64,000 bases of DNA from Levilactobacillus tangyuanensis (GTDB lineage Bacteria > Bacillota > Bacilli > Lactobacillales > Lactobacillaceae). The position numbers and the translations under genes were made by a program. The DNA lies in assembly GCF_003946545.1 (NCBI RefSeq), contig NZ_RHOA01000004.1, forward strand, positions 1 through 64,000, given 5' to 3'. Below are positions 1-64,000 of the stretch, in pieces (positions within the stretch are counted from its first letter, which is position 1; the number at the start of each line of letters is the position of its first letter). The notes under the pieces were generated by a model. That model saw only the letters and a program-made list of their open reading frames with translations, searched no databases and was not told where the DNA came from.

Positions 1-93
1 CGCCACAACTTCTATTTGATAACGGCCTGTTCTGGGATTGTCCTCAACGACTGGCTAACTTGTTCTTGCAATTTACGCAAACAACTCATTTAA
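1..93 (+). CDS. 3' end of an unidentified gene (partial)
   Basis: Frame 1 is open from the window edge for 30 codons to a TAA at 91-93. The visible C-terminus ends in NLRKQLI and has a hydrophobic, cysteine-containing stretch before it. I do not recognise the family. A 30-codon open run can arise by chance, so this is only a plausible gene end. It would converge on the minus-strand acetyltransferase that ends at 103, with a small inverted repeat (AGCCT/AGGCT, about 91-103) between them. Confidence 0.35.
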   Translation, partial: RHNFYLITACSGIVLNDWLTCSCNLRKQLI

Positions 94-102
94 GCCTTGA
101 GG

Positions 103-969
103 CTAATTCTGACCGTCTTCGACGGCTTCGTGGCGTTTAGCCATTTCGACGAAGTCATCGAGGGTGGCAACGGGCGGGGTGAAGGGCTGTAAGTCGCCGT
201 CGGCCACCTGTTGTTCGACCTTGTCGAGGAAGGTTTCAATATCATCACCCGGCTCAACGTTCAGGTCGCCGTAGCCGTATTGCCACCATTTAAGCGCCAT
301 TAGGCGTTCAATAATGGGTTCTGGGAACCGGTATTTCAGAATTTTTGCCGGTGATCCGCCAACGACCGCATAGGGTGGAACGTCCTTGGTCACCAGGGCA
401 CCGCCGGCGATAATGGCGCCGTCGCCAATCGTCAATGGCTTAGGCACAAACCGGACTTCCGCACCGATCCACACGTCGTTACCAATCACGAGAGGGCCGC
501 CGTTATTCGCCCCATTGTTGGGTTCGTAGTCAACGGTATTGCCAGAGTCGGCTAGGTATTTTTGAAAGGCCATGGTATTACGGTCATACGTGAGCATAGA
601 GGTCGTATACCGCGTCGTTGGGTGACTGAGCGGGAACCGGTGAACACTGCTGGCGATGGAAGAATAACGGCCAACAAGGGTGTCCAGTGGCAGGTTGCTG
701 GCAGCCAGACTGAAGGCCCCCATGCTAAAGAAGTGATGCCCCGTCAGGTACATGGTGTAAGGTTCCGTACAAAAGGTGTTTGATACTCGGACCTGCTGAA
801 ACCGGCCGGGGTACCGATTGGTTTGGTGATGGCGAGCAGTTAGAAAAATATCGTGTTCTTTGAAGACCTTCTCCGCGATATCGGTGTAGTCAAATACGTG
901 GTTTTGCACCACTGGTTCTGTAATCACGCCGTCCTGAAAGAAAGTCACGCCGTTAATAATAGTTGACAT
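103..969 (-). CDS. CatB/Vat-like hexapeptide-repeat O-acetyltransferase
   Basis: A 288-residue protein whose C-terminal half carries the left-handed beta-helix hexapeptide pattern (GNDVWIGAEV, IGDGAIIAGGALVTKDV) and the closing PYAVVGGSPAKILKYRF typical of the xenobiotic acetyltransferase (CatB/Vat) group. These enzymes form trimers and move acetyl from acetyl-CoA to a hydroxyl group. It is longer than the usual ~210 residues because of about 80 extra N-terminal residues, so the substrate may not be an antibiotic; a sugar or polyol is equally possible. Start is the ATG at 969, preceded by an AAGGAGGG ribosome site. It stands alone, divergent from the kimA-like gene. Confidence 0.8.
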   Translation of the reverse strand: MSTIINGVTFFQDGVITEPVVQNHVFDYTDIAEKVFKEHDIFLTARHHQTNRYPGRFQQVRVSNTFCTEPYTMYLTGHHFFSMGAFSLAASNLPLDTLVGRYSSIASSVHRFPLSHPTTRYTTSMLTYDRNTMAFQKYLADSGNTVDYEPNNGANNGGPLVIGNDVWIGAEVRFVPKPLTIGDGAIIAGGALVTKDVPPYAVVGGSPAKILKYRFPEPIIERLMALKWWQYGYGDLNVEPGDDIETFLDKVEQQVADGDLQPFTPPVATLDDFVEMAKRHEAVEDGQN

Positions 970-1159
970 AGTGTCCCTCCTTGTTTATTTCCATCATACT
1001 ATAATGTGTTCAGATGATGGCCAAAAACGATCGTTTTTTTGTAAAAAATTTGGTGGGATATTAAATTGCCAAGTAAACGTTTTTACGGTTTGCTAACTAT
1101 TTGAGGTGTGGTAATGTGGGTTTAATTGTAGTAGAATTACGTCTGCATTCAGATTTTGA

Positions 1160-1197
1160 TGAATGAAGGAGTTAAGCGGGCTGAAGCCCGTTTCATT
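1160..1197 (+). promoter_or_regulatory. structured leader of the kimA-like gene, possible attenuator
   Basis: Two mutually exclusive hairpins share the segment 1160-1167. The first pairs CATTCA (1146-1151) with TGAATG (1160-1165). The second pairs AATGAA (1162-1167) with TTCATT (1192-1197) around a tight CGGGCT/AGCCCG stem (1177-1190), followed by a U-rich stretch. The leader ends 27 bases before the start codon. Known kimA genes of Bacillus are under the c-di-AMP (ydaO) riboswitch, but I cannot find its conserved core here, so any switch would be of another type. Confidence 0.35.
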
Positions 1198-1224
1198 ATT
1201 TGTGGAGATAAGGAGAAAGTAGTC

Positions 1225-3060
1225 ATGTGGCATTATTTAAAGCGGGTTTTGATTGGAAAACCCCTCAAGACTATGGACGAAGGTGGCCAGGCGCTGACCA
1301 AGTTTAAAGCATTAGCATTGTTGTCGTCTGATGCCCTTTCATCCGTGGCATATGGTACTGAGCAAATCACCACAGTTCTTATTACCTTATCTGCTGCCGC
1401 CCTCATGTATCAATTGTGGGTTGCCGCGCTGGTTTTAATTCTGTTGTTTGCGATCACGCTTTCCTACCAACAAATTATTCACGCGTACCCCTCCGGAGGG
1501 GGCGCCTACGTTGTTGCCAGCAAGAACTGGGGACAATCTGCCGGATTAGTTGCCGGCGGGTCCTTGTTGGTCGATTATATGTTAACGGTGGCCGTTTCAA
1601 CGACGTCAGGGACCGAGGCCATTACTTCGGCCATTCCGGCCCTGTATCCGTACTCGGTGTTGATTTCAATCCTAATTGTGATTGGCATCATGTTGTTGAA
1701 TTTACGGGGAATGCGGGAATCGGCGTCGTTTCTGACGGTGCCGGTTTATCTCTTTATCGGGATGATTATTGTCATGGTTGGGATGGGGCTTTACAACATC
1801 ACGACCGGGAATATTACCTACCATGCTGCGGCACCAATGAACGGTAGTGTGCAAGGGATGACCTTGCTACTGTTCTTCCGGGCATTCTCATCTGGGTCCT
1901 CCTCGTTGACTGGGGTTGAAGCCATCAGTAATGCCGTGCCTAATTTCAGGGAGCCTAAGCGGCACAATGCTGCATCCACGCTGGCCATTATGGCCGGAAT
2001 TCTGGCGGTCTTCTTCGCTGGGATTACCTACCTGAGTTACTACATGGGGATTCGTCCCGAGAGTAGCCAAACGGTCTTGTCACAGATTGCGTCCGGGGTC
2101 TTTGGCCACGGCGTGCTCTATTACCTGTTGCAACTGTCGACGGCCATGATTTTAGCCGTCGCCGCCAACACCGGGTTCTCGGCCTTTCCAATTCTGGCGT
2201 ACAACTTGGCAAAGGATAAGTTCCTGCCACACGCGTACCTAGACCGAGGGGACCGACTGGGCTATTCCAATGGGATTATCTCACTGGCAGTTGGGGCGAT
2301 CGTGCTGATCTTCATCTTCCATGGTCAGACGACGCTGTTAATCCCACTGTATGCGATTGGGGTATTCGTGCCATTCGTTCTTTCTCAATCAGGGATGATC
2401 ATCCACTGGTTCCGTGAGCGGGAAGGCTTCTGGATGGGTAAGGCATTTATTAACCTGATTGGGGCGTTGATTTCGTTAGCGCTGGTCATCCTCTTGCTGT
2501 GGCAACATTTCGGCAACGTTTGGCCATACCTGATCATCATGCCACTGGTTCTGCGCTTGTTCTACCGCATTAAGCATCATTACCGCAACGTTGCTCGGCA
2601 ACTGCGGGTGGCAGAAAAGGCCAAGGCCGACATTCATAACTATGACGGGGCAACGGTTATCGTTTTGGTTAGCAACATTACCCGGGTGACGACCGGCGCC
2701 ATCAACTATGCTCAATCCATTGGTGATTATGTGATTGCCATGCATGTGTCCTTCGATGAAAATCCTGAGAAGGAGCACAAGACGGCTCAGGAGTTCAAGG
2801 CAGAGTTCCCGGACATTCGCTTCGTGGATATCCACTCCTCCTATCGGTCCATCGCAACGCCAACGTTACGCTTCTGTGACGTGATTGCTAAGCGGGCGGC
2901 TGAACGTAACTTTACAACGACGGTTCTGGTTCCCCAATTCGTTCCGCGGCATCCTTGGCAGAATGTGTTGCATAACCAAACGGCGTTACGGCTACGAGCC
3001 ATCCTGAATTCACGGGAAAACATCATCGTTTCCACTTACAATTATCACTTAAAAGACTAG
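1225..3060 (+). CDS. kimA: KimA-family high-affinity potassium importer
   Basis: A 611-residue APC-superfamily membrane protein that probably imports K+ with protons. The N-terminal motif IGKPLK and the region LLSSDALSSVAYGTEQ match Bacillus subtilis KimA (YdaO). Counting from the chosen start, Asp36, Tyr43, Asp117, Tyr118 and Thr121 fall at the positions I recall as K+-site residues in that protein. About 12 membrane helices are followed by a cytosolic domain from about residue 455. Start is the ATG at 1225, preceded by AAGGAG; the frame opens earlier at 1156 but the first 23 codons run through a leader hairpin. KimA proteins are usually controlled by c-di-AMP. A strong terminator follows. 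Confidence 0.85.
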   Translation: MWHYLKRVLIGKPLKTMDEGGQALTKFKALALLSSDALSSVAYGTEQITTVLITLSAAALMYQLWVAALVLILLFAITLSYQQIIHAYPSGGGAYVVASKNWGQSAGLVAGGSLLVDYMLTVAVSTTSGTEAITSAIPALYPYSVLISILIVIGIMLLNLRGMRESASFLTVPVYLFIGMIIVMVGMGLYNITTGNITYHAAAPMNGSVQGMTLLLFFRAFSSGSSSLTGVEAISNAVPNFREPKRHNAASTLAIMAGILAVFFAGITYLSYYMGIRPESSQTVLSQIASGVFGHGVLYYLLQLSTAMILAVAANTGFSAFPILAYNLAKDKFLPHAYLDRGDRLGYSNGIISLAVGAIVLIFIFHGQTTLLIPLYAIGVFVPFVLSQSGMIIHWFREREGFWMGKAFINLIGALISLALVILLLWQHFGNVWPYLIIMPLVLRLFYRIKHHYRNVARQLRVAEKAKADIHNYDGATVIVLVSNITRVTTGAINYAQSIGDYVIAMHVSFDENPEKEHKTAQEFKAEFPDIRFVDIHSSYRSIATPTLRFCDVIAKRAAERNFTTTVLVPQFVPRHPWQNVLHNQTALRLRAILNSRENIIVSTYNYHLKD

Positions 3061-3065
3061 TAAAA

Positions 3066-3104
3066 AAAGTCCTTCGCAATCAACTCGATTGCGAAGGACT
3101 TTTA
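3066..3104. terminator. bidirectional terminator between kimA and lrgB
   Basis: A 15-bp perfect stem (AAGTCCTTCGCAATC / GATTGCGAAGGACTT) with a 5-base loop, A-run before and T-run after. It lies between two convergent genes and can serve both. Confidence 0.9.
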
Positions 3105-3127
3105 CGTTGTTATGATTTAATTTTAAA

Positions 3128-3934
3128 TTAACGTAAGCCCATCATAGTTGCAAATGGTGGGACCACGATGTCAACCACGATGGAGATTATAACCACGGCG
3201 ATTGAAGCCATTGACCCTTGAATGGACCCTAATTGCAGAGCCTTGGCAGAACCAACTGTATGGCCGGCGGTTCCAAGACCTAAACCAGCACCGATAGGAT
3301 CGTTGTTGATGCGGAAGAACTTAACCAGCCAGTCACCTAACGCGTAAATGATAACGGCGTTCAGGATGCAGGCCATAGCTGTTACGGCGGCATTCCCACC
3401 GATGGCCGTGGCGATTGGCATGGCAATCGCAGTCGTTGCGGCTTGTGGCAGCATGGAAGCAATTCCAACCTTGTCCAGGCCAAACAACTTGGCAGCGTAG
3501 TAGATAATGAATAGAGAAATAACTAGCCCGATAATAAGTGCCAGAACAATTTCTAACCAGAACCGCTTGACCACGTCATTCCGTCGATACAGTGGAATGG
3601 CAAAGGCAATTGTGGCCGGGTTCAAGAACCAGAAGATGATATTCCCACCGGGCAGGTAGGCTGACTTGTAGAAGGTGGCCGTATCGGTCCCAAAGGCTCT
3701 AGCCATCAAGTAGAGAATGAAGATCCCTAGAACCATCCCAACGAACAATGGTTGGAAGAGGAAGAAGCCCTTTCCAATTTTGAATAACCATTGCCCGATT
3801 AGATAGACAATTAATGAAAGAAAAATACCAAAGAGTGCATTACCAGCTGAAGCTCCGGCGGCGTTGGTACCCAACGCATCGCCTAGCCACTTTCCCCAGA
3901 CAGCCATGTGTGGGGTCGCAGTTAAAATCATCAT
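3128..3934 (-). CDS. lrgB: LrgB-family membrane protein
   Basis: A 268-residue hydrophobic protein with 6-8 membrane segments and the LrgB family's conserved C-terminal half: LPQAATTAIAMPIATAIGG and LGLGTAGHTVGSAKALQLG. LrgAB pairs were first described as holin/antiholin-like modulators of murein hydrolase activity. Later work in Bacillus (PftAB) and Streptococcus mutans showed pyruvate transport, which may be the main role in a lactic acid bacterium. The start is one of two tandem ATGs at 3934/3931 with an AAAGGAT ribosome site. It lies 47 bases downstream of lrgA, clearly the same operon. Confidence 0.88.
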   Translation of the reverse strand: MMILTATPHMAVWGKWLGDALGTNAAGASAGNALFGIFLSLIVYLIGQWLFKIGKGFFLFQPLFVGMVLGIFILYLMARAFGTDTATFYKSAYLPGGNIIFWFLNPATIAFAIPLYRRNDVVKRFWLEIVLALIIGLVISLFIIYYAAKLFGLDKVGIASMLPQAATTAIAMPIATAIGGNAAVTAMACILNAVIIYALGDWLVKFFRINNDPIGAGLGLGTAGHTVGSAKALQLGSIQGSMASIAVVIISIVVDIVVPPFATMMGLR

Positions 3935-3981
3935 ATGTCGTCATCCTTTTCTATTTATTGTGTACGATTGCGGGACGATCC

Positions 3982-4425
3982 TTAATCGTCGTCGACGTCA
4001 ACGTTACGATGGAAGACATTCTTCCGAATCCGGATGAGGAAGGCCGCGGTATAAGCAACCACAACCAAGAGGACGATGGTAGCGATGAGCACAACGACAA
4101 CGATCTGGACACCTTGAGTCTTGAGAATATCAAGACTTGCGGCCAGTTGAATCCCAGACGGCACAAACAGAAAAGCAATCAAACTGATCATGAAATCCCC
4201 GAACTTTTCCACGTTCCGTAGCTTCACGATATGTGAGGCCAACAGGGCGTACAGGATGACTAATCCAATAACCGGCGTTGGAACTGGAAATGAAGCCGGA
4301 AACAGAGGGGAAATTAAACTGGAAACAAACAAGATAGCAGCAAAAATCCCCATTTGAATTAGGATGGGAGAAGCGGGTTTTTCTTCAGCCAAATCCACCT
4401 TTTCAACATCTTTATTAGCAGCCAA
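3982..4425 (-). CDS. lrgA: LrgA-family (CidA/LrgA) membrane protein
   Basis: A 147-residue protein with four predicted membrane helices and the family motif PTPVIGLVILYALLAS followed by LIAFLFVPSGIQL. It pairs with LrgB. The frame is open further upstream, but the best start is TTG at 4425 because AAAGGAG lies 9 bases before it; upstream codons give an unlikely hydrophilic extension. The N-terminus is charged (KDVEKVDLAEE) and the C-terminus ends in an acidic DVDDD. A good sigma-A promoter sits about 125 bases upstream, next to a perfect palindrome. No LytSR two-component genes are adjacent. Confidence 0.85.
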   Translation of the reverse strand: MAANKDVEKVDLAEEKPASPILIQMGIFAAILFVSSLISPLFPASFPVPTPVIGLVILYALLASHIVKLRNVEKFGDFMISLIAFLFVPSGIQLAASLDILKTQGVQIVVVVLIATIVLLVVVAYTAAFLIRIRKNVFHRNVDVDDD

Positions 4426-4547
4426 TAGAAAAATCTCCTTTCTAAAATCAAACCCAGGGTGACATGCAAGGAAAAACTTCACAAACTTTTAAAGGACGGT
4501 ATCACCCGAAAAGGCTAATGTGAAACCTTTCTCAATACCTTAAATTC

Positions 4548-4576
4548 ATTATATGGCTTATATAGTCTTTGCACAA
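4548..4576 (-). promoter_or_regulatory. lrgAB promoter
   Basis: On the minus strand TTGTGC (4576-4571), a 17-base spacer and TATAAT (4553-4548). The -35 box lies within a near-copy of half of the palindrome at 4610-4625, so a repressor binding that palindrome could also occlude this promoter. Confidence 0.65.
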
Positions 4577-4609
4577 GCTTAATCTTTGCTTTTTCGGTCT
4601 TCAGCTGCT

Positions 4610-4625
4610 TACTTGTGCACAAGTA
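4610..4625. promoter_or_regulatory. perfect 16-bp palindrome, candidate operator
   Basis: TACTTGTGCACAAGTA reads the same on both strands. A partial copy (TCTTTGCACAAG, 4566-4577) is centred 46 bp away over the lrgA -35 box. Two dyads about 4.4 turns apart suggest a cooperative dimeric repressor. No regulator family can be named from the sequence; LytTR sites are direct repeats and do not look like this. Confidence 0.45.
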
Positions 4626-4642
4626 TAATGGGTTTAATCAAT

Positions 4643-4656
4643 AGTAAGCGCTTTCT
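4643..4656. promoter_or_regulatory. cre-like site (possible CcpA operator)
   Basis: AGTAAGCGCTTTCT has the GCGC core and flanking purine/pyrimidine pattern of CcpA catabolite-responsive elements but lacks the outer TG/CA. It lies between divergent lrgA and tagO, about 70 bp upstream of the lrgA -35 box. Catabolite control of lrgAB is known in streptococci. Confidence 0.35.
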
Positions 4657-4765
4657 ATAACGTTTCTAATTGTGAATCAGTACACAGGATGTGATAAAAT
4701 TCGCTTGTGAATTAATTAAGTGGCTTAGACAAACCGGTTAGACCAGTTGCAAACTTAAATTGCGG

Positions 4766-4794
4766 TTGTGTTTAATTTCGGAGATTTGTATAAT
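4766..4794 (+). promoter_or_regulatory. tagO promoter
   Basis: TTGTGT (4766-4771), 17-base spacer, TATAAT (4789-4794), 37 bases before the tagO start codon. This placement rules out the upstream in-frame ATG at 4760 as the start. With the lrg promoter and palindrome it accounts for most of the 406-base gap 4426-4831. Confidence 0.75.
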
Positions 4795-4831
4795 TAGCAA
4801 AAGATACGTTAGGAAAGAAAGAGGACGCTCT

Positions 4832-5926
4832 ATGAAATTTGAGATTATTGTTAGCTTGTTTGCTACCATGATTATCTCCGCAGTCCTAACACCGTTTGTG
4901 CGCCGGTTTGCGTTCCAAATTGGTGCAGTGGATAAGCCTAATCAGCGGCGGGTCAATAAGGTACCAATGCCGACCATTGGTGGTCTGGCAATTTTTATTG
5001 CATTTACCTTCTCAACGATGTTTCTTCTGCGAGATCAGATGCCCACACAACAGTTGTGGGGACTCTTCGGTGGTGAATGTATCATTGTGGCTGAAGGGAT
5101 GCTCGATGATATCTTCGAACTGACCCCCCGGCAGAAAATCTTTGGGCAACTGCTGGCGGCTCTAGAAGTTTACTTCGTGGCGGGTGTTCGCATGCGCTAC
5201 CTAACGTTACCCTTCATTGGGGCCTGGCATTTTGGGTGGTTATCCTTACCAATCACGCTCCTCTGGATCGTGGCTATTATCAATGCCATTAACCTCATTG
5301 ATGGGCTTGATGGGCTGGCCACGGGGGTTTCAATCATTGCACTGACAACCACAGGGATTACGGGCCTGTTCTTCCTGAACGTGGCCAATACCTGGGTAGC
5401 CATTATGATCTTCGCATTGGTCGCGGCGATGGTTGGTTTCCTTCCATATAATTTCTTTCCCGCGCGAATTTACTTGGGGGACACTGGGGCTCAGTTCATT
5501 GGCTTCATGATCGCTTGTTTCTCCTTGTACGGGTTAAAGAACGTCACGTTTATCTCGGTGGTCATTCCAGTAATTATTCTTGGGGTACCGATTACCGATA
5601 CCGTTTATGCGATGATTCGGCGGATTTTAAATCGGCAACCGATCTCGCACGCGGATAAGCATCACCTGCATCATCGGCTCATGCAACTGGGATTGACCCA
5701 CCGGCAAACGGTTCTCGTGATTTATGGGATTGCCTTAATCTTTTCGTTTATTTCACTGTTGTACCCGCTGTCCACCATCTGGGGATCAGTTCTGCTGACC
5801 ATTGCCATCTTGATTGGTTTGGAGTTGTTTGTGGAGGCGATCGGACTGGTTGGATCGGATCGACAACCCTTGCTCCACTGGATTAAGCATATTGTTAAAA
5901 AGCTGACGTCAAAAAATTCTGATTAA
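4832..5926 (+). CDS. tagO: undecaprenyl-phosphate GlcNAc-1-phosphate transferase
   Basis: A 364-residue polytopic enzyme of the MraY/WecA superfamily that transfers GlcNAc-1-phosphate from UDP-GlcNAc to undecaprenyl phosphate, starting wall teichoic acid and some polysaccharides. Conserved pieces are the Asp pair in GMLDDIFELTPRQKI, NLIDGLDGLA, YLGDTGAQFIGF and the histidine-rich loop HADKHHLHHRL. About 10-11 membrane helices are predicted. Start ATG at 4832 follows AGAGGA; it fits the promoter at 4766-4794. It is monocistronic and ends at a strong terminator. WecA-like roles in other glycans cannot be excluded. Confidence 0.9.
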   Translation: MKFEIIVSLFATMIISAVLTPFVRRFAFQIGAVDKPNQRRVNKVPMPTIGGLAIFIAFTFSTMFLLRDQMPTQQLWGLFGGECIIVAEGMLDDIFELTPRQKIFGQLLAALEVYFVAGVRMRYLTLPFIGAWHFGWLSLPITLLWIVAIINAINLIDGLDGLATGVSIIALTTTGITGLFFLNVANTWVAIMIFALVAAMVGFLPYNFFPARIYLGDTGAQFIGFMIACFSLYGLKNVTFISVVIPVIILGVPITDTVYAMIRRILNRQPISHADKHHLHHRLMQLGLTHRQTVLVIYGIALIFSFISLLYPLSTIWGSVLLTIAILIGLELFVEAIGLVGSDRQPLLHWIKHIVKKLTSKNSD

Positions 5927-5931
5927 AAATT

Positions 5932-5970
5932 AAAAGACTGTCGCAACGAGTAAGTTGCGGCAGTCTTTTT
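5932..5970. terminator. bidirectional terminator tagO / yigZ
   Basis: AAAAGACTGTCGCAAC pairs with GTTGCGGCAGTCTTTT across a 6-base loop, flanked by A and T runs. It separates the convergent tagO and YigZ-family genes. Confidence 0.88.
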
Positions 5971-6632
5971 TAGTCGTCGGCATGGCGACTGGCATTAATT
6001 TCAACGGGGACTTCATGGTAATCGATGTCGCCGATGGCAATCGCTAGGCGGTTACTGAGCAGATTGGTCATGGCCGTTTGCACGGCTTCAACGGCGGCAA
6101 GGTCGACGGCAATGGTCACAGCCACGTCGGCACCATAGGCTGTATCCAGAATGCTGATTTGTTCATCATTTAAATAATGACTGAGGCGGTCAAAGTTACC
6201 GTAGTCCACGGTGACCGTGAGGGACTGTTGGCGAACCAGCTTAACGACACCGGTTGCCTCGACCCCGGTTGATGTTGCGTTACTGTAGGCGCGAATGAGG
6301 CCCCCGGCGCCAAGCTTGATGCCACCAAAGTAACGCGTGACGACGGCAATCACGTTGTGGAGGTGATTCCGTTGCAGAACGGTTAGGATGGGCACGCCAG
6401 CGGTTCCGGAGGGCTCGCCGTTGTCACTTTCGCGTTGAATCTCATCGTGTTCGCCGATCAGGTAGGCCCAGCAATGGTGGGTTGCCTTGGGCTCCCTAGC
6501 GATGACATTGGCCAGGAAGTCCTTTGCAGCGTCCTCATCGGTCACCCGACCGAGGTCCGCGATGAAGCGGGACTTTTTAATTTCTAGTTCGTGAGTCCCA
6601 CTGGATTGAATAGTTAAGTAGTCGGTTTCCAT
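5970..6632 (-). CDS. YigZ/IMPACT-family protein
   Basis: A 220-residue member of the UPF0029/IMPACT family. The N-terminal domain has the signature GEPSGTAGVPIL and VVTRYFGGIKLGAGGLIRAYS; the C-terminal ~75 residues form the ferredoxin-like DUF1949 domain. The molecular function is not firmly known; eukaryotic IMPACT modulates translation control. The frame runs on 27 codons upstream, but ATG at 6632 has a proper AAAGAGG ribosome site and matches the family's usual N-terminus. It is divergent from comFA, as in related lactobacilli. Confidence 0.88.
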   Translation of the reverse strand: METDYLTIQSSGTHELEIKKSRFIADLGRVTDEDAAKDFLANVIAREPKATHHCWAYLIGEHDEIQRESDNGEPSGTAGVPILTVLQRNHLHNVIAVVTRYFGGIKLGAGGLIRAYSNATSTGVEATGVVKLVRQQSLTVTVDYGNFDRLSHYLNDEQISILDTAYGADVAVTIAVDLAAVEAVQTAMTNLLSNRLAIAIGDIDYHEVPVEINASRHADD

Positions 6633-6711
6633 AAAAAAACCTCTTTCTTTCGAAGAATAACGATTAGCGCACGGAGTTACTCTCGTTAGCAAGAAAATGA
6701 GGAGGCGGATC

Positions 6712-8022
6712 ATGCTTAGCGAGAAAAAGTGGTTTGGGCGCCAGATATCGGAACCGCCGTCGCACGGGGCAGGGCGACCGGCCTTAGTGCCAGTTGGGAC
6801 CGAATGGTGTTGTCAACGGTGTCATCAACGGGTTCGATCGACCGATCGACTGGCCAATGGAACGAGTTACTGTCGCCACTGCTTGCAGATGGGGCGGTTA
6901 ACCACTCGAGATAAATTATACACTATTCCGGAACCAAATCGGTTCTCACACAGGGCGGCCGCAACATTATCTTGGTTGGGGACCTTAAGCCCGCAACAGC
7001 AGCAGGCGGCTCAGGCCGTTCTTCAACATCTGCAACGGCGGCAAAACCATTTGCTCTGGGCGGTCACGGGAGCCGGTAAGACTGAAATTACCTTTCCAGC
7101 CCTGGCTTGGGCATTGGCCAAGGGGTGGCGGATTGCGTGGTGTTCGCCGCGGGTAGATGTCTGTTTAGAGTTGGCCCCACGGTTACGGCAGGCCTTTGCA
7201 ACGACCTCACAGGTCTTACTATACGGGGGTCAGCCATTGCCCTATATCTATTGTCAATTGACGGTCTGCACGACCCATCAATTACTCCGATTCCAGGAGG
7301 CCTTTGATTGGATAATTGTGGATGAAGTCGATGCCTTTCCGTTGCGAAGCAGTCCAATGCTACAGATGGCCATTCAGCATGCCCAGAAAGCCACCGGTAG
7401 TCATCTGCTGTTGACGGCGACACCCGGACCTGAGCTACAACGGCTGGTTCGCCGACGAGCACTGGCGGTGACCTATGTGCCCTTACGCTATCACTGCGTC
7501 TTGTTACCGCAGATCCACGTGCAGATCGTCTGGCACTGGCGGCAACGACTTGAAAACGGGCGGTTACCGGCCAAGCTAGTTCGCCACGTTCAGAGGTATT
7601 TAGCCGATGGCCAACCCTTTTTGTTGTTTGTCCCGCATGTGGCCGATCTACGGCCGATTCAGTTGGCGTTGGCACGAGTCGGTATCTTAGAAGCGGTGAC
7701 GGTTCATGCGGGGGATCCTAAACGACAGGAAAAGGTCCTGGCCATGCGGGGCCAACGAATTCCTTTCTTGATTACGACCACCATTCTGGAGCGTGGGGTG
7801 ACCTTTGCTAACGTCGCCGTGATCATCTTTGGTGGGGATGACGGCGTCTTTTCAACGGCGGCACTCGTTCAAATTGCCGGTCGAGTTGGCCGTTCGGCTC
7901 AGTTTCCCACCGGTGAGGTGACCTGTTACTGTCATTCACAGACACGGGCCGTGCTGGCGGCACAACGGATGATTGCCCAATTGAATCAACAGGGTAAGCG
8001 GCTTGGCGGTCGGATTCGTTGA
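6712..8022 (+). CDS. comFA: late competence helicase ComFA
   Basis: A 436-residue DEAD-box DNA translocase that helps pull transforming DNA across the membrane. An N-terminal four-cysteine zinc site is visible (Cys33/34/37 and Cys54/57), then Walker A VTGAGKTE near residue 119, the DEVD Walker B box, LLTATPG, and late helicase motifs TTTILERGVTF and QIAGRVGRS. Start ATG at 6712 follows AGGAGG; an in-frame ATG 15 bases upstream would place that Shine-Dalgarno inside the gene. comFC follows with a 4-base overlap. Expression is normally under ComK/ComX; I see no clear competence box. Confidence 0.92.
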   Translation: MLSEKKWFGRQISEPPSHGAGRPALVPVGTEWCCQRCHQRVRSTDRLANGTSYCRHCLQMGRLTTRDKLYTIPEPNRFSHRAAATLSWLGTLSPQQQQAAQAVLQHLQRRQNHLLWAVTGAGKTEITFPALAWALAKGWRIAWCSPRVDVCLELAPRLRQAFATTSQVLLYGGQPLPYIYCQLTVCTTHQLLRFQEAFDWIIVDEVDAFPLRSSPMLQMAIQHAQKATGSHLLLTATPGPELQRLVRRRALAVTYVPLRYHCVLLPQIHVQIVWHWRQRLENGRLPAKLVRHVQRYLADGQPFLLFVPHVADLRPIQLALARVGILEAVTVHAGDPKRQEKVLAMRGQRIPFLITTTILERGVTFANVAVIIFGGDDGVFSTAALVQIAGRVGRSAQFPTGEVTCYCHSQTRAVLAAQRMIAQLNQQGKRLGGRIR

Positions 8023-8696
8023 CCCGATGTGTTTGGTGTGGCCAACCGATTAGACAGACGGTGACGTTATCGGGATTATGGCGCTTCGGCCAACAGCGGA
8101 CTGAAACGGTTTGCGAGCGCTGCTTGACTCGCTTCCAGCGGGTGACAGCTGACCATTGTCCGCGATGTGGTCGGCAGCAGACGGACAGGCGTTGTTGTTA
8201 TGACTGCCAACGGTGGGGGGCCAACAGCTTAACCAACCATGCGGTCTATCAATATGATGCCGCCTTTAAGGCCTATATGCAGCAGTATAAATTTCAAGGA
8301 GATTATGCCCTGCGTGAGGTCTTACAACAGGAGTTGGTCCGGGCGCTCCACCAGGAAGACTACGACCTCTTAGTCCCCATTCCGATTGACGCGGCGACCT
8401 GGCAAACGAGAGGATTCAATCAGGTCACGGGCTGGTTGACGGACCAACCCTATTTTCAGGCACTCACGGTGCGGGCCAGTCACAAGGACCAACCCCAATC
8501 GGCTAAAACCAGGGCCGAACGACTGATGACTCAACAACCCTTTCGACTAGTTGAAAATGCACCGGCGTTACTGGCTAATCAGCGGGTTTTATTGCTCGAT
8601 GATGTGTACACGACTGGTCGGACGCTACGACATGCCGCAGCTGAAATTATTTTGGGGGGCGCGAAAGCGGTTACTAGCCTGACATTAGCGCGATAA
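8019..8696 (+). CDS. comFC: competence protein ComFC, phosphoribosyltransferase fold
   Basis: A 225-residue ComF family protein. The N-terminus has zinc-type cysteine pairs (CVWCG, CERCL, CPRCG, CCYDC) and the C-terminus a PRTase motif LLLDDVYTTGRTL. ComFC works with ComFA and DprA in handling incoming single strands. Translation probably starts at TTG 8019, whose bases overlap the comFA stop (TTGA), implying coupling; no strong ribosome site is seen. The cysteines precede an open AGCATION-free stretch with YKFQGDYAL, the usual ComF core. It ends 26 bases before the hpf leader region. Confidence 0.88.
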   Translation: MTRCVWCGQPIRQTVTLSGLWRFGQQRTETVCERCLTRFQRVTADHCPRCGRQQTDRRCCYDCQRWGANSLTNHAVYQYDAAFKAYMQQYKFQGDYALREVLQQELVRALHQEDYDLLVPIPIDAATWQTRGFNQVTGWLTDQPYFQALTVRASHKDQPQSAKTRAERLMTQQPFRLVENAPALLANQRVLLLDDVYTTGRTLRHAAAEIILGGAKAVTSLTLAR

Positions 8697-8721
8697 AGTT
8701 CAATAAAAATCATTAGATTAA

Positions 8722-8750
8722 TTGTTTATGAGAAGGCTTTCCATTATAAT
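8722..8750 (+). promoter_or_regulatory. hpf promoter
   Basis: TTGTTT (8722-8727), 17 bases, TATAAT (8745-8750). Transcription would begin near 8757 and give a leader of about 79 nt containing two hairpins. Confidence 0.7.
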
Positions 8751-8767
8751 ATTAGTAAGCAAAGCAT

Positions 8768-8818
8768 ATTAGAAGAGTGGTCCTTCTAATGCTGAGCAAG
8801 CCAAGTGATTTCTTGGCT
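8768..8818 (+). promoter_or_regulatory. two hairpins in the hpf 5' leader
   Basis: Hairpin 1 pairs ATTAGAAG (8768-8775) with CTTCTAAT (8783-8790). Hairpin 2 pairs AGCCAAG (8799-8805) with CTTGGCT (8812-8818) and ends just before the ribosome site GAAGGGAGAG. Neither is followed by a T-run, so they are not terminators; mRNA stability or translation control is more likely. Confidence 0.5.
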
Positions 8819-8835
8819 GAAGGGAGAGAAGTTTT

Positions 8836-9399
8836 ATGCTCACATTTAATATTCGTGGTGAAAACATCGAAGTTACTGACGCAATACGGGATTACGTCGA
8901 AAAGCGCATCAGCAAGTTAGAGAAATATTTCGATAACAACGTTGAGGCAATTGCGCATATTAACCTGAAGGTCTACCAAAACAAGACCGCTAAGGTTGAA
9001 GTAACAATCCCACTCCCATACTTGACATTACGGGCAGAGGAAACTTCCCCCGACTTATATGCCAGTGTTGACTTGGTAACGGACAAGCTGGAACGGCAAA
9101 TCCGCAAGTACAAGACTAAGGTTAACCGTAAGTCACGGGAAAAGGGTTACAAGAACCTTGACTTCTCAACTGACGATGCCGCTGACAAAGACTCAGCGGA
9201 AGATGGCAAGTTAGAAGTTGTTCGGACTAAGCGAGTTTCATTGAAGCCAATGGACAATGAAGAAGCTGTTCTCCAAATGGACATGTTAGGCCACGACTTC
9301 TTCATCTACGAAGATGCCGAAACTAATGGCATTAGCATTGTTTATCGGCGGAATGATGGTCGTTATGGTTTAATCGAAGCCGACGGTAATGATCGTTAA
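8836..9399 (+). CDS. hpf: long-form ribosome hibernation promoting factor
   Basis: A 187-residue long HPF, the type that joins two 70S ribosomes into inactive 100S dimers in stationary phase. The N-terminal domain (1-~100) has the HPF/YfiA fold (NIRGENIEVTDAIRDYVEKR) and binds the 30S decoding centre. An acidic linker follows, and the C-terminal ~55 residues (RTKRVSLKPM to YGLIEA) form the dimerising domain absent from short HPF. It has its own promoter and terminator, and a leader with two hairpins near the ribosome site. The position upstream of secA is typical of lactobacilli. Confidence 0.95.
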   Translation: MLTFNIRGENIEVTDAIRDYVEKRISKLEKYFDNNVEAIAHINLKVYQNKTAKVEVTIPLPYLTLRAEETSPDLYASVDLVTDKLERQIRKYKTKVNRKSREKGYKNLDFSTDDAADKDSAEDGKLEVVRTKRVSLKPMDNEEAVLQMDMLGHDFFIYEDAETNGISIVYRRNDGRYGLIEADGNDR

Positions 9400-9410
9400 C
9401 TCAACAACTA

Positions 9411-9441
9411 AGGGTGTCGCAGTGATGCGACGCCTTTTTTT
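9411..9441 (+). terminator. hpf terminator
   Basis: GGGTGTCGCA / TGCGACGCC with a GTGA loop and seven T. Confidence 0.88.
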
Positions 9442-9495
9442 ATTGAGTTGACGCTAAAGGAAGCGCTTTACGGTCATCAGACTATGTGGAATAGT

Positions 9496-9523
9496 TTCAT
9501 CTCGGCTGGGATAGTGGTAAACT
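9496..9523 (+). promoter_or_regulatory. possible secA promoter
   Basis: TTCATC, 16-base spacer, TAAACT, about 73 bases before secA. The match is weak; it is listed because the terminator upstream means secA needs a promoter here. Confidence 0.35.
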
Positions 9524-9596
9524 GTAGGTTGAATTATCGCAAATAAATGGGTAACTTTAAAATAGACTTACTAAATGTACTGAAGGGAATTCTCAC

Positions 9597-11960
9597 ATGC
9601 CAAATATTTTGAAACGATGGGTCGAAAGTGATCGCCGAACTTTACGACGCCTCAGTAAATTAGCGGATCAGGTTGGTTCTTACGCTGATCAATATGAACA
9701 GCTCTCAGACGACGACCTGAAGGCCAAAACGCCTGAGTTTCAGCAGCGTTACCAAGCTGGCGAAACTCTAGACGACCTTTTGCCTGAAGCCTTTGCGGCC
9801 ATTCGTGAGGGTGCTCGGCGGGTTCTGGGTCTCTATCCATTCCACGTCCAAATCATGGGTGGGATTGTCCTCCACGAAGGGAACATTTCTGAAATGAAGA
9901 CCGGTGAAGGTAAGACCTTGACCGCTACCATGCCCGTGTACCTGAATGCCATTGCCGGCAAAGGGGTTCACGTGGTCACGGTTAACGAATATCTCTCTGC
10001 GCGGGATGCTACCGAAATGGGTGAACTGTACAACTGGATGGGCCTGTCCGTTGGGTTGAACTCCGCCGAAAAGTCTCCTGAAGAGAAGCGTGAAGCTTAC
10101 AACGCCGACATCACTTACTCGACCAACGGGGAAATCGGGTTCGATTACCTGCGGGATAACATGGTCGTCTACAAAGAAGATATGGTTCAACGGCCATTAA
10201 ACTTTGCCATTGTCGACGAAGTGGACTCTATCTTAATTGATGAGGCCCGGACGCCATTGATCATCTCTGGTCAGTCCGAAGGGACTAGTGCCCTTTACCG
10301 TCGTGTTGATCGGTTTGCTAAAACCTTACACGACGATGATGATTTCAAGATTGACTTGGAATCTAAGACCGTTGCTTTAACCGATACCGGGATTGAAAAG
10401 GCTGAAAAGTACTTTAACCTGGATAACTTGTACGACACTGATAACACGGCCTTGACCCACCATATGGACCAAGCCTTGCGGGCTAATTTCATCATGCTGC
10501 GAGACAAGGACTACGTGGTTCAAGATGGTGAAGTCTTAATCGTTGATTCCTTTACTGGTCGGGTTATGGATGGTCGGCGTTATTCCGATGGCTTGCATCA
10601 AGCGATTGAAGCCAAGGAAGGCGTTGAGATTCAAGAAGAAACCAAGACCATGGCCAACATTACCTACCAAAACTTATTCCGGATGTACAAGAAGCTTGCC
10701 GGGATGACTGGGACGGCCAAGACAGAATCTGAAGAATTCCGGGAAATTTACAACATGGAAGTTATTTCCGTGCCAACGAACAAGCCAGTTGTTCGGGTTG
10801 ACCAACCCGACCTGCTGTACCCAACGTTGGAATCTAAATTTAACGCGGTTGTTCGTGAGATTAAGGAACTCCATGAAAAGGGCCAACCCATGTTGATTGG
10901 GACCGTTGCCGTGGAAACCTCTGAATACCTGTCACAACGACTGGACCAGGAACAAATTCCTCACGTTGTCTTGAACGCCAAGAACCATGCCAAGGAAGCC
11001 GACATTATCCAAAATGCCGGTCAACGTGGCGCCGTTACCATTGCCACCAACATGGCTGGGCGGGGGACCGACATCAAGTTGGGACCCGGCGTGGTTGAAA
11101 TTGGTGGCCTGGCGGTTATTGGGACTGAACGACACGAATCACGACGGATCGATAACCAACTTCGTGGCCGGTCCGGTCGTCAAGGTGACCCTGGTATGAC
11201 GCAGTTCTACCTCTCCCTTGAAGATGACCTGATGCGTCGGTTCGGTTCCGACCGGGTCAAGAGTTTCTTGGAACGGATGAACGTTGACGGTGAAGACGCC
11301 GTTATTCGTAGCACCATGATTACCAAGCAAGTTGAATCAGCTCAGAAACGGGTTGAAGGGAACAACTATGACTCCCGTAAGAATGTGTTGCAATACGATG
11401 ATGTTATGCGGCAACAACGGAATGTCATCTATGGTGAACGGAACGAAGTGATCAACCAGGATAAGTCCCTGAAGTGGGTACTGATGCCAATGATCAAGCG
11501 GACCGTTGACCGGGTGGTTGACCTGCATACGCAAGGCGATCAAAAAGACTGGGATCTCGATACGTTACTCGACTTCGGGATTTCCGCCATGGTTTCGCCT
11601 GAAAAGATCAGTTTGGATGACTTGAAGGATAAGTCAGCTGACGAGATCAAGGCGTTCTTCATGGGCTTGGCTAACGAAGTCTATGATGAAAAGGAAAAGC
11701 AACTCTACGATCCAGCACAAATGCTGGAATTCGAAAAGGTTGTCCTGTTACGTGTGGTTGATTCGCATTGGACCGACCATATTGATGCCATGGATCAATT
11801 GCGTCAATCAATTGGGTTGCGTGGTTACGGCCAATTGAACCCACTGGTTGAATATCAACAAGAAGGTTTCCGGATGTTTGGGGAAATGATTTCTGATATT
11901 GATTACGACACCACGCGGTTGTTCATGAAGTCTGAAATTCGACAAAACATTACCCGATAA
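9597..11960 (+). CDS. secA: protein translocase ATPase SecA
   Basis: A 787-residue Sec motor that pushes unfolded precursors through SecYEG using ATP. Visible are Walker [12 protein letters not shown], the [15 protein letters not shown] box of NBD1, the preprotein-crosslinking region, NBD2 motifs GTVAVETSE and [14 protein letters not shown], and the helical wing/scaffold ending in [18 protein letters not shown]. The protein stops soon after the scaffold at EIRQNITR. It therefore lacks the zinc-binding C-terminal tail that recruits SecB, as in many lactobacilli. The ATG at 9597 follows GAAGGGAA. The surface proteins at 47-60 kb are natural clients. Confidence 0.97.
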
Positions 11961-11973
11961 GCGGGCACGAGTC

Positions 11974-12006
11974 AACGAGGCGGGAAGTCATTCCAGCCTC
12001 GTTTTC
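11974..12006 (+). terminator. probable secA terminator
   Basis: AACGAGGC / GCCTCGTT with an inner GGAA/TTCC pairing, followed by a short TTTTC stretch. The T-run is weak, so read-through into prfB is likely. Confidence 0.6.
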
Positions 12007-12035
12007 TTCTAAAAAAACAAAAAGGAGCCAACATC

Positions 12036-13152
12036 ATGGAATTAAGCGATGCTAAACGTGAGATTACCACCATGCGTGATCAACTGACTGGCTTTAGGAG
12101 GTCACTTTGACTTTGATGCCCTAAACGAAAGCATCAGTGTCAATGAAGCACAAATGGCCGAACCCGGTTTCTGGGATGATGCCGTCAAAGCGCAGCGACT
12201 CATTGATGAGACCAACGAAATGAAGAAAAAAGTCGATGAATTCCAGCATCTGACGGACCAGGTAGATGACTTAGAGGTCGCCGTCTCTTTGCTTCAAGAA
12301 GAGGCCGATCCGGATATGCAGGCGGAATTTGAGGAAAACTTTGCTGCGGCCACGGCCAATCTGCGACAGTACCGACTGAACTTACTGTTGAATCAGCGGT
12401 ATGACCGGAATAACGCCATCCTAGAAATCCATCCGGGTGCTGGGGGAACGGAATCTCAGGACTGGGGCGACATGCTCATGCGAATGTATACGCGCTGGGC
12501 AGAGCAACACGACTTTAAGGTGACGGTGTTGGACTATCAACCTGGGGATGTGGCCGGATTAAGCAGTGCCACCCTATTGATTGCTGGTCACAATGCTTAT
12601 GGCTATCTGCGGTCTGAGAAAGGGGTTCACCGGTTAGTCCGGATCTCACCATTTGATTCGGCCGGTCGGCGGCATACCTCGTTTGCTTCGGTGGATGTTT
12701 TGCCGGAATTGGACGATACGGTGGACGTTGACATCAATCCAGCCGACCTGAAGGTGGATGTTTATCGAGCCTCCGGTGCCGGTGGACAACACGTTAACAA
12801 GACCTCTTCAGCCGTGCGGATCACCCACCTGCCAACTGGGATCGTGACGCAGAGTCAGGCGCAACGTTCCCAATTGCAAAACCGGCAGACGGCGTTGGCC
12901 ATGCTGCGGGCTAAGCTTTATGAACGCGAGGAAGAGAAGAAGGCGGCCGAAAAGGCCAAGTTGGAAGGCGACCAGATGGATATCGGGTGGGGCTCACAGA
13001 TTCGCTCCTACGTCTTCCATCCCTATACGATGGTCAAGGACCATCGAACCAACTATGAAACGGGGAACGGCCAGGCCGTCATGGACGGTGACCTGGATCC
13101 TTTCATCGATGCCTATCTTCAGTGGCAACTGAGTCAGAAGAATCCCGACTAG
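12036..13152 (+). CDS. prfB: peptide chain release factor 2 (programmed +1 frameshift)
   Basis: RF2 releases peptides at UAA and UGA. It is read in two frames: 24 codons from ATG 12036 to CTT, then UGA at 12108-12110, then +1 into 347 further codons, giving about 371 residues, the normal length. The shift site has the internal Shine-Dalgarno AGGAGG (12096-12101) three bases before CTT-TGA-C, as in Escherichia coli. The stop-codon recognition tripeptide SPF ([11 protein letters not shown]) and catalytic GGQ ([10 protein letters not shown]) are intact. The start has AAGGAG upstream. Frameshifting is autoregulatory: low RF2 favours the shift. This is not a pseudogene. Confidence 0.97.
12096..12111 (+). 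promoter_or_regulatory. prfB +1 recoding site
   Basis: AGGAGG, three spacer bases, CTT, TGA, C. Ribosomes pause at UGA; the upstream Shine-Dalgarno-like element pushes peptidyl-tRNA-Leu one base forward so that GAC is read next. The upstream frame ends FRRSL and the downstream frame begins DFDAL, matching the RF2 family across the joint. Confidence 0.95.
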
Positions 13153-13216
13153 TCTTTAATGGGCCGTTTGTTTGGTTAACGACCGAATACGGTTGACTAT
13201 TACAATAATGGTTGTG

Positions 13217-13248
13217 AGGGTAACACGAATGTCGTGTTACCCTTTTTT
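13217..13248 (+). terminator. prfB terminator
   Basis: AGGGTAACACGA / TCGTGTTACCCT, 3-base loop, six T. Confidence 0.93.
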
Positions 13249-13296
13249 GTTTCATGATATACTGGGAACAGTATTTTCAAGGAAGGTGTCGATTGG

Positions 13297-14451
13297 ATGC
13301 GGACATTTATAACGGTGGGAAGCTTTGTCCTTCAGCCGGTGGTTTGGTTGGTGATTTTTCGGATATGGTTAACGAGTCGGGCTCGAATTAAACATGAACG
13401 GCATGACTTTGGTAGTGCCGTTTATAGTGATCATTATGAACTGCGTCACTTATTGACGCAGGGGATTGGCTTAGGGATCGGACTGGCCATTCTGAACGGG
13501 TTAGTGGGTTTCAGTCTGCCGTTAGTGTGGATTGTGATTTACGAACTATTAACCTTAATCACGCTGATTGTTTTGCCGACAACGGTGTTGCCGTTGACTC
13601 TGATTGTGGTCAGCACGGGGCTGACACTCGTGGCTAAGTCAACCATCACGCAGTGGCCAGATCTAACGCCAGCGGGCCTAAATTGGCATCTGGTGGGGAA
13701 CCAGAATTTCTTCTGGCTGGCATTGATGGTCTTTCTATTATTGGGACATTGGCTGGCCAATTATGGTGGTCGGTTTAATAGTCCTCGGATCTACGCCAAA
13801 CAACGGGGGAAGCGGATTGCCGGTTATCCATGGCGAGAATTCTTAGTCATTCCCATGGCCACTTTGGTTCCAGGCGACTGGTTCAGTAGTCATTGGGCCT
13901 TCTGGCCAGTCTTTACCATTCAGGGTCATTCATTCGCCGTTTTAATTATTCCCCTAATCTTGGGCTTGCGGTTTACGGTCTTTCGTCAGGTACCGCAGGC
14001 GGTCTATCACCGGCTGGGCAAGCAAATGTTGCCATTGGCCGGGCTGGCCATCGTGGGGGTGGCCTGGATGTATTTCCGGCCACAAGATTTGTTGATTGGC
14101 TTAATCGTCCTGTTAGTTGGTTACGGACTGATCCTATGGCGAGCAAAACGTTATGATGCCCGTCAGCCATTCTGGTATTCTCAGGTGGACAACGGGGTTC
14201 GCGTCTTGGCGATTCGACCACGGACACCGGCCGTCAAGTTGGACTTGGCGCCAGGTGATATTATTCTAGAATGTAATCAACAACCCGTGACTAGCGAGAC
14301 CAGTTTCTATGAAGCCTTACTGCTCAACCCAACGTATTGTCATTTACGGGTACGAGACGTGGCTGGGGAGCTCAAAGTGACTGAGACCGCCATATACTCG
14401 GGTGCACCACACGAAATTGGGATCGTGTTATTCAGAGATCAGGAGGGGTAA
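13297..14451 (+). CDS. polytopic membrane protein with C-terminal PDZ domain
   Basis: A 384-residue protein with about 8-9 membrane helices over residues 1-290 and a PDZ domain in the last ~90 residues (RVLAIRPRTPAVKLDLAPGD, ILECNQQPV). No protease residues are visible, so it is probably a scaffold or sensor partner. The layout resembles MinJ of Bacillus subtilis, a division-site adaptor, but I cannot claim orthology. It lies 3 bases before phoP and likely shares its transcript, which hints that it might tune the PhoPR kinase or the Pst importer. The start at 13297 has AAGGTG at reasonable distance. Confidence 0.75.
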   Translation: MRTFITVGSFVLQPVVWLVIFRIWLTSRARIKHERHDFGSAVYSDHYELRHLLTQGIGLGIGLAILNGLVGFSLPLVWIVIYELLTLITLIVLPTTVLPLTLIVVSTGLTLVAKSTITQWPDLTPAGLNWHLVGNQNFFWLALMVFLLLGHWLANYGGRFNSPRIYAKQRGKRIAGYPWREFLVIPMATLVPGDWFSSHWAFWPVFTIQGHSFAVLIIPLILGLRFTVFRQVPQAVYHRLGKQMLPLAGLAIVGVAWMYFRPQDLLIGLIVLLVGYGLILWRAKRYDARQPFWYSQVDNGVRVLAIRPRTPAVKLDLAPGDIILECNQQPVTSETSFYEALLLNPTYCHLRVRDVAGELKVTETAIYSGAPHEIGIVLFRDQEG

Positions 14452-14454
14452 TCA

Positions 14455-15162
14455 ATGAGTAGAGTGCTAGTCGTCGACGATGAACCAGCGATCGTGACCT
14501 TGCTGCAATATAACTTGGAACAAGCGGATTACCAAGTCGTCACCGCCATTGATGGTGAACAGGCTTTGAATTTAGCTTTGCATGAAAAATTTGATGTGAT
14601 TCTGTTGGATTTAATGCTGCCCAAAATGGACGGTGTCGAAGTGACCAAGCGTTTACGACAAGAAAAGATTAGTACCCCGATTATTATGATTACCGCTAAG
14701 ACCAGTGAGTTTGACACGGTTTTCGGTCTTGAGTTGGGGGCTGATGACTATATCACCAAGCCCTTTAGTCCGCGGGAAGTGATTGCCAGAATGAAGGCGG
14801 TCATGCGGCGGTATCGTGACGATCAACCGCAGGAAAGTGTGACACGGCACAACGATCATCGTCTAAGGGTTGGGGACCTGACGATTGACCAAGATAAGTT
14901 CCGGGTGATGCGGGGCCAGCAACAGATTGACCTGACGCCGAAGGAGTTTGAATTGCTGCTGTTTTTTGCCAAGCGTCCCGGTAAAGTATGGAGTCGTGAA
15001 CAGTTGCTCGAAGGCGTTTGGGGCTTTGATTACAGTGGTCAGACCCGCATGGTTGATATCCACGTGTCACATTTACGAGAAAAAATTGAATTGGATCCAA
15101 AACATCCCGTCTTATTAAAAACGGTTCGGGGCTTCGGCTATACCTTTGAGGTGCCGTCATGA
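14455..15162 (+). CDS. phoP: PhoP-type response regulator
   Basis: A 235-residue OmpR/PhoB-class regulator. The receiver domain (1-~120) has the acidic pair in VVDDEPAI, the phosphoacceptor Asp in DVILLDLMLPKMDG and Lys in ADDYITKPFSPREV. The C-terminal winged helix includes LTPKEFELLL and RMVDIHVSHLREKIE. The Pho box 1.5 kb downstream ahead of pstS is the expected target. AGGAGGGG precedes the ATG, and the stop overlaps the kinase start in ATGA. Related lactobacilli name this pair PnpRS. Confidence 0.92.
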   Translation: MSRVLVVDDEPAIVTLLQYNLEQADYQVVTAIDGEQALNLALHEKFDVILLDLMLPKMDGVEVTKRLRQEKISTPIIMITAKTSEFDTVFGLELGADDYITKPFSPREVIARMKAVMRRYRDDQPQESVTRHNDHRLRVGDLTIDQDKFRVMRGQQQIDLTPKEFELLLFFAKRPGKVWSREQLLEGVWGFDYSGQTRMVDIHVSHLREKIELDPKHPVLLKTVRGFGYTFEVPS

Positions 15163-16511
15163 TGAAACGATTGGCGGGGGCTTGGGTCATTGTCGGGCTG
15201 GTAAACTCGCTACTCGTCTGGTTGGTTCAAGCGCCACAGCGGCCCTGGGCCCTGATTGTGGCCTGGTCCTTGGCCCTATTAGAAACGGTTGGCCTAGGGG
15301 TGGTCTGGCACTGGGCGGCCCTTCGAATCCATATTCTGACCAAGAAGGTTGAAGGCATTCGCCATGAAGAAACGCCGGCCCATGTCTTACTCTCGCCACA
15401 TGACCCGTTTCAAGAGCTAGCATTGCAAATTAATTACCTGCAAACCCATCAGCGGAAGGTTCAACGACAGATGGCGGGACAGAACCAAGAGTTTGCCACA
15501 CTTCTCGATTACCTACCAATTGGGGTCATGGTGATTGACCGCTATCGGAAGGTGGAACTGGCTAACCCAGCGATGGAGCAGTTTTTACAGCATCAAATAT
15601 CACCCCGACGTCATCCTTTCACCCAGGACATCAGTCAATTTGAATTGGCTAGCCTGATCAACTCCGCCTTATCGGAGGGGAAGACACAGCAACGCACGTT
15701 GAAGTTAGCCGGCGTGACCAGGGATCGAACCGTCGATGCCCGGGCCATTTATACGGCAACTTCTCAGGATTATTTTCAAGTCCTGGTGTTGTTGTATGAT
15801 GTGACGGAAGTCTACGCGGTGGAACAGATGCAGATGGACTTTGTCTCGAATGCCTCTCACGAGCTGAAGACACCGGTGACGGCCATATCTGGCTTCGCTA
15901 AGACCCTACTCGCTGGGGCTAAGGACGATCCGGAGAAGTCGGTAGAATTCCTCAAGATTATTGACCAGCAGTCTGAACGATTAGTTGAGCTCATTAATGA
16001 TGTGTTGACCATTTCACATATCGAATCTGGGAATCAGGTCGAGGCCGCCTCGACGCCCATTGGGCAACAGGTGGTCAGCCAGGTGACACTGTTGTCGCCC
16101 TTGGCGGATGTTAATCAGGTCACCCTCATTAATCAAGTTGATCCCGACATTGTGGAGGTTACCGATCCCCATAAGTTTGACCAAATTCTGAAGAACGTGT
16201 TGGGAAATGCCATCAAGTACAATCGACCGCAAGGAACGGTCACGTTATCATCCAAGGTGACAGCGGGTGACTGGTCCCTGACGATTGCCGACACGGGAGT
16301 CGGCATTGCCCCACAAGACCAACTACGGGTCTTTGAGCGATTCTACCGGGCTGAATTGTCCCATTCCAATCAACTGATCAGTGGGAGTGGGTTAGGGCTG
16401 GCCATCGTGCGAGAATTAGTGGAGTCGTTGAACGGGAAGATTAATCTCGAGAGTACCCTGGACGTTGGGACTACCGTGACGCTGACATTTCCGATTGTCC
16501 CCATGTCGTAA
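15159..16511 (+). CDS. phoR: PhoR/PnpS-type sensor histidine kinase
   Basis: A 450-residue kinase with two N-terminal membrane helices (about 1-55) joined by only a few residues, so there is almost no extracellular sensing domain. A PAS domain (LLDYLPIGVMVIDRYRKVEL) follows, then the HisKA box with His in FVSNASHELKTPVTAI, and a catalytic domain with NAIKYN (N box), DTGVGIA and GSGLGLAIV. The signal is presumably internal or comes through Pst/PhoU. It is translationally coupled to phoP by a 4-base overlap and ends at a strong terminator. Confidence 0.92.
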   Translation: MMKRLAGAWVIVGLVNSLLVWLVQAPQRPWALIVAWSLALLETVGLGVVWHWAALRIHILTKKVEGIRHEETPAHVLLSPHDPFQELALQINYLQTHQRKVQRQMAGQNQEFATLLDYLPIGVMVIDRYRKVELANPAMEQFLQHQISPRRHPFTQDISQFELASLINSALSEGKTQQRTLKLAGVTRDRTVDARAIYTATSQDYFQVLVLLYDVTEVYAVEQMQMDFVSNASHELKTPVTAISGFAKTLLAGAKDDPEKSVEFLKIIDQQSERLVELINDVLTISHIESGNQVEAASTPIGQQVVSQVTLLSPLADVNQVTLINQVDPDIVEVTDPHKFDQILKNVLGNAIKYNRPQGTVTLSSKVTAGDWSLTIADTGVGIAPQDQLRVFERFYRAELSHSNQLISGSGLGLAIVRELVESLNGKINLESTLDVGTTVTLTFPIVPMS

Positions 16512-16535
16512 TGCTTTCTTTACAAAACAATATTT

Positions 16536-16566
16536 AAAGGCTCGGGCCTTAGTCCGAGCCTTTTTT
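16536..16566 (+). terminator. phoPR terminator
   Basis: AAAGGCTCGG / CCGAGCCTTT with an 8-base loop and six T. Confidence 0.9.
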
Positions 16567-16670
16567 AGTCACTGTTGTTGGTGTTGATGGTCCTGGACCG
16601 GATTTATGAGGGACCTAGCTGGGTGAGTTTGTTAGTTAATTGGCTTCAAAATAGTCCGAATTGGGGTGCA

Positions 16671-16724
16671 TTTACATAACCTTTACAATACGTCTACGGG
16701 ACATTTACATTTGTTCGCTATACT
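16671..16724 (+). promoter_or_regulatory. Pho box and -10 of the pst operon
   Basis: Four repeats of TTTACA type start at 16671, 16682, 16693 and 16704, an exact 11-bp period: TTTACA, TTTACA, TCTACG, TTTACA. TATACT (16719-16724) follows at the distance where PhoP-dependent promoters carry the -10, and no TTGACA-like -35 box is present. This is the PhoP-activated promoter design of Firmicutes. Confidence 0.88.
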
Positions 16725-16773
16725 GACAAGTGAAATGGTTGAGCCAATGGCCCGGCCGATAGGAGGTTTTGGT

Positions 16774-17655
16774 ATGTCAAGGAAACGCTGGGTGCAAGGA
16801 TTTATTGTGATCGCTCTCGTTGCCCTGGGAGGATATGCTTACCAGACGCGTCAAGTCAGCCATGCTCGCGAATCGATTACCGCCGTGGGCTCAACGGCCC
16901 TGCAACCGCTGGTGGAAGCAGCGGGTGAACAGTATACCGGTGAACATCTCGGTACCTTTGTCAACGTGCAGGGTGGTGGAACTGGGACTGGCCTCAGTCA
17001 GATTCAAGAAGGGGCCGTCCAGATCGGAAACTCCGATCTATTTGCCGGCGAACAAAAGGGAATTAAAGCGAACCAATTGGTTGACCACCGCGTGGCCGTG
17101 GTGGGGATTACGCCGATTGTGAATAAGAAGGTGGGCGTCACGAATCTTTCAACCGCTCAGCTAATCAAGGTCTTCACGGGTGAGGTTAAGAATTGGCGAG
17201 AGGTTGGTGGGGCCAACCTGCCGATTGTTTTGATTAACCGGGCTCAAGGGTCAGGGACACGGGCAACCTTCGAACAATTTGGCCTGCAGGGTCGTCGCTC
17301 TAAGACGGCTCAAGAACAAGATTCATCCGGAATGGTGCGGTCGATTGTTGCGACGACGCCTGGGGCCATCAGTTACGTGGCCTTCTCATATGTTGATAAG
17401 ACGGTTCAGGACCTGGCGATAAATCATGTCGAACCAACGGAAGATAATGTGACCACGAATGATTGGAAGATTTGGTCGTATGAACATCTCTATACCAAGG
17501 GCCAGCCGAAGGGGCTGACGGCAAAATTCATTCACTACGTTCAGTCGGCTGCCGTGCAACGAACGCTGGTTCGACAGCTAGGTTATCTTTCTCCGGACCA
17601 GATGACCGTCGACCGCGATGTTCATGGTCAGGTCACTAAAATTGGAGGTGAGTAG
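16774..17655 (+). CDS. pstS: phosphate-binding protein PstS
   Basis: A 293-residue extracytoplasmic phosphate receptor for the Pst ABC importer. The mature start AVGSTALQPLVEAA and loops GGGTGTGLSQI and NRAQGSGTRATFEQF are the phosphate-contact regions. AGGAGG precedes ATG 16774; the frame is open upstream through the Pho box, so that region is untranslated. The N-terminal hydrophobic segment (VQGFIVIALVALGGYAY) has no lipobox cysteine and the protein contains no cysteine. It must be membrane-anchored by that helix or secreted rather than lipid-modified. First gene of the six-gene pst-phoU operon. Confidence 0.93.
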   Translation: MSRKRWVQGFIVIALVALGGYAYQTRQVSHARESITAVGSTALQPLVEAAGEQYTGEHLGTFVNVQGGGTGTGLSQIQEGAVQIGNSDLFAGEQKGIKANQLVDHRVAVVGITPIVNKKVGVTNLSTAQLIKVFTGEVKNWREVGGANLPIVLINRAQGSGTRATFEQFGLQGRRSKTAQEQDSSGMVRSIVATTPGAISYVAFSYVDKTVQDLAINHVEPTEDNVTTNDWKIWSYEHLYTKGQPKGLTAKFIHYVQSAAVQRTLVRQLGYLSPDQMTVDRDVHGQVTKIGGE

Positions 17656-17657
17656 GC

Positions 17658-18584
17658 ATGAAATCGACGCAACAACTGGAACGCCAACTGAAACGCCATT
17701 CCAAAGCCGCTCGCCTCGAAAATTGGGGTCGCTTCATTAGCTTTTCTGCCCTACTCCTGATTGTAGCGGTCGTGGTGGGGATCATCGGGTTTGTGGCCTC
17801 CAAGGGGATTGCGACCTTTACCACGAATCACGTCAGCCTATGGGACTTTCTGACCGAGAAAACCTGGAATCCCAACATCAAGGATGCCCACGGTAATCCA
17901 GAGGTTGGGGCCTTACCCATGATTGTGGGGTCCTTCCTGATTACGATTCTGTCGGCCATCGTGGCGACACCCTTTGCGATTGGCACGGCCGTCTTTATGA
18001 ATGAAATTTCACCTAATCGGGGAGCCAAAATTCTGCAACCCGTGACCGAATTGTTGGTGGGAATTCCGTCGGTTGTATATGGGTTTATCGGGCTCTCCGT
18101 GGTGGTTCCAGCCACCCGGGCCATCTTTGGTGGGAGTGGGTTTGGGATCCTCTCGGGGACCTGTGTGTTGTTTGTCATGATCCTGCCAACGGTGACCTCC
18201 ATGAGTGCCGATGCCTTGAAGTCCGTTCCTCGTTACTATCGGGAGGCATCGCTTGCCTTGGGGGCCACGCAATGGCAGACCATCTATAAGGTGGTTCTGC
18301 GGGCAGCGACGCCGGGCCTAATGACCGCGGTGGTCTTCGGTATGGCCCGGGCCTTCGGTGAAGCCCTGGCCGTTCAAATGGTCATCGGGAACGCGGCCTT
18401 GATGCCAAGTAGCCTGGTGGCACCGTCCTCAACATTGACGTCGGTTCTGACGACGGGAATTGGGAATACGGTGATGGGATCACTTCAAAACAATGCGCTG
18501 TGGTCCTTGGCGCTGGTATTACTGTTGATGTCCCTAGTCTTTAACTTAATTATTCGGTTAATCGGTCGAAAGGGGCGGATGTAG
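17658..18584 (+). CDS. pstC: phosphate ABC transporter permease PstC
   Basis: A 308-residue inner-membrane permease with six predicted helices. The cytoplasmic coupling loop EASLALGATQWQTIYKVVLRAA carries the EAA motif (EA-LALGA) that docks onto PstB. A long extracellular segment (SLWDFLTEKTWNP) lies between helices 1 and 2, typical of PstC and absent from PstA. It begins 2 bases after pstS and ends 2 bases before pstA. With PstA it forms the heterodimeric channel for phosphate. Confidence 0.92.
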   Translation: MKSTQQLERQLKRHSKAARLENWGRFISFSALLLIVAVVVGIIGFVASKGIATFTTNHVSLWDFLTEKTWNPNIKDAHGNPEVGALPMIVGSFLITILSAIVATPFAIGTAVFMNEISPNRGAKILQPVTELLVGIPSVVYGFIGLSVVVPATRAIFGGSGFGILSGTCVLFVMILPTVTSMSADALKSVPRYYREASLALGATQWQTIYKVVLRAATPGLMTAVVFGMARAFGEALAVQMVIGNAALMPSSLVAPSSTLTSVLTTGIGNTVMGSLQNNALWSLALVLLLMSLVFNLIIRLIGRKGRM

Positions 18585-18586
18585 GC

Positions 18587-19471
18587 ATGAATTCGAAAAC
18601 GCAAAATAAAATTGCCATTGGTGCCTTGTATGGGATTGCCGGCTTCGTCGTGCTGATCCTGTTGGCCCTGCTCGGCTACATCCTGGTGAGTGGGATGCCG
18701 CAATTAAGCTGGCATTTCCTGACGGCCCCCGCCAAAGCCTTTCTTAAAGGGGGCGGGGTGGGCGTCCAACTCTTCAATTCGTTTTACTTGCTCTTCTTGG
18801 CCATGCTGATTTCCTTTCCAATCGCGTTAGGGGCGGCCATTTATCTTTATGAGTATGCCAAGGACAATTGGTTAACCACGACCATCCGGACGGCGATTGA
18901 GATTCTAAGTTCGCTACCGTCCGTTGTGGTGGGCCTGTTCGGTTTTTTATTCTTCGTGGTCAAGCTGCGACTAGGTTTTTCCATCCTGTCAGGGGCCTTT
19001 GCATTGACCTTCTTTAACCTGCCACTGCTGACGCGAAGCATCGAGGATTCGTTGCGGACGATTAGTGAAACACAACGAGAGGGAGGCCTGGCTCTAGGGT
19101 TATCTCGGTGGGAAACGGTGACTAAGGTTATCCTACCGGCGGCCGTGCCCAGTATTTTAACCGGGGTCATCTTGAGTGCCGGACGGGTGTTTGGGGAAGC
19201 GGCCGCGCTGATTTATACGGCTGGCCAAAGTGCCCCAGCCTTAAACTTCATGGATTGGAATCCGTTTAACATTTCAAGCCCGCTGAATCCGATGCGGCCC
19301 GCGGAAACGCTAGCCGTGCATATTTGGAAGATCAACTCCGAGGGGATTATGCCCGACGCCAAGGCAATTTCATCCGGATCTTCAGCCGTCTTGGTCTTAG
19401 CCATCTTGATATTTAACTTCGCTGCCCGGTATTTGGGTAAGCGCCTGTACAAGCGTCTGACGTCAGCGTAG
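18587..19471 (+). CDS. pstA: phosphate ABC transporter permease PstA
   Basis: A 294-residue permease with six helices. The EAA-type loop is EGGLALGLSRWETVTKVILP, preceded by LSSLPSVVVGLFGFLFFV, the conserved PstA segment. The C-terminal region SPLNPMRPAETLAVHIWKI is also characteristic. Tightly packed with pstC (2-base gap) and pstB (10-base gap), so co-transcribed from the Pho-box promoter. Confidence 0.92.
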   Translation: MNSKTQNKIAIGALYGIAGFVVLILLALLGYILVSGMPQLSWHFLTAPAKAFLKGGGVGVQLFNSFYLLFLAMLISFPIALGAAIYLYEYAKDNWLTTTIRTAIEILSSLPSVVVGLFGFLFFVVKLRLGFSILSGAFALTFFNLPLLTRSIEDSLRTISETQREGGLALGLSRWETVTKVILPAAVPSILTGVILSAGRVFGEAAALIYTAGQSAPALNFMDWNPFNISSPLNPMRPAETLAVHIWKINSEGIMPDAKAISSGSSAVLVLAILIFNFAARYLGKRLYKRLTSA

Positions 19472-19481
19472 GGAGGTTGCC

Positions 19482-20306
19482 ATGTTAACCAGTAACGATG
19501 TTCGCAACGAATCAGCGATGCAGGAACGTCATGTGACGCAACTGTCCGCCGTTGGTGAGGAAATTATTTTATCAACGCGGAATTTACATGTTTTTTATGG
19601 CCAGCATGAGGCATTGTTCGAAGGTGATTTAGAGTTTGCTAATCACAAGATCACGGCACTCATCGGGCCATCGGGCTCCGGCAAGTCAACCTTCCTGCGG
19701 TCGTTGAACCGGATGAATGACCGGATTGCAACGGTGACCGGGGAGATTATGTATCGGGGGGTCGATGTTAATCAGCCGGCAATCGATGTCTATGAGATGC
19801 GCCGGCGGGTGGGCATGGTGTTTCAACGCCCAAACCCCTTTGCTAAATCCATCTACGACAATATTGCCTTTGCCTTGCAGCTGCGGGGAGTGACGGACCG
19901 CCATCAACTCGACGAGATTGTCGAGACATCATTGAAGCAGGCGGCTCTGTGGGAACAGGTCAAGGATGACCTTAATAAAAGTGCTTTAGCCCTTTCTGGG
20001 GGACAGGCTCAGCGGTTATGTATTGCGCGCGCCATTGCTGTTAAGCCAGATATTTTGTTGTTGGACGAACCTGCGAGCGCCTTAGATCCGGTTTCAACCA
20101 GTCAGTTGGAGGACACGCTATTAGACCTTAAACAAAAATACACGATTATTATTGTGACGCATAATATGCAACAGGCTGCACGAATTAGTGATTATACGGC
20201 GTTCTTTAACGCTGGACGTGTCTTGGAGTACGACACCACGTCACAAATTTTTACCAATCCACAGGTGAAAATAACGAGTGATTATGTTTCGGGGAACTTC
20301 GGCTAA
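19482..20306 (+). CDS. pstB1: phosphate ABC transporter ATPase PstB (first copy)
   Basis: A 274-residue ATPase with Walker [11 protein letters not shown]-loop FQRPNPF, signature [14 protein letters not shown], Walker [14 protein letters not shown] and H-loop IIVTHNMQQ. It carries about 20 extra N-terminal residues before the ABC core ([13 protein letters not shown]), and alanine replaces the usual threonine in DEPTSALDP. The start ATG follows GGGAGG. Two pstB genes in tandem are usual in lactobacilli and streptococci; the two proteins may form a heterodimer or be interchangeable. Confidence 0.92.
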
Positions 20307-20320
20307 GAGGAGGAAAAACA

Positions 20321-21079
20321 ATGAGTGAGGAAATCTTGACGACACAAGATTTACATCTGTATTATGGGGATAAAGAAGCATTGAAGGGCATTAACTTAGA
20401 CTTTACGGAGAAGGGGATCACGGCCTTAATCGGGCCCTCGGGCTGTGGGAAGTCCACGTACCTGCGGACCCTCAACCGAATGAACGACTTGATTCCTAAT
20501 GTAACCATCACGGGAACCATTAAATTCAAGGATCAGGATCTCTATTCACCAAATGCCGATACCGTGCAAATCCGTAAGGAAATCGGCATGGTGTTCCAAC
20601 AACCCAATCCCTTTCCATTTTCAATTTATGATAATGTGATCTATGGCCTGCGGATTGCCGGTGAGAAGGATAAGGAGAAGCTGGATGCAGTGGTTGAGAA
20701 GTCCCTGCGGCAGGCAGCCGTCTGGGATGAGGTCAAGGACCACCTTCACGAGAGCGCCCTAGCCTTATCCGGTGGCCAACAGCAGCGGGTCTGCATTGCT
20801 CGGGTTCTCGCGGTTTCTCCCGAGATCATTCTACTTGATGAACCCACGAGTGCCTTAGATCCAGTGTCCAGTAGCCAAATTGAGGCGACTCTCTTGAATT
20901 TACGGCATGATTATACGATTATTATTGTGACCCATAACTTACAGCAAGCCTCACGAATTGCCGATCGAACGGCATTCTTTATGAATGGTGAGCTTGTTGA
21001 AGTTGACCAGACCAAGAATATTTTTATGAATCCCGCTAAGAAACAGACGGAAGACTATATTAGCGGTCGATTCGGGTAA
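20321..21079 (+). CDS. pstB2: phosphate ABC transporter ATPase PstB (second copy)
   Basis: A 252-residue ATPase of canonical PstB length: Walker [25 protein letters not shown], signature [14 protein letters not shown], Walker [14 protein letters not shown]. It is clearly paralogous to the upstream copy, sharing the NRMND segment and the NPFAKS/NPFPFS region, but differs throughout, so the duplication is old. AGGAGG precedes the ATG. Confidence 0.93.
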
Positions 21080-21091
21080 GGAGACTAAATC

Positions 21092-21769
21092 ATGCGGAGA
21101 CTATTTGATGATGAGTTGGCAGAGTTAGACGCGGACTTTACTGAAATGGGGATGCTCGTCAGTGAGGTTATCCAGCAAGCCGTTGATTCATTTAAGAATC
21201 GGGATGCTATGGCCGCACAGCAGATCATTGACCATGACCACGAAATCAATGAGCGTGAGATCGCCCTTGAAAAGAAAACATTTGAAATGATCGCCTTGTA
21301 TCAACCCGTGACCACTGATCTACGGGAGATTGTCACGATCCTGAAGGCCGTTTCAGAGCTCGAACGGGCAGGCGACCATGCTCGCAACATTGCTCACGCA
21401 ACCATTAAGTTCGGGACGAAGCAAAAGATTCCGGTGTTGGAACAACTCATCGATAAGATGGGGCAACTCACCACCCAGATGGTTCGAGACGTCCTGACGG
21501 CTTATGTTAACAAGGATGAACACGTTGCCCGCCAATTGGCAGCGGTTGACCATCAGCTGGACCAACTGAATCATCAAGTCCGAGCAGACAGCTATCAACA
21601 GATGCGGCTGGATCCGGCCTTTGAGACTGGGGCATCAATCTACCTAAACGTTGCGCAGGATCTCAGTCGGATTGGCGATTACGTTACCAACGTTTGTGAA
21701 TGGATTATTTACCTCAAGTCAGGTCAGATTATCGAATTGAATTCGGCCAATAACGATGATGACGATTAA
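21092..21769 (+). CDS. phoU: PhoU phosphate signalling protein
   Basis: A 225-residue all-helical protein made of two three-helix repeats, with the metal-site motifs ELERAGDHARNIA in the first half and DLSRIGDYVTNV in the second. PhoU couples Pst activity to the PhoR kinase and shuts the regulon down when phosphate is plentiful. It ends with an acidic DDDD tail. Last gene of the pst operon, followed by a strong terminator. Confidence 0.92.
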   Translation: MRRLFDDELAELDADFTEMGMLVSEVIQQAVDSFKNRDAMAAQQIIDHDHEINEREIALEKKTFEMIALYQPVTTDLREIVTILKAVSELERAGDHARNIAHATIKFGTKQKIPVLEQLIDKMGQLTTQMVRDVLTAYVNKDEHVARQLAAVDHQLDQLNHQVRADSYQQMRLDPAFETGASIYLNVAQDLSRIGDYVTNVCEWIIYLKSGQIIELNSANNDDDD

Positions 21770-21797
21770 AGCTTAACCAAAGTTGAAGATTTCACTC

Positions 21798-21833
21798 AGC
21801 GACCCCTGGAAACTTGCTTTCAGGGGTCGCTTT
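21798..21833 (+). terminator. pst-phoU operon terminator
   Basis: AGCGACCCCTG / CAGGGGTCGCT with a 12-base apical part that pairs further (AAAC/GCTTT region), then TTTC. Confidence 0.85.
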
Positions 21834-21884
21834 CGTTATTCTTGCGTTATTAGGTGAAGTTTTTTTAAAAAGGAGGAACCGTCG

Positions 21885-22217
21885 ATGGCTGAAAAGAAAA
21901 AATTTGCGCGCTCACGGACTAACCGACTAATCGGAGGGGTACTCGGCGGCATCGCAGGATACTTTGGTTGGAATGCGAACCTCTTACGGGTTATTTACGT
22001 TCTGATCTCATTGGCATTGCCAACCCATGGGCCACTAGGCCTGCTAATCTACGCGGCCTTTATGACCTTTATGCTGTTGGACGATTCTCGCCCAACCGGT
22101 GTTAACTTTCGCGATCTATTTACCGGTGGTCGGAAACAACCCGAGACGCCTGACCGTAAAGTGATTCATGATGTTACGGAGCATGATGTTAACGACCACC
22201 ACAAGGATGGTGACTAA
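21885..22217 (+). CDS. PspC-domain membrane protein
   Basis: A 110-residue protein with the PspC domain at residues 5-65 (RSRTNRLIGGVLGGIAGYFGW, NLLRVIYVLISLALP) spanning the membrane with one or two helices, then a hydrophilic, His/Asp-rich cytosolic tail. PspC proteins act in envelope stress responses, often next to LiaF- or YvlD-type proteins. AAGGAGG precedes the ATG. Two bases separate it from the next gene, so the two form a pair; a partner role in membrane-stress sensing is inference. Confidence 0.85.
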   Translation: MAEKKKFARSRTNRLIGGVLGGIAGYFGWNANLLRVIYVLISLALPTHGPLGLLIYAAFMTFMLLDDSRPTGVNFRDLFTGGRKQPETPDRKVIHDVTEHDVNDHHKDGD

Positions 22218-22219
22218 TC

Positions 22220-22591
22220 ATGCGTTTTTGGCCTCGAATCTTTATCAATGCGGCCATCTTTCTCGCCTTGGCGGGTTTCTTCCAAAGCTCGCTAGCAGGG
22301 TCGTACCAACATGCCTTTTATGTTTCTGGGGTGGGCATCGCCTTGGTTGCCAGCTTTGTCTTGGCAATTCTGAACGCGATTGTTCGACCCATTTTATTTC
22401 TGTTATCGCTACCCATTACGATTCTAACGCTGGGATTATTTAGTGTGGTTGTGAATGCGGCCATGCTTGAATTAACCTCGGTGGTCGTGGGGAGTAACTT
22501 TACCTTTTCCTCATTTGGCGTCACGTTGCTAATTACTGTTGTGATGGCAATTGTTAACGCCATCATTAGTGATCACTTCGCTCGAAATTAA
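22220..22591 (+). CDS. YvlD-type (phage holin family 4) membrane protein
   Basis: A 123-residue protein with four hydrophobic helices and the family pattern AILNAIVRPILFLLSLPITILTLGLF. Despite the family name it is not a lysis protein; Bacillus YvlD is encoded with PspC-like YvlC and envelope-stress genes, the same pairing as here. It starts 2 bases after the PspC gene. Confidence 0.85.
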   Translation: MRFWPRIFINAAIFLALAGFFQSSLAGSYQHAFYVSGVGIALVASFVLAILNAIVRPILFLLSLPITILTLGLFSVVVNAAMLELTSVVVGSNFTFSSFGVTLLITVVMAIVNAIISDHFARN

Positions 22592-22678
22592 CTGTGTAAC
22601 TAGCGTTAATTTGGTAGGAGTCGTCTGGGTAAAGTGCTAAAATTAAGTTAGTTTGCTATGCAGTAAGGAGGAACGTCC

Positions 22679-23614
22679 ATGACAGAGAGTGTCACGGTGG
22701 CCGATCTGGTCAAGGCTAACCGCTTAGAAATTTATGCTGGTGAAGATGACCTTGATCGGCAGATTACGACGAGTGATATTTCGCGGCCGGGGTTGGAACT
22801 GACCGGTTACTTTAACTACTACCCAGCGAAGCGAATTCAACTGTTGGGAATTACGGAAACGTCCTTTGCTAAAGGGATGGGTCATGATAAGTTGGTTGAT
22901 GTGATGACCAAGATGTGCCAACCAGAAACGCCGGCCTTCGTGATCTCGACGCAACTCGATCCTCCCGAAGAACTCACGGCTTCGGCTAAAGCGGCCCATA
23001 TTCCAATCTTGAGAACCAAGCTGACAACCTCCCGGGTCTTGAGTAACATGACCAACTTTTTGGAAGGCAAACTAGCCGAACGTCAATCAGTTCACGGGGT
23101 CCTTGTCGATATCTACGGGGTTGGGGTCATGATTACCGGTGATTCTGGTGTTGGTAAGAGTGAAACCGCTCTGGAACTGGTTAAACGGGGTCACCGACTG
23201 ATAGCCGATGACCGAGTTGAAGTTTATCAACAGGATGAACAAACCCTAGTTGGTGCCGCACCGGCCATTCTAAGCCACCTGTTGGAAATCCGTGGGATCG
23301 GTATCATTGATGTCATGAACCTCTTTGGTGCCGGCGCTGTTCGGAGCGAAGTGGACATTGACCTGATCGTGCACCTTGAATTATGGCACGACGACAGTCA
23401 TTTCGACCGGTTGGGCAACAATAATGAGAGTCAACGGTTCTTCGACGTGGTGGTTCCAAAGATTAACATTCCCGTTAAGACCGGGCGGAACCTAGCCATC
23501 ATTATTGAAGCGGCGGCCATGAACTTCCGGGCGCGCTCCATGGGCTACGATGCCACGCAGGTCTTCGATGATAATTTGAAACGTTTAATTAAACAAAATG
23601 CGAATAAATCGTAA
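22679..23614 (+). CDS. hprK: HPr kinase/phosphorylase
   Basis: A 311-residue bifunctional enzyme that phosphorylates HPr on Ser46 and reverses this with phosphate, setting carbon catabolite control with CcpA. The C-terminal catalytic domain has Walker [10 protein letters not shown] (about 155-163), ADDRVEV, and the family signature [27 protein letters not shown] precedes the ATG. Synteny with lgt, gpsA, galU and trxB is conserved across lactobacilli; the neighbourhood supplies phosphate (pst) and glycolytic control (cggR) genes. Confidence 0.96.
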
Positions 23615-23619
23615 GGGGG

Positions 23620-24483
23620 ATGGGCGTTATCTTTTCACCAATAATTGCGGCGCTTAACCCCATTGCCGTTCATTTAGGACCGATTCAGGTTCATTGGTAC
23701 GGGGTCATTATTGCAACCGGCGTCATCATTGCCGTTCTCCTTGCCGTTCGCGAGGGAAATCGTCGGGGAATTAAGGCCGACGATATCTATGACATGATTC
23801 TGTGGGCATTACCGGCGGCTCTGATTGCTGCTCGACTCTACTATGTGGTCTTTGAATGGAAATATTATGCGAAGAATCCCGGAGAGATTATTGCCATCTG
23901 GGATGGTGGGATTGCCATCTATGGGTCGCTGATCGGTGCCGGAATCGTGGTGTATTTCTTCTGTCGGTCACGGTTCATTCCCGTCTGGTTGATGCTCGAT
24001 GTGGCAGCGCCAACGGTGATTTTGGGTCAGGCGATTGGTCGCTGGGGGAACTTCATGAATCAGGAAGCCTATGGGCAACTGACTAGCCTCAGCTTTCTTC
24101 AGGGGTTGCACCTGCCCGACTGGGTGATTCAACAAATGTTGATTAATGGTGCCTATCGCCAGCCAACCTTCCTATATGAATCAATGTGGGATTTGTTGGG
24201 CTTTGTGGTGCTGATGAGTCTACGGCATTATCCTGGCCTGTTTAAACAGGGTGAGGTCTTCCTAAGCTATGTCCTGTGGTATTCACTCGGCCGATTCTTT
24301 ATTGAAGGGATGCGGACGGATAGTCTGTGGTTGTTCCATTTACTACGGATTTCTCAGGCCCTTTCGGTTGTGCTGTTTATCGGGGCACTAGCGATTATGA
24401 TTTATCGACGGCGTAAACAGGCGTCGTTACCAGCGTATCTTGACGGTAATCCATTTCAAAAACAAACTAATCTTTCTAAATAA
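23620..24483 (+). CDS. lgt: prolipoprotein diacylglyceryl transferase
   Basis: A 287-residue membrane enzyme that adds diacylglycerol from phosphatidylglycerol to lipobox cysteines. Conserved pieces are [22 protein letters not shown] and the signature [17 protein letters not shown]. The predicted ATG at 23620 directly abuts its AAGGGGG, an unusually short spacing; no better start is visible and the N-terminus ([17 protein letters not shown]) matches the family. The cytosolic C-terminus is Arg/Lys rich. It lies 5 bases after hprK. Confidence 0.93.
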
Positions 24484-24498
24484 GGAGAATCCATTATT

Positions 24499-25512
24499 AT
24501 GTCAGAGAAAATTGCAGTCCTCGGTGCCGGTTCTTGGGGGTCAATCCTAGCGAGCGTCTTAGACGAAAACGGGCATGATGTCCGTCTCTGGTCGTATAAC
24601 CCGGACCAAGTTGAAGAGCTGAACACGAAACATACGAATTCGCGTTACATCAAGGACTTTACTTATTCTCCATCGTTAGTGGCTTATTCAGATCTTGAAC
24701 AGGCGTTGGCAGATGTCGATGCTATCCTGTTCGTTGTGCCAACCAAGGCTATTCGGTCGGTCGCCGGCAAAGTGGCGACTATCTTAGCTGCAAAGCATTT
24801 ACAACCACAAATCATTCATGCTAGCAAAGGGATTGAACAAAAGACCTACAAGCGGCTCTCCCAAGTGTTGGCTGAAGAAATTCCGGTTGCCAATCGTAAG
24901 GCAGTCAGTGTGATTTCTGGTCCTAGTCATGCCGAAGATGTTGCCCGCAAGGATATCACATTGGTCACGGCTGCTAGTGAAAGTCCAGATGCAGCGAAGT
25001 ATGTTCAAAAACTCTTTATGACACCTTACTTCCGGGTTTACACCAACTCTGATGTGATTGGGGTTGAGATCGGTGCCGCTTTGAAGAATATCATTGCGCT
25101 GGGCACTGGGGCCTTAAATGGTCTGGGTTACGGCGATAACGCTAAGGCGGCTCTGATGACTCGGGGCTTGGCCGAAATTTCTCGATTAGGAACGTCTTTT
25201 GGGGCCGACCCAATGACCTTCATCGGTTTGTCTGGTGTCGGCGACATTATTGTTACCGGGACGAGTTCTAATTCTCGGAACTGGCGAGCCGGTGACGAGT
25301 TAGGTCGTGGCGAGAAGCTAGACGACGTCATTGACCACATGGGGATGGTCATTGAAGGATTAGCAACAACTAAGGCGGCCTATGAATTGTCACAGGAGCG
25401 GGGAGTTTCTATGCCAATCACGAAGGCCATTTACCAGGTAATTTACGAAGGCAAAGACATTCGTCAAGCCATTTCTGACTTGATGCAACGCGAAGGCCGT
25501 TCGGAGTTTTAA
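24499..25512 (+). CDS. gpsA: NAD(P)+-dependent glycerol-3-phosphate dehydrogenase
   Basis: A 337-residue dehydrogenase reducing dihydroxyacetone phosphate to sn-glycerol-3-phosphate, the backbone for phospholipids and lipoteichoic acid. N-terminal Rossmann motif [10 protein letters not shown], then GPSHAEDVA, catalytic lysine region [15 protein letters not shown], and [23 protein letters not shown] precedes the ATG. It follows lgt by 15 bases, linking precursor supply with lipid-consuming envelope steps. Confidence 0.96.
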
Positions 25513-25540
25513 AATAGGGGATACGAGGAAGGTATTAGAT

Positions 25541-26440
25541 ATGAGAAAAGTTAGAAAAGCAGTCATTCCAGCAGCAGGTTTGGGTACCCGGTTCTTGCCC
25601 GCAACTAAGGCTTTAGCCAAGGAAATGTTACCCATCGTTGATAAGCCAACGATTCAATTCATTGTTGAAGAGGCCCGGAAGTCTGGGATCGAAGACATTG
25701 TGATCGTTGATGGGAAGTCCAAGCGGTCGATTGAAGACCATTTTGACTCCAACCCTGAACTGGAAGCCAACTTGGCTGCTAAGCACAAGGATGAAATGTT
25801 ACGCCAGGTCCAAGAAACGACCGGGCTGAACCTGTACTTTATTCGTCAGCCATATCCACGAGGTTTGGGGGATGCCGTGTTGACCGCTAAGGCCTTCATC
25901 GGTGACGAACCCTTTGTTGTCCTGTTAGGGGACGACATGACGGATAGCAAGGTGCCATTGACTAAGCAACTGATTGACCGCTACGATGAAACCGGTGCGT
26001 CGACGCTGGCTGTTATGCGGGTTCCACACAAGGACACCGCTAAGTATGGGGTGATCAATCCTTCCGAGGAAACGGCACCGGGCCTGTACAATGTGACGAG
26101 CTTTGTTGAAAAGCCCCAACCAGACGAGGCGCCAAGTGACTTGGCCATTATCGGTCGTTACTTGTTTACGCCAGAAATTTTTGAAGCCCTGGAAACGACG
26201 CCAGTTGGCCTGGGTAACGAACTTCAATTAACCGATGCCATTGATAACCTGAACAAGACGCAGCGCGTATTTGCCCATGAATATACCGGAAAGCGGTATG
26301 ATGTGGGTAACAAGTTTGGCTGGATTAAGACCAACATCGAATATGGTCTGCAACACCCCGAAACGAAGGACCAACTGACAGCCTACATCAAGGAAATGGG
26401 CGCTAAGTTAAGCGGCCAATCAGAGTCCAAGTCGAAATAG
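25541..26440 (+). CDS. galU: UTP-glucose-1-phosphate uridylyltransferase
   Basis: A 299-residue nucleotidyltransferase making UDP-glucose for glycolipids, teichoic acid decoration and polysaccharide. The N-terminal signature [19 protein letters not shown] is complete, with [18 protein letters not shown] and [11 protein letters not shown] further on. It is 28 bases downstream of gpsA. The last ~20 residues are Ser/Lys rich and variable. Confidence 0.95.
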
Positions 26441-26504
26441 GTGACAAGCTTACTTTTTAATAGTAAAGTGTCCTCATGGTAAACAGCAGAAGGGAGCGCT
26501 AACG

Positions 26505-27443
26505 TTGAAGAATTATGATGTCATTGTGATTGGTGCGGGTCCTGGCGGTATGACAGGAGCTCTGTACGCTTCACGGGCCAATTTATCAGTATTAATGTTG
26601 GACCGCGGTATCTATGGCGGTCAGATGAATAACACAGCAGCAGTCGAAAACTATCCTGGATTCAAGTCGGTCTTAGGACCTGACCTGGCTAAGGATATGT
26701 ACGATGGCTCGACCCAATTTGGGGCCGAATTCGCATACGGTAGTGTTGAAGCGATCGAAGATCATGGCGACCACAAGGTTGTTAAGACCGACGATGGTGA
26801 TTACACTGCCAAGGCCGTTATTGTGGCAACCGGATCCGAATACAAGAAGCTGGGCGTGCCTGGCGAAAATGAATTCGGTGGCCGAGGGGTTTCCTACTGC
26901 GCGGTCTGCGATGGGGCATTCTTTAAGAATCGCGACGTTGTCGTTGTCGGTGGTGGTGACTCAGCGATCGAAGAAGGTATCTACCTGGCTGGATTGGCTT
27001 CTAAAGTCACGATCGTTGTCCGTCGGGACCAATTACGGGCACAAAAGATCTTACAAGATCGGGCCTTTGCTAACGAAAAGATTGAATTTGTTTGGGATAC
27101 CAACGTGACGGAAATCTTGGGTGACGAGATGAAGGTTACGGGAGTGGCAACCCTGAACAACAAGACTGGTGAAAAAGGCGAAATTGCGGCCAATGGGGTC
27201 TTCATTTACGTGGGGACTTTGCCAATGACTGAAGCCTTCACCGGTATGGGTATCACTGACGATGCTGGTTGGATTAAGACTGACATCGACATGAAGACGG
27301 CTGTACCTGGCATCTTCGCCATTGGTGACGTGCGGCAAAAGACGTTGCGGCAAATCACGACGGCGGTTGGTGACGGTGGAATTGCTGGCCAAGAGGCCTT
27401 CGGTTACATCGAATCCTTAAAGTCTGCAGCTGCAGCTAAATAA
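26505..27443 (+). CDS. trxB: thioredoxin reductase
   Basis: A 312-residue FAD/NADPH flavoenzyme that reduces thioredoxin. FAD motif GAGPGGMTGALYASRA at the N-terminus, redox-active CAVC in SYCAVCDGAFF (about residues 134-140), NADPH site VVGGGDSAIEE, and GIFAIGDV near the C-terminus. Start is probably TTG 26505 (AAGGGAG upstream). Main disulphide defence in organisms without glutathione reductase. A terminator follows. Confidence 0.96.
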   Translation: MKNYDVIVIGAGPGGMTGALYASRANLSVLMLDRGIYGGQMNNTAAVENYPGFKSVLGPDLAKDMYDGSTQFGAEFAYGSVEAIEDHGDHKVVKTDDGDYTAKAVIVATGSEYKKLGVPGENEFGGRGVSYCAVCDGAFFKNRDVVVVGGGDSAIEEGIYLAGLASKVTIVVRRDQLRAQKILQDRAFANEKIEFVWDTNVTEILGDEMKVTGVATLNNKTGEKGEIAANGVFIYVGTLPMTEAFTGMGITDDAGWIKTDIDMKTAVPGIFAIGDVRQKTLRQITTAVGDGGIAGQEAFGYIESLKSAAAAK

Positions 27444-27454
27444 ATGTTAAACTT

Positions 27455-27493
27455 AACGGAGACGACCCCGATGTGGGGAGTTTCCGTTTTTTT
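27455..27493 (+). terminator. trxB terminator
   Basis: AACGGAGACGACCCC pairs imperfectly with GGGGAGTTTCCGTT, then seven T. Confidence 0.8.
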
Positions 27494-27519
27494 ATGACAT
27501 CAGAAGGAGTGAATCTTGT

Positions 27520-28161
27520 ATGGGGATGAATCAGTTTTTACAAAGTTTGAGCGACTTAGAAACGATCAATCGGGCACCTGGGTATTTCAAGTTTGAACAA
27601 CACTCGGTGGCGGCCCATTCCTTTAAGGTGGCTGAAGTTGCCCAATTCCTGGGCGATGTCGAAGAGCAGGCCGGGCATGAGATTAATTGGCGACTACTCT
27701 ATGAAAAATCATTAAATCATGATTATACGGAACGATTTATCGGTGATATTAAGACGCCAGTAAAGTATGCGACACCACAACTGCGGTCCATGCTGGCGGA
27801 CGTTGAAAAATCATTGACGGCTAACTTTATAAAAAACGAAATTCCCACACAATTCCAAACGGCGTACGCTCGTCGGTTGGGTGAGGGCAAAGACGACAGC
27901 CTGGAGGGGCAAATCCTATCGGTAGCCGATAAGGTGGACCTCCTGTATGAATCCTTTGGTGAGATCCAAAAAGGCAATCCGGAACCGGTGTACATGTCCA
28001 TCTACCGAGAAAGTCTGGCAACCATTTTGAAATTCAAACAGATGGCCTGCGTGCAATACTTCCTGTCATCGGTCTTACCAGAAATGCTGGCGGCCGACTT
28101 CAGTGACCGGCAAAAACTGGCCCAATTGACCAACGATTTATTAAAGGAGAAGCGGGCATGA
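27520..28161 (+). CDS. HD-domain (YfbR-like) hydrolase
   Basis: A 213-residue HD-superfamily protein. Metal-binding residues are visible as His in VAAHSFKVAEV, His-Asp in KSLNHDYTER and Asp in SVADKVDLL. YfbR relatives are 5'-deoxynucleotidases, but the substrate here is not known. ATG 27520 follows AAGGAG. The stop overlaps the next gene's start by 4 bases, so the two are translationally coupled. Confidence 0.8.
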   Translation: MGMNQFLQSLSDLETINRAPGYFKFEQHSVAAHSFKVAEVAQFLGDVEEQAGHEINWRLLYEKSLNHDYTERFIGDIKTPVKYATPQLRSMLADVEKSLTANFIKNEIPTQFQTAYARRLGEGKDDSLEGQILSVADKVDLLYESFGEIQKGNPEPVYMSIYRESLATILKFKQMACVQYFLSSVLPEMLAADFSDRQKLAQLTNDLLKEKRA

Positions 28162-28685
28162 AATTAGCAGAATTATGGCAACAGTCCTTGCCCAATGAGA
28201 CGGTTCGCGAGCTGACACATGCGGATGATGACCTAATCTATCAATTTCAGGCGGCTCACCCCAGCTACTTCAACCACTTCCAGGATCATCCTGTGACCCG
28301 ACAAGAGGCGATTCAGGATGTCACTGACCTACCGTTCAAGGCATTGCCAGAACAGAAGGCCTACCTGGGTGTCTTTCGGCAAAAGCAATTGGTTTTAATT
28401 GTTGACCTCATTATTGATTACCCACTTCCCAGTTTAGTTTGGCTTGGGCTCTGGATGCCTGATAAAGGTCTTAGCAGTACGGATCAGCAGGCCCTGTATC
28501 GATCATTGACGAAGACGTTGCAGCAGGTCGAGGCAGTTCAGCTACAGGTGAATGTGTTCATGGGCGACCGTGAGATGACGCAATTCTGGCAGGATTGTGG
28601 GCTAACGCCAATCAAGACGACTAGCATCGTTCGCGGTGCCAGAACGGCCAATGTGACCATCTATCAGGACAAGTTCACCGCTTGA
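28158..28685 (+). CDS. GNAT-like protein of unknown substrate
   Basis: A 175-residue protein whose length, beta-strand pattern (KAYLGVFRQKQLVLIVDLI) and C-terminal FWQDCGLTPIKT resemble GNAT acetyltransferases. The acetyl-CoA loop (normally R/Q-x-x-G-x-G/A) is poorly conserved (DKGLSSTDQ), so it may be a diverged or inactive member. The pairing by overlap with the HD protein suggests a shared job. Function is unknown. Confidence 0.55.
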   Translation: MKLAELWQQSLPNETVRELTHADDDLIYQFQAAHPSYFNHFQDHPVTRQEAIQDVTDLPFKALPEQKAYLGVFRQKQLVLIVDLIIDYPLPSLVWLGLWMPDKGLSSTDQQALYRSLTKTLQQVEAVQLQVNVFMGDREMTQFWQDCGLTPIKTTSIVRGARTANVTIYQDKFTA

Positions 28686-28694
28686 AACGGCAAA

Positions 28695-28724
28695 TTGGCG
28701 AAAGTATGTTCGGTGTGGTAAAAT
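28695..28724 (+). promoter_or_regulatory. uvrBA promoter with LexA-like (SOS) box
   Basis: TTGGCG (28695-28700), 18-base spacer, TAAAAT (28719-28724). Within it CGAAAGTATGTTCG (28699-28712) differs by one base from the half-site pair CGAAC-N4-GTTCG of Firmicutes LexA operators, so LexA would block this promoter until DNA damage. Confidence 0.75.
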
Positions 28725-28735
28725 ATTTGAGCGTG

Positions 28736-28761
28736 ATGGGAAACAGCTCGTTTCCCATTTT
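28736..28761 (+). terminator. hairpin with T-run just after the uvrBA promoter
   Basis: ATGGGAAAC / GTTTCCCAT, 5-base loop, followed by TTTTCT. It can end transcripts of the upstream HD/GNAT pair, yet it would also be the very 5' end of the uvrB message. Confidence 0.65.
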
Positions 28762-28799
28762 TCTGATGAATAAATAACGGGTAAGGGAGGCAATCATTC

Positions 28800-30806
28800 A
28801 TGATCGATCGACAGACGGATCGCAAGTTCGACCTAGTCTCAAAGTACCAGCCAACTGGGGATCAACCCCAGGCGATCAAGGCTTTAACCAAGGGCCTGGA
28901 GGACGGCGAGAAGGCCCAGATTCTATTGGGTGCGACTGGGACGGGGAAGACCTTCACCATTTCTAACGTCATTAAAAATGTGAATAAACCGACGCTGGTT
29001 CTCTCACATAACAAGACGTTGGCAGGCCAACTATATGGCGAATTTAAGCAATTTTTCCCGAACAATGCGGTTGAATATTTTGTTAGTTATTATGATTATT
29101 ATCAACCGGAGGCGTATGTCCCTTCGAGCGATACGTATATTGAAAAAGACTCCTCGATTAATGATGAAATTGATAAGTTGCGCCACTCGGCGACGAGTTC
29201 TTTATTGGAACGCAACGATGTGATTGTGGTGGCCTCCGTTTCCTCAATCTTTGGTTTAGGTGACCCAACTGAGTATAAGAATCACGTGGTTTCACTGCGG
29301 GTTGGCCAGGAGATTGAGCGAGATGCCTTACTCCGTAAACTAGTCAATATTCAATTTGAACGGAACGATTATGATTTCCAACGAGGCCGGTTCCGGGTAC
29401 ATGGTGATGTGGTTGAAATCTTCCCCGCATCTCGTGACGAACGCGCCTTGCGGGTAGAATTCTTTGGCGACGAGATCGACCGGATTCGTGAAGTCGATGC
29501 GTTGACAGGGGAAATTGTGGCCGATCGTGAACACGTGGCCATCTTCCCCGCGACCCACTTTATGACGAACGATGACATCATGGCCGAGGCCACGAATGGG
29601 ATCGAAGGCGAATTAAAGGAACGGGTCACCGAGTTGGAAGGCGCCGGCAAGTTGTTGGAAGCCCAGCGACTGAAGCAACGGACCACGTATGACTTGGAAA
29701 TGATGCGTGAAATGGGCTATACCAGTGGCATCGAAAACTATTCGCGTTGGATGGACGGTCGTAAGCCAGGAGAACCACCCTATACCCTGATGGATTTCTT
29801 CCCGAAAGACTTCTTAATGGTCGTCGATGAATCTCACGTGACTATGCCACAGGTTCGCGGCATGTATAATGGTGACCGGGCCCGTAAGCAGCAATTGGTG
29901 GACTATGGTTTCCGGCTGCCTAGTGCGTTGGACAACCGGCCGCTGAAATTAAATGAAGTGGAACAACATATGAATCAGGTCATTTACATGTCTGCAACAC
30001 CTGGTCCTTACGAAGAAGAGCAGACAAAGCACGTGGTTCAACAGATCATCCGGCCTACCGGTCTACTTGATCCAACGATCGAAGTGCGACCAATTATGGG
30101 GCAAATGGACGATCTGGTTGGCGAAATTAATGCCAGAGTCGAAAAGAATGAGCGGACTTTTGTCACGACCTTAACGAAAAAGATGGCAGAAGACTTAACT
30201 GATTATATGAAGGATCTGGGGATTAAGGTGGCCTATCTTCACTCGGACATCAAGACCCTTGAGCGAACTGAGATCATGCGGGATCTGCGGCTTGGTAAGT
30301 ATGACGTTTTGATTGGGATCAACCTGTTACGTGAAGGGATCGACATTCCTGAAGTGTCCTTGGTCGCCATCTTAGATGCCGATAAGGAAGGCTTCTTGCG
30401 TAACGAACGGTCGTTAATTCAAACGATTGGTCGGGCGGCACGAAATTCTCACGGGTCGGTCATCATGTATGCCGATTCGGTTACGGATTCGATGCAAGCA
30501 GCCATGGATGAGACCGCTCGGCGGCGAACGACCCAAATTGCTTATAACAAGGAACATGGCATTACGCCAACCACGATTATCAAACCAATTCGTGATCTGA
30601 TCTCGGTAACGAAGACGGATGAAAATGCTGGTGAGAAGGATGACTTCGTGGCCAGCGACTTTGAAGACATGGACCGCGAAGACCAAGAGAAGTTGATTGC
30701 TCGTTTGGAAGACGAGATGCGGGCAGCGGCGAAGAAGTTAGACTTTGAACAAGCGGCTTCACTCCGAGATACCGTGATGGAGATGAAGACGGAGATTGGT
30801 GATTAG
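28800..30806 (+). CDS. uvrB: excinuclease ABC subunit B
   Basis: A 668-residue helicase-like damage-verification subunit of nucleotide excision repair. Walker [12 protein letters not shown], the beta-hairpin region [29 protein letters not shown], helicase motif [11 protein letters not shown] and the C-terminal UVR domain that binds UvrC (about 628-663). GGGAGG precedes ATG 28800. uvrA follows after 20 bases; the SOS box upstream links both to DNA damage. Confidence 0.97.
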
Positions 30807-30826
30807 GCAGTAAGGAGAAATGTCCA

Positions 30827-33694
<2,868 letters not shown>

Positions 33695-33704
33695 GTGAAT
33701 GATG

Positions 33705-33750
33705 AAGACGGGATCACCTGGCGAGCTAGCCGGACAATCCTGTCTTTTTT
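33705..33750 (+). terminator. uvrBA terminator
   Basis: AAGACGGGAT / ATCCTGTCTT with inner GGC/GCC pairing and seven T. Confidence 0.85.
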
Positions 33751-33837
33751 TGTGGGGTGCTTGTGAGGTGTCGTAAAAACCAGTACAATGGTTGAAAACC
33801 GGTGATTACTTGCCGGTAGTTGTGAGGAGATGCAGAT

Positions 33838-34383
33838 ATGTTTGAAATGAATCGTACCCGTTGGGGATTTGACTGGAGTGAATTTATCCTCGGAATCTTA
33901 TTCCTAGTTGCGGCTGGAGGATTACTTCGTTCACCTAAGGTCGGACTAACGGGCCTGGCCATTATTTTTGCCGTGATGGCCTTGCTCAGTGGGTTAACCA
34001 CGATCGCCGGTTATAAGAAGCTACGTGAGGTGACCGGTGTTCGAGCAAACTTTGCCTTGGCATTCGGCATTCTGGATATCTTGATTGCCATCGTATTCTT
34101 CTTCGATATGAACAGTGCCATCGTCACGCTGGGGTACCTGTTTGCCCTCTGGTTTATCTTCGACTCGTTGGAACGACTCGTAGTCGCCAGTCACCTGCGT
34201 CGCTTCGGTGGGAGTTTCTACTGGTTATCGATCATCCTTGATGTTTTGACACTGGTAGTCGGCATCATGTTGTTTGTTCATCCCATTGCCGCAGCGTTAT
34301 CGTTGAACGTCTTGATTGCGATCTTCTTCATCATCTTCGGCATCAATGCCATTTGGATTGCCTTCGCTCGCAGTCGTTCGTAA
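33838..34383 (+). CDS. HdeD-like six-helix membrane protein
   Basis: A 181-residue protein with six predicted helices in three pairs, the layout of the HdeD/DUF308 family (GILFLVAAGGLLRSPKVGLTG, AFGILDILIAIVFFFD, LDVLTLVVGIMLFVHP). In enterobacteria HdeD aids acid tolerance at high cell density; in lactobacilli the role is unproven. TGAGGAG precedes the ATG. It stands alone between two terminators. Confidence 0.8.
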   Translation: MFEMNRTRWGFDWSEFILGILFLVAAGGLLRSPKVGLTGLAIIFAVMALLSGLTTIAGYKKLREVTGVRANFALAFGILDILIAIVFFFDMNSAIVTLGYLFALWFIFDSLERLVVASHLRRFGGSFYWLSIILDVLTLVVGIMLFVHPIAAALSLNVLIAIFFIIFGINAIWIAFARSRS

Positions 34384-34399
34384 ACTTAACTAATGATTC

Positions 34400-34429
34400 A
34401 AAGGTCAAGACGCCGGTCTTGGCCTTTTT
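34400..34429 (+). terminator. terminator after the HdeD-like gene
   Basis: AAAGGTCAAGAC / GTCTTGGCCTTT, short loop, T-run. Confidence 0.85.
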
Positions 34430-34574
34430 AATTGCGGTAATTGGCTGAATTGGCCCAGAGAAAACCAATATGGGGTAACTTTGTTTGCCAGATAAACGAA
34501 ATATTAGGAAAAGACACGCCCGGTATGCTATACTGCTTAAAGACGTTTTTAAAAAGGAAAGCTGGAGGAGTGTC

Positions 34575-35459
34575 ATGACGAATGAAATCCACCTGGTGAT
34601 TATCACCGGGATGAGTGGTGCCGGGAAAACTGTTGCCATGCAAAGTTTCGAAGATCTCGGCTATTTCTGTATTGATAATATGCCCCCATCGTTACTCCCT
34701 AAATTCTGGGATCTAGTACGTGAATCAGGGAAACTGTCCAAGATTGCCTTGGTTATGGACCTGCGTTCACGGGCCTTTTATGACGAAATTGTCCGGATGT
34801 TAAATGATGTGGCCGTTCACGGAATGATGAACGCCCAGGTGTTGTTCCTGGATGCCTCGGATGAAGAACTGGTTTCCCGTTACAAGGAAACGAGACGTGC
34901 GCACCCCTTGGCCCGCAACGGTCGGGTGATGGAAGGAATTCAGCGGGAACGGACCCTGTTGGCACCAATCCGGCAGGCTGCCCAACTGGTCATTGATACG
35001 ACTAAGCTGAGCCCCCGGAAACTTCGTGAAGAAATTTTTCATAATTATGAAACGGAAGAGGTTCACGTCTTTCACATTGACTTAATGTCGTTTGGGTTTA
35101 AGTATGGCTTGCCCATCGATGCCGATATTGTGATGGACGTCCGCTTCCTACCCAATCCTTATTACTTACCCGAACTGCGTGAATTGACTGGCAAGGACCA
35201 GTCAGTTTACGACTACGTGATGAGTCAGCCACAGACCGAGGAGTTCTATGAACGCTTCATTGGTCTCCTGAAGACGATCGTTCCGGGCTATAAGAAAGAG
35301 GGCAAATCCAACCTCACCATTGCCATTGGCTGTACGGGTGGTCAACACCGTTCGGTGGCAATTGTGCGGCGAATTGCTAGGGCCCTCGGTGACATGTACC
35401 CAGTGAACGTGACTCACCGGGACATCGAGAAGCGAAAGGAGTCCGCGAATCGATCATGA
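34575..35459 (+). CDS. rapZ: RapZ (YvcJ) nucleotide-binding regulator
   Basis: A 294-residue P-loop protein: Walker A GMSGAGKT at the N-terminus and the family's C-terminal [13 protein letters not shown]. In Escherichia coli RapZ is an RNA adaptor that steers GlmZ decay to set glucosamine-6-phosphate synthesis; in Bacillus YvcJ affects competence. AGGAG lies before ATG 34575; the frame's 30 upstream codons are not family-like. The stop overlaps the yvcK start by 4 bases. Confidence 0.93.
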
Positions 35460-36460
35460 GAGACTTAATGAAGAGCCGACGCCCTAAGATTGTGGTGATC
35501 GGTGGGGGAACCGGACTGCCCGTCATCCTGAGTAACTTACGAGATCAGGATGTCGATATCACGGCGGTCGTGACCGTTGCCGACGATGGTGGGTCTTCCG
35601 GTATTATTCGGCATTATGTGAACGTTGTTCCGCCTGGTGATATTCGCAACGTCATGGTGGCGCTGGCAGAAGTACCAAGTATTTACAAAGACCTGTTCCA
35701 ATATCGTTTCGAGACAACCGATGACTTTTTTGCTGGTCATGCGATTGGTAATTTAATCATCGCCGCCCTTTCAGAAATGAAGGGCGGGATCTTTGATGCG
35801 GTTCAAGAGCTTTCGCAATTGATGCGGGTTAATGGCCATATTTACCCGGCGGCCAACGAGCCACTGGAGCTACACGCCCAGTTTGCCGACGGCACCTCAT
35901 TGCGTGGGGAGTCGGAAATCACTGCGGCTCACAAGCTGATCAAGCGGGTCTGGGTGGAGACCAGTAACCATCATGCGCAACCGCAAGCGGCTCAGCCCGT
36001 TATCGATGCCATCATGGACGCCGACCAGATCGTCTTAGGGCCGGGGAGCCTATTTACCAGTATCCTGCCTAACCTGATGATTAGTAGTGTTGGTAAGGCG
36101 GTTCGCGAGAGCCCCGCCGAGGTCGTGTATATTTGTAATATCATGACGCAAAAGGGTGAAACGGAAAACTTTACGGATGCGGATCACGTGCGGGTGTTGA
36201 ATGAACATCTAGGCGCGAACTTTATTGATACGGTCCTGGTTAACACCCGCAAGGTGCCCGAAAAGTACATCGATTACCAGCGTTGGGACGAGATGTCTCA
36301 ACCAGTTAAACATGATTTCAAGGGCTTACGTAGCCTAGGATGTCGGGTGATTTCGACCGACTTCCTGCAACTTAGAGACAACGGGGCGTTCCATAACGGT
36401 CAAGAGGTGGTCCATGAACTGCTGAATCTGATTGGACAGCCGCGTTTCCAGAAGGACTGA
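35456..36460 (+). CDS. yvcK: YvcK/CofD-like gluconeogenesis factor
   Basis: A 334-residue CofD-like protein that binds UDP-sugars (UDP-GlcNAc) and is needed for cell shape and growth on gluconeogenic carbon in Bacillus. Motifs [26 protein letters not shown] and [15 protein letters not shown]-like ([16 protein letters not shown]). Coupled to rapZ by ATGA overlap and followed 13 bases later by whiA, the conserved rapZ-yvcK-whiA trio. Confidence 0.93.
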
Positions 36461-36473
36461 CGAGGTTAATTAA

Positions 36474-37412
36474 ATGTCATATGCAAGTGAAGTGAAAAAG
36501 GAATTAACCACCTTGGATGTCCATCGGGACAACGCTAAGGCGGAATTGGTTGCCCTGATTCGAATGAACGGGGCACTTGGACTGGCTAACCACCACTTCG
36601 TCTTGAACGTGCAGACGGAAAATCCGGCGATCGCTCGCCGGATGTACCAGCTGCTTAAGCAGTTCTATGACCTGGAGAGTGAATTGCTGGTTCGGCGGAA
36701 GATGAAGCTGAAGAAGAACAACTTGTACATCGTGCGGGTGAAGACCGGCGTGACAGAGGTTTTGTCGGATCTAGGAATCTTTGATGGGATGCAGCTCTTG
36801 GAGTCGGTTCCCAAGGAAATTCTGGATGATGATATGCAGGTTCGTTCGTATCTGCGAGGGGCCTTCCTAGCAGGGGGGTCGGTTAACAACCCGGAAACGA
36901 GCCGGTATCACCTGGAGATATACTCTTTGTATGAAGAGCATAACCAGATGATTGCGGAAATGATGAATCGGTATGACCTGAATGCCCGGACGATTGTCCG
37001 GCGGAGTGGGTACATCACCTACCTCAAGGGGGCGGAGCGCATTGCGGATTTCCTGTCGCTCATCGGCGCTACGACGGCGATGTTGCGGTTTGAAGACGTG
37101 CGAATCATGCGGGATATGCGTAATTCCGTCAACCGGTTGGTGAACTGTGAAAATGCCAATTTGGATAAAGTGGCGACGGCTTCCACGCGGCAAATCGATA
37201 ACATTCAGTTTATCGAGGCAACCGTGGGGCTGGGGCAATTGCCAACGAAGCTTCGTGAGGTGGCCGAGGCCCGGTTGGCCCATAGCGAGGTCAGCTTGAA
37301 GGAGCTTGGGGATCTGGTCCCCGGGGGTCCGATCTCAAAATCTGGGATTAACCATCGTCTCCGGAAAATTAATGACTATGCAAAACAGTTACGTGGCGAG
37401 GCCACGGCCTAA
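36474..37412 (+). CDS. whiA: DNA-binding protein WhiA
   Basis: A 312-residue protein with an N-terminal LAGLIDADG-homing-endonuclease-like fold that has lost nuclease function ([15 protein letters not shown]) and a C-terminal helix-turn-helix ([19 protein letters not shown]). It controls sporulation in Streptomyces and supports cell division and chromosome segregation in Firmicutes. GAGG precedes the ATG at modest distance. Last gene of the trio. Confidence 0.94.
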
Positions 37413-37422
37413 AGAATAAAGG

Positions 37423-37461
37423 AAAGTCAGCTAACCAAATATGGGGTTAGCTGACTTTTTT
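37423..37461 (+). terminator. rapZ-yvcK-whiA terminator
   Basis: AAAGTCAGCTAACC / GGTTAGCTGACTTT, 8-base loop, six T. Confidence 0.93.
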
Positions 37462-37507
37462 GTATTCTGCTTCATATAATGGGGGTCACAGAAAGGACGT
37501 GGCGCCC

Positions 37508-37939
37508 ATGAGAATTTGGCGGTTACTGGTGAACTACTTTAACGTTGCCAAGTTTGCAACGGTCTATGCCTTGTTTACGGGCCGTAGTTGGGGCCCAGAT
37601 ATCCGGCCTAATTTCGATCGTTTCTTTTGGTATTTTCTGGCGGCAGGAATTCTTTTCTATCCCTGGGTGGCCGACTTGGAAGGTCAGGTGCGCGATCGCT
37701 GGCGATTGCGGCAAACGATTAAGCCCAGTGTCAGATGGCATAATCGCGATGTGGTGGCGAATGATCGTGGTGGTGACTGGCGGACCCCGCACAGCCGGGT
37801 TTCCTGGGCCAATGCCCATGATCAGGATACCCTGATGCGCATGAGTAACGGATTTTTACGTGAACTCTTACAGTTTAGTTGGATTGTTTTTGCCCCAGTG
37901 ATTTTGGTGATTCAGGCGGTTTTAAACACAAAAAAATAG
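37508..37939 (+). CDS. small membrane protein of unknown function
   Basis: A 143-residue protein I do not recognise. It has a hydrophobic segment at about residues 35-55 (FFWYFLAAGILFYPWVADL) and one at the C-terminus (FSWIVFAPVILVIQAVL), flanking a basic, Trp/Arg-rich middle (RDRWRLRQ, HNRDVVANDRG). Both ends are probably cytosolic. The start chosen is ATG 37508 with AAAGGA upstream. Monocistronic between whiA and the convergent clpP, sharing a terminator with the latter. Confidence 0.65.
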   Translation: MRIWRLLVNYFNVAKFATVYALFTGRSWGPDIRPNFDRFFWYFLAAGILFYPWVADLEGQVRDRWRLRQTIKPSVRWHNRDVVANDRGGDWRTPHSRVSWANAHDQDTLMRMSNGFLRELLQFSWIVFAPVILVIQAVLNTKK

Positions 37940-37964
37940 GGCCGGCCGTAGCCAGTCCTATTTC
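37932..37964. terminator. bidirectional terminator before clpP's 3' end
   Basis: AAATAGG / CCTATTT outer stem with GGC/GCC inside, A-run before and T-rich after; overlaps the last codons of the small membrane protein gene. Confidence 0.7.
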
Positions 37965-37972
37965 ATTTTGGA

Positions 37973-38569
37973 TTACTTCTTTTGGTCGCCACTGTTAGTC
38001 ATGATGTGGTCAATTAAACCATAATCAACGGCATCTTGGGCACTTAAGTAGTTATCCCGTTCAGTATCCTGGTTAATCCGTTCGATTGGTTGACCAGAGT
38101 TATCAGCCAGCAATTGGTTGATGGTCTTCCGAGTCTTCAAGATTTCCCGTGCGGCAATTTCAATTTCGGTTTGTTGCCCTTGAGCACCACCAGATGGTTG
38201 GTGAATCATCACTTGAGCATGTGGTAAGGCAAACCGCTTGCCCTTGGTCCCTGATGAGGCCAAGACACTAGCCATTGAAGCTGCCATCCCTAACGTAATC
38301 GTTTGAACGTCAGATTGGATGAAGTTCATGGTGTCGTAAATAGCCAATCCGGATGAAACCACACCACCAGGTGAGTTGATGTAAAGTGAAATGTCCTTGG
38401 TGGAGTCTTGTGCATCCAAGAAGAGCAATTGCGCAATGATGGCATTTGCCATGTCATCTTCGATAGGACCTGATAACATAATGATCCGGTCCTTTAATAG
38501 TCGTGAATAAATATCATAAGCCCGTTCGCCACGGGATGATTGTTCGATAACTGTTGGTACTAAATTCAT
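37973..38569 (-). CDS. clpP: ATP-dependent Clp protease proteolytic subunit
   Basis: A 198-residue serine protease that forms the double-heptamer barrel fed by ClpX/ClpC/ClpE. The catalytic triad is visible: Ser in [11 protein letters not shown], His in [12 protein letters not shown] and Asp in [15 protein letters not shown] precedes the ATG. A consensus CtsR operator overlaps the promoter, so it is heat- and stress-induced. The N-terminal axial loops ([20 protein letters not shown]) are intact. Confidence 0.97.
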
Positions 38570-38627
38570 GACAAGATAGCCTCCCTTTTTACAATTGAAT
38601 GGCTAGCAGTTTGCTAACATGTTGCTA

Positions 38628-38657
38628 GTGTACTGCTATGGTCAAAGTAGGTCAAAC
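38628..38657 (-). promoter_or_regulatory. clpP promoter with CtsR operator
   Basis: GGTCAAA-GTA-GGTCAAA (38641-38657, plus-strand reading) is an exact CtsR heptad repeat. On the minus strand TTGACC (38656-38651), 17 bases, TACACT (38633-38628) forms the promoter, so CtsR covers the -35 and spacer. Confidence 0.9.
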
Positions 38658-38838
38658 AAAAAGACTTCCTTGATCCTGCTAACCTTTTAACTAAAACTAT
38701 CATAACAGAGTTTATTAAAACGTCACGTATTCTGTTTTTAAATTGACCGGTTACGTCATGAAGACGACCACTTACGAAAGACGTATTCTCAAGCTGCCGA
38801 GTTTGTGGTTTACTAAGAACATCGAAGGAGGTGAGAAC

Positions 38839-39285
38839 TTGAAAATACGAGTGGCGGTCGACCCGCAGACAACGGAGCCAGAAATTGTGATTCATGTCGC
38901 GGATGCGGCACGGGGGGCGAAGCTGGCCGAAGTCATTGGCGGATTAACCGTAGACAATGATCGGATAACCCTGAGTCAACGCGGTCATCAGTATCAGGTG
39001 GTGATCGCCGATATTCTGTTTTTAGAGGCGGCCGATCATCAAGTGACCGTGCATACGGCGAGGGAAATGTTTACGACTCGGCAACCACTCTATGAGCTGG
39101 CCGACCAGTTACCCGGTAACTTCCAGCGTATTTCCAAGTCCGCCATTCTCAATCGTGACCAGGTTCGCTCGTTGACCAAGTCAGTGACGGGGAATCTCGT
39201 GCGGTTTCAGGAATCTTCTAAACAGGTCTATGTCTCGCGTCGTTACTATAAAGAACTGAAAACGTTGTTGGAGCGAAAGGGGTAA
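38839..39285 (+). CDS. LytTR-domain DNA-binding protein
   Basis: A 148-residue protein consisting of a short N-terminal domain and a LytTR DNA-binding domain (ADILFLEAADHQVTVHT, FQRISKSAILNRDQV, VSRRYYKELK). It lacks a receiver domain, so it is not a two-component regulator but one of the small stand-alone LytTR regulators. Start is TTG 38839 with AAGGAGGTGAG. The next gene, 6 bases on, is a LiaF-like membrane protein, a common pairing in lactobacilli that may make an envelope-responsive switch. Confidence 0.85.
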   Translation: MKIRVAVDPQTTEPEIVIHVADAARGAKLAEVIGGLTVDNDRITLSQRGHQYQVVIADILFLEAADHQVTVHTAREMFTTRQPLYELADQLPGNFQRISKSAILNRDQVRSLTKSVTGNLVRFQESSKQVYVSRRYYKELKTLLERKG

Positions 39286-39291
39286 CAATTA

Positions 39292-40023
39292 ATGAAAAGA
39301 AATTGGTTTTGGGGTGTCTTCTTTGTCCTAGCGGCAGGGATTTTAATCACTAGTCAATTAGGCGTCTTGACAGTCCACATTGGCTTTTGGACACTGCTAC
39401 TGGCGATGTTTCTGGTAGCTGCTTTGGTTGAAAGTCTGATGCACATTTCGGTGGGGGGCATCGTCTTCTCATTGGCCTTCCTGGCTATTCTATTCGCCAA
39501 GCCATTGGGAATCGCCCAACTGGCGCCTTGGACCATCCTAGGGGCGGCCGTGTTGCTGACCATTGGTCTGTCCATGATCTTTCGGCCTCGGTGGCGCTGG
39601 CAAGGGCGCTTCAGTGACCATCATGGTGAGAACTGGCATGGTGGTCGCCATGGTTGGGGTCGTAGTGTCGACACCATTACGGACGTGAATGATTCGGAAA
39701 CCGTGGTCGACGTCAACATGAGTTCTAGCATTCGGTATTTACAGTCGGATAATTTGAAGAGCGTTCGAATTAATTCGTCAATGGGCAATGCCAAGGTCTA
39801 TTTCGACGACGTTGTTCTCAGTCCGGAAGGGGCCGTAGCCTGGGTCGATAATTCCTTCGGTGGGGTTGAGCTGTATGTTCCTAAGGAATGGCAGGTGCGC
39901 ATCGATCTTTCAACGGACTTCGGTACGTTTGGTGAGCGCGGTGAAAACGCTGGGTCCGCGGACCAAAAGTTGGTGGTTAAGGGACGCACGTCATTTGGTT
40001 CCGTGGTCGTCTTCTATATTTAG
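39292..40023 (+). CDS. LiaF-like membrane protein
   Basis: A 243-residue protein with four N-terminal helices (to about residue 90), a His/Trp/Gly-rich linker (HHGENWHGGRHGWGR), and a C-terminal beta-rich domain (VDVNMSSSIRYLQSDNLKSV, SMGNAKVYFDD) of the LiaF/cell-wall-active-antibiotics-response type. LiaF proteins inhibit envelope-stress signalling. Here the neighbour is a LytTR protein rather than LiaSR, so it may restrain that regulator at the membrane. Confidence 0.82.
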   Translation: MKRNWFWGVFFVLAAGILITSQLGVLTVHIGFWTLLLAMFLVAALVESLMHISVGGIVFSLAFLAILFAKPLGIAQLAPWTILGAAVLLTIGLSMIFRPRWRWQGRFSDHHGENWHGGRHGWGRSVDTITDVNDSETVVDVNMSSSIRYLQSDNLKSVRINSSMGNAKVYFDDVVLSPEGAVAWVDNSFGGVELYVPKEWQVRIDLSTDFGTFGERGENAGSADQKLVVKGRTSFGSVVVFYI

Positions 40024-40053
40024 CGGCCGATTTAAAAATAATTGAAGGAAGAC

Positions 40054-40082
40054 TTGAATTTATATTCAGCATCGGTTATAGT
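40054..40082 (+). promoter_or_regulatory. promoter of the first tRNA-Arg
   Basis: TTGAAT (40054-40059), 17 bases, TATAGT (40077-40082), 31 bases before the tRNA. Confidence 0.75.
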
Positions 40083-40113
40083 AGTAAGTGCTTGAAAAAG
40101 CCGATGCTGTTTT
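40067..40113 (+). terminator. terminator-like inverted repeat enclosing the tRNA promoter -10
   Basis: CAGCATCGG (40067-40075) pairs perfectly with CCGATGCTG (40101-40109), followed by TTTT. The 25-base loop contains the TATAGT box of the tRNA promoter. It probably ends the LytTR-LiaF transcript. Confidence 0.55.
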
Positions 40114-40185
40114 GCGCCCGTAGTGTAATGGATCGCACGTAAGATTCCGGTTCTTGAAATGGGGGTTCGATTCCCTCCGGGCGCA
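40114..40185 (+). tRNA. tRNA-Arg (anticodon CCG), copy 1
   Basis: A 72-base cloverleaf. Acceptor stem GCGCCCG / CGGGCGC with discriminator A; anticodon loop TTCCGGT gives anticodon CCG, reading CGG; T-loop TTCGATT. The 3' CCA is not encoded. CGG is used often in this window's genes. Confidence 0.93.
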
Positions 40186-40191
40186 TCAGTT

Positions 40192-40220
40192 GCCGCAACG
40201 ATTGTCGTTGCGGCTTTTTT
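40192..40220 (+). terminator. terminator of the first tRNA-Arg
   Basis: GCCGCAACGA / TCGTTGCGGC, 3-base loop, six T. Confidence 0.92.
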
Positions 40221-40241
40221 GATCTAAAAAAGCCAGGTCGT

Positions 40242-40853
40242 TTAGGACTTGGCCGAATGGTTTAAGCGATCCCAGCGTTTCCGCAGTGGACCGGCAATTA
40301 ACGGGGCGACGAGCACGTCTAAAATGAGCTCGGGAACACCGTTGGTCAGGATAGAGATCATGAGGACGTAACCCAGCGTCTGGCTACCCTTGGCACCAAA
40401 GGCGGTGGCTACGGCAGGCGTTTGGTAGAAGATGTAGATCAGTCCCATGACGAGCACGGTATTAACTAAAGCCCCCGTTGCTGCGGCGAGGCGCATGGCA
40501 AGCTTTTCTTGATGCCAGTGACGACGGACCCAAAGGTAGACGAATCCGGCGAGTAGCCCCATCAATAGCCGCGGCAGAATTGAGATTAGGGGATTGGTGA
40601 AGACCAACGGGGCCACGGGGCTCGATGGCCAGGTGAATGCCCGGATAAAGGTAATTAGGCCCCAGAAGGTCCCGATGATGACGCCATCGACCGGTCCTAA
40701 GGCAATGGCCGCGATGATTACGGTGAGACCAATGAGGGTCATACTGAAAGGCCCCAGGGGGATGTATCCCAAAAATGGTAAAATATTTTGCAAGAGAACA
40801 ATGGCCATCAATAGGGCGTCGATAACCAAACGAAATGTTTTGTGACGGGTCAT
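40242..40853 (-). CDS. ECF transporter S component, vitamin unknown
   Basis: A 203-residue protein with six predicted helices and the S-component pattern LGPFSMTLIGLTVIIAAIALG followed by GPVDGVIIGTFWGL. S components bind a vitamin and dock onto a shared EcfAA'T module encoded elsewhere. The N-terminus has the small-residue first helix typical of the group. Closest in flavour to pantothenate- or folate-type S components, but the ligand cannot be read from the sequence and no riboswitch is visible upstream. It is inverted relative to its neighbours and lies between two identical tRNA genes. Confidence 0.8.
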   Translation of the reverse strand: MTRHKTFRLVIDALLMAIVLLQNILPFLGYIPLGPFSMTLIGLTVIIAAIALGPVDGVIIGTFWGLITFIRAFTWPSSPVAPLVFTNPLISILPRLLMGLLAGFVYLWVRRHWHQEKLAMRLAAATGALVNTVLVMGLIYIFYQTPAVATAFGAKGSQTLGYVLMISILTNGVPELILDVLVAPLIAGPLRKRWDRLNHSAKS

Positions 40854-40924
40854 GTTGGAACCTCCACGGAAAGTTTGATGCAGTTATTATAGCACCGTTT
40901 GAACGACTAATAACAGGCGGTAGC

Positions 40925-40953
40925 TTGTATTTTTATCCACAATCAGTTATAGT
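40925..40953 (+). promoter_or_regulatory. promoter of the second tRNA-Arg
   Basis: TTGTAT (40925-40930), 17 bases, TATAGT (40948-40953); same -10 and spacing as copy 1, 28 bases before the tRNA. Confidence 0.78.
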
Positions 40954-40981
40954 ATTCATAGTGTTTTTATAGAAAAAGTTT

Positions 40982-41053
40982 GCGCCCGTAGTGTAATGGA
41001 TCGCACGTAAGATTCCGGTTCTTGAAATGGGGGTTCGATTCCCTCCGGGCGCA
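40982..41053 (+). tRNA. tRNA-Arg (anticodon CCG), copy 2
   Basis: Identical over all 72 bases to the copy at 40114-40185; anticodon CCG, no encoded CCA. Flanks differ apart from the promoter -10, so the copies were kept identical by conversion or are a fairly recent duplication. Confidence 0.93.
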
Positions 41054-41060
41054 TCGCAGT

Positions 41061-41094
41061 AAGGCCTCATCCTTTTTAGGGTGAGACCTTTTTT
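41061..41094 (+). terminator. terminator of the second tRNA-Arg
   Basis: AAGGCCTCATCCT pairs imperfectly with AGGGTGAGACCTT, four-T loop, T-run. Confidence 0.8.
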
Positions 41095-41109
41095 CGTGCG
41101 ATGAATCTC

Positions 41110-41139
41110 TTGCCAAACGGTTGCCTAGAGGCTTATACT
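41110..41139 (+). promoter_or_regulatory. cggR-gap operon promoter
   Basis: TTGCCA (41110-41115), 18 bases, TATACT (41134-41139); start near 41146. Confidence 0.65.
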
Positions 41140-41183
41140 ATCAATTGTAGGCATGTGATTGCCTTAATTTTTTGGCCGGTGTG

Positions 41184-41220
41184 GGCGTATCTGGACCCAC
41201 GCTGGACGGCAAACGTCCCA
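41184..41220. promoter_or_regulatory. candidate CggR operator
   Basis: On the minus strand two half-operators repeat with a 21-base period: TGGGAC-N6-CGTC and TGGGTC-N6-CGCC. Bacillus subtilis uses CGGGAC-N6-TGTC twice with a 20-base period. It lies just downstream of the promoter and directly before the cggR ribosome site, as in Bacillus, but in inverted orientation. Confidence 0.6.
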
Positions 41221-41236
41221 GTAGGAGGTTGACACG

Positions 41237-42265
41237 ATGCAAACGGATTGGCAATGGATCGAGGCTGTAATGCCGCAGATGACGGCCAAGCTCACCACTC
41301 GCTTTCGTATCCTACGTGGGATTGATGCCCAACAGCCCGTTGGGCGTCGGCTCTTGGCTGACCAACTGGTCTTGTCCGAACGAACCGTTCGGACGGTGAC
41401 CACGGACTTAGAGAGCCTGGGACTCATTCAAATGTCCGTTCAAGGCATGCAGTTGACGCCGGCCGGTCGCCAAGCCCTGCGAGGATTGACGCCGGTCATG
41501 GACGATCTGGCCGGGCGGCAACAACGCGAACTGCGTTTGGCCCAACGGTTAGGAATCGAGCACTGTACGATTGTCCCCGGTGACAGCTCGGCTGTGAATG
41601 GGGGGCTATCCGGAATGGCTGCGGCGGCCGCTAAGGTTTTAGCGGATCGTCTGCCTGCGGGTAAGAGTACGGTAGCCGTCATGGGTGGGCATACGTTGGC
41701 CACCTTGGCTCAAGCATTGACGCCGGCGTTAGCCATGAATCGTCAGTTGTTATTCGTTCCCGCCCGTGGGGGCGTGGGTGAATCCCCGGCTATTCAGGCG
41801 AACACGGTCTGTGCCCAAATGGCCCAACAGACCAACAGCACCTATCGCCAGTTGTATATTCCCGAACAATTAACCACGGCGACCTATCAGCCCTTGTTTG
41901 CGGAGCCTAGTATTCATGAGGTCCTACAGCTGATTGATCGTAGTAACGTGGTGGTTCATGGGATTGGTCTGGCGCTGGACATGGCGGAACGTCGTAAGAT
42001 GACGCCCCATGAGGTCGCCGATCTGACAGCCGCACACGCTGTTGGCGAGGCATTTGGCCACTTCTTTGACGATGAAGGTCACGTGGTCAGCAAGATTCCA
42101 CGAATCGGCCTGGAGATCGATGATCTGGCGAAAAAGCCGGTAGTCATCGCGGTCGCCGGAGGTAGTGAAAAGGGGACGGCCATCGCCGCCTATATGCAAC
42201 TCGCACCGTCGCAAACCTGGTTGATTACGGACGACGGTGCCGCTGACTTTGTTTTAAAAAGGTGA
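41237..42265 (+). CDS. cggR: central glycolytic genes regulator CggR
   Basis: A 342-residue SorC/DeoR-family repressor. The N-terminal winged HTH is around residues 25-75 (RRLLADQLVLSERTVRTVTTDL), and the sugar-phosphate domain includes VAVMGGHTLATLAQAL and FVPARGGVGE, where fructose-1,6-bisphosphate binds in Bacillus CggR. AGGAGG precedes the ATG. It heads the gap-pgk-tpiA-eno cluster it is expected to regulate. Confidence 0.93.
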   Translation: MQTDWQWIEAVMPQMTAKLTTRFRILRGIDAQQPVGRRLLADQLVLSERTVRTVTTDLESLGLIQMSVQGMQLTPAGRQALRGLTPVMDDLAGRQQRELRLAQRLGIEHCTIVPGDSSAVNGGLSGMAAAAAKVLADRLPAGKSTVAVMGGHTLATLAQALTPALAMNRQLLFVPARGGVGESPAIQANTVCAQMAQQTNSTYRQLYIPEQLTTATYQPLFAEPSIHEVLQLIDRSNVVVHGIGLALDMAERRKMTPHEVADLTAAHAVGEAFGHFFDDEGHVVSKIPRIGLEIDDLAKKPVVIAVAGGSEKGTAIAAYMQLAPSQTWLITDDGAADFVLKR

Positions 42266-42333
42266 TATACTTCATGTGTACTGCTTTTTAAAAAAATTAT
42301 TCTTTAGAACTTCCTGAAGGAGGAACTCACAGT

Positions 42334-43344
42334 ATGACTGTAAAGATTGGTATTAATGGTTTCGGACGTATCGGCCGTTTGGCTTTCAAGCGGATTCACG
42401 AACTCCACTCAAGTGACATCGAAGTTGTTGCCATCAACGATTTGACGACACCTTCAATGTTAGCTTACCTGTTGAAGTATGACTCAACTCATGGCCGCTT
42501 CCCTGGCGAAGTTTCAGCTACGGACAAAGGTATCGTAGTTGACGGCAAGGAATACCCAGTTTACGCCGAACCAAAGGCACAAAACATTCCTTGGGTTAAG
42601 AACGACGGAGTTGACTTCGTTCTCGAATGTACCGGTTTCTACACCTCAGAAGAAAAGTCACAAGCTCACCTTGACGCTGGCGTTAAGCGGGTCTTAGTAT
42701 CTGCCCCAGCCGGTGCCGTTAAGACGGTTGTTCCTGGTGTTAACTTGGACGAATTGACTAAGGACGACGTAATCGTTTCTGCTGGTTCTTGCACGACTAA
42801 CTGCTTAGCACCAATGGCTTACTTCTTAAACGAAGACTTTGGTATCCAAGCAGGGACTATGACGACTATCCACGCCTTCACTTCAACTCAAATGATCTTG
42901 GATGGCCCTCGTGGCAAGAAGATGCGTAACAACCGGACTGCCAGTGTTAACACGATTCCTCACTCAACTGGTGCCGCTAAGGCTATCGGTTTAGTTATCC
43001 CTGAATTAAAGGGTAAGTTACAAGGCCATGCACAACGGGTATCCGTTGTTGACGGTTCTTTGACTGAATTGGTATCTGTTCTGGACAAGAAGGTTACTGC
43101 TGATGAAATCAACGATGCAATGAAGAAGCACACCGCAAACAACGATGCTTACGGTTACAATGCTGACGAAATTGTTTCAAGCGATATCATCGATGATGAC
43201 CACGGTTCAGTATTCGATCCTACCCAAACTGAAGTTACCACTGCCGGTGACACGCAATTAGTTAAGACTGTTGCATGGTACGACAACGAATGGGGCTTCA
43301 CTTGCAACATGGTACGGACTTTACTCCACTTCGCTACGCTCTAA
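42334..43344 (+). CDS. gap: glyceraldehyde-3-phosphate dehydrogenase
   Basis: A 336-residue NAD+-dependent enzyme. Rossmann start [12 protein letters not shown], catalytic cysteine in [13 protein letters not shown], and the C-terminal [21 protein letters not shown] precedes the ATG. Codon use is strongly biased (GGT, GTT, GAC, AAG, TTC), as expected of a very highly expressed gene, unlike cggR just upstream. Followed by a terminator that partly separates it from pgk. Confidence 0.97.
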
Positions 43345-43372
43345 GCGATAGCTTTGCACGAGAAGTCAATCT

Positions 43373-43411
43373 AAAAACGCGGCGGAGGAGAAATTACTCC
43401 GACGCGTTTTT
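43373..43411 (+). terminator. terminator between gap and pgk
   Basis: AAAACGCGGCGGAG / CTCCGACGCGTTTT, 9-base loop, T-run. It implies that gap RNA exceeds pgk RNA or that pgk has its own promoter (TTTGAA...TATATT near 43440-43469 is a weak candidate). Confidence 0.85.
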
Positions 43412-43521
43412 AATTAGGACTTAAGACTGGGAGTCGACCTTTGAATTTCCAGATTAAGTGCTGTATATTTGTGAACGTAAGTGAGCGTAAAGATCTATTC
43501 ATTCAAGGAGGTTTTTCTAAA

Positions 43522-44724
43522 TTGGCTAAATTAACCGTTTCTGATTTAGATTTAAAGAGCAAAAAAGTTTTGATGCGGGTCGACTTCAACGTCCCCATCA
43601 AAGACGGTGTGATCGGTAACGATAACCGGATTGTTGCAGCATTACCAACCATCAAGTACGTCATTGAACATGGTGGTAAGGCCATTCTCTTGTCTCACTT
43701 AGGTCGTGTTAAGACCGAAGATGACAAGCCTGGCCTTTCCATGCGTCCAGTGGCCGAACGCTTGTCTAACTTATTAAACAAGCCCGTAACCTTCGTTCCA
43801 ACGACCGAAGGTGAACAACTTGAAAATGCTATTGACGGCTTAAACGACGGCGATGTTTTAGTTATGGAAAACACCCGTTACGAAGACGTTAAGGATGGCG
43901 AATACGTTAAGCGTGAATCCGGCAATGACCCTGAATTGGGCAAGTACTGGGCCTCACTGGGTGACGTCTTCGTTAACGATGCCTTTGGGACGGCTCACCG
44001 TTCTCACGCATCTAACGTTGGGATTGCTTCCAACATGCCACAAACGGCTGCCGGTTTCTTAATGGAAAAGGAAATCACCTTTATCGGTGGTGCCGTTGAC
44101 AACCCTGAACACCCATTCGTCGCTATCCTGGGTGGTGCCAAGGTTTCCGACAAGATCGGTGTGATCGATAACTTGTTAGCCAAGGCTGACAAGATCTTAA
44201 TCGGTGGTGGGATGACTTACACGTTCTACGCTGCCAAGGGGATTAAGATTGGAAATTCTTTGGTTGAAGCCGACAAGATCGACTTAGCCAAGGAAATCTT
44301 GGAAAAGGCCGGCGACAAGTTGGTCTTACCAGTTGACTCCGTTGTTGCCGAAAAATTCGATAACGATGCCGACCACAAGACGGTTGATGGCGATGTTCCT
44401 GATGGCTACATGGCCTTGGATATTGGACCTAAGTCGATTGCCAAGTTTGAAGACGTGTTAAAGACGGCCAAGACGGTTGTTTGGAACGGCCCAATGGGTG
44501 TCTTTGAAATGAGCAACTACGCCGAAGGGACTTTGGAAATCGGGAAGTTCTTGGGCACGTTAAGCGATGCTAAGACAATTGTCGGTGGTGGTGACTCAAC
44601 CGCCGCTGTTCAACAATTAGGCGTTGCTGACCGGCTTTCTCACATTTCTACCGGTGGTGGTGCTTCCTTGGAATACCTTGAAGGTAAGACCTTACCAGGG
44701 ATTGCTGCTATTTCTGACAAGTAA
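43522..44724 (+). CDS. pgk: phosphoglycerate kinase
   Basis: A 400-residue glycolytic kinase making ATP from 1,3-bisphosphoglycerate. N-domain signature [11 protein letters not shown], then [11 protein letters not shown] and the C-domain GGGDSTAAV near the end. The start is TTG 43522 with AAGGAGG upstream and gives the standard length; the frame is open 27 codons further but without a ribosome site. High-expression codon bias. Confidence 0.97.
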
Positions 44725-44730
44725 AACTTT

Positions 44731-44763
44731 AAAAAGCTGTGGTGAGATCACCACGGCTTTTTC
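44731..44763 (+). terminator. pgk terminator
   Basis: AAAAAGCTGTGGTG / CACCACGGCTTTTT with a 4-base loop. Confidence 0.9.
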
Positions 44764-44865
44764 TCGTCATTCGAGAATGCTGGAGGGGCTTTCACTGGCT
44801 TCTCTATAGTGAATTCGGTAAGATGATGGGCGTAGTTAGTTTATTTTGAGAAAGGGTGGATCAGG

Positions 44866-45624
44866 TTGCGAATACCACTCATCGCTGGAAACTGGAAAAT
44901 GAATAAGACCGTTCAAGAAGCTCGGCAGTTTATCGAAGATATTCAGGGTCAATTACCCGCTGCGGACCAGGTTGAAACGGCCATTGCCGCGCCAGCATTG
45001 TTCTTACAGACCATGTTGGATGCCAATCATGACGATGTCTTAAAGATCGGGGCGGAAACCTGTTATTACGAAGACGAGGGGGCCTTTACGGGGGAAACTA
45101 GCCCACGGGCCCTTCATCAAATGGGAATTCCCTACACGATCGTGGGTCATTCCGAACGTCGGCGGTACTTTAACGAAACCGACGACGTGATTAATCGGAA
45201 GGTCCAAGCGGTCTTTCGAAACGGCATGACGCCAATCGTCTGTTGTGATGAAACCATGGGTCGTCGTGAGTCTGGTGAAAAAATTCACTGGGTGGTTAAC
45301 CAAGTCTCCGCCGCACTGAAGGGCGTTAGCGCTGAAGATGCCGCGAAGATTGTGGTGGCCTACGAACCTAGTTGGGCGATTGGCAGTGGCACGACCGCGT
45401 CTTCCGATCAGGCCGAAGAAGGGTGTTACCTCATTCGGCAAACGTTGGCCGACATCTACTCGGATGACTTGGCTAACGGTGTTCGCGTGTTATACGGTGG
45501 GAGTGTTAAGCCGGATAACATTGCGGGCCTGATGAAGAACGATAACGTCGATGGCGTTCTAGCTGGCGGGTCCAGCTTGGACGAAAAATCATTTGTTCAG
45601 TTAGCACATTACCAAAGTTTGTAA
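44866..45624 (+). CDS. tpiA: triosephosphate isomerase
   Basis: A 252-residue TIM barrel. Substrate residues Asn/Lys in AGNWKMNK, catalytic His in VGHSERR, catalytic Glu in [11 protein letters not shown], and the phosphate loop YGGSVKPDN. Translation starts at TTG 44866 (AAAGGGTGG upstream). Codon bias is clearly weaker than in gap, pgk and eno around it, suggesting lower expression. Confidence 0.97.
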
Positions 45625-45640
45625 AACGCTGAGAATCTAA

Positions 45641-45669
45641 TTGAAAGTCCCAGCATAAACTTATAGAAT
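45641..45669 (+). promoter_or_regulatory. eno promoter
   Basis: TTGAAA (45641-45646), 17 bases, TAGAAT (45664-45669). Confidence 0.65.
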
Positions 45670-45716
45670 ATAACATGGGATTGTCGTCTAGTTCCCGTGA
45701 AGCCAAACTTTCATAA

Positions 45717-47051
<1,335 letters not shown>

Positions 47052-47065
47052 TTTCGTTGTAAATG

Positions 47066-47095
47066 AAAACCTCACCAGAAATGGTGAGGTTTTTT
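47066..47095. terminator. bidirectional terminator after eno
   Basis: AAAACCTCACCA / TGGTGAGGTTTT, GAAA loop, six T; separates eno from the convergent small gene. Confidence 0.93.
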
Positions 47096-47101
47096 GATCT
47101 T

Positions 47102-47374
47102 TTAATTTTTTTTCGTGGTATGGCTAGGATTGGTCGTCGTCCGTTTGAAACTGTGACGCAGGACCAGGAGATAGCGGCCGCTGAGAAACAATCCTAATAG
47201 GATGGCCACGCCAAGCAGCAGTAAGGCCAATAGCGTCCCCGCGCCGGAATGGCTGTCGTACAGGCGGTTTGACAGGAGGCCGAAGACTTTGAAGACGATC
47301 CATAGGCCGCCGACCCAAGCAAAGATAATATCCAGTCGATTAATGGTAGTCACCTCATTCGTTAGTTGTGTCAT
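47102..47374 (-). CDS. small two-helix membrane protein, unknown
   Basis: A 90-residue protein with two hydrophobic helices (DIIFAWVGGLWIVFKVFGLL and LLALLLLGVAILLGLFLSG) and a basic C-terminus ending TTKKN. I do not recognise it. It is divergent from the LPQTN surface-protein gene and convergent with eno; a weak ribosome site GAGGTGAC lies ahead of the ATG. Confidence 0.6.
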   Translation of the reverse strand: MTQLTNEVTTINRLDIIFAWVGGLWIVFKVFGLLSNRLYDSHSGAGTLLALLLLGVAILLGLFLSGRYLLVLRHSFKRTTTNPSHTTKKN

Positions 47375-47519
47375 TAAGAATAGACAGTATTCAGCATTGC
47401 GTCAACGTATTAACTATGAATATAAATAATTAAATAATGTGAACTGCAAGACTTTTTGATTCATGGAAAAATAGCCGTGCCATTTTTCGGAGTTAACCCT
47501 ATCGAAGGGGGAATCATGA

Positions 47520-48620
47520 ATGAAATGGCAACAATTAGTGATTACTAGTGGTGTTGTGGCAGGGCTACTGCTCGGCCTGGTGAACGTTCCTGCTCGCGCC
47601 GATGCCGCTACATTTCCATTGACCGTGAGCTTTTACACCGAGGGACAGGATGATGATGGCATAAAACGGCAACACCCGTTTGAAGTCGTTACCCGTCAGT
47701 TCGTCGACAACGAGGTGATTACTCATCCGGGGTTGGTCGCGGCCAAGCTCGTGACATCGCGCCGCCTAGCGCATGATGATTTAACGGCGCCGCTAAGGCT
47801 GGTTTACACTGGTGGCGCCTTGAGTACCGTGCAACTAACCTATGTCACAGAGGTTGGAGAACTCATTTCTGGCGGTAAGTCGCGGGCGAATTTGACGATT
47901 GGTGGCCAAGCACACGCTGTGGCCACCGCGGGCTATCAGCTGGTTAAACCGGCTGAGGGGGAGCGAACCGTCTTACATGCTCATGAGGACTGGCGCTTGT
48001 TGGTTCAACGGATAGGTGGGGCGGGAGTCACACCAACACCAACACCAACACCAGGGCCTTCAGGTTCGACCGGTCACTTACCAGAACCACAACCAATACC
48101 TAAGCCGATTGTTCCCGTTATGCCTGTGCCACCGGTGCCAGTCGTCCCTTGGCCAAACGTTAAGCCCGAGCATCCAGGCCTTCCCGTTAAGCCACCAGCT
48201 GTGATGCAGCCAGTTCCCGTGGGACCAGGCAGCCACTCACAGACACCGGCTCAGGATGCTCATCGGCCGGGCCATCCTGTCGATAACAACTCTGGTGAAA
48301 CAGGGGCACTGTCAGGCCAATCAACAATGCCGTCTGATGTCGGCAAGCCAGTTGATATTGCGGACAAACCAACGAATGGGGACAACCCTATCCCTGACAA
48401 GAATGACCATGACAGGCCATTTCCAGGGGCTTCCCTATTGGCCAGTTCGGTAGCTGGAAGTAAAACTAAACGGCGTGTACGGCGGTCTCAGCACCATCCA
48501 GGGGCGTCTCAAAGTCGTCTACCCCAGACAAATGAAGAACTTTCACTTTGGTGGGCCTGGGGTGGCCTAATTCTGGTGAGTTTGCTAGTCGGCCGGGAGT
48601 ACCGAAGAATTATCGCTTAA
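47520..48620 (+). CDS. LPQTN sortase-anchored surface protein
   Basis: A 366-residue wall protein. Signal peptide about 1-30 (cleavage near ARADA), an N-terminal globular domain of ~140 residues with no family I recognise, a TPTPTP and Pro-rich stalk (about 175-250), a polar Asp/Asn/Pro-rich part, then LPQTNE (about 334-339), a hydrophobic helix and basic tail RREYRR-like (GREYRRIIA). LPQTxE is the usual sortase motif in Lactiplantibacillus and relatives. GAAGGGGGA precedes the ATG. No sortase gene is nearby; the function of the head domain is unknown. Confidence 0.82.
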   Translation: MKWQQLVITSGVVAGLLLGLVNVPARADAATFPLTVSFYTEGQDDDGIKRQHPFEVVTRQFVDNEVITHPGLVAAKLVTSRRLAHDDLTAPLRLVYTGGALSTVQLTYVTEVGELISGGKSRANLTIGGQAHAVATAGYQLVKPAEGERTVLHAHEDWRLLVQRIGGAGVTPTPTPTPGPSGSTGHLPEPQPIPKPIVPVMPVPPVPVVPWPNVKPEHPGLPVKPPAVMQPVPVGPGSHSQTPAQDAHRPGHPVDNNSGETGALSGQSTMPSDVGKPVDIADKPTNGDNPIPDKNDHDRPFPGASLLASSVAGSKTKRRVRRSQHHPGASQSRLPQTNEELSLWWAWGGLILVSLLVGREYRRIIA

Positions 48621-48679
48621 CGCGTTGACCAGGTGTGCTAGACTTAAGGTAATGATTATTTTAAGTGGAGGCGCGTAAC

Positions 48680-50230
48680 GTGACAGAGCAAACCAATCAA
48701 CAGACCAATTTGAGTCGACCAGGAGCCATTTTATTTGGCAGTCTGGTCGGCCTTTTGGCTGGACTGGTCGTAAGTACGTTTCGCCTAGTGATTGAGAAAC
48801 TATTGGTAGTCGTTCAAATGACCTATCATTGGTTGGGACAACATCCGTTGGGACTGATTCCGTGGGTGCTATTGATGGTTGTCTTATCCTTAATCGTTGG
48901 GCACTGGGTTCATCAATCGCCAATGATCAAGGGGTCCGGTATTCCTCAGGTTGAGGGACAGTTAGCCGGGGATCTAGATTATGCTTGGTGGCCGGTTCTG
49001 TGGAAGAAATTTGTTAGTGGTGTCTTTGGCATTGGTGCCGGGTTGTTCCTTGGTCGTGAAGGGCCTTCGATTCAACTTGGTGGGACCGTTGCTCAAGGGC
49101 TAGCCGAACGGTTTAATTTCACCGGCAGTCGACGCCGACTCTTGATTGCCGGCGGCGCCGCTGCCGGACTATCGGCCGCTTTCAACGCGCCGATAGCGGC
49201 GACCTTGTTTATTTTGGAAGAGGTTTATCATAACTTTTCAACGCTGGTCTGGCTGATCTCGTTAACGAGTGCGGTTGTGGCTAATTTTGTGTCTAGTGAG
49301 GTTTTTGGCCTGACACCCGTTTTACATATTAACTACGCACAGGCGTTACCACTTAAATATTATGGATTGTTGTTGGTCTTAGGTGTGGGATTAGGTCTCC
49401 TAGGATTTGGGTATCAATGGGCAACGTTGAACAGTGGCGAGTGGTACGCCAAGTTACGATGGTTACCCAGTTATTTGAACGGGATTATTCCCTTCTTGCT
49501 GGTGATCCCGATTGGTTTAATGTGGCCGAAGAGTTTGGGTGGTGGGAATCAACTCATTCTCAGCTTTGCGAAGATGACGCCGTTATTGTGGCCACTCATC
49601 GGCTATTTTGTGTTGCGGTTTGTCTTCTCAACGGTTAGTTATGGTTCCGGGTTGCCTGGTGGGATTTTCTTACCTATTCTGACATTAGGCGCCTTACTTG
49701 GCGGCATCGGCGCCCAAATCTTCGTGGCGATGGGGGTCTTACCAAGTATCTTCGTGGCTAACTTCATGATTTATGCGATGGCCGGGTACTTTGCCGGAAT
49801 TTCCAAGGCGCCATTTACCGCGATCTTACTGATTACCGAGATGGTTGGGACTCTGCAACACCTGATGCCGCTGGCCGTGGTCGCAATTGTTGCCTACATT
49901 ACCGTCGACCTGTTAGGTGGTGCACCAATCTATGAAGCCATGCTGCATCAACTAGTTGATCCCGCCAATGAGATGCCAACCGGGCCCACGGATCGCCTCG
50001 AGTTTTCCGTGACGGAAGGGTCTGGATTAGCTGGTAAACGCGTCCGGGATCTGGATTGGCCGGAACATGCCTTACTGGTCAGCGTGCGTCGCGGCGAGCA
50101 GACGGTCATTCCGCAAGGGAACACGGTCCTACGGTCGGGAGACACCTTAGTTGTTTTCACGAATCGTGCGAATCGCGCCTACGTTCGACAAACCCTGATG
50201 GCATTGGCAATCCCAAGCGAGCCAAGCTAG
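48680..50230 (+). CDS. ClC-family chloride/proton antiporter with RCK_C domain
   Basis: A 516-residue ClC protein. The three ion-path motifs are visible: GSGIPQVEG, GREGPSIQLG (with the gating glutamate) and GSGLPGGIFLP. About the last 80 residues form a TrkA_C/RCK_C regulatory domain (RLEFSVTEGSGLAGKRVRDL, GDTLVVFT), which suggests control by a small ligand. Start is GTG 48680 with GGAGG at 48667. ClC antiporters help acid resistance. It follows the surface protein by 59 bases. Confidence 0.9.
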   Translation: MTEQTNQQTNLSRPGAILFGSLVGLLAGLVVSTFRLVIEKLLVVVQMTYHWLGQHPLGLIPWVLLMVVLSLIVGHWVHQSPMIKGSGIPQVEGQLAGDLDYAWWPVLWKKFVSGVFGIGAGLFLGREGPSIQLGGTVAQGLAERFNFTGSRRRLLIAGGAAAGLSAAFNAPIAATLFILEEVYHNFSTLVWLISLTSAVVANFVSSEVFGLTPVLHINYAQALPLKYYGLLLVLGVGLGLLGFGYQWATLNSGEWYAKLRWLPSYLNGIIPFLLVIPIGLMWPKSLGGGNQLILSFAKMTPLLWPLIGYFVLRFVFSTVSYGSGLPGGIFLPILTLGALLGGIGAQIFVAMGVLPSIFVANFMIYAMAGYFAGISKAPFTAILLITEMVGTLQHLMPLAVVAIVAYITVDLLGGAPIYEAMLHQLVDPANEMPTGPTDRLEFSVTEGSGLAGKRVRDLDWPEHALLVSVRRGEQTVIPQGNTVLRSGDTLVVFTNRANRAYVRQTLMALAIPSEPS

Positions 50231-50290
50231 ATTAGGCAACCGTAGGGCTGGTAAAAATCCGCTCAATATGATAAATTAGTAGGAGTATAG

Positions 50291-50308
50291 TTAGACCTAT
50301 TAGACCTA
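50291..50308 (+). repeat. tandem 9-bp repeat in the secG leader
   Basis: TTAGACCTA occurs twice in direct contact, and the following TTTAGATAGG can pair back to it. It lies 25-40 bases before the secG start. Confidence 0.6.
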
Positions 50309-50332
50309 TTTAGATAGGTAGGAGGCAAATTT

Positions 50333-50569
50333 GTGTATAATTTCTTATTAACTTGTATTTTAATTGTCAGTGTCTTACTGATTATCGCTGTGATGATGCA
50401 ACCTTCTAAAACCAATGATGCCTTATCCGCGTTAACCGGTGGTGCTGATGACTTGTTTGCAAAACAGAAGCCACGTGGTTTCGAAGCATTTATGCAAAGA
50501 GTGACAGTTATCCTAGGGATTCTTTTCTTTGGCTTGGCCCTAGCCCTAGTTTACTTCTCCTCACATTAA
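50333..50569 (+). CDS. secG: preprotein translocase subunit SecG
   Basis: A 78-residue two-helix protein (YNFLLTCILIVSVLLIIAVM and VTVILGILFFGLALALVYF) with the cytosolic loop typical of SecG (QPSKTNDALSALTGGADDLF). It stimulates SecYEG translocation. Start is GTG 50333 with TAGGAGG. secG-esterase-rnr-smpB is a widely conserved Firmicutes order. Confidence 0.93.
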   Translation: MYNFLLTCILIVSVLLIIAVMMQPSKTNDALSALTGGADDLFAKQKPRGFEAFMQRVTVILGILFFGLALALVYFSSH

Positions 50570-50575
50570 TGATTG

Positions 50576-50611
50576 AGTCTCCTGTTTGATTTTGCTACAG
50601 GAGGCTTTTTT
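50576..50611 (+). terminator. secG terminator
   Basis: AGTCTCCTGT / ACAGGAGGCT with an 11-base loop, then T-run. Probably partial, as the following genes depend on some read-through or an unseen promoter. Confidence 0.8.
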
Positions 50612-50648
50612 AAAGAGTTACGAGTTGTGTGGAAGGTGGTGGTTCAAG

Positions 50649-51392
50649 ATGCAACGACAACCGACGCCATTGTTCTTTGAGCAAGGCCCGGAGGCGGTGA
50701 TTCTATTACATGCCTACTCGGGTAGTTCAAATGACATGCGCATCTTGGCCCGGAAGTTGGAAAGTGAGCACTATACAGTGCTTGCACCAATCTTCACGGG
50801 TCATGCCACCGGTGATCCGGCAGATATTTTACGAGCGGGGTCGCCCCAGAAGTGGTGGCAAGATACGCTGCAAGCGATTCAGTTCTTACGGGACCGTGGG
50901 TATCAGCGACTAGCCATTTTTGGGTTATCACTTGGCGGTCTCTTTGCGACGCGAGCATTGCTTGAGGATTCTACGCTGTTAGGTGGGGGGACTTTTGCCT
51001 CACCGGTCATCTACCGAGGAACGACGCACGTTCCAGAGGCATTTGTCAGCATGGCTCAGCAGATGTATCAGGCGCAAGGCATCGCTGGCGCAGAGCTTGA
51101 AGGTAAAATGACCTGGATCCAGGCGCATCTGAATCAGCAATTAACGGCGATTCAGGCCTTCACCGATACCACCGCAACTCACTTAAATCGGATTAAACAA
51201 CCCGTCTTTATCGCCCAAGGAACGGCAGATAAAATGATTGACCCGCGTTCGGGGCAATGGTTGGCAGCTGGTTATTCGGCTGGTCAGACGGATTTTCATG
51301 AATACCCTGGCGCGGGGCACGTCTTAACCGTTAATTCGGCCCATCACGCCTTAGAACAAGACTTACTGAATTTTTTACACACAATCTTTTAA
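50649..51392 (+). CDS. carboxylesterase (Est30-like alpha/beta hydrolase)
   Basis: A 247-residue alpha/beta hydrolase with the nucleophile elbow GLSLGG (about residues 97-102), an acid in GTADKMIDP and catalytic His in PGAGHVLT. It matches the Est30 monoacyl esterase group by length and context beside secG and rnr. An oxyanion region HAYSGSSNDM follows the first strand. Start ATG 50649 after GGAAGGTGG. The physiological substrate is unknown. Confidence 0.88.
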   Translation: MQRQPTPLFFEQGPEAVILLHAYSGSSNDMRILARKLESEHYTVLAPIFTGHATGDPADILRAGSPQKWWQDTLQAIQFLRDRGYQRLAIFGLSLGGLFATRALLEDSTLLGGGTFASPVIYRGTTHVPEAFVSMAQQMYQAQGIAGAELEGKMTWIQAHLNQQLTAIQAFTDTTATHLNRIKQPVFIAQGTADKMIDPRSGQWLAAGYSAGQTDFHEYPGAGHVLTVNSAHHALEQDLLNFLHTIF

Positions 51393-51410
51393 AATAACGA
51401 GGAATCGATA

Positions 51411-53828
51411 GTGCAAGATAATACATTAAAAACAGATTTAACAGCATTTTTCCGGTCCCATTCGGACCAGGCATACACGGTTGAAGGAATTTCAGACGCG
51501 TTGCATTACCATGGCTCGGCTGCCTTTAAGCTGATTGTGCAAGAATTAGCACAATTGGAACGAGACGGCTTAGTACAGGTAACGGAGCACGGCCATTTTC
51601 AGCTGGACCCCAGTCAACGAGTCTTGACGGGAATTTTCCATGGTAACGACAAGGGCTTCGGCTTTGTTGCTTACGACGAAAATAAAGTGGAACCAGACGC
51701 TTATATCGCGCCTAACAATACGTTACGCGCTCTGAATGGCGATACCGTTAAAATTGAAATTGTTCGGGCGGGTGATCCCCGTACCGGCAAGGGTCCTGAA
51801 GGCAAGGTTACCGAAATTGTCGAACACCACTACGAACAGGTCGTTGGGGAGTTCTTCCAAACCGACGATGATGCCGGTTACGTGGGTCAAGTTCGATTAA
51901 CCGACAAGAAGGTTATGAAGTATAAGTTCTATGTCACCAATGTTGGCTTGAACCCAACGCCGGGTGAGGTAGTGACTGCCGAAATCACGGAATATCCTAG
52001 TGATGCTCATCCAGATGCCATGGTTGGGATTGCGAAGCAGGTTATCGGGAGTGTTGATGACCCGGGTATTGATATTCTTCAGATTGTGTACCAACACAAT
52101 ATTCCTTCCGAATTTCCTGAAGAAGTCATGCAGGCTGCCGACGAGATTCCAGACCATGTCTTACCAGAGGAAACCAAGGGTCGTGAAGACATCACGAACC
52201 AAGACCTGGTAACCATCGATGGCGAGTCCTCAAAAGACTTGGATGACGCGGTCACGGTTTGGAAATTGCCTAATGGTAACTTCCATTTAGGGGTCCACAT
52301 TGCCGATGTTTCCCACTATGTTCAAGAAGATTCAATCTTGGACAAGGAAGCTTACAAGCGTGGGACCAGTGTTTACCTAACTGACCGGGTTATTCCTATG
52401 TTGCCACGTCGTCTTTCCAACGGGATTTGTTCCTTAAATGAAGGCGAATTGCGGTTATGTATGAGTTGTGACATGGAAATTGACCAATCTGGGAATGTGG
52501 TTAAACACCGGATTCATCCTTCCGTCATGCGTTCAAAGGCACGGATGACTTATACGGCCGTTAACCAAATCTTGGAAGCCCATGATGAGTTAACGATGAA
52601 CCGGTACAAGGAACTGGTCCCAATGTTTGAGGCCATGGGCGACTTACACCGGATCTTAGTTAAGCAACGTAAGACGCGTGGGGCCATTGATTTCGATGAC
52701 CGCGAAGCTGAAATCATTGTTGACGACCAGGGCCACGCCATTGATGTTAAGCTACGGACCCGTGGGATGGCTGAACGGATGATTGAATCCTTCATGTTGG
52801 CTGCCAACGAAACCGTTGCTGAACATTATTACCGTGCTAAGACCCCATTCTTATACCGGGTCCACGAAACGCCAGATGGCGATCGAGTACGGAGCTTCTT
52901 CGAATTCTTGACGGCTTTCGGGATTAACGTTAAGGGTGACCCTAACCACTTGCGTCCTAAGATGTTGCAAGGCGTCTTGAAGCAGGTTGCCGGTAAGCCA
53001 GAAGAAGCAATGGTTTCCGTGATGATGTTACGGAGTTTGAAGCAAGCCCGGTACAGCGACCAATCACTTGGTCACTTTGGCTTGGGTGCTGAGTTCTATA
53101 CACACTTTACGTCACCAATTCGACGGTATCCAGATACCATGGTTCACCGGATGATTCATTATTACGAGGACCATGGAATTAACGACGCCAGCAAGGCTAA
53201 GTTTGAACCACTCTTGGAACAAATTGGGGTTCACACCTCTGAGGCCGAACGGCGGGCAATTGATGCTGAACGGGACACGAACGACATGAAGATGGCCGAA
53301 TACATGGCAGACCACGTTGGCGAAGAGTTTGACGCTGTCGTTGCCTCTGTTATGAAGTTCGGGATGTTTGTGGAATTACCAAATACCATTGAAGGCTTGA
53401 TTCATATTAGTCGGATGCAAGATGACTATTACGAATACGTTGAAAAATACATGGCCCTGGTTGGACGGAACACCCGTCGGACGTACAAGATTGGGCAAGC
53501 CATTCGGGTAAAGGTGATCCATGTCGACAAGGAACAAAGCGAAATCGACTTTGAACTTTTGAATCCGGAAGCGGCACCGGTCAGTGATTTATTACCTCAT
53601 CGTGAACATCGTTCTCGCGGTGGTAGCAATTATCACGGCCACAGTAACAATGGCAACCGGAACAATAATAATAATCACAGCAACTCTAACAACAACCATG
53701 GTGGTAACCGGAATGGCAACCACCGTAACGGGAATCAACGACCAACTGGTCAACGGAGCAACGGTGGCCAAAATCGGACGAACAATTCCGGCGGCGACAA
53801 CCGGCATCCACAAGGTGGTCGGCACTAA
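51411..53828 (+). CDS. rnr: ribonuclease R with Asn/Gly/His-rich tail
   Basis: An 805-residue processive 3'-5' exoribonuclease able to degrade structured RNA and non-stop messages in trans-translation. N-terminal winged helix, cold-shock domains (FHGNDKGFGFVAYDE), the RNB core (SSKDLDDAVTV, RYPDTMVHR), and the S1 domain (VGEEFDAVVASVMKFGMF). From about residue 729 a ~75-residue low-complexity tail rich in Asn, Gly, His and Arg replaces the Lys-rich tail of other RNase R. Start GTG 51411 with AACGAGG. smpB follows after 15 bases. Confidence 0.95.
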   Translation: MQDNTLKTDLTAFFRSHSDQAYTVEGISDALHYHGSAAFKLIVQELAQLERDGLVQVTEHGHFQLDPSQRVLTGIFHGNDKGFGFVAYDENKVEPDAYIAPNNTLRALNGDTVKIEIVRAGDPRTGKGPEGKVTEIVEHHYEQVVGEFFQTDDDAGYVGQVRLTDKKVMKYKFYVTNVGLNPTPGEVVTAEITEYPSDAHPDAMVGIAKQVIGSVDDPGIDILQIVYQHNIPSEFPEEVMQAADEIPDHVLPEETKGREDITNQDLVTIDGESSKDLDDAVTVWKLPNGNFHLGVHIADVSHYVQEDSILDKEAYKRGTSVYLTDRVIPMLPRRLSNGICSLNEGELRLCMSCDMEIDQSGNVVKHRIHPSVMRSKARMTYTAVNQILEAHDELTMNRYKELVPMFEAMGDLHRILVKQRKTRGAIDFDDREAEIIVDDQGHAIDVKLRTRGMAERMIESFMLAANETVAEHYYRAKTPFLYRVHETPDGDRVRSFFEFLTAFGINVKGDPNHLRPKMLQGVLKQVAGKPEEAMVSVMMLRSLKQARYSDQSLGHFGLGAEFYTHFTSPIRRYPDTMVHRMIHYYEDHGINDASKAKFEPLLEQIGVHTSEAERRAIDAERDTNDMKMAEYMADHVGEEFDAVVASVMKFGMFVELPNTIEGLIHISRMQDDYYEYVEKYMALVGRNTRRTYKIGQAIRVKVIHVDKEQSEIDFELLNPEAAPVSDLLPHREHRSRGGSNYHGHSNNGNRNNNNNHSNSNNNHGGNRNGNHRNGNQRPTGQRSNGGQNRTNNSGGDNRHPQGGRH

Positions 53829-53843
53829 GCGAGGTGACACGAC

Positions 53844-54317
53844 TTGGCGAAGAAAAAGTCCAAGAAAACACCAGATAATGTTTTAGCCCAGAACCGTAAA
53901 GCGCGTCACGACTATGCAGTCTCCGATACCGTTGAGGCGGGACTAGTCTTAACCGGGACAGAAATCAAGTCGTTGCGTGAGCGACGGGTTAATCTTCAGG
54001 ACGGGTTCGCCCAGATTCGTAACAATGAAGCCTGGCTCATGAATGTTCATATCAGTGAATACGTTCAAGGGAATCGGTTTAACCATGATCCCCTGCGGAA
54101 TCGGAAACTGTTGTTACACAAGAAGGAGATTCGTCGTTTGGGACTGGCTACCCAAGATAAAGGGGTAACCTTAGTGCCATTGAAGATGTACCTGAAGCAT
54201 GGATTTGCTAAGGTCTTGATCGGCGTGGCAACTGGTAAACGTGAGTATGATAAGCGTGAAACCATCAAGCGACGTGAACAGGATCGGCAAATTGCTCGGG
54301 TTATGAAACGTTATTAA
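53844..54317 (+). CDS. smpB: SsrA-binding protein SmpB
   Basis: A 157-residue tmRNA-binding protein needed for ribosome rescue. Motifs [29 protein letters not shown] and KTLLHKKEI-like ([13 protein letters not shown]), with a basic C-terminal tail that enters the decoding site ([18 protein letters not shown]). TTG start at 53844 with GAGGTGAC. The partner RNase R is immediately upstream, but no tmRNA gene lies in this window. Confidence 0.96.
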
Positions 54318-54324
54318 TTTTGAA

Positions 54325-54362
54325 GAGGCCAACTGAGAAAATTTCTCAGTTGACCTTTTTTT
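54325..54362 (+). terminator. rnr-smpB terminator
   Basis: AGGCCAACTGAGAAA pairs with TTTCTCAGTTGACCT, then seven T. Confidence 0.9.
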
Positions 54363-54662
54363 GGTTGCTTAACGTTAGAAAAAGTTCATAGAGAAAAAAA
54401 CATGGAAGGCAAACTAACAATTTGAATGGCAGAGTCAAGAACGGACAATACAGCCGCGAAAATCGCGGTACGAGATTGTTTTTTTTTCGAAAAATATTTA
54501 ATTTCAAAAAATTTGAAATTTGAACAAATATGCCCATATAAGGTCTGACGTGCAACTTTTAGATGGCCTTTTTTAATTAACGATGTTATCATATGATTAA
54601 CAAAACAAAGCGATTTATGCGGCGGTCTGACTGCCTATTGGCAAAAATAAGAGGTGACTTTT
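54363..54662. other. 300-base AT-rich intergenic region with hairpins
   Basis: No gene is seen. It holds a terminator-like structure (CCGCGA/TCGCGG, 54454-54468, inside ACAAT/ATTGT, then nine T at 54479-54487), a perfect AT-rich inverted repeat AATTTCAAA/TTTGAAATT (54500-54520), a weak AAGG/CCTT hairpin with T-run (about 54540-54576) and the motif AACGATGTTATCATATGATTAAC (54579-54601) that recurs upstream of the next paralogue. Confidence 0.6.
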
Positions 54663-56459
54663 ATGAAATGGCAAGTAGCGTTAATGATGATGGGGGTTGG
54701 ATTTGGGACCACTCAAGTCATGACCATGACGAATCATCAGTCAATTATCGGGACAACTGTGGCGGCACACGCCGCAACCAAGTCGACGGCTATTGCCGAT
54801 GGTCGTTATGGAACCGTGGATTGGTATCTAACGGCGGACGGCGAACTCCATCTGGGGGCCGGGACGTTGGGCGACAATACGGCGAGTCTTGAAAACCAAC
54901 AAGGCCAATTGGCGACCTTGATTGCGCAAGCACAAGGGAATGCCACCCCAACGGCCAAGGAAAGCGAAACCGCGGGGCGGCAGGTAAAAAAGGTGGTTCT
55001 GGATGGCAAGGTGTCCACATCGGCTAATGCCTCATATCTCTTTGCCCAACTCCTGAACGTTAGTAGCTTTGAACACCTCGACCTGTTGGATACCAGCGCG
55101 GCAACGACCATGGCCGGGATGTTCAGTGCGTCGCTTGCAAATAGTTCCGGCGTGCCAGCGGACCAGCAGGGTAACTTTGACTTGACCTCCTTGGATGTGT
55201 CGCATTTTGATACCTCGAAGGTTACGGACATGTCATTCATGTTTTACATGTTGAAGCGAGTGACGAGTTACGACTTGTCGAGTTTTAACACGGATAATGT
55301 GACGCAGACCACGTCGATGTTTTTACAGAATTATCGTTTAACCAATTTGGACTTTTCCAAGGCAACTTTTGCGAGTCTCCAAAGTGCGAACTTTATGTTT
55401 GGCTCAACGACGATCCAGACGCTTAACTTTGCCTCATTCGCGCCACCAAAGACGTTTAGTCCATTTGCTTTGTTTGGCTATCAGAATGGTGACTTTCGGA
55501 AGGTGACCTTTGGACCGAAGACTTACTTCAAGAGTTCTCCAGGCCTGAACAATGCCGACCAGGATGACACCTACACGGGTAAGTGGCAAGCGGTTGGTGA
55601 CGGGACGGATACGAATCCGTTAGGCGCCAAATTCGATACCGGGTCGGCGCTCACGTCAATCTACGATGGCGTTAATAGTCCGTCTACCGTGGAATCTTAC
55701 GTTTGGGAACCGGTCAACCGGACGATTGCGCCGGTGACGCCACCCGTAACGCCGGCGCAAAAGGCCCAACCGGTAACGGTGCGTTACCTTGACGATAAAG
55801 GGAAGAATTTGGCCACCGATCAGGTTCTGACCGGTGAACTTGGTGAAAGTTACACGGCACCTAAGTTGGCCTTTGATGGTTACCGTCTGGTGAAGACCGA
55901 TGGTAACCCAAGCGGCGTCTTCGCAACTGATGCTCAAGCCGTGACCTTCCATTATGCACCGAAGTTGGTCAATGGTGGCGACGCTGCCACGGTTGCTCCA
56001 ATGGCAAGCGTGGTGTACAGCACCAAGAAGATTGGTCTGTACAGCAACAAGAACTTCTCCAAGAAGACTGTCAAGCATTGGTATACTAAACAAAAGCGGA
56101 CGAACCGTCCCATGTTTGTCGTGACTGGATTTGCCACCTCAAAGAATGGCAACTTGCGGTACAAGGTCAAGGACGTTAACCATGGTTCTAAGACGGCTGG
56201 CAAGACAGGCTACATGACGACTAAACAAACCCATGTGGTCAATGTGTATTACCAGGCTAAGCACAATAAGATTCAAGTGATCAACGCTAAGGGAATCAAC
56301 AGTTACAAACAGAAGACCCTGAAGACGAAACAGGTTCATTACAAGAAAGGGAAAATTTTAAAAGTAAAGAAGCTGGTTCGTCACAACAAGACCACGCGAT
56401 ACCAATTAACGAATGGCCAGTATATTACCGGCAACAAGAAGCTAATTATTGCCAAGTAG
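54663..56459 (+). CDS. secreted BspA-type / MucBP surface protein, paralogue 1
   Basis: A 598-residue protein. Signal peptide about 1-38, then a BspA-like leucine-rich (DUF285) region with repeats such as SLDVSHFDTSKVTDMSFMF (to about 340), a MucBP domain (about 366-432, QPVTVRYLDDKGKNL), and a Lys-rich C-terminal domain (about 440-598) ending NGQYITGNKKLIIAK, resembling the DUF5776 family found at the ends of lactobacillar surface proteins. No LPxTG motif is present, so attachment is probably non-covalent through the basic C-terminus. GAGGTGA precedes ATG 54663. First of three tandem paralogues; a mucus- or host-adhesion role is inference. Confidence 0.82.
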   Translation: MKWQVALMMMGVGFGTTQVMTMTNHQSIIGTTVAAHAATKSTAIADGRYGTVDWYLTADGELHLGAGTLGDNTASLENQQGQLATLIAQAQGNATPTAKESETAGRQVKKVVLDGKVSTSANASYLFAQLLNVSSFEHLDLLDTSAATTMAGMFSASLANSSGVPADQQGNFDLTSLDVSHFDTSKVTDMSFMFYMLKRVTSYDLSSFNTDNVTQTTSMFLQNYRLTNLDFSKATFASLQSANFMFGSTTIQTLNFASFAPPKTFSPFALFGYQNGDFRKVTFGPKTYFKSSPGLNNADQDDTYTGKWQAVGDGTDTNPLGAKFDTGSALTSIYDGVNSPSTVESYVWEPVNRTIAPVTPPVTPAQKAQPVTVRYLDDKGKNLATDQVLTGELGESYTAPKLAFDGYRLVKTDGNPSGVFATDAQAVTFHYAPKLVNGGDAATVAPMASVVYSTKKIGLYSNKNFSKKTVKHWYTKQKRTNRPMFVVTGFATSKNGNLRYKVKDVNHGSKTAGKTGYMTTKQTHVVNVYYQAKHNKIQVINAKGINSYKQKTLKTKQVHYKKGKILKVKKLVRHNKTTRYQLTNGQYITGNKKLIIAK

Positions 56460-56464
56460 GCCTG

Positions 56465-56491
56465 AAGGCAGCTCATTGAGCTGCCTTTTTT
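56465..56491 (+). terminator. terminator of surface paralogue 1
   Basis: AAGGCAGCTCA / TGAGCTGCCTT with almost no loop, six T. Confidence 0.88.
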
Positions 56492-56776
56492 GGTTACATT
56501 ACTGATAGTGTATATGGTTGGGCTTGTTTTCAAAGCTGACGAGGGGACCAATTTTCCTGTCTTAGGAATCCAGCAGCTGTGGGATTGTTGACCGTATTTA
56601 ATCGTGTCTCAACCAAATACAGGGACCGGAGTCACTTGAATTATCAGCTAATTTGACGAAGTGGGCAAAGATTTTGTGGCGCTATATAATTTAACGTGTT
56701 ATCATATAATCAACGAAATTAAAACGCTTCTAAATGATTTTGTTCAGACTAGGATGAACTTGAAGGAGGAACTCTC
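56492..56776. other. 285-base intergenic region with a motif shared with paralogue 1
   Basis: No gene is seen. AACGTGTTATCATATAATCAACG (56693-56715) closely matches the motif at 54579-54601 upstream of paralogue 1, about 61 bases before the start codon in both cases. TATATAAT (56683-56690) is a possible -10. Confidence 0.55.
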
Positions 56777-58579
56777 ATGAAATGGCAGACAACGATTTTG
56801 GTTGTGGGCTTAAGTCTCGGCGCGATGCAGCCAGTGACTAACGTGATCACCAGTGGGCAGACAGCGATGCCGGTGGCCCAAGCGGCAACCACGGCCGCAA
56901 AGGATGATATTCAGTATCAAGGCGACTATGGTGTTCATTGGTTTTTGACCAATTCGGGTGAATTGCACTTGGAAAGTGGCACACTGGCGGATAGTCCAAT
57001 ACCATCATCGACCAGCAAAAGTGGGGTAAATGAAGGCCAGTTTGCCAAACAGATTGCTTTGGCGCAGAACATTAGCGCGCCCACGGACGCCCAATTAACG
57101 GCTGCCGGCGATCTGGTCAAGAGGGTTGTTTTAGATGGCCCCGTTAAGACCAGTGCCAATGCTGCCAATCTGTTTGGCCAACTAAGCCAGGTCAGTGAAT
57201 ATGACCATTTAGACCTGTTGGACACCTCCGCTGCCACGACGATGCAGGGGATGTTCATGGCGATCAACAGCAAAGGAAACACGAGCTTAACCAGTCTGGA
57301 TGTCAGTCATTTCGACACTTCGCACGTCACCAATATGCGAAACATGTTTTATCAGTTGGTCAACGTCAGTGATCTAGACCTCAGTCATTTTAATATGGAT
57401 CAAGTGACCGACACTGGTTCGATGTTCTTGGGGACCAGGAAGATTGAGACCGTAGATTTATCGAGACAAGCCCTGCCGAGCCTAGTGACGGCTAATTATA
57501 TGTTTTCTGGCAGTAATATCCAGCAAGTTCTGTTGAATGCCTTCAATCCGGCACCAACGTTTACTGGCTCATCGATGTTTTTGGGAAAGAGCACGATTTG
57601 GCGAGTGACCTTTGGGCCTAAAACCCACTTCTCGGGCACGTCTTATCTGAATAATCCCAACACGGTTAACGCTCCGGACTTTTTGAAGTCATGGCAAGCT
57701 GTCGGCAAAGGGACTATTCAGAATCCATTGGGGGACCGTTATGCTTTGGGGAAAGATGTGACAGATCTTTATACGAAAGACAATCCTAACAAGCCGACCA
57801 AGGTTGAAACCTACGTTTGGGAACCAGTTAAGCGGGTCGTGGAACCCACGACGCCTTCCGTTGTAACTCCGACGCCACAGGCTCAACCCGTCACCGTTCA
57901 ATATTTGGACCAACAGGGTCATAAATTGGCGAATGATCAAACGCTGACCGGTAGCCTTGGGGCCAAGTACACGGCGGACCAACTTAAGTTTGATGGATAC
58001 AAGCTAGGGAAGACCGATGGTAGCACGAGTGGCACCTTCAGTACGTCGGCACAGACGGTGACCTTCCGCTATGTTCCCGACCTCAGTACGGGTGGGGATG
58101 CGGCGACGGTCGCGCCAATTTCCAGTGTTGTTTATAGTACCAAGAAGATTGGCCTTTACAGCAGCAAGGATTTCTCGAAGAAAACCTTGAAGCATTGGTA
58201 CGGCAAACAGAAGCGGACGAAACGCCCGATGTTTGTGGTGACCGGGTTTGCGACCGCTAAGAATGGTGCCTTGCGGTATAAGGTTAAGGATGTCAATCAT
58301 GGATCCAAGACCGCGGGTAAGACCGGCTATATCACGACCAAGAAAGCTTATGTGGTCAATGTGTACTATCAGGCCAAGCATAAGAAGATTCAGGTAATCA
58401 ATCCTAAGGGCATTAACAGTTATCAAAATAAATCACTGAAATCGAAGAAAGCTCACACCTATAAAAAAGGCCAGATTTTGAGAGTTAAGAAGATCGTGTC
58501 CTACCATTTAACCACTCGTTATCAATTAACGAACGGCAAGTATGTGACGGCCAACAAGAAATTAGTGATTGCTAAATAG
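56777..58579 (+). CDS. secreted BspA-type / MucBP surface protein, paralogue 2
   Basis: A 600-residue protein with the same plan as paralogue 1: signal peptide about 1-38, BspA-like region (SLDVSHFDTSHVTNMRNMFY), MucBP (about 367-433, QPVTVQYLDQQGHKL) and Lys-rich C-terminal domain (about 445-600). The C-terminal domain is nearly identical in stretches to paralogue 1 (KHWYGKQKRTKRPMFVVTG against KHWYTKQKRTNRPMFVVTG), while the N-terminal half has diverged, pointing to diversifying heads on a conserved anchor. AAGGAGG precedes the ATG. No LPxTG. Confidence 0.82.
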   Translation: MKWQTTILVVGLSLGAMQPVTNVITSGQTAMPVAQAATTAAKDDIQYQGDYGVHWFLTNSGELHLESGTLADSPIPSSTSKSGVNEGQFAKQIALAQNISAPTDAQLTAAGDLVKRVVLDGPVKTSANAANLFGQLSQVSEYDHLDLLDTSAATTMQGMFMAINSKGNTSLTSLDVSHFDTSHVTNMRNMFYQLVNVSDLDLSHFNMDQVTDTGSMFLGTRKIETVDLSRQALPSLVTANYMFSGSNIQQVLLNAFNPAPTFTGSSMFLGKSTIWRVTFGPKTHFSGTSYLNNPNTVNAPDFLKSWQAVGKGTIQNPLGDRYALGKDVTDLYTKDNPNKPTKVETYVWEPVKRVVEPTTPSVVTPTPQAQPVTVQYLDQQGHKLANDQTLTGSLGAKYTADQLKFDGYKLGKTDGSTSGTFSTSAQTVTFRYVPDLSTGGDAATVAPISSVVYSTKKIGLYSSKDFSKKTLKHWYGKQKRTKRPMFVVTGFATAKNGALRYKVKDVNHGSKTAGKTGYITTKKAYVVNVYYQAKHKKIQVINPKGINSYQNKSLKSKKAHTYKKGQILRVKKIVSYHLTTRYQLTNGKYVTANKKLVIAK

Positions 58580-58586
58580 ATCGGCC

Positions 58587-58621
58587 AAGGGGCCCCGGAG
58601 TTAATCCGAGGCCCCTTTTTT
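58587..58621 (+). terminator. terminator of surface paralogue 2
   Basis: AAGGGGCCCCGGA / TCCGAGGCCCCTT, 5-base loop, six T. Confidence 0.9.
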
Positions 58622-58753
58622 GCTGGCTAAACCCCGTTATAAAGGGATTTATAAGCCGTTTTTCTTGGTGCACATTGTTGGGTAGTGATATGGTTATTCA
58701 CGAAAATTGATAGATAAATATGGCCAAGATAATCAGGGAGAGGGGATCCACAC

Positions 58754-60577
58754 GTGAAGTGGCGCAGTCGAGGAGTATTATTGGTTGCCACGTTAAGCTT
58801 AGTGGCTATGGGGGTACTGGAAAAGCCAGTTGTGGCCGCTGGAGATGGTCAATTACGTTCTGAAGTCATTAAACCTACCCAGGGTCGATATGGTAGTGTG
58901 CCGTTTCACTTAACGTCGGCGGGTGTTTTACATTTAGGGGCCGGTACGTTGCCAGAATATAAGGACTTACATCTTCTGTCTGGTTTTTCTGGTCAACTGC
59001 TGGCGGCGGTTACCAAGGCCTATTTGCATCAGAACAATATCATGGGTGACGATATGGATAAAATATCTTCACGGATTACCAAAGTTGTTTTTGATGGACC
59101 GGTGGTGGCACCGGTGAACGCTAAAGAATTATTTGAAAATTTGAAGTCAGTGACCACGTATGAACATTTTGACCGATTGGATACCCACCAGACTGTAAAT
59201 ATGGCTCACATGTTGGCGGACAATTACCTTTTAACGAGTCTGGATCTTAGCCATTTTGATACGAGTCAGGTCACAACGACTAATAATCTGTTCATGTTCG
59301 CATCAAGTATGCCCAACATTGATGTCACTAATTTAGATTTGGACAAGGACACAGACATTCATGACATGTTTTGGGGAATGACAGCGCTACATGAATTGGA
59401 CTTGAGTCATCAGACCTTTCGCAACGTCAAGAATGCAAGTCTTATGATTTCTCACACTAGCATTCAGCGCGTTAATCTAGCTCACGCCGCACCTAAGGTG
59501 GTGAATGGGCTCAAACAGATCTTTGTTGCGGCGGATACTTTGGCAGAAGTTACCCTGGGTCCCCAGGCTCAGACAGGTCAAGAACTGGCCATTTCACCGG
59601 CCCCCAGGAACGACCAATTCACCGGGAATTGGCAGGCGGTTGGCACCGGTACGGTGAAGAATCCTTTGGGTAAGAAATACTCGGATAACCGACTAATCGG
59701 TAATGATCCGACTGCCGGGAGACAAGTTGAAACCTATGTCTGGGAACCCGTTAACCGGGAGATATCGGTTACCCCACCGGCAATCGTGCCGCCGACCGTT
59801 GTGCCACCAACCGTTGTACCGCCAACGGTAGAACCACCAAAACCGGGGCCGGAACCCATTGTGCCGCCGCAGCCGGGGCCGACGAGCCAACCAGTCACGC
59901 TCCAGTATTTGGATGAAGCGGACCAGCCCTTGGCTAATGAGCGTCAAATGCGTGGGAAAATAGGCGAGACTTACCGAGCAATCCCACTAGAATTTACGGG
60001 CTATCGCTTAAGACGAGTGACCGGCCGGACGGTTGGAACGTTCGGGGTGGCGCCACAGATGGTGACCTTCCGCTATGCTCAGGATACGCATGCGGGTGGC
60101 TCCGGGAATACGATTGCCCCATTAAAGAGTGTCGTCTATGCCAAGCGGCGAGTGGGCTTGTATGCGACGCCGAACTTCAATCGACACCAAGTGAAACACT
60201 GGTATGGTCGCCAGGCACGAACCCGACGTCCCATGTTTGTGGTGACAGGATTGGCCCGCTCTAGGTCAGGCCTTCTGCGTTACCGGGTCCGCGATGTGAA
60301 TCATCACTCGAAAACCGCGGGGATGACCGGCTATCTAACGGCCCGCCCGGCCTGGGTGACGAGTGTTTATTATCAGCACAAGTTGGCCAAGGTTCGGGTC
60401 CTGAATCCGCAAGGGGTTAACGTTTATCATAACCGCTCACTGCGGGGAAAGACGACCCATATTCGCCAGGGACACTATCTTAGAATTAGAAAAATTGTGG
60501 CGTATCATCGCGCTAGGCGGTTCGAAATACAGCGGGGCGGGTATGTTACGGCGAATAAGAAACTGGTCATTTGGTGA
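58754..60577 (+). CDS. secreted BspA-type / MucBP surface protein, paralogue 3
   Basis: A 607-residue protein, the most diverged of the three. Signal peptide about 1-30, BspA-like region with SLDLSHFDTSQVTTTNNLF, a Pro-rich linker of PPTVVPP/PPTVEPP repeats (about 340-375) absent from the other two, MucBP (about 377-445) and a C-terminal domain in which many lysines are arginines (KHWYGRQARTRRP). Start GTG 58754 with GGGAGAGGGG. The common upstream motif of the other two is not clearly present. It ends NKKLVIW. Function unknown; likely cell-surface binding. Confidence 0.8.
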   Translation: MKWRSRGVLLVATLSLVAMGVLEKPVVAAGDGQLRSEVIKPTQGRYGSVPFHLTSAGVLHLGAGTLPEYKDLHLLSGFSGQLLAAVTKAYLHQNNIMGDDMDKISSRITKVVFDGPVVAPVNAKELFENLKSVTTYEHFDRLDTHQTVNMAHMLADNYLLTSLDLSHFDTSQVTTTNNLFMFASSMPNIDVTNLDLDKDTDIHDMFWGMTALHELDLSHQTFRNVKNASLMISHTSIQRVNLAHAAPKVVNGLKQIFVAADTLAEVTLGPQAQTGQELAISPAPRNDQFTGNWQAVGTGTVKNPLGKKYSDNRLIGNDPTAGRQVETYVWEPVNREISVTPPAIVPPTVVPPTVVPPTVEPPKPGPEPIVPPQPGPTSQPVTLQYLDEADQPLANERQMRGKIGETYRAIPLEFTGYRLRRVTGRTVGTFGVAPQMVTFRYAQDTHAGGSGNTIAPLKSVVYAKRRVGLYATPNFNRHQVKHWYGRQARTRRPMFVVTGLARSRSGLLRYRVRDVNHHSKTAGMTGYLTARPAWVTSVYYQHKLAKVRVLNPQGVNVYHNRSLRGKTTHIRQGHYLRIRKIVAYHRARRFEIQRGGYVTANKKLVIW

Positions 60578-60593
60578 AACAGCGGCCAGTAAA

Positions 60594-60626
60594 AAACGCG
60601 CTAACGGTTAACGTTAACGCGTTTCT
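60594..60626. terminator. bidirectional terminator after paralogue 3
   Basis: AAACGCGCTAACG pairs with CGTTAACGCGTTT (one mismatch), 5-base loop. It overlaps the 3' end of the convergent LURP-one-like gene. Confidence 0.8.
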
Positions 60627-61180
60627 TCATGATTAATGGTTGGCGTAAGACCGCTAGAGGGGAGGCGTTGTGGTGTCCAACCGTGTTTAGTGAGTACGTT
60701 AGGAAGCCTCTGTTGATGTTTGGCCCATCGGTCTAGAATCGCCGCCAGACAAATGACCAAGCCTTCATGGTCGGGATGGTCGATACATAGTTGCACGGTG
60801 CCACCGGCGGTATGCTCGACATTCTCAATGGTGCCAATGAGTTCGCGGCCGTGATAAATTTTAAAGCGGCCGCTGTTGAGGTTACCCATGATCACCCAGT
60901 TAAGCCCACGAATGAACAAGACCTCACGAATGACGCCAAAGGTCTTGCTGACCTGACCAACGACCTGACGATGATACAACAAGCGAAACTTGGGCAAAAG
61001 GCCTAACGAGTCTTGCTTGACTTCAGCCTCTAAGGCACCAGCAATTGTATAGACAGACAGGACATCAGCGCGCATTCCCCATTTACCAACCAGCAGGTAG
61101 CATGATTGGTTCTGGTCGTCACGAATAACCGTGGTCGCCCGAGCTGATAGGGCTGCCTGATTCAGAAACAACGTCCGCAA
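60614..61180 (-). CDS. LURP-one-related (YxjI-like) protein
   Basis: A 188-residue protein whose N-terminal ~150 residues follow the tubby-like LURP-one/YxjI fold (YLLVGKWGMRADVLSVYTIAG, QDSLGLLPKFRLLYHRQVVG, GRFKIYHGRELIGTIEN). Members are soluble beta-barrels of unknown bacterial function, possibly phospholipid-binding. The C-terminal ~35 residues (HGWTPQRLPSSG) are not part of the domain. GGAGGTG precedes the ATG. Convergent with the surface gene. Confidence 0.72.
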   Translation of the reverse strand: MRTLFLNQAALSARATTVIRDDQNQSCYLLVGKWGMRADVLSVYTIAGALEAEVKQDSLGLLPKFRLLYHRQVVGQVSKTFGVIREVLFIRGLNWVIMGNLNSGRFKIYHGRELIGTIENVEHTAGGTVQLCIDHPDHEGLVICLAAILDRWAKHQQRLPNVLTKHGWTPQRLPSSGLTPTINHEETR

Positions 61181-61301
61181 TGGGGCACCTCCTTTATCGT
61201 ATCAGTCTTAGATAAGCTCATTTTACCATGTTTCCCTTGCATCCGGTCGATAATATCTTTTGACTTGGGGTTATGCTAGAATAAAGACTGAGGTGTTGGG
61301 A

Positions 61302-62021
61302 ATGAAACCGTTTATTCATAATGATTGGTGGCCGGTTCTTGAACCGGAATTTGAGCAAACTTACTATCAACAATTGCGTGAATTTTTAGTCGAAGAGTAT
61401 CAAAGCCATGAAATTTATCCAGACATGTATCACATTTTCACGGCGTTTGACTGGACCCCGTTTAGTCAGGTCAAGGTGGTCATCTTGGGGCAAGATCCGT
61501 ATCACAATCCGGGTCAAGCCCATGGCTGTAGCTTCTCGGTTTTACCGGGAACCAAGATCCCGCCATCGTTAGTCAACATTTATAAAGAGTTGAATAGCGA
61601 CTTAGGCATCAAGCCGGTTGACCATGGTTATCTAGAAAAGTGGGCCAAGCAGGGGGTTCTCTTATTGAATTCCGTCTTGACGGTTCGCTACGGGGAAGCC
61701 TTTTCCCACAAGGGCCACGGTTGGGAACGACTGACGGATGCCGCGATTGCTAAGCTCTCGGAGCGACCTGAACCAGTGGTCTTCATCCTATGGGGGAATG
61801 CGGCTAGGTCGAAGATTAAGCTGATTGATACCAAGACCAACATTGTCTTGCAATCGGCCCATCCGAGTCCGCTTTCTGCCAACCGAGGCTTCTTTGGGTC
61901 TAAACCATTTTCCAAAACCAACATCGCCTTAAAATCGTTAGGAGAGACCCCGATCGACTGGCAATTGCCAGAGCATGTTTCAATCGATGAGGGCTCGGCT
62001 AAACAGTCTCACGACGCATAG
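61302..62021 (+). CDS. ung: uracil-DNA glycosylase
   Basis: A 239-residue family-1 UDG that removes uracil from DNA. The water-activating motif [13 protein letters not shown] and the intercalation loop [13 protein letters not shown] are intact. Start ATG 61302 with TGAGGTG; upstream codons in frame are not family-like. ung-pta-tsaE is a conserved lactobacillar order. The C-terminal ~15 residues are variable. Confidence 0.96.
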
Positions 62022-62068
62022 CTAGAGAGAATTGAGTCGTCGAATAATTCTATTGGAGGTCATCAGAT

Positions 62069-63046
62069 ATGGAACTTTTTGATAGTCTTAAACAAAAGAT
62101 TGACGGGAAGGGCAAGTCAATTGTCTTTCCTGAAGGGGAGGATGCCCGGGTCTTAGGCGCAGCCAGCCGGCTCGCTGCCGAAGGGCTCATCAAGCCAATC
62201 GTGCTGGGGGACATGACCGCGATTCAAGCGACCGCCTCGGCCAACGATATTGACTTGAGCAAATTAAATCTTTTGGACCCAACGATGATTCCTTCAGATG
62301 TTCACCAAGACATGTTGGATGCCTTAGTGGAACGACGCAAGGGAAAGAACACCCCTGAACAAGCGGCCGAAATGCTGAAGGATCCGAATTACTTAGGAAC
62401 GATGATGGTCTACATGGACCAAGCCGATGGCATGGTCTCCGGTGCCGTACACGCAACCGGAGATACCGTTCGGCCAGCCCTACAAATTATTAAGACCAAG
62501 TCCGGTGTTAAGCGGATTAGTGGGGCCTTCATCATGCAAAAGGGTGATGAACGTTACGTCTTCGCTGATTGTGCCATCAATATCGAACTGGATGCTGCCG
62601 GAATGGCCGAAGTGGCCACTGAAAGTGCCGCGACTGCCAAGATCTTTGACATCGATCCTAAGGTTGCCATGCTGAGCTTCTCCACCAAGGGCTCTGCTAA
62701 GGGTGAAATGGTCGACAAGGTTCGCGAAGCCACGGCCCTGGCTAAGGAAGCCGATCCAGACTTACCAGTCGATGGGGAATTACAATTTGATGCAGCCTTT
62801 GTTGCCAGTGTTGCCGCCCAAAAGGCCCCAGACTCCAAGGTTGCCGGTCATGCCAATGTCTTCGTCTTTCCAGAATTACAATCCGGGAACATTGGTTACA
62901 AGATTGCGCAACGTTTCGGGGGCTTTGAGGCCATTGGACCAATTTTACAAGGCCTGAACAAACCCGTATCTGACCTGTCACGTGGTTGCAACGAGGAAGA
63001 TGTTTACAAGGTTGCCATCATTACGGCGGCCCAATCATTGGCCTAA
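62069..63046 (+). CDS. pta: phosphate acetyltransferase
   Basis: A 325-residue short-form Pta (EutD-like length) interconverting acetyl-CoA and acetyl phosphate. IVFPEGEDARVLGAASRLAAEG at the N-terminus, DGMVSGAVHATGDTVRPALQ, and the C-terminal signature ISDLSRGC-type (VSDLSRGCNEEDVYKVA). GGAGG lies 11 bases before the ATG. In heterofermenters it links phosphoketolase-derived acetyl phosphate with ethanol formation. Confidence 0.96.
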   Translation: MELFDSLKQKIDGKGKSIVFPEGEDARVLGAASRLAAEGLIKPIVLGDMTAIQATASANDIDLSKLNLLDPTMIPSDVHQDMLDALVERRKGKNTPEQAAEMLKDPNYLGTMMVYMDQADGMVSGAVHATGDTVRPALQIIKTKSGVKRISGAFIMQKGDERYVFADCAINIELDAAGMAEVATESAATAKIFDIDPKVAMLSFSTKGSAKGEMVDKVREATALAKEADPDLPVDGELQFDAAFVASVAAQKAPDSKVAGHANVFVFPELQSGNIGYKIAQRFGGFEAIGPILQGLNKPVSDLSRGCNEEDVYKVAIITAAQSLA

Positions 63047-63068
63047 TTTAAGTGAACGAATCCACAGG

Positions 63069-63108
63069 ATACCCGGATTGCTATTTATTAGCGGTGCGGG
63101 TATTATTT
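63069..63108 (+). terminator. possible pta terminator
   Basis: ATACCCG / CGGGTAT with inner GCTA/TAGC, followed by the weak T-rich TATTTAT. Modest support. Confidence 0.4.
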
Positions 63109-63145
63109 ATGAAGCAAATAAAAACGATTAAAGAAGGTTAACTAA

Positions 63146-63613
63146 ATGTATACAGTCACAGTGACAAGTCCAGAACAGACCATGGCCCTGGGTCACCAGT
63201 TAGCCGATGGCCTGCGAGCCCAGGATGTCATTTTGCTCGACGGCGACCTTGGTGCCGGTAAGACCACGTTTACCAAAGGGTTAGCGGCGGGACTCGGCAT
63301 TACCCGTAACGTCAAGAGTCCAACCTTTACCATCATTCGCGAGTATCAAGGCGGTCGGCTGCCCCTCTATCACATGGATGTCTATCGCTTGGAAGACGGC
63401 AGTGGGGATGAACTGGGATTAGATGAATATTTCAATGGCGACGGCGTCAACGTGATCGAATGGTCCAAGTTTATTGCGGATGAATTACCGGAAGACTATC
63501 TGCGCATCGTCTTCAAGCGTGATGACGATGCGGGCGAGACGCAACGCACATTAAGTTTCGAACCGGTTGGTGACCACTTTACAGAGCTGGTTCGGCACCT
63601 GGAGGAAAACTAG
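63146..63613 (+). CDS. tsaE: tRNA threonylcarbamoyladenosine synthesis ATPase TsaE
   Basis: A 155-residue P-loop protein needed with TsaB and TsaD for the t6A37 modification. Walker A DGDLGAGKTTFTKG, switch region SPTFTIIREYQG, HMDVYRLEDG and NVIEWSKFIADELPED are family hallmarks. AGAAGG precedes the ATG. The following GNAT gene starts 2 bases after the stop. Confidence 0.95.
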   Translation: MYTVTVTSPEQTMALGHQLADGLRAQDVILLDGDLGAGKTTFTKGLAAGLGITRNVKSPTFTIIREYQGGRLPLYHMDVYRLEDGSGDELGLDEYFNGDGVNVIEWSKFIADELPEDYLRIVFKRDDDAGETQRTLSFEPVGDHFTELVRHLEEN

Positions 63614-63615
63614 CC

Positions 63616-64000
63616 ATGAGTGAAGAAGTTGCGATTCGTTTACCAGAAGCGACTGAGGCCACGGCCCTGTTAGACCTACTCGAACAGCTTCAGCGCGAAA
63701 GTGACACCTTTGTCTTGGCCGATGCGGCGGACCGAATGACGGTTGCCCAGGAGGCCGACCAGCTACGACAGATTCAACATAGCTCCCGGCATCTGCTGCT
63801 AGTCGCTAGCCTGGGAACCGAATTAATCGGGGTCTGCTCAATCTCGCCAACCACGCAGGGACATGTCGGTGAGTTGGGCGTTGCCGTGGCCCAGGCCTAT
63901 TGGCATCAGGGCATTGGCACGGCGCTGGTCGACGAGGCGCTTTATTGGGCGGAAACGGCCAGTACGTTGGACGCGGTTGGTTTGACCGTCCAAACGCGAA
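63616..64000 (+). CDS. GNAT acetyltransferase (truncated by window end)
   Basis: The first 128 residues are visible and the frame stays open to the edge. Acetyl-CoA motif A is LGVAVAQAYWHQGIGTALV, with the Q-x-x-G-x-G loop as WHQGIGTA. The gene starts 2 bases after tsaE with GGAGGAAAAC upstream. Substrate is unknown; the neighbour resembles RimI-type genes only in being a GNAT next to tsaE. Confidence 0.85.
   Translation, partial: MSEEVAIRLPEATEATALLDLLEQLQRESDTFVLADAADRMTVAQEADQLRQIQHSSRHLLLVASLGTELIGVCSISPTTQGHVGELGVAVAQAYWHQGIGTALVDEALYWAETASTLDAVGLTVQTR

Follow-up and report, generated by a model that had tools for sequence, protein, structure and literature searches.

Between smpB and ung, the Levilactobacillus tangyuanensis window (the whole stretch of 64,000 nucleotides analysed here) carries three consecutive paralogous genes, T1 to T3, for large surface-type proteins. 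How would such proteins be held at the cell wall, how does the family change over time, and does a sequence shared upstream of two of the genes place them under common control? The explanation that we consider likely is an old tandem family at the smpB-ung site, secreted and non-covalently bound to the wall, with an extended -10 promoter for each gene and occasional replacement of head blocks.

The first-pass annotation had described a trio of paralogues of about 600 residues, with BspA-like heads, a MucBP domain and a basic C-terminus lacking LPxTG, and Pfam and motif searches bear this out. All three reading frames are uninterrupted from start to stop; T1 is taken to start at the ATG at 54663, and the mechanical ORF list begins it at GTG 54654. 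The three heads exceed the cut-offs of both DUF285 (38.9-50.7 bits against 25) and TIGR02167 (34.1-45.9 against 30), each protein has one MucBP domain (PF06458; 49.5-69 bits, Pfam gathering cut-off 23), and all three end in DUF5776 (PF19087; 54.8-72.2 bits against 27). An LPxTG-like motif was found in the final 60 residues of none of the 38 family members in the genus, trio included, which places them outside the sortase-anchored class. The AlphaFold model of T2 has a mean pLDDT of 83.6. A hairpin after T1 suggests, at most, that T1 and T2 are transcribed as separate units, as the 10 terminator-like sites barely exceed shuffled sequence (mean 7.8, sd 3.4). The convergent reading frame on the ung side matched no Pfam family at E ≤ 0.1.

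Table 1. Features of the smpB-ung interval (positions in the window)
Feature	Coordinates	Strand	Remarks
smpB	53844..54317	+	left border of the site
Shared element before T1	54579..54601	+	contains extended -10-like TGTTATCAT (54584-54592)
T1, 598-aa surface protein, secretion inferred	54663..56459	+	putative signal region, DUF285 head, MucBP, basic DUF5776-type tail
T1 basic C-terminal tail	55965..56456	+	
Terminator-like hairpin 3' of T1	56464..56488	+	
Shared element before T2	56693..56714	+	contains TGTTATCAT (56697-56705)
T2, 600-aa paralogue	56777..58579	+	domain order as in T1
T2 basic C-terminal tail	58085..58576	+	modelled alone: two SH3b-like modules, pLDDT 86.5
Degenerate extended -10-like GTGATATGGT before T3	58685..58694	+	at -69
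T3, 607-aa paralogue, GTG start	58754..60577	+	Pro-rich linker, arginine-rich tail
T3 basic C-terminal tail, Arg-rich	60083..60574	+	
Convergent ORF, conserved, ung side of the array	60614..61180	-	present in 34/34 stretches
ung	61302..62021	+	right border of the site

In a genus set with one genome per species, smpB and ung were detected in all 35 genomes, and 34 stretches between them hold no, one, two or three family copies in 12, 12, 4 and 6 cases, respectively. Copies have probably been gained and lost within this range over species time. In the nearest genome, G022, the counterpart of T1 is 86% identical and that of T3 70% identical, and a counterpart of T2 was not found at the site. No paper on the smpB-ung family is among the matches listed from the openly accessible literature.

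The basic tail is the part that would attach the proteins to the wall. In all 38 genus copies, the tail has a net charge of +27 to +41 and a pI of 10.2-11.9, while the head has a net charge of -22 to -4. The last 160 residues contain 10 lysines and 23 arginines in T3, against 31-32 and 5 in T1 and T2; thus, the T3 tail keeps its positive charge despite the exchange of most lysines for arginine. The tail is predicted to form two SH3b-like modules, each half of the model resembling a known SH3b domain of a capsule polymerase: residues 95-164 match 8a0m, the best VIA match (Z 10.3, rmsd 1.9 over 67 residues), and residues 1-93 match 8a0c (Z 9.4). Staphylococcal autolysin repeats follow (Z 8.6), and below these stand lysostaphin (7.4), Lactobacillus SlpA teichoic-acid-binding domains (7qeh, 7.4; 8alu, 6.9), the GW domains of Listeria InlB (1m9s, 6.2, rmsd 13.6) and eukaryotic SH3 and Tudor domains (5.6-6.8), in a range, below about 8, where by the tool's own note a score can mean merely a common arrangement. 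A Foldseek search with the tail model gave no match with E ≤ 0.001. Elsewhere in the genome, DUF5776 occurs on GH25 and NlpC/P60 proteins (two of the eight proteins scanned). The SlpA and InlB domains attach to the wall non-covalently; they are SH3-like as the tail is, but at 15-17% identity the similarity is one of fold only, neither the SLAP S-layer nor the GW family being among the Pfam families listed for the trio at E ≤ 1 (HMMER filters drop most matches above 0.1).

DUF5776 has been met in Enterococcus AtlE, in giant proteins of Apilactobacillus and in phage endolysins (available text of PMC12208459, PMC12863079, PMC11674121 and PMC10468668). Two of these sources relate it to SH3/SH3b domains (PMC12208459, PMC12863079), and in PMC12863079 positive charge is proposed as its means of wall attachment. 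On binding, the accessible part of PMC11674121 refers to a single report, on the domain of the SPP1 endolysin, and states that there is no other for DUF5776. The trio shares this C-terminal family, but here it comes after a BspA-like head and MucBP, in tandem paralogues of about 600 residues. The polymerase that gave the best structural match, Haemophilus Bcs3, has an SH3b domain in which a groove with positive patches holds a ribose-ribitol-phosphate dimer (PMC10299916, the available main text of which does not use the word DUF5776). However, in Bcs3 this is an intracellular enzyme module tethering the growing capsule polymer, with 16-22% identity to the tail. From the charge in all copies, the predicted fold and these DUF5776 papers, as far as they were available, we infer with good support that the trio tails anchor non-covalently to an anionic wall polymer, which upholds the earlier suggestion of attachment by charge. 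The two modules would hold the polymer largely through positive charge, and teichoic acid or another polyol-phosphate is the probable ligand.

The outward-facing, binding part of the exported protein would be MucBP together with the head. With both head profiles above cut-off, the trio resembles BspA-like and PARCEL proteins, but the matching tract is short and lies inside a larger head. The mycoplasma PARCEL examples in the available part of PMC2996958 are lipoproteins, in contrast to the basic wall-type tail of the trio; the same source reports 25-residue repeats in Lactobacillus among others, with non-canonical lengths prevalent there. An ungapped repeat search of the trio did not find a tandem 75-bp array (PARCEL-type DNA repeats); it gave nine direct families of two to three copies each, nearly all with one copy per gene. 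With the whole model as query, Foldseek ranks the Lactococcus protein YwfG first (7yl4-7yl6, E 9.2e-7); its TM-score of 0.12 makes this a partial match. YwfG also comes up in the sequence-profile comparison of the MucBP part, where the best match is the Listeria lmo0835 MucBP domain (2kvz, an entry whose title names another molecule). The YwfG structures were deposited with mannose and mannobiose bound, and YwfG is named as a Gram-positive-anchoring-domain protein, whereas the trio lacks LPxTG.

Upstream of T1 and T2, exact copies of TGTTATCATATRATYAAC lie at 54584 and 56697, 79 and 80 nt 5' of the respective ATGs; the motif reported earlier at a like distance before two of the genes is therefore real, although T3 also has a degenerate core, GTGATATGGT. 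A genome scan allowing up to three mismatches gave five sites, the three besides T1 and T2 having three mismatches each; the reversed-pattern control gave three sites in the whole genome, and shuffled windows a mean of 0.10. Sites with 0-2 mismatches are thus confined to the trio locus, where random placement had been named as the contrary outcome. As a genome-wide regulon element, the motif was rejected on the same result. When the upstream regions of T1 and T2 are aligned, the best match is a 54-nt block surrounding the motif (score 22, shuffle maximum 16); the region upstream of T3 as a whole aligns to neither above shuffles.

The motif fits an extended -10 pattern (TG-N-TATNNT), which precedes all three trio genes and 26 of the 38 genus copies (shuffles: mean 1.0, maximum 4) and is absent before the other 12, an enrichment that is partly circular, since both patterns were picked after the upstream sequences were seen, and that comes from mutually related upstream rows. 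Only 3 of 52 other window genes are preceded by it. The distance from core to start ranges from 65 to 100 nt across the family. A consensus promoter scan did not list the trio sites (nine promoter-like sites, shuffle mean 7.6). In the 35 genomes, all six exact matches of TGTTATCATRTGATT sit before a family copy at the smpB-ung site. With up to one mismatch, this 15-base pattern has 13 matches against 11 for the control, and of the seven one-mismatch matches one lies at the site and six elsewhere; the element of T2, two mismatches away, is missed by the scan. Because the pattern was written after the upstream regions were seen, only the absence of exact matches elsewhere is new information.

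Two other upstream patterns were noticed, both picked post hoc and in related rows: a cre-like AA[AG]CG[AC]TT in 10 of 38 copies (shuffle mean 0.3, maximum 3) and TTGACTAGG in 7 of 38 (mean 0.0, maximum 1). Of the 38 family upstreams, one fits a fuller cre pattern, and neither of the two patterns is used here to support a conclusion. The available sections of PMC1534035, consulted on how other surface gene clusters of lactobacilli are controlled through cre, do not cover the smpB-ung family.

Could the motif instead be the operator of a dedicated regulator co-controlling the trio, with the near-palindromic core GTTATCATATGATTAAC overlapping the -10? The T1/T2 identity does reach past the TG-TAT core, taking in AACG on the 5' side and ATYAAC on the 3' side, in regions otherwise diverged, and exact 15-base copies are limited to this locus across the genus. 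However, the genome holds no further site at 0-2 mismatches, many family copies retain the TG-N-TAT core alone, and the distance to the start varies, so that an operator seems quite unlikely. It is far less probable still that the likeness of T1 and T2 in motif and tail comes merely from recent duplication: their tails are 80% identical and a tail tree groups them with G022 T1 (82/98 support), but synonymous change has reached saturation in both head and tail (pS 0.77-0.78; tail 0.78), and upstream the best alignment is limited to the block at the motif. This saturation gives no sign of recent conversion between the two tails, which had been considered as a candidate and is unsupported. A confined motif with variable spacing that fits an extended -10 argues that a promoter has been conserved and falls short of demonstrating a regulon, and the motif probably belongs to the promoters of the trio genes. 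It would be a conserved promoter core, each gene having a separate promoter, and the proposal of a co-regulated family is weakened to that extent.

The heads were also said to diversify on a fixed anchor, and the dN/dS comparison proposed for this gives different answers at two scales. Between the trio and G022 there is almost no head excess (head and tail identities of 86 and 88%, and of 74 and 75%), so that locally the heads evolve hardly faster than the tails. Across the genus, 20 of the 22 pairs chosen show a higher dN in the head than in the tail; dN/dS stays well under 1 in every pair with a finite dS, and some heads are mosaic. Weaker purifying selection on the heads, recombination not being involved, would account for this general excess and for the small, smooth differences in the trio's own pairs. 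In one species group (humaensis, paucivorans and lindianensis copy 3), however, the drop is block-like, with head blocks at about 60% DNA identity between flanks at 86-95%. It includes synonymous change (humaensis/lindianensis dS 2.12 in the head, 0.46 in the tail), and block edges differ between pairs, humaensis and paucivorans being 94% identical over residues 61-195, 62% over residues 200-345 and 91-94% thereafter. An AU test for swapped heads gave p 0.019, which is moderate, for a group picked after tree inspection. Weaker selection as the whole account is therefore rather unlikely, and in this group the drop is best read as recombinational replacement, head blocks being exchanged now and then between the conserved N-terminus and the tail. 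As for function, the proteins might be wall-bound parts of something other than an adhesin, such as a device for carbohydrate capture or a phage-exposed decoy. The MucBP and LRR-type names come from annotation, and the partial match to sugar-bound YwfG suits glycan-binding adhesion and carbohydrate capture equally; we regard a non-adhesin role as less likely than not.

It is tempting to speculate further that Levilactobacillus, a group of non-pathogenic lactobacilli, uses smpB-ung as a site dedicated to diversification. Homologous recombination would repeatedly exchange the LRR-type head blocks lying between two conserved parts, a signal/N-terminal block and a tail gripping a teichoic-acid-like polymer by charge, giving a surface repertoire resembling antigen variation, perhaps driven by phage or partner recognition; this is a tentative idea, and we would not favour it at present.

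According to the available text of PMC11674121 and related papers, binding by DUF5776 has hardly been tested, and the smpB-ung family bears on that question. It offers a natural experiment, with a single site, zero to three copies, a tail charge that stays fixed as the sequence changes, and changing heads. The family would allow wall anchoring by charge to be tested against anchoring by sequence, and would likewise allow a test of surface-head diversification by block replacement in lactobacilli.

The reading frames of the three genes (T1, T2 and T3) are open in the window, with smpB and ung on either side. As the first-pass annotation had described, the proteins combine a variable BspA-like head, a MucBP domain and a basic tail; DUF285 (head), MucBP and DUF5776 (tail) all score over the Pfam cut-offs in 3/3 proteins. 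Over the whole protein, T2 and T3 are 59% and 40% identical to T1. A fourth DUF285-MucBP-DUF5776 gene is found elsewhere in the same genome (contig C1), as is a tandem pair of MucBP-DUF5776 genes (contig C10).

Features of the trio, its upstream regions and the smpB-ung site (L-handles denote DNA stretches of genomes; L170 and L172 belong to the window's own genome)
Feature	Location	Strand	Similar ORFs
T1, 598 aa	window 54663-56459	+	
T2, 600 aa	window 56777-58579	+	
T3, 607 aa	window 58754-60577	+	
T3 tail	window 60083-60574	+	
Shared element before T1	window 54579-54601		
Shared element before T2	window 56693-56714		
ACTAGG example	window 56745-56753		
ORF near ung, ~188 aa	window 60614-61180	-	
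EF-G-binding protein gene (EF-G-binding_N + FBP_C)	L072:2764-3438		L160, L162
ABC transporter ATPase gene	L061:4901-5641		L141-L151
ISL3-family transposase gene, inside the smpB-ung interval of genome G032	L140:4171-5070		
Fourth DUF285-MucBP-DUF5776 gene	L172:1863-3536		
MucBP-DUF5776 tandem pair	L170:252-4275		

Named full-length homologues of the trio were found in Levilactobacillus species, and the genomes of this genus with homologues coincide with them. A family-wide sample of 201 genomes, with up to six candidates scored per genome, gave matches at E<=1e-60 in 18, eight from this genus and ten from other genera. Among the matches listed, those of near-full length are confined to this genus, and every one from another genus starts at profile position 146 or beyond.

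Both smpB and ung were detected in 35/35 genus genomes. The survey of the site covers 34 stretches, the window and 33 of the 34 other genus genomes; G009 was omitted because its smpB and ung are on different contigs, and G021, in which the two genes are likewise separated, is represented by its ung side alone. When a copy is counted if it exceeds 500 aa and covers 90% or more of a window protein, 12 stretches have none, 12 have one, four have two and six have three, giving 38 copies. The interval also contains genes for an ABC-transporter ATPase, an EF-G-binding protein and an ISL3 transposase. In humaensis, huananensis and lindianensis, the EF-G-binding protein gene separates smpB from the surface-protein array, while in other genomes the ATPase gene lies on the smpB side; the latter is also present in four genomes that have no surface gene (G014, G002, G007 and G004). 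The ORF near ung, which has no Pfam family at E<=0.1, keeps its opposite-strand position in 34/34 stretches.

The heads had been proposed to diversify on a fixed anchor. At the genus level this holds: dN is higher in the head than in the tail in 20 of 22 hand-chosen, position-matched pairs, the exceptions being G010/G020 copy 2 and lanxiensis/mulengensis. It does not extend to the window's own genes, for which the differences from the nearest genome, G022, are small (head 86% and tail 88% identity for T1, 74% and 75% for T3). In all cases with finite dS, dN/dS is far under 1. Among copy 3 of lindianensis, humaensis and paucivorans, DNA identity between pairs runs at 92-95% over residues 1-60, 60-94% over 61-195, 61-82% over 200-345 and 86-94% beyond, with block edges that differ from pair to pair. 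This pattern fits the replacement of head blocks; a search of the 38 copies yielded no donor (next-best block matches <50%). In the tail tree, copies cluster by species group, although support is not strong (82/94 and 82/98). The head tree rejects an 11-copy lindianensis group, picked after viewing the tree, as a clade (AU p 0.019); a grouping of T1, T2 and T1 of G022 is not rejected (p 0.197). Synonymous sites are saturated or nearly so in all paralogue pairs of the window, so recent conversion among them is not indicated.

The motif TGTTATCATATRATYAAC lies 79 nt before the ATG of T1 and 80 nt before that of T2, where chance would give 0.10 sites per window even allowing 3 mismatches. It is real at these two genes, but the whole 2.19-Mb genome has no other site with fewer than 3 mismatches, and its designation as a co-regulation element was an overreading. 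The shared element includes TG-T-TATCAT, an extended -10-like sequence; a consensus promoter scan, which also needs a -35, did not report it. The best alignment of the T1 and T2 upstream DNA spans 54 nt around the element (score 22, shuffle maximum 16), and neither aligns with that of T3 above shuffles. The pattern [AG]TGNTATNNT occurs 15-125 nt upstream of 26/38 copies, including T3, compared with a mean of 1.0 (maximum 4) in shuffled upstreams and 3/52 other window genes by rough gene calls, a contrast that is overstated because the sequences had been viewed before the pattern was picked and because the rows are related to one another. Across 35 genomes, TGTTATCATRTGATT has six exact matches (G000, G005, G011, G020, G022 and G028), each before a family copy at the smpB-ung site; of seven one-mismatch matches, one is at this site (G010) and six are elsewhere, and the reversed control gives 11 matches at <=1 mismatch. 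On the alignment, pattern and genus scan, the element is therefore read as a conserved promoter core; less probably, it may be a specific operator. Separately, ACTAGG, often TTGACTAGG, repeats upstream of family copies. It lies 15-125 nt before the start in 12/38, with distances of about 28-32 nt in several copies and 84-100 nt in others, and is possibly a 5'-UTR element.

Attachment by charge, as first suggested, is plausible: tails have a pI of 10.2-11.9 and a net charge of +27 to +41 in 38/38 copies, and heads a pI of 4.2-6.2 in 38/38. In the T3 tail, most lysines are exchanged for arginines (K10 R23 in the last 160 residues versus K31-32 R5) with net charge nearly unchanged. Mean pLDDT is 83.6 for the full model and 86.5 for the tail modelled alone. 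In VIA, the tail model matches the capsule polymerase Bcs3 best, through the SH3b domain of that enzyme (Z 10.3 and 9.4); the groove where this domain holds a ribose-ribitol-phosphate dimer is described as having positive and neutral patches (PMC10299916). We infer that the chemistry of this dimer closely resembles that of a teichoic acid. Autolysin repeats (Z 8.6), lysostaphin (7.4) and ALE-1 (7.2) follow, SlpA teichoic-acid-binding domains reach 7.4 and 6.9, and the first 20 rows are, by title, mostly peptidoglycan hydrolases or related bacterial SH3-like domains. Against an SH3b reading, eukaryotic SH3 and Tudor domains also match (Z 5.6-6.8), and Foldseek by itself is weak for the tail (best E 1.5e-3). 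For the genome, 24 domain matches are listed, and two of eight proteins scanned, from loci outside contigs C6 and C12, combine DUF5776 with a GH25 or an NlpC/P60 enzyme. DUF5776 is termed SH3-related, with binding unproven, in PMC12208459; PMC11674121 cites a single report of binding, for the domain of the SPP1 endolysin. Wall attachment helped by positive charge is proposed for DUF5776 proteins in PMC12863079, where they occur in the supernatant as well.

The trio is a genuine tandem family of surface proteins; the family is old, its chromosomal site is plastic, and its proteins are probably wall-bound and probably adhesive.
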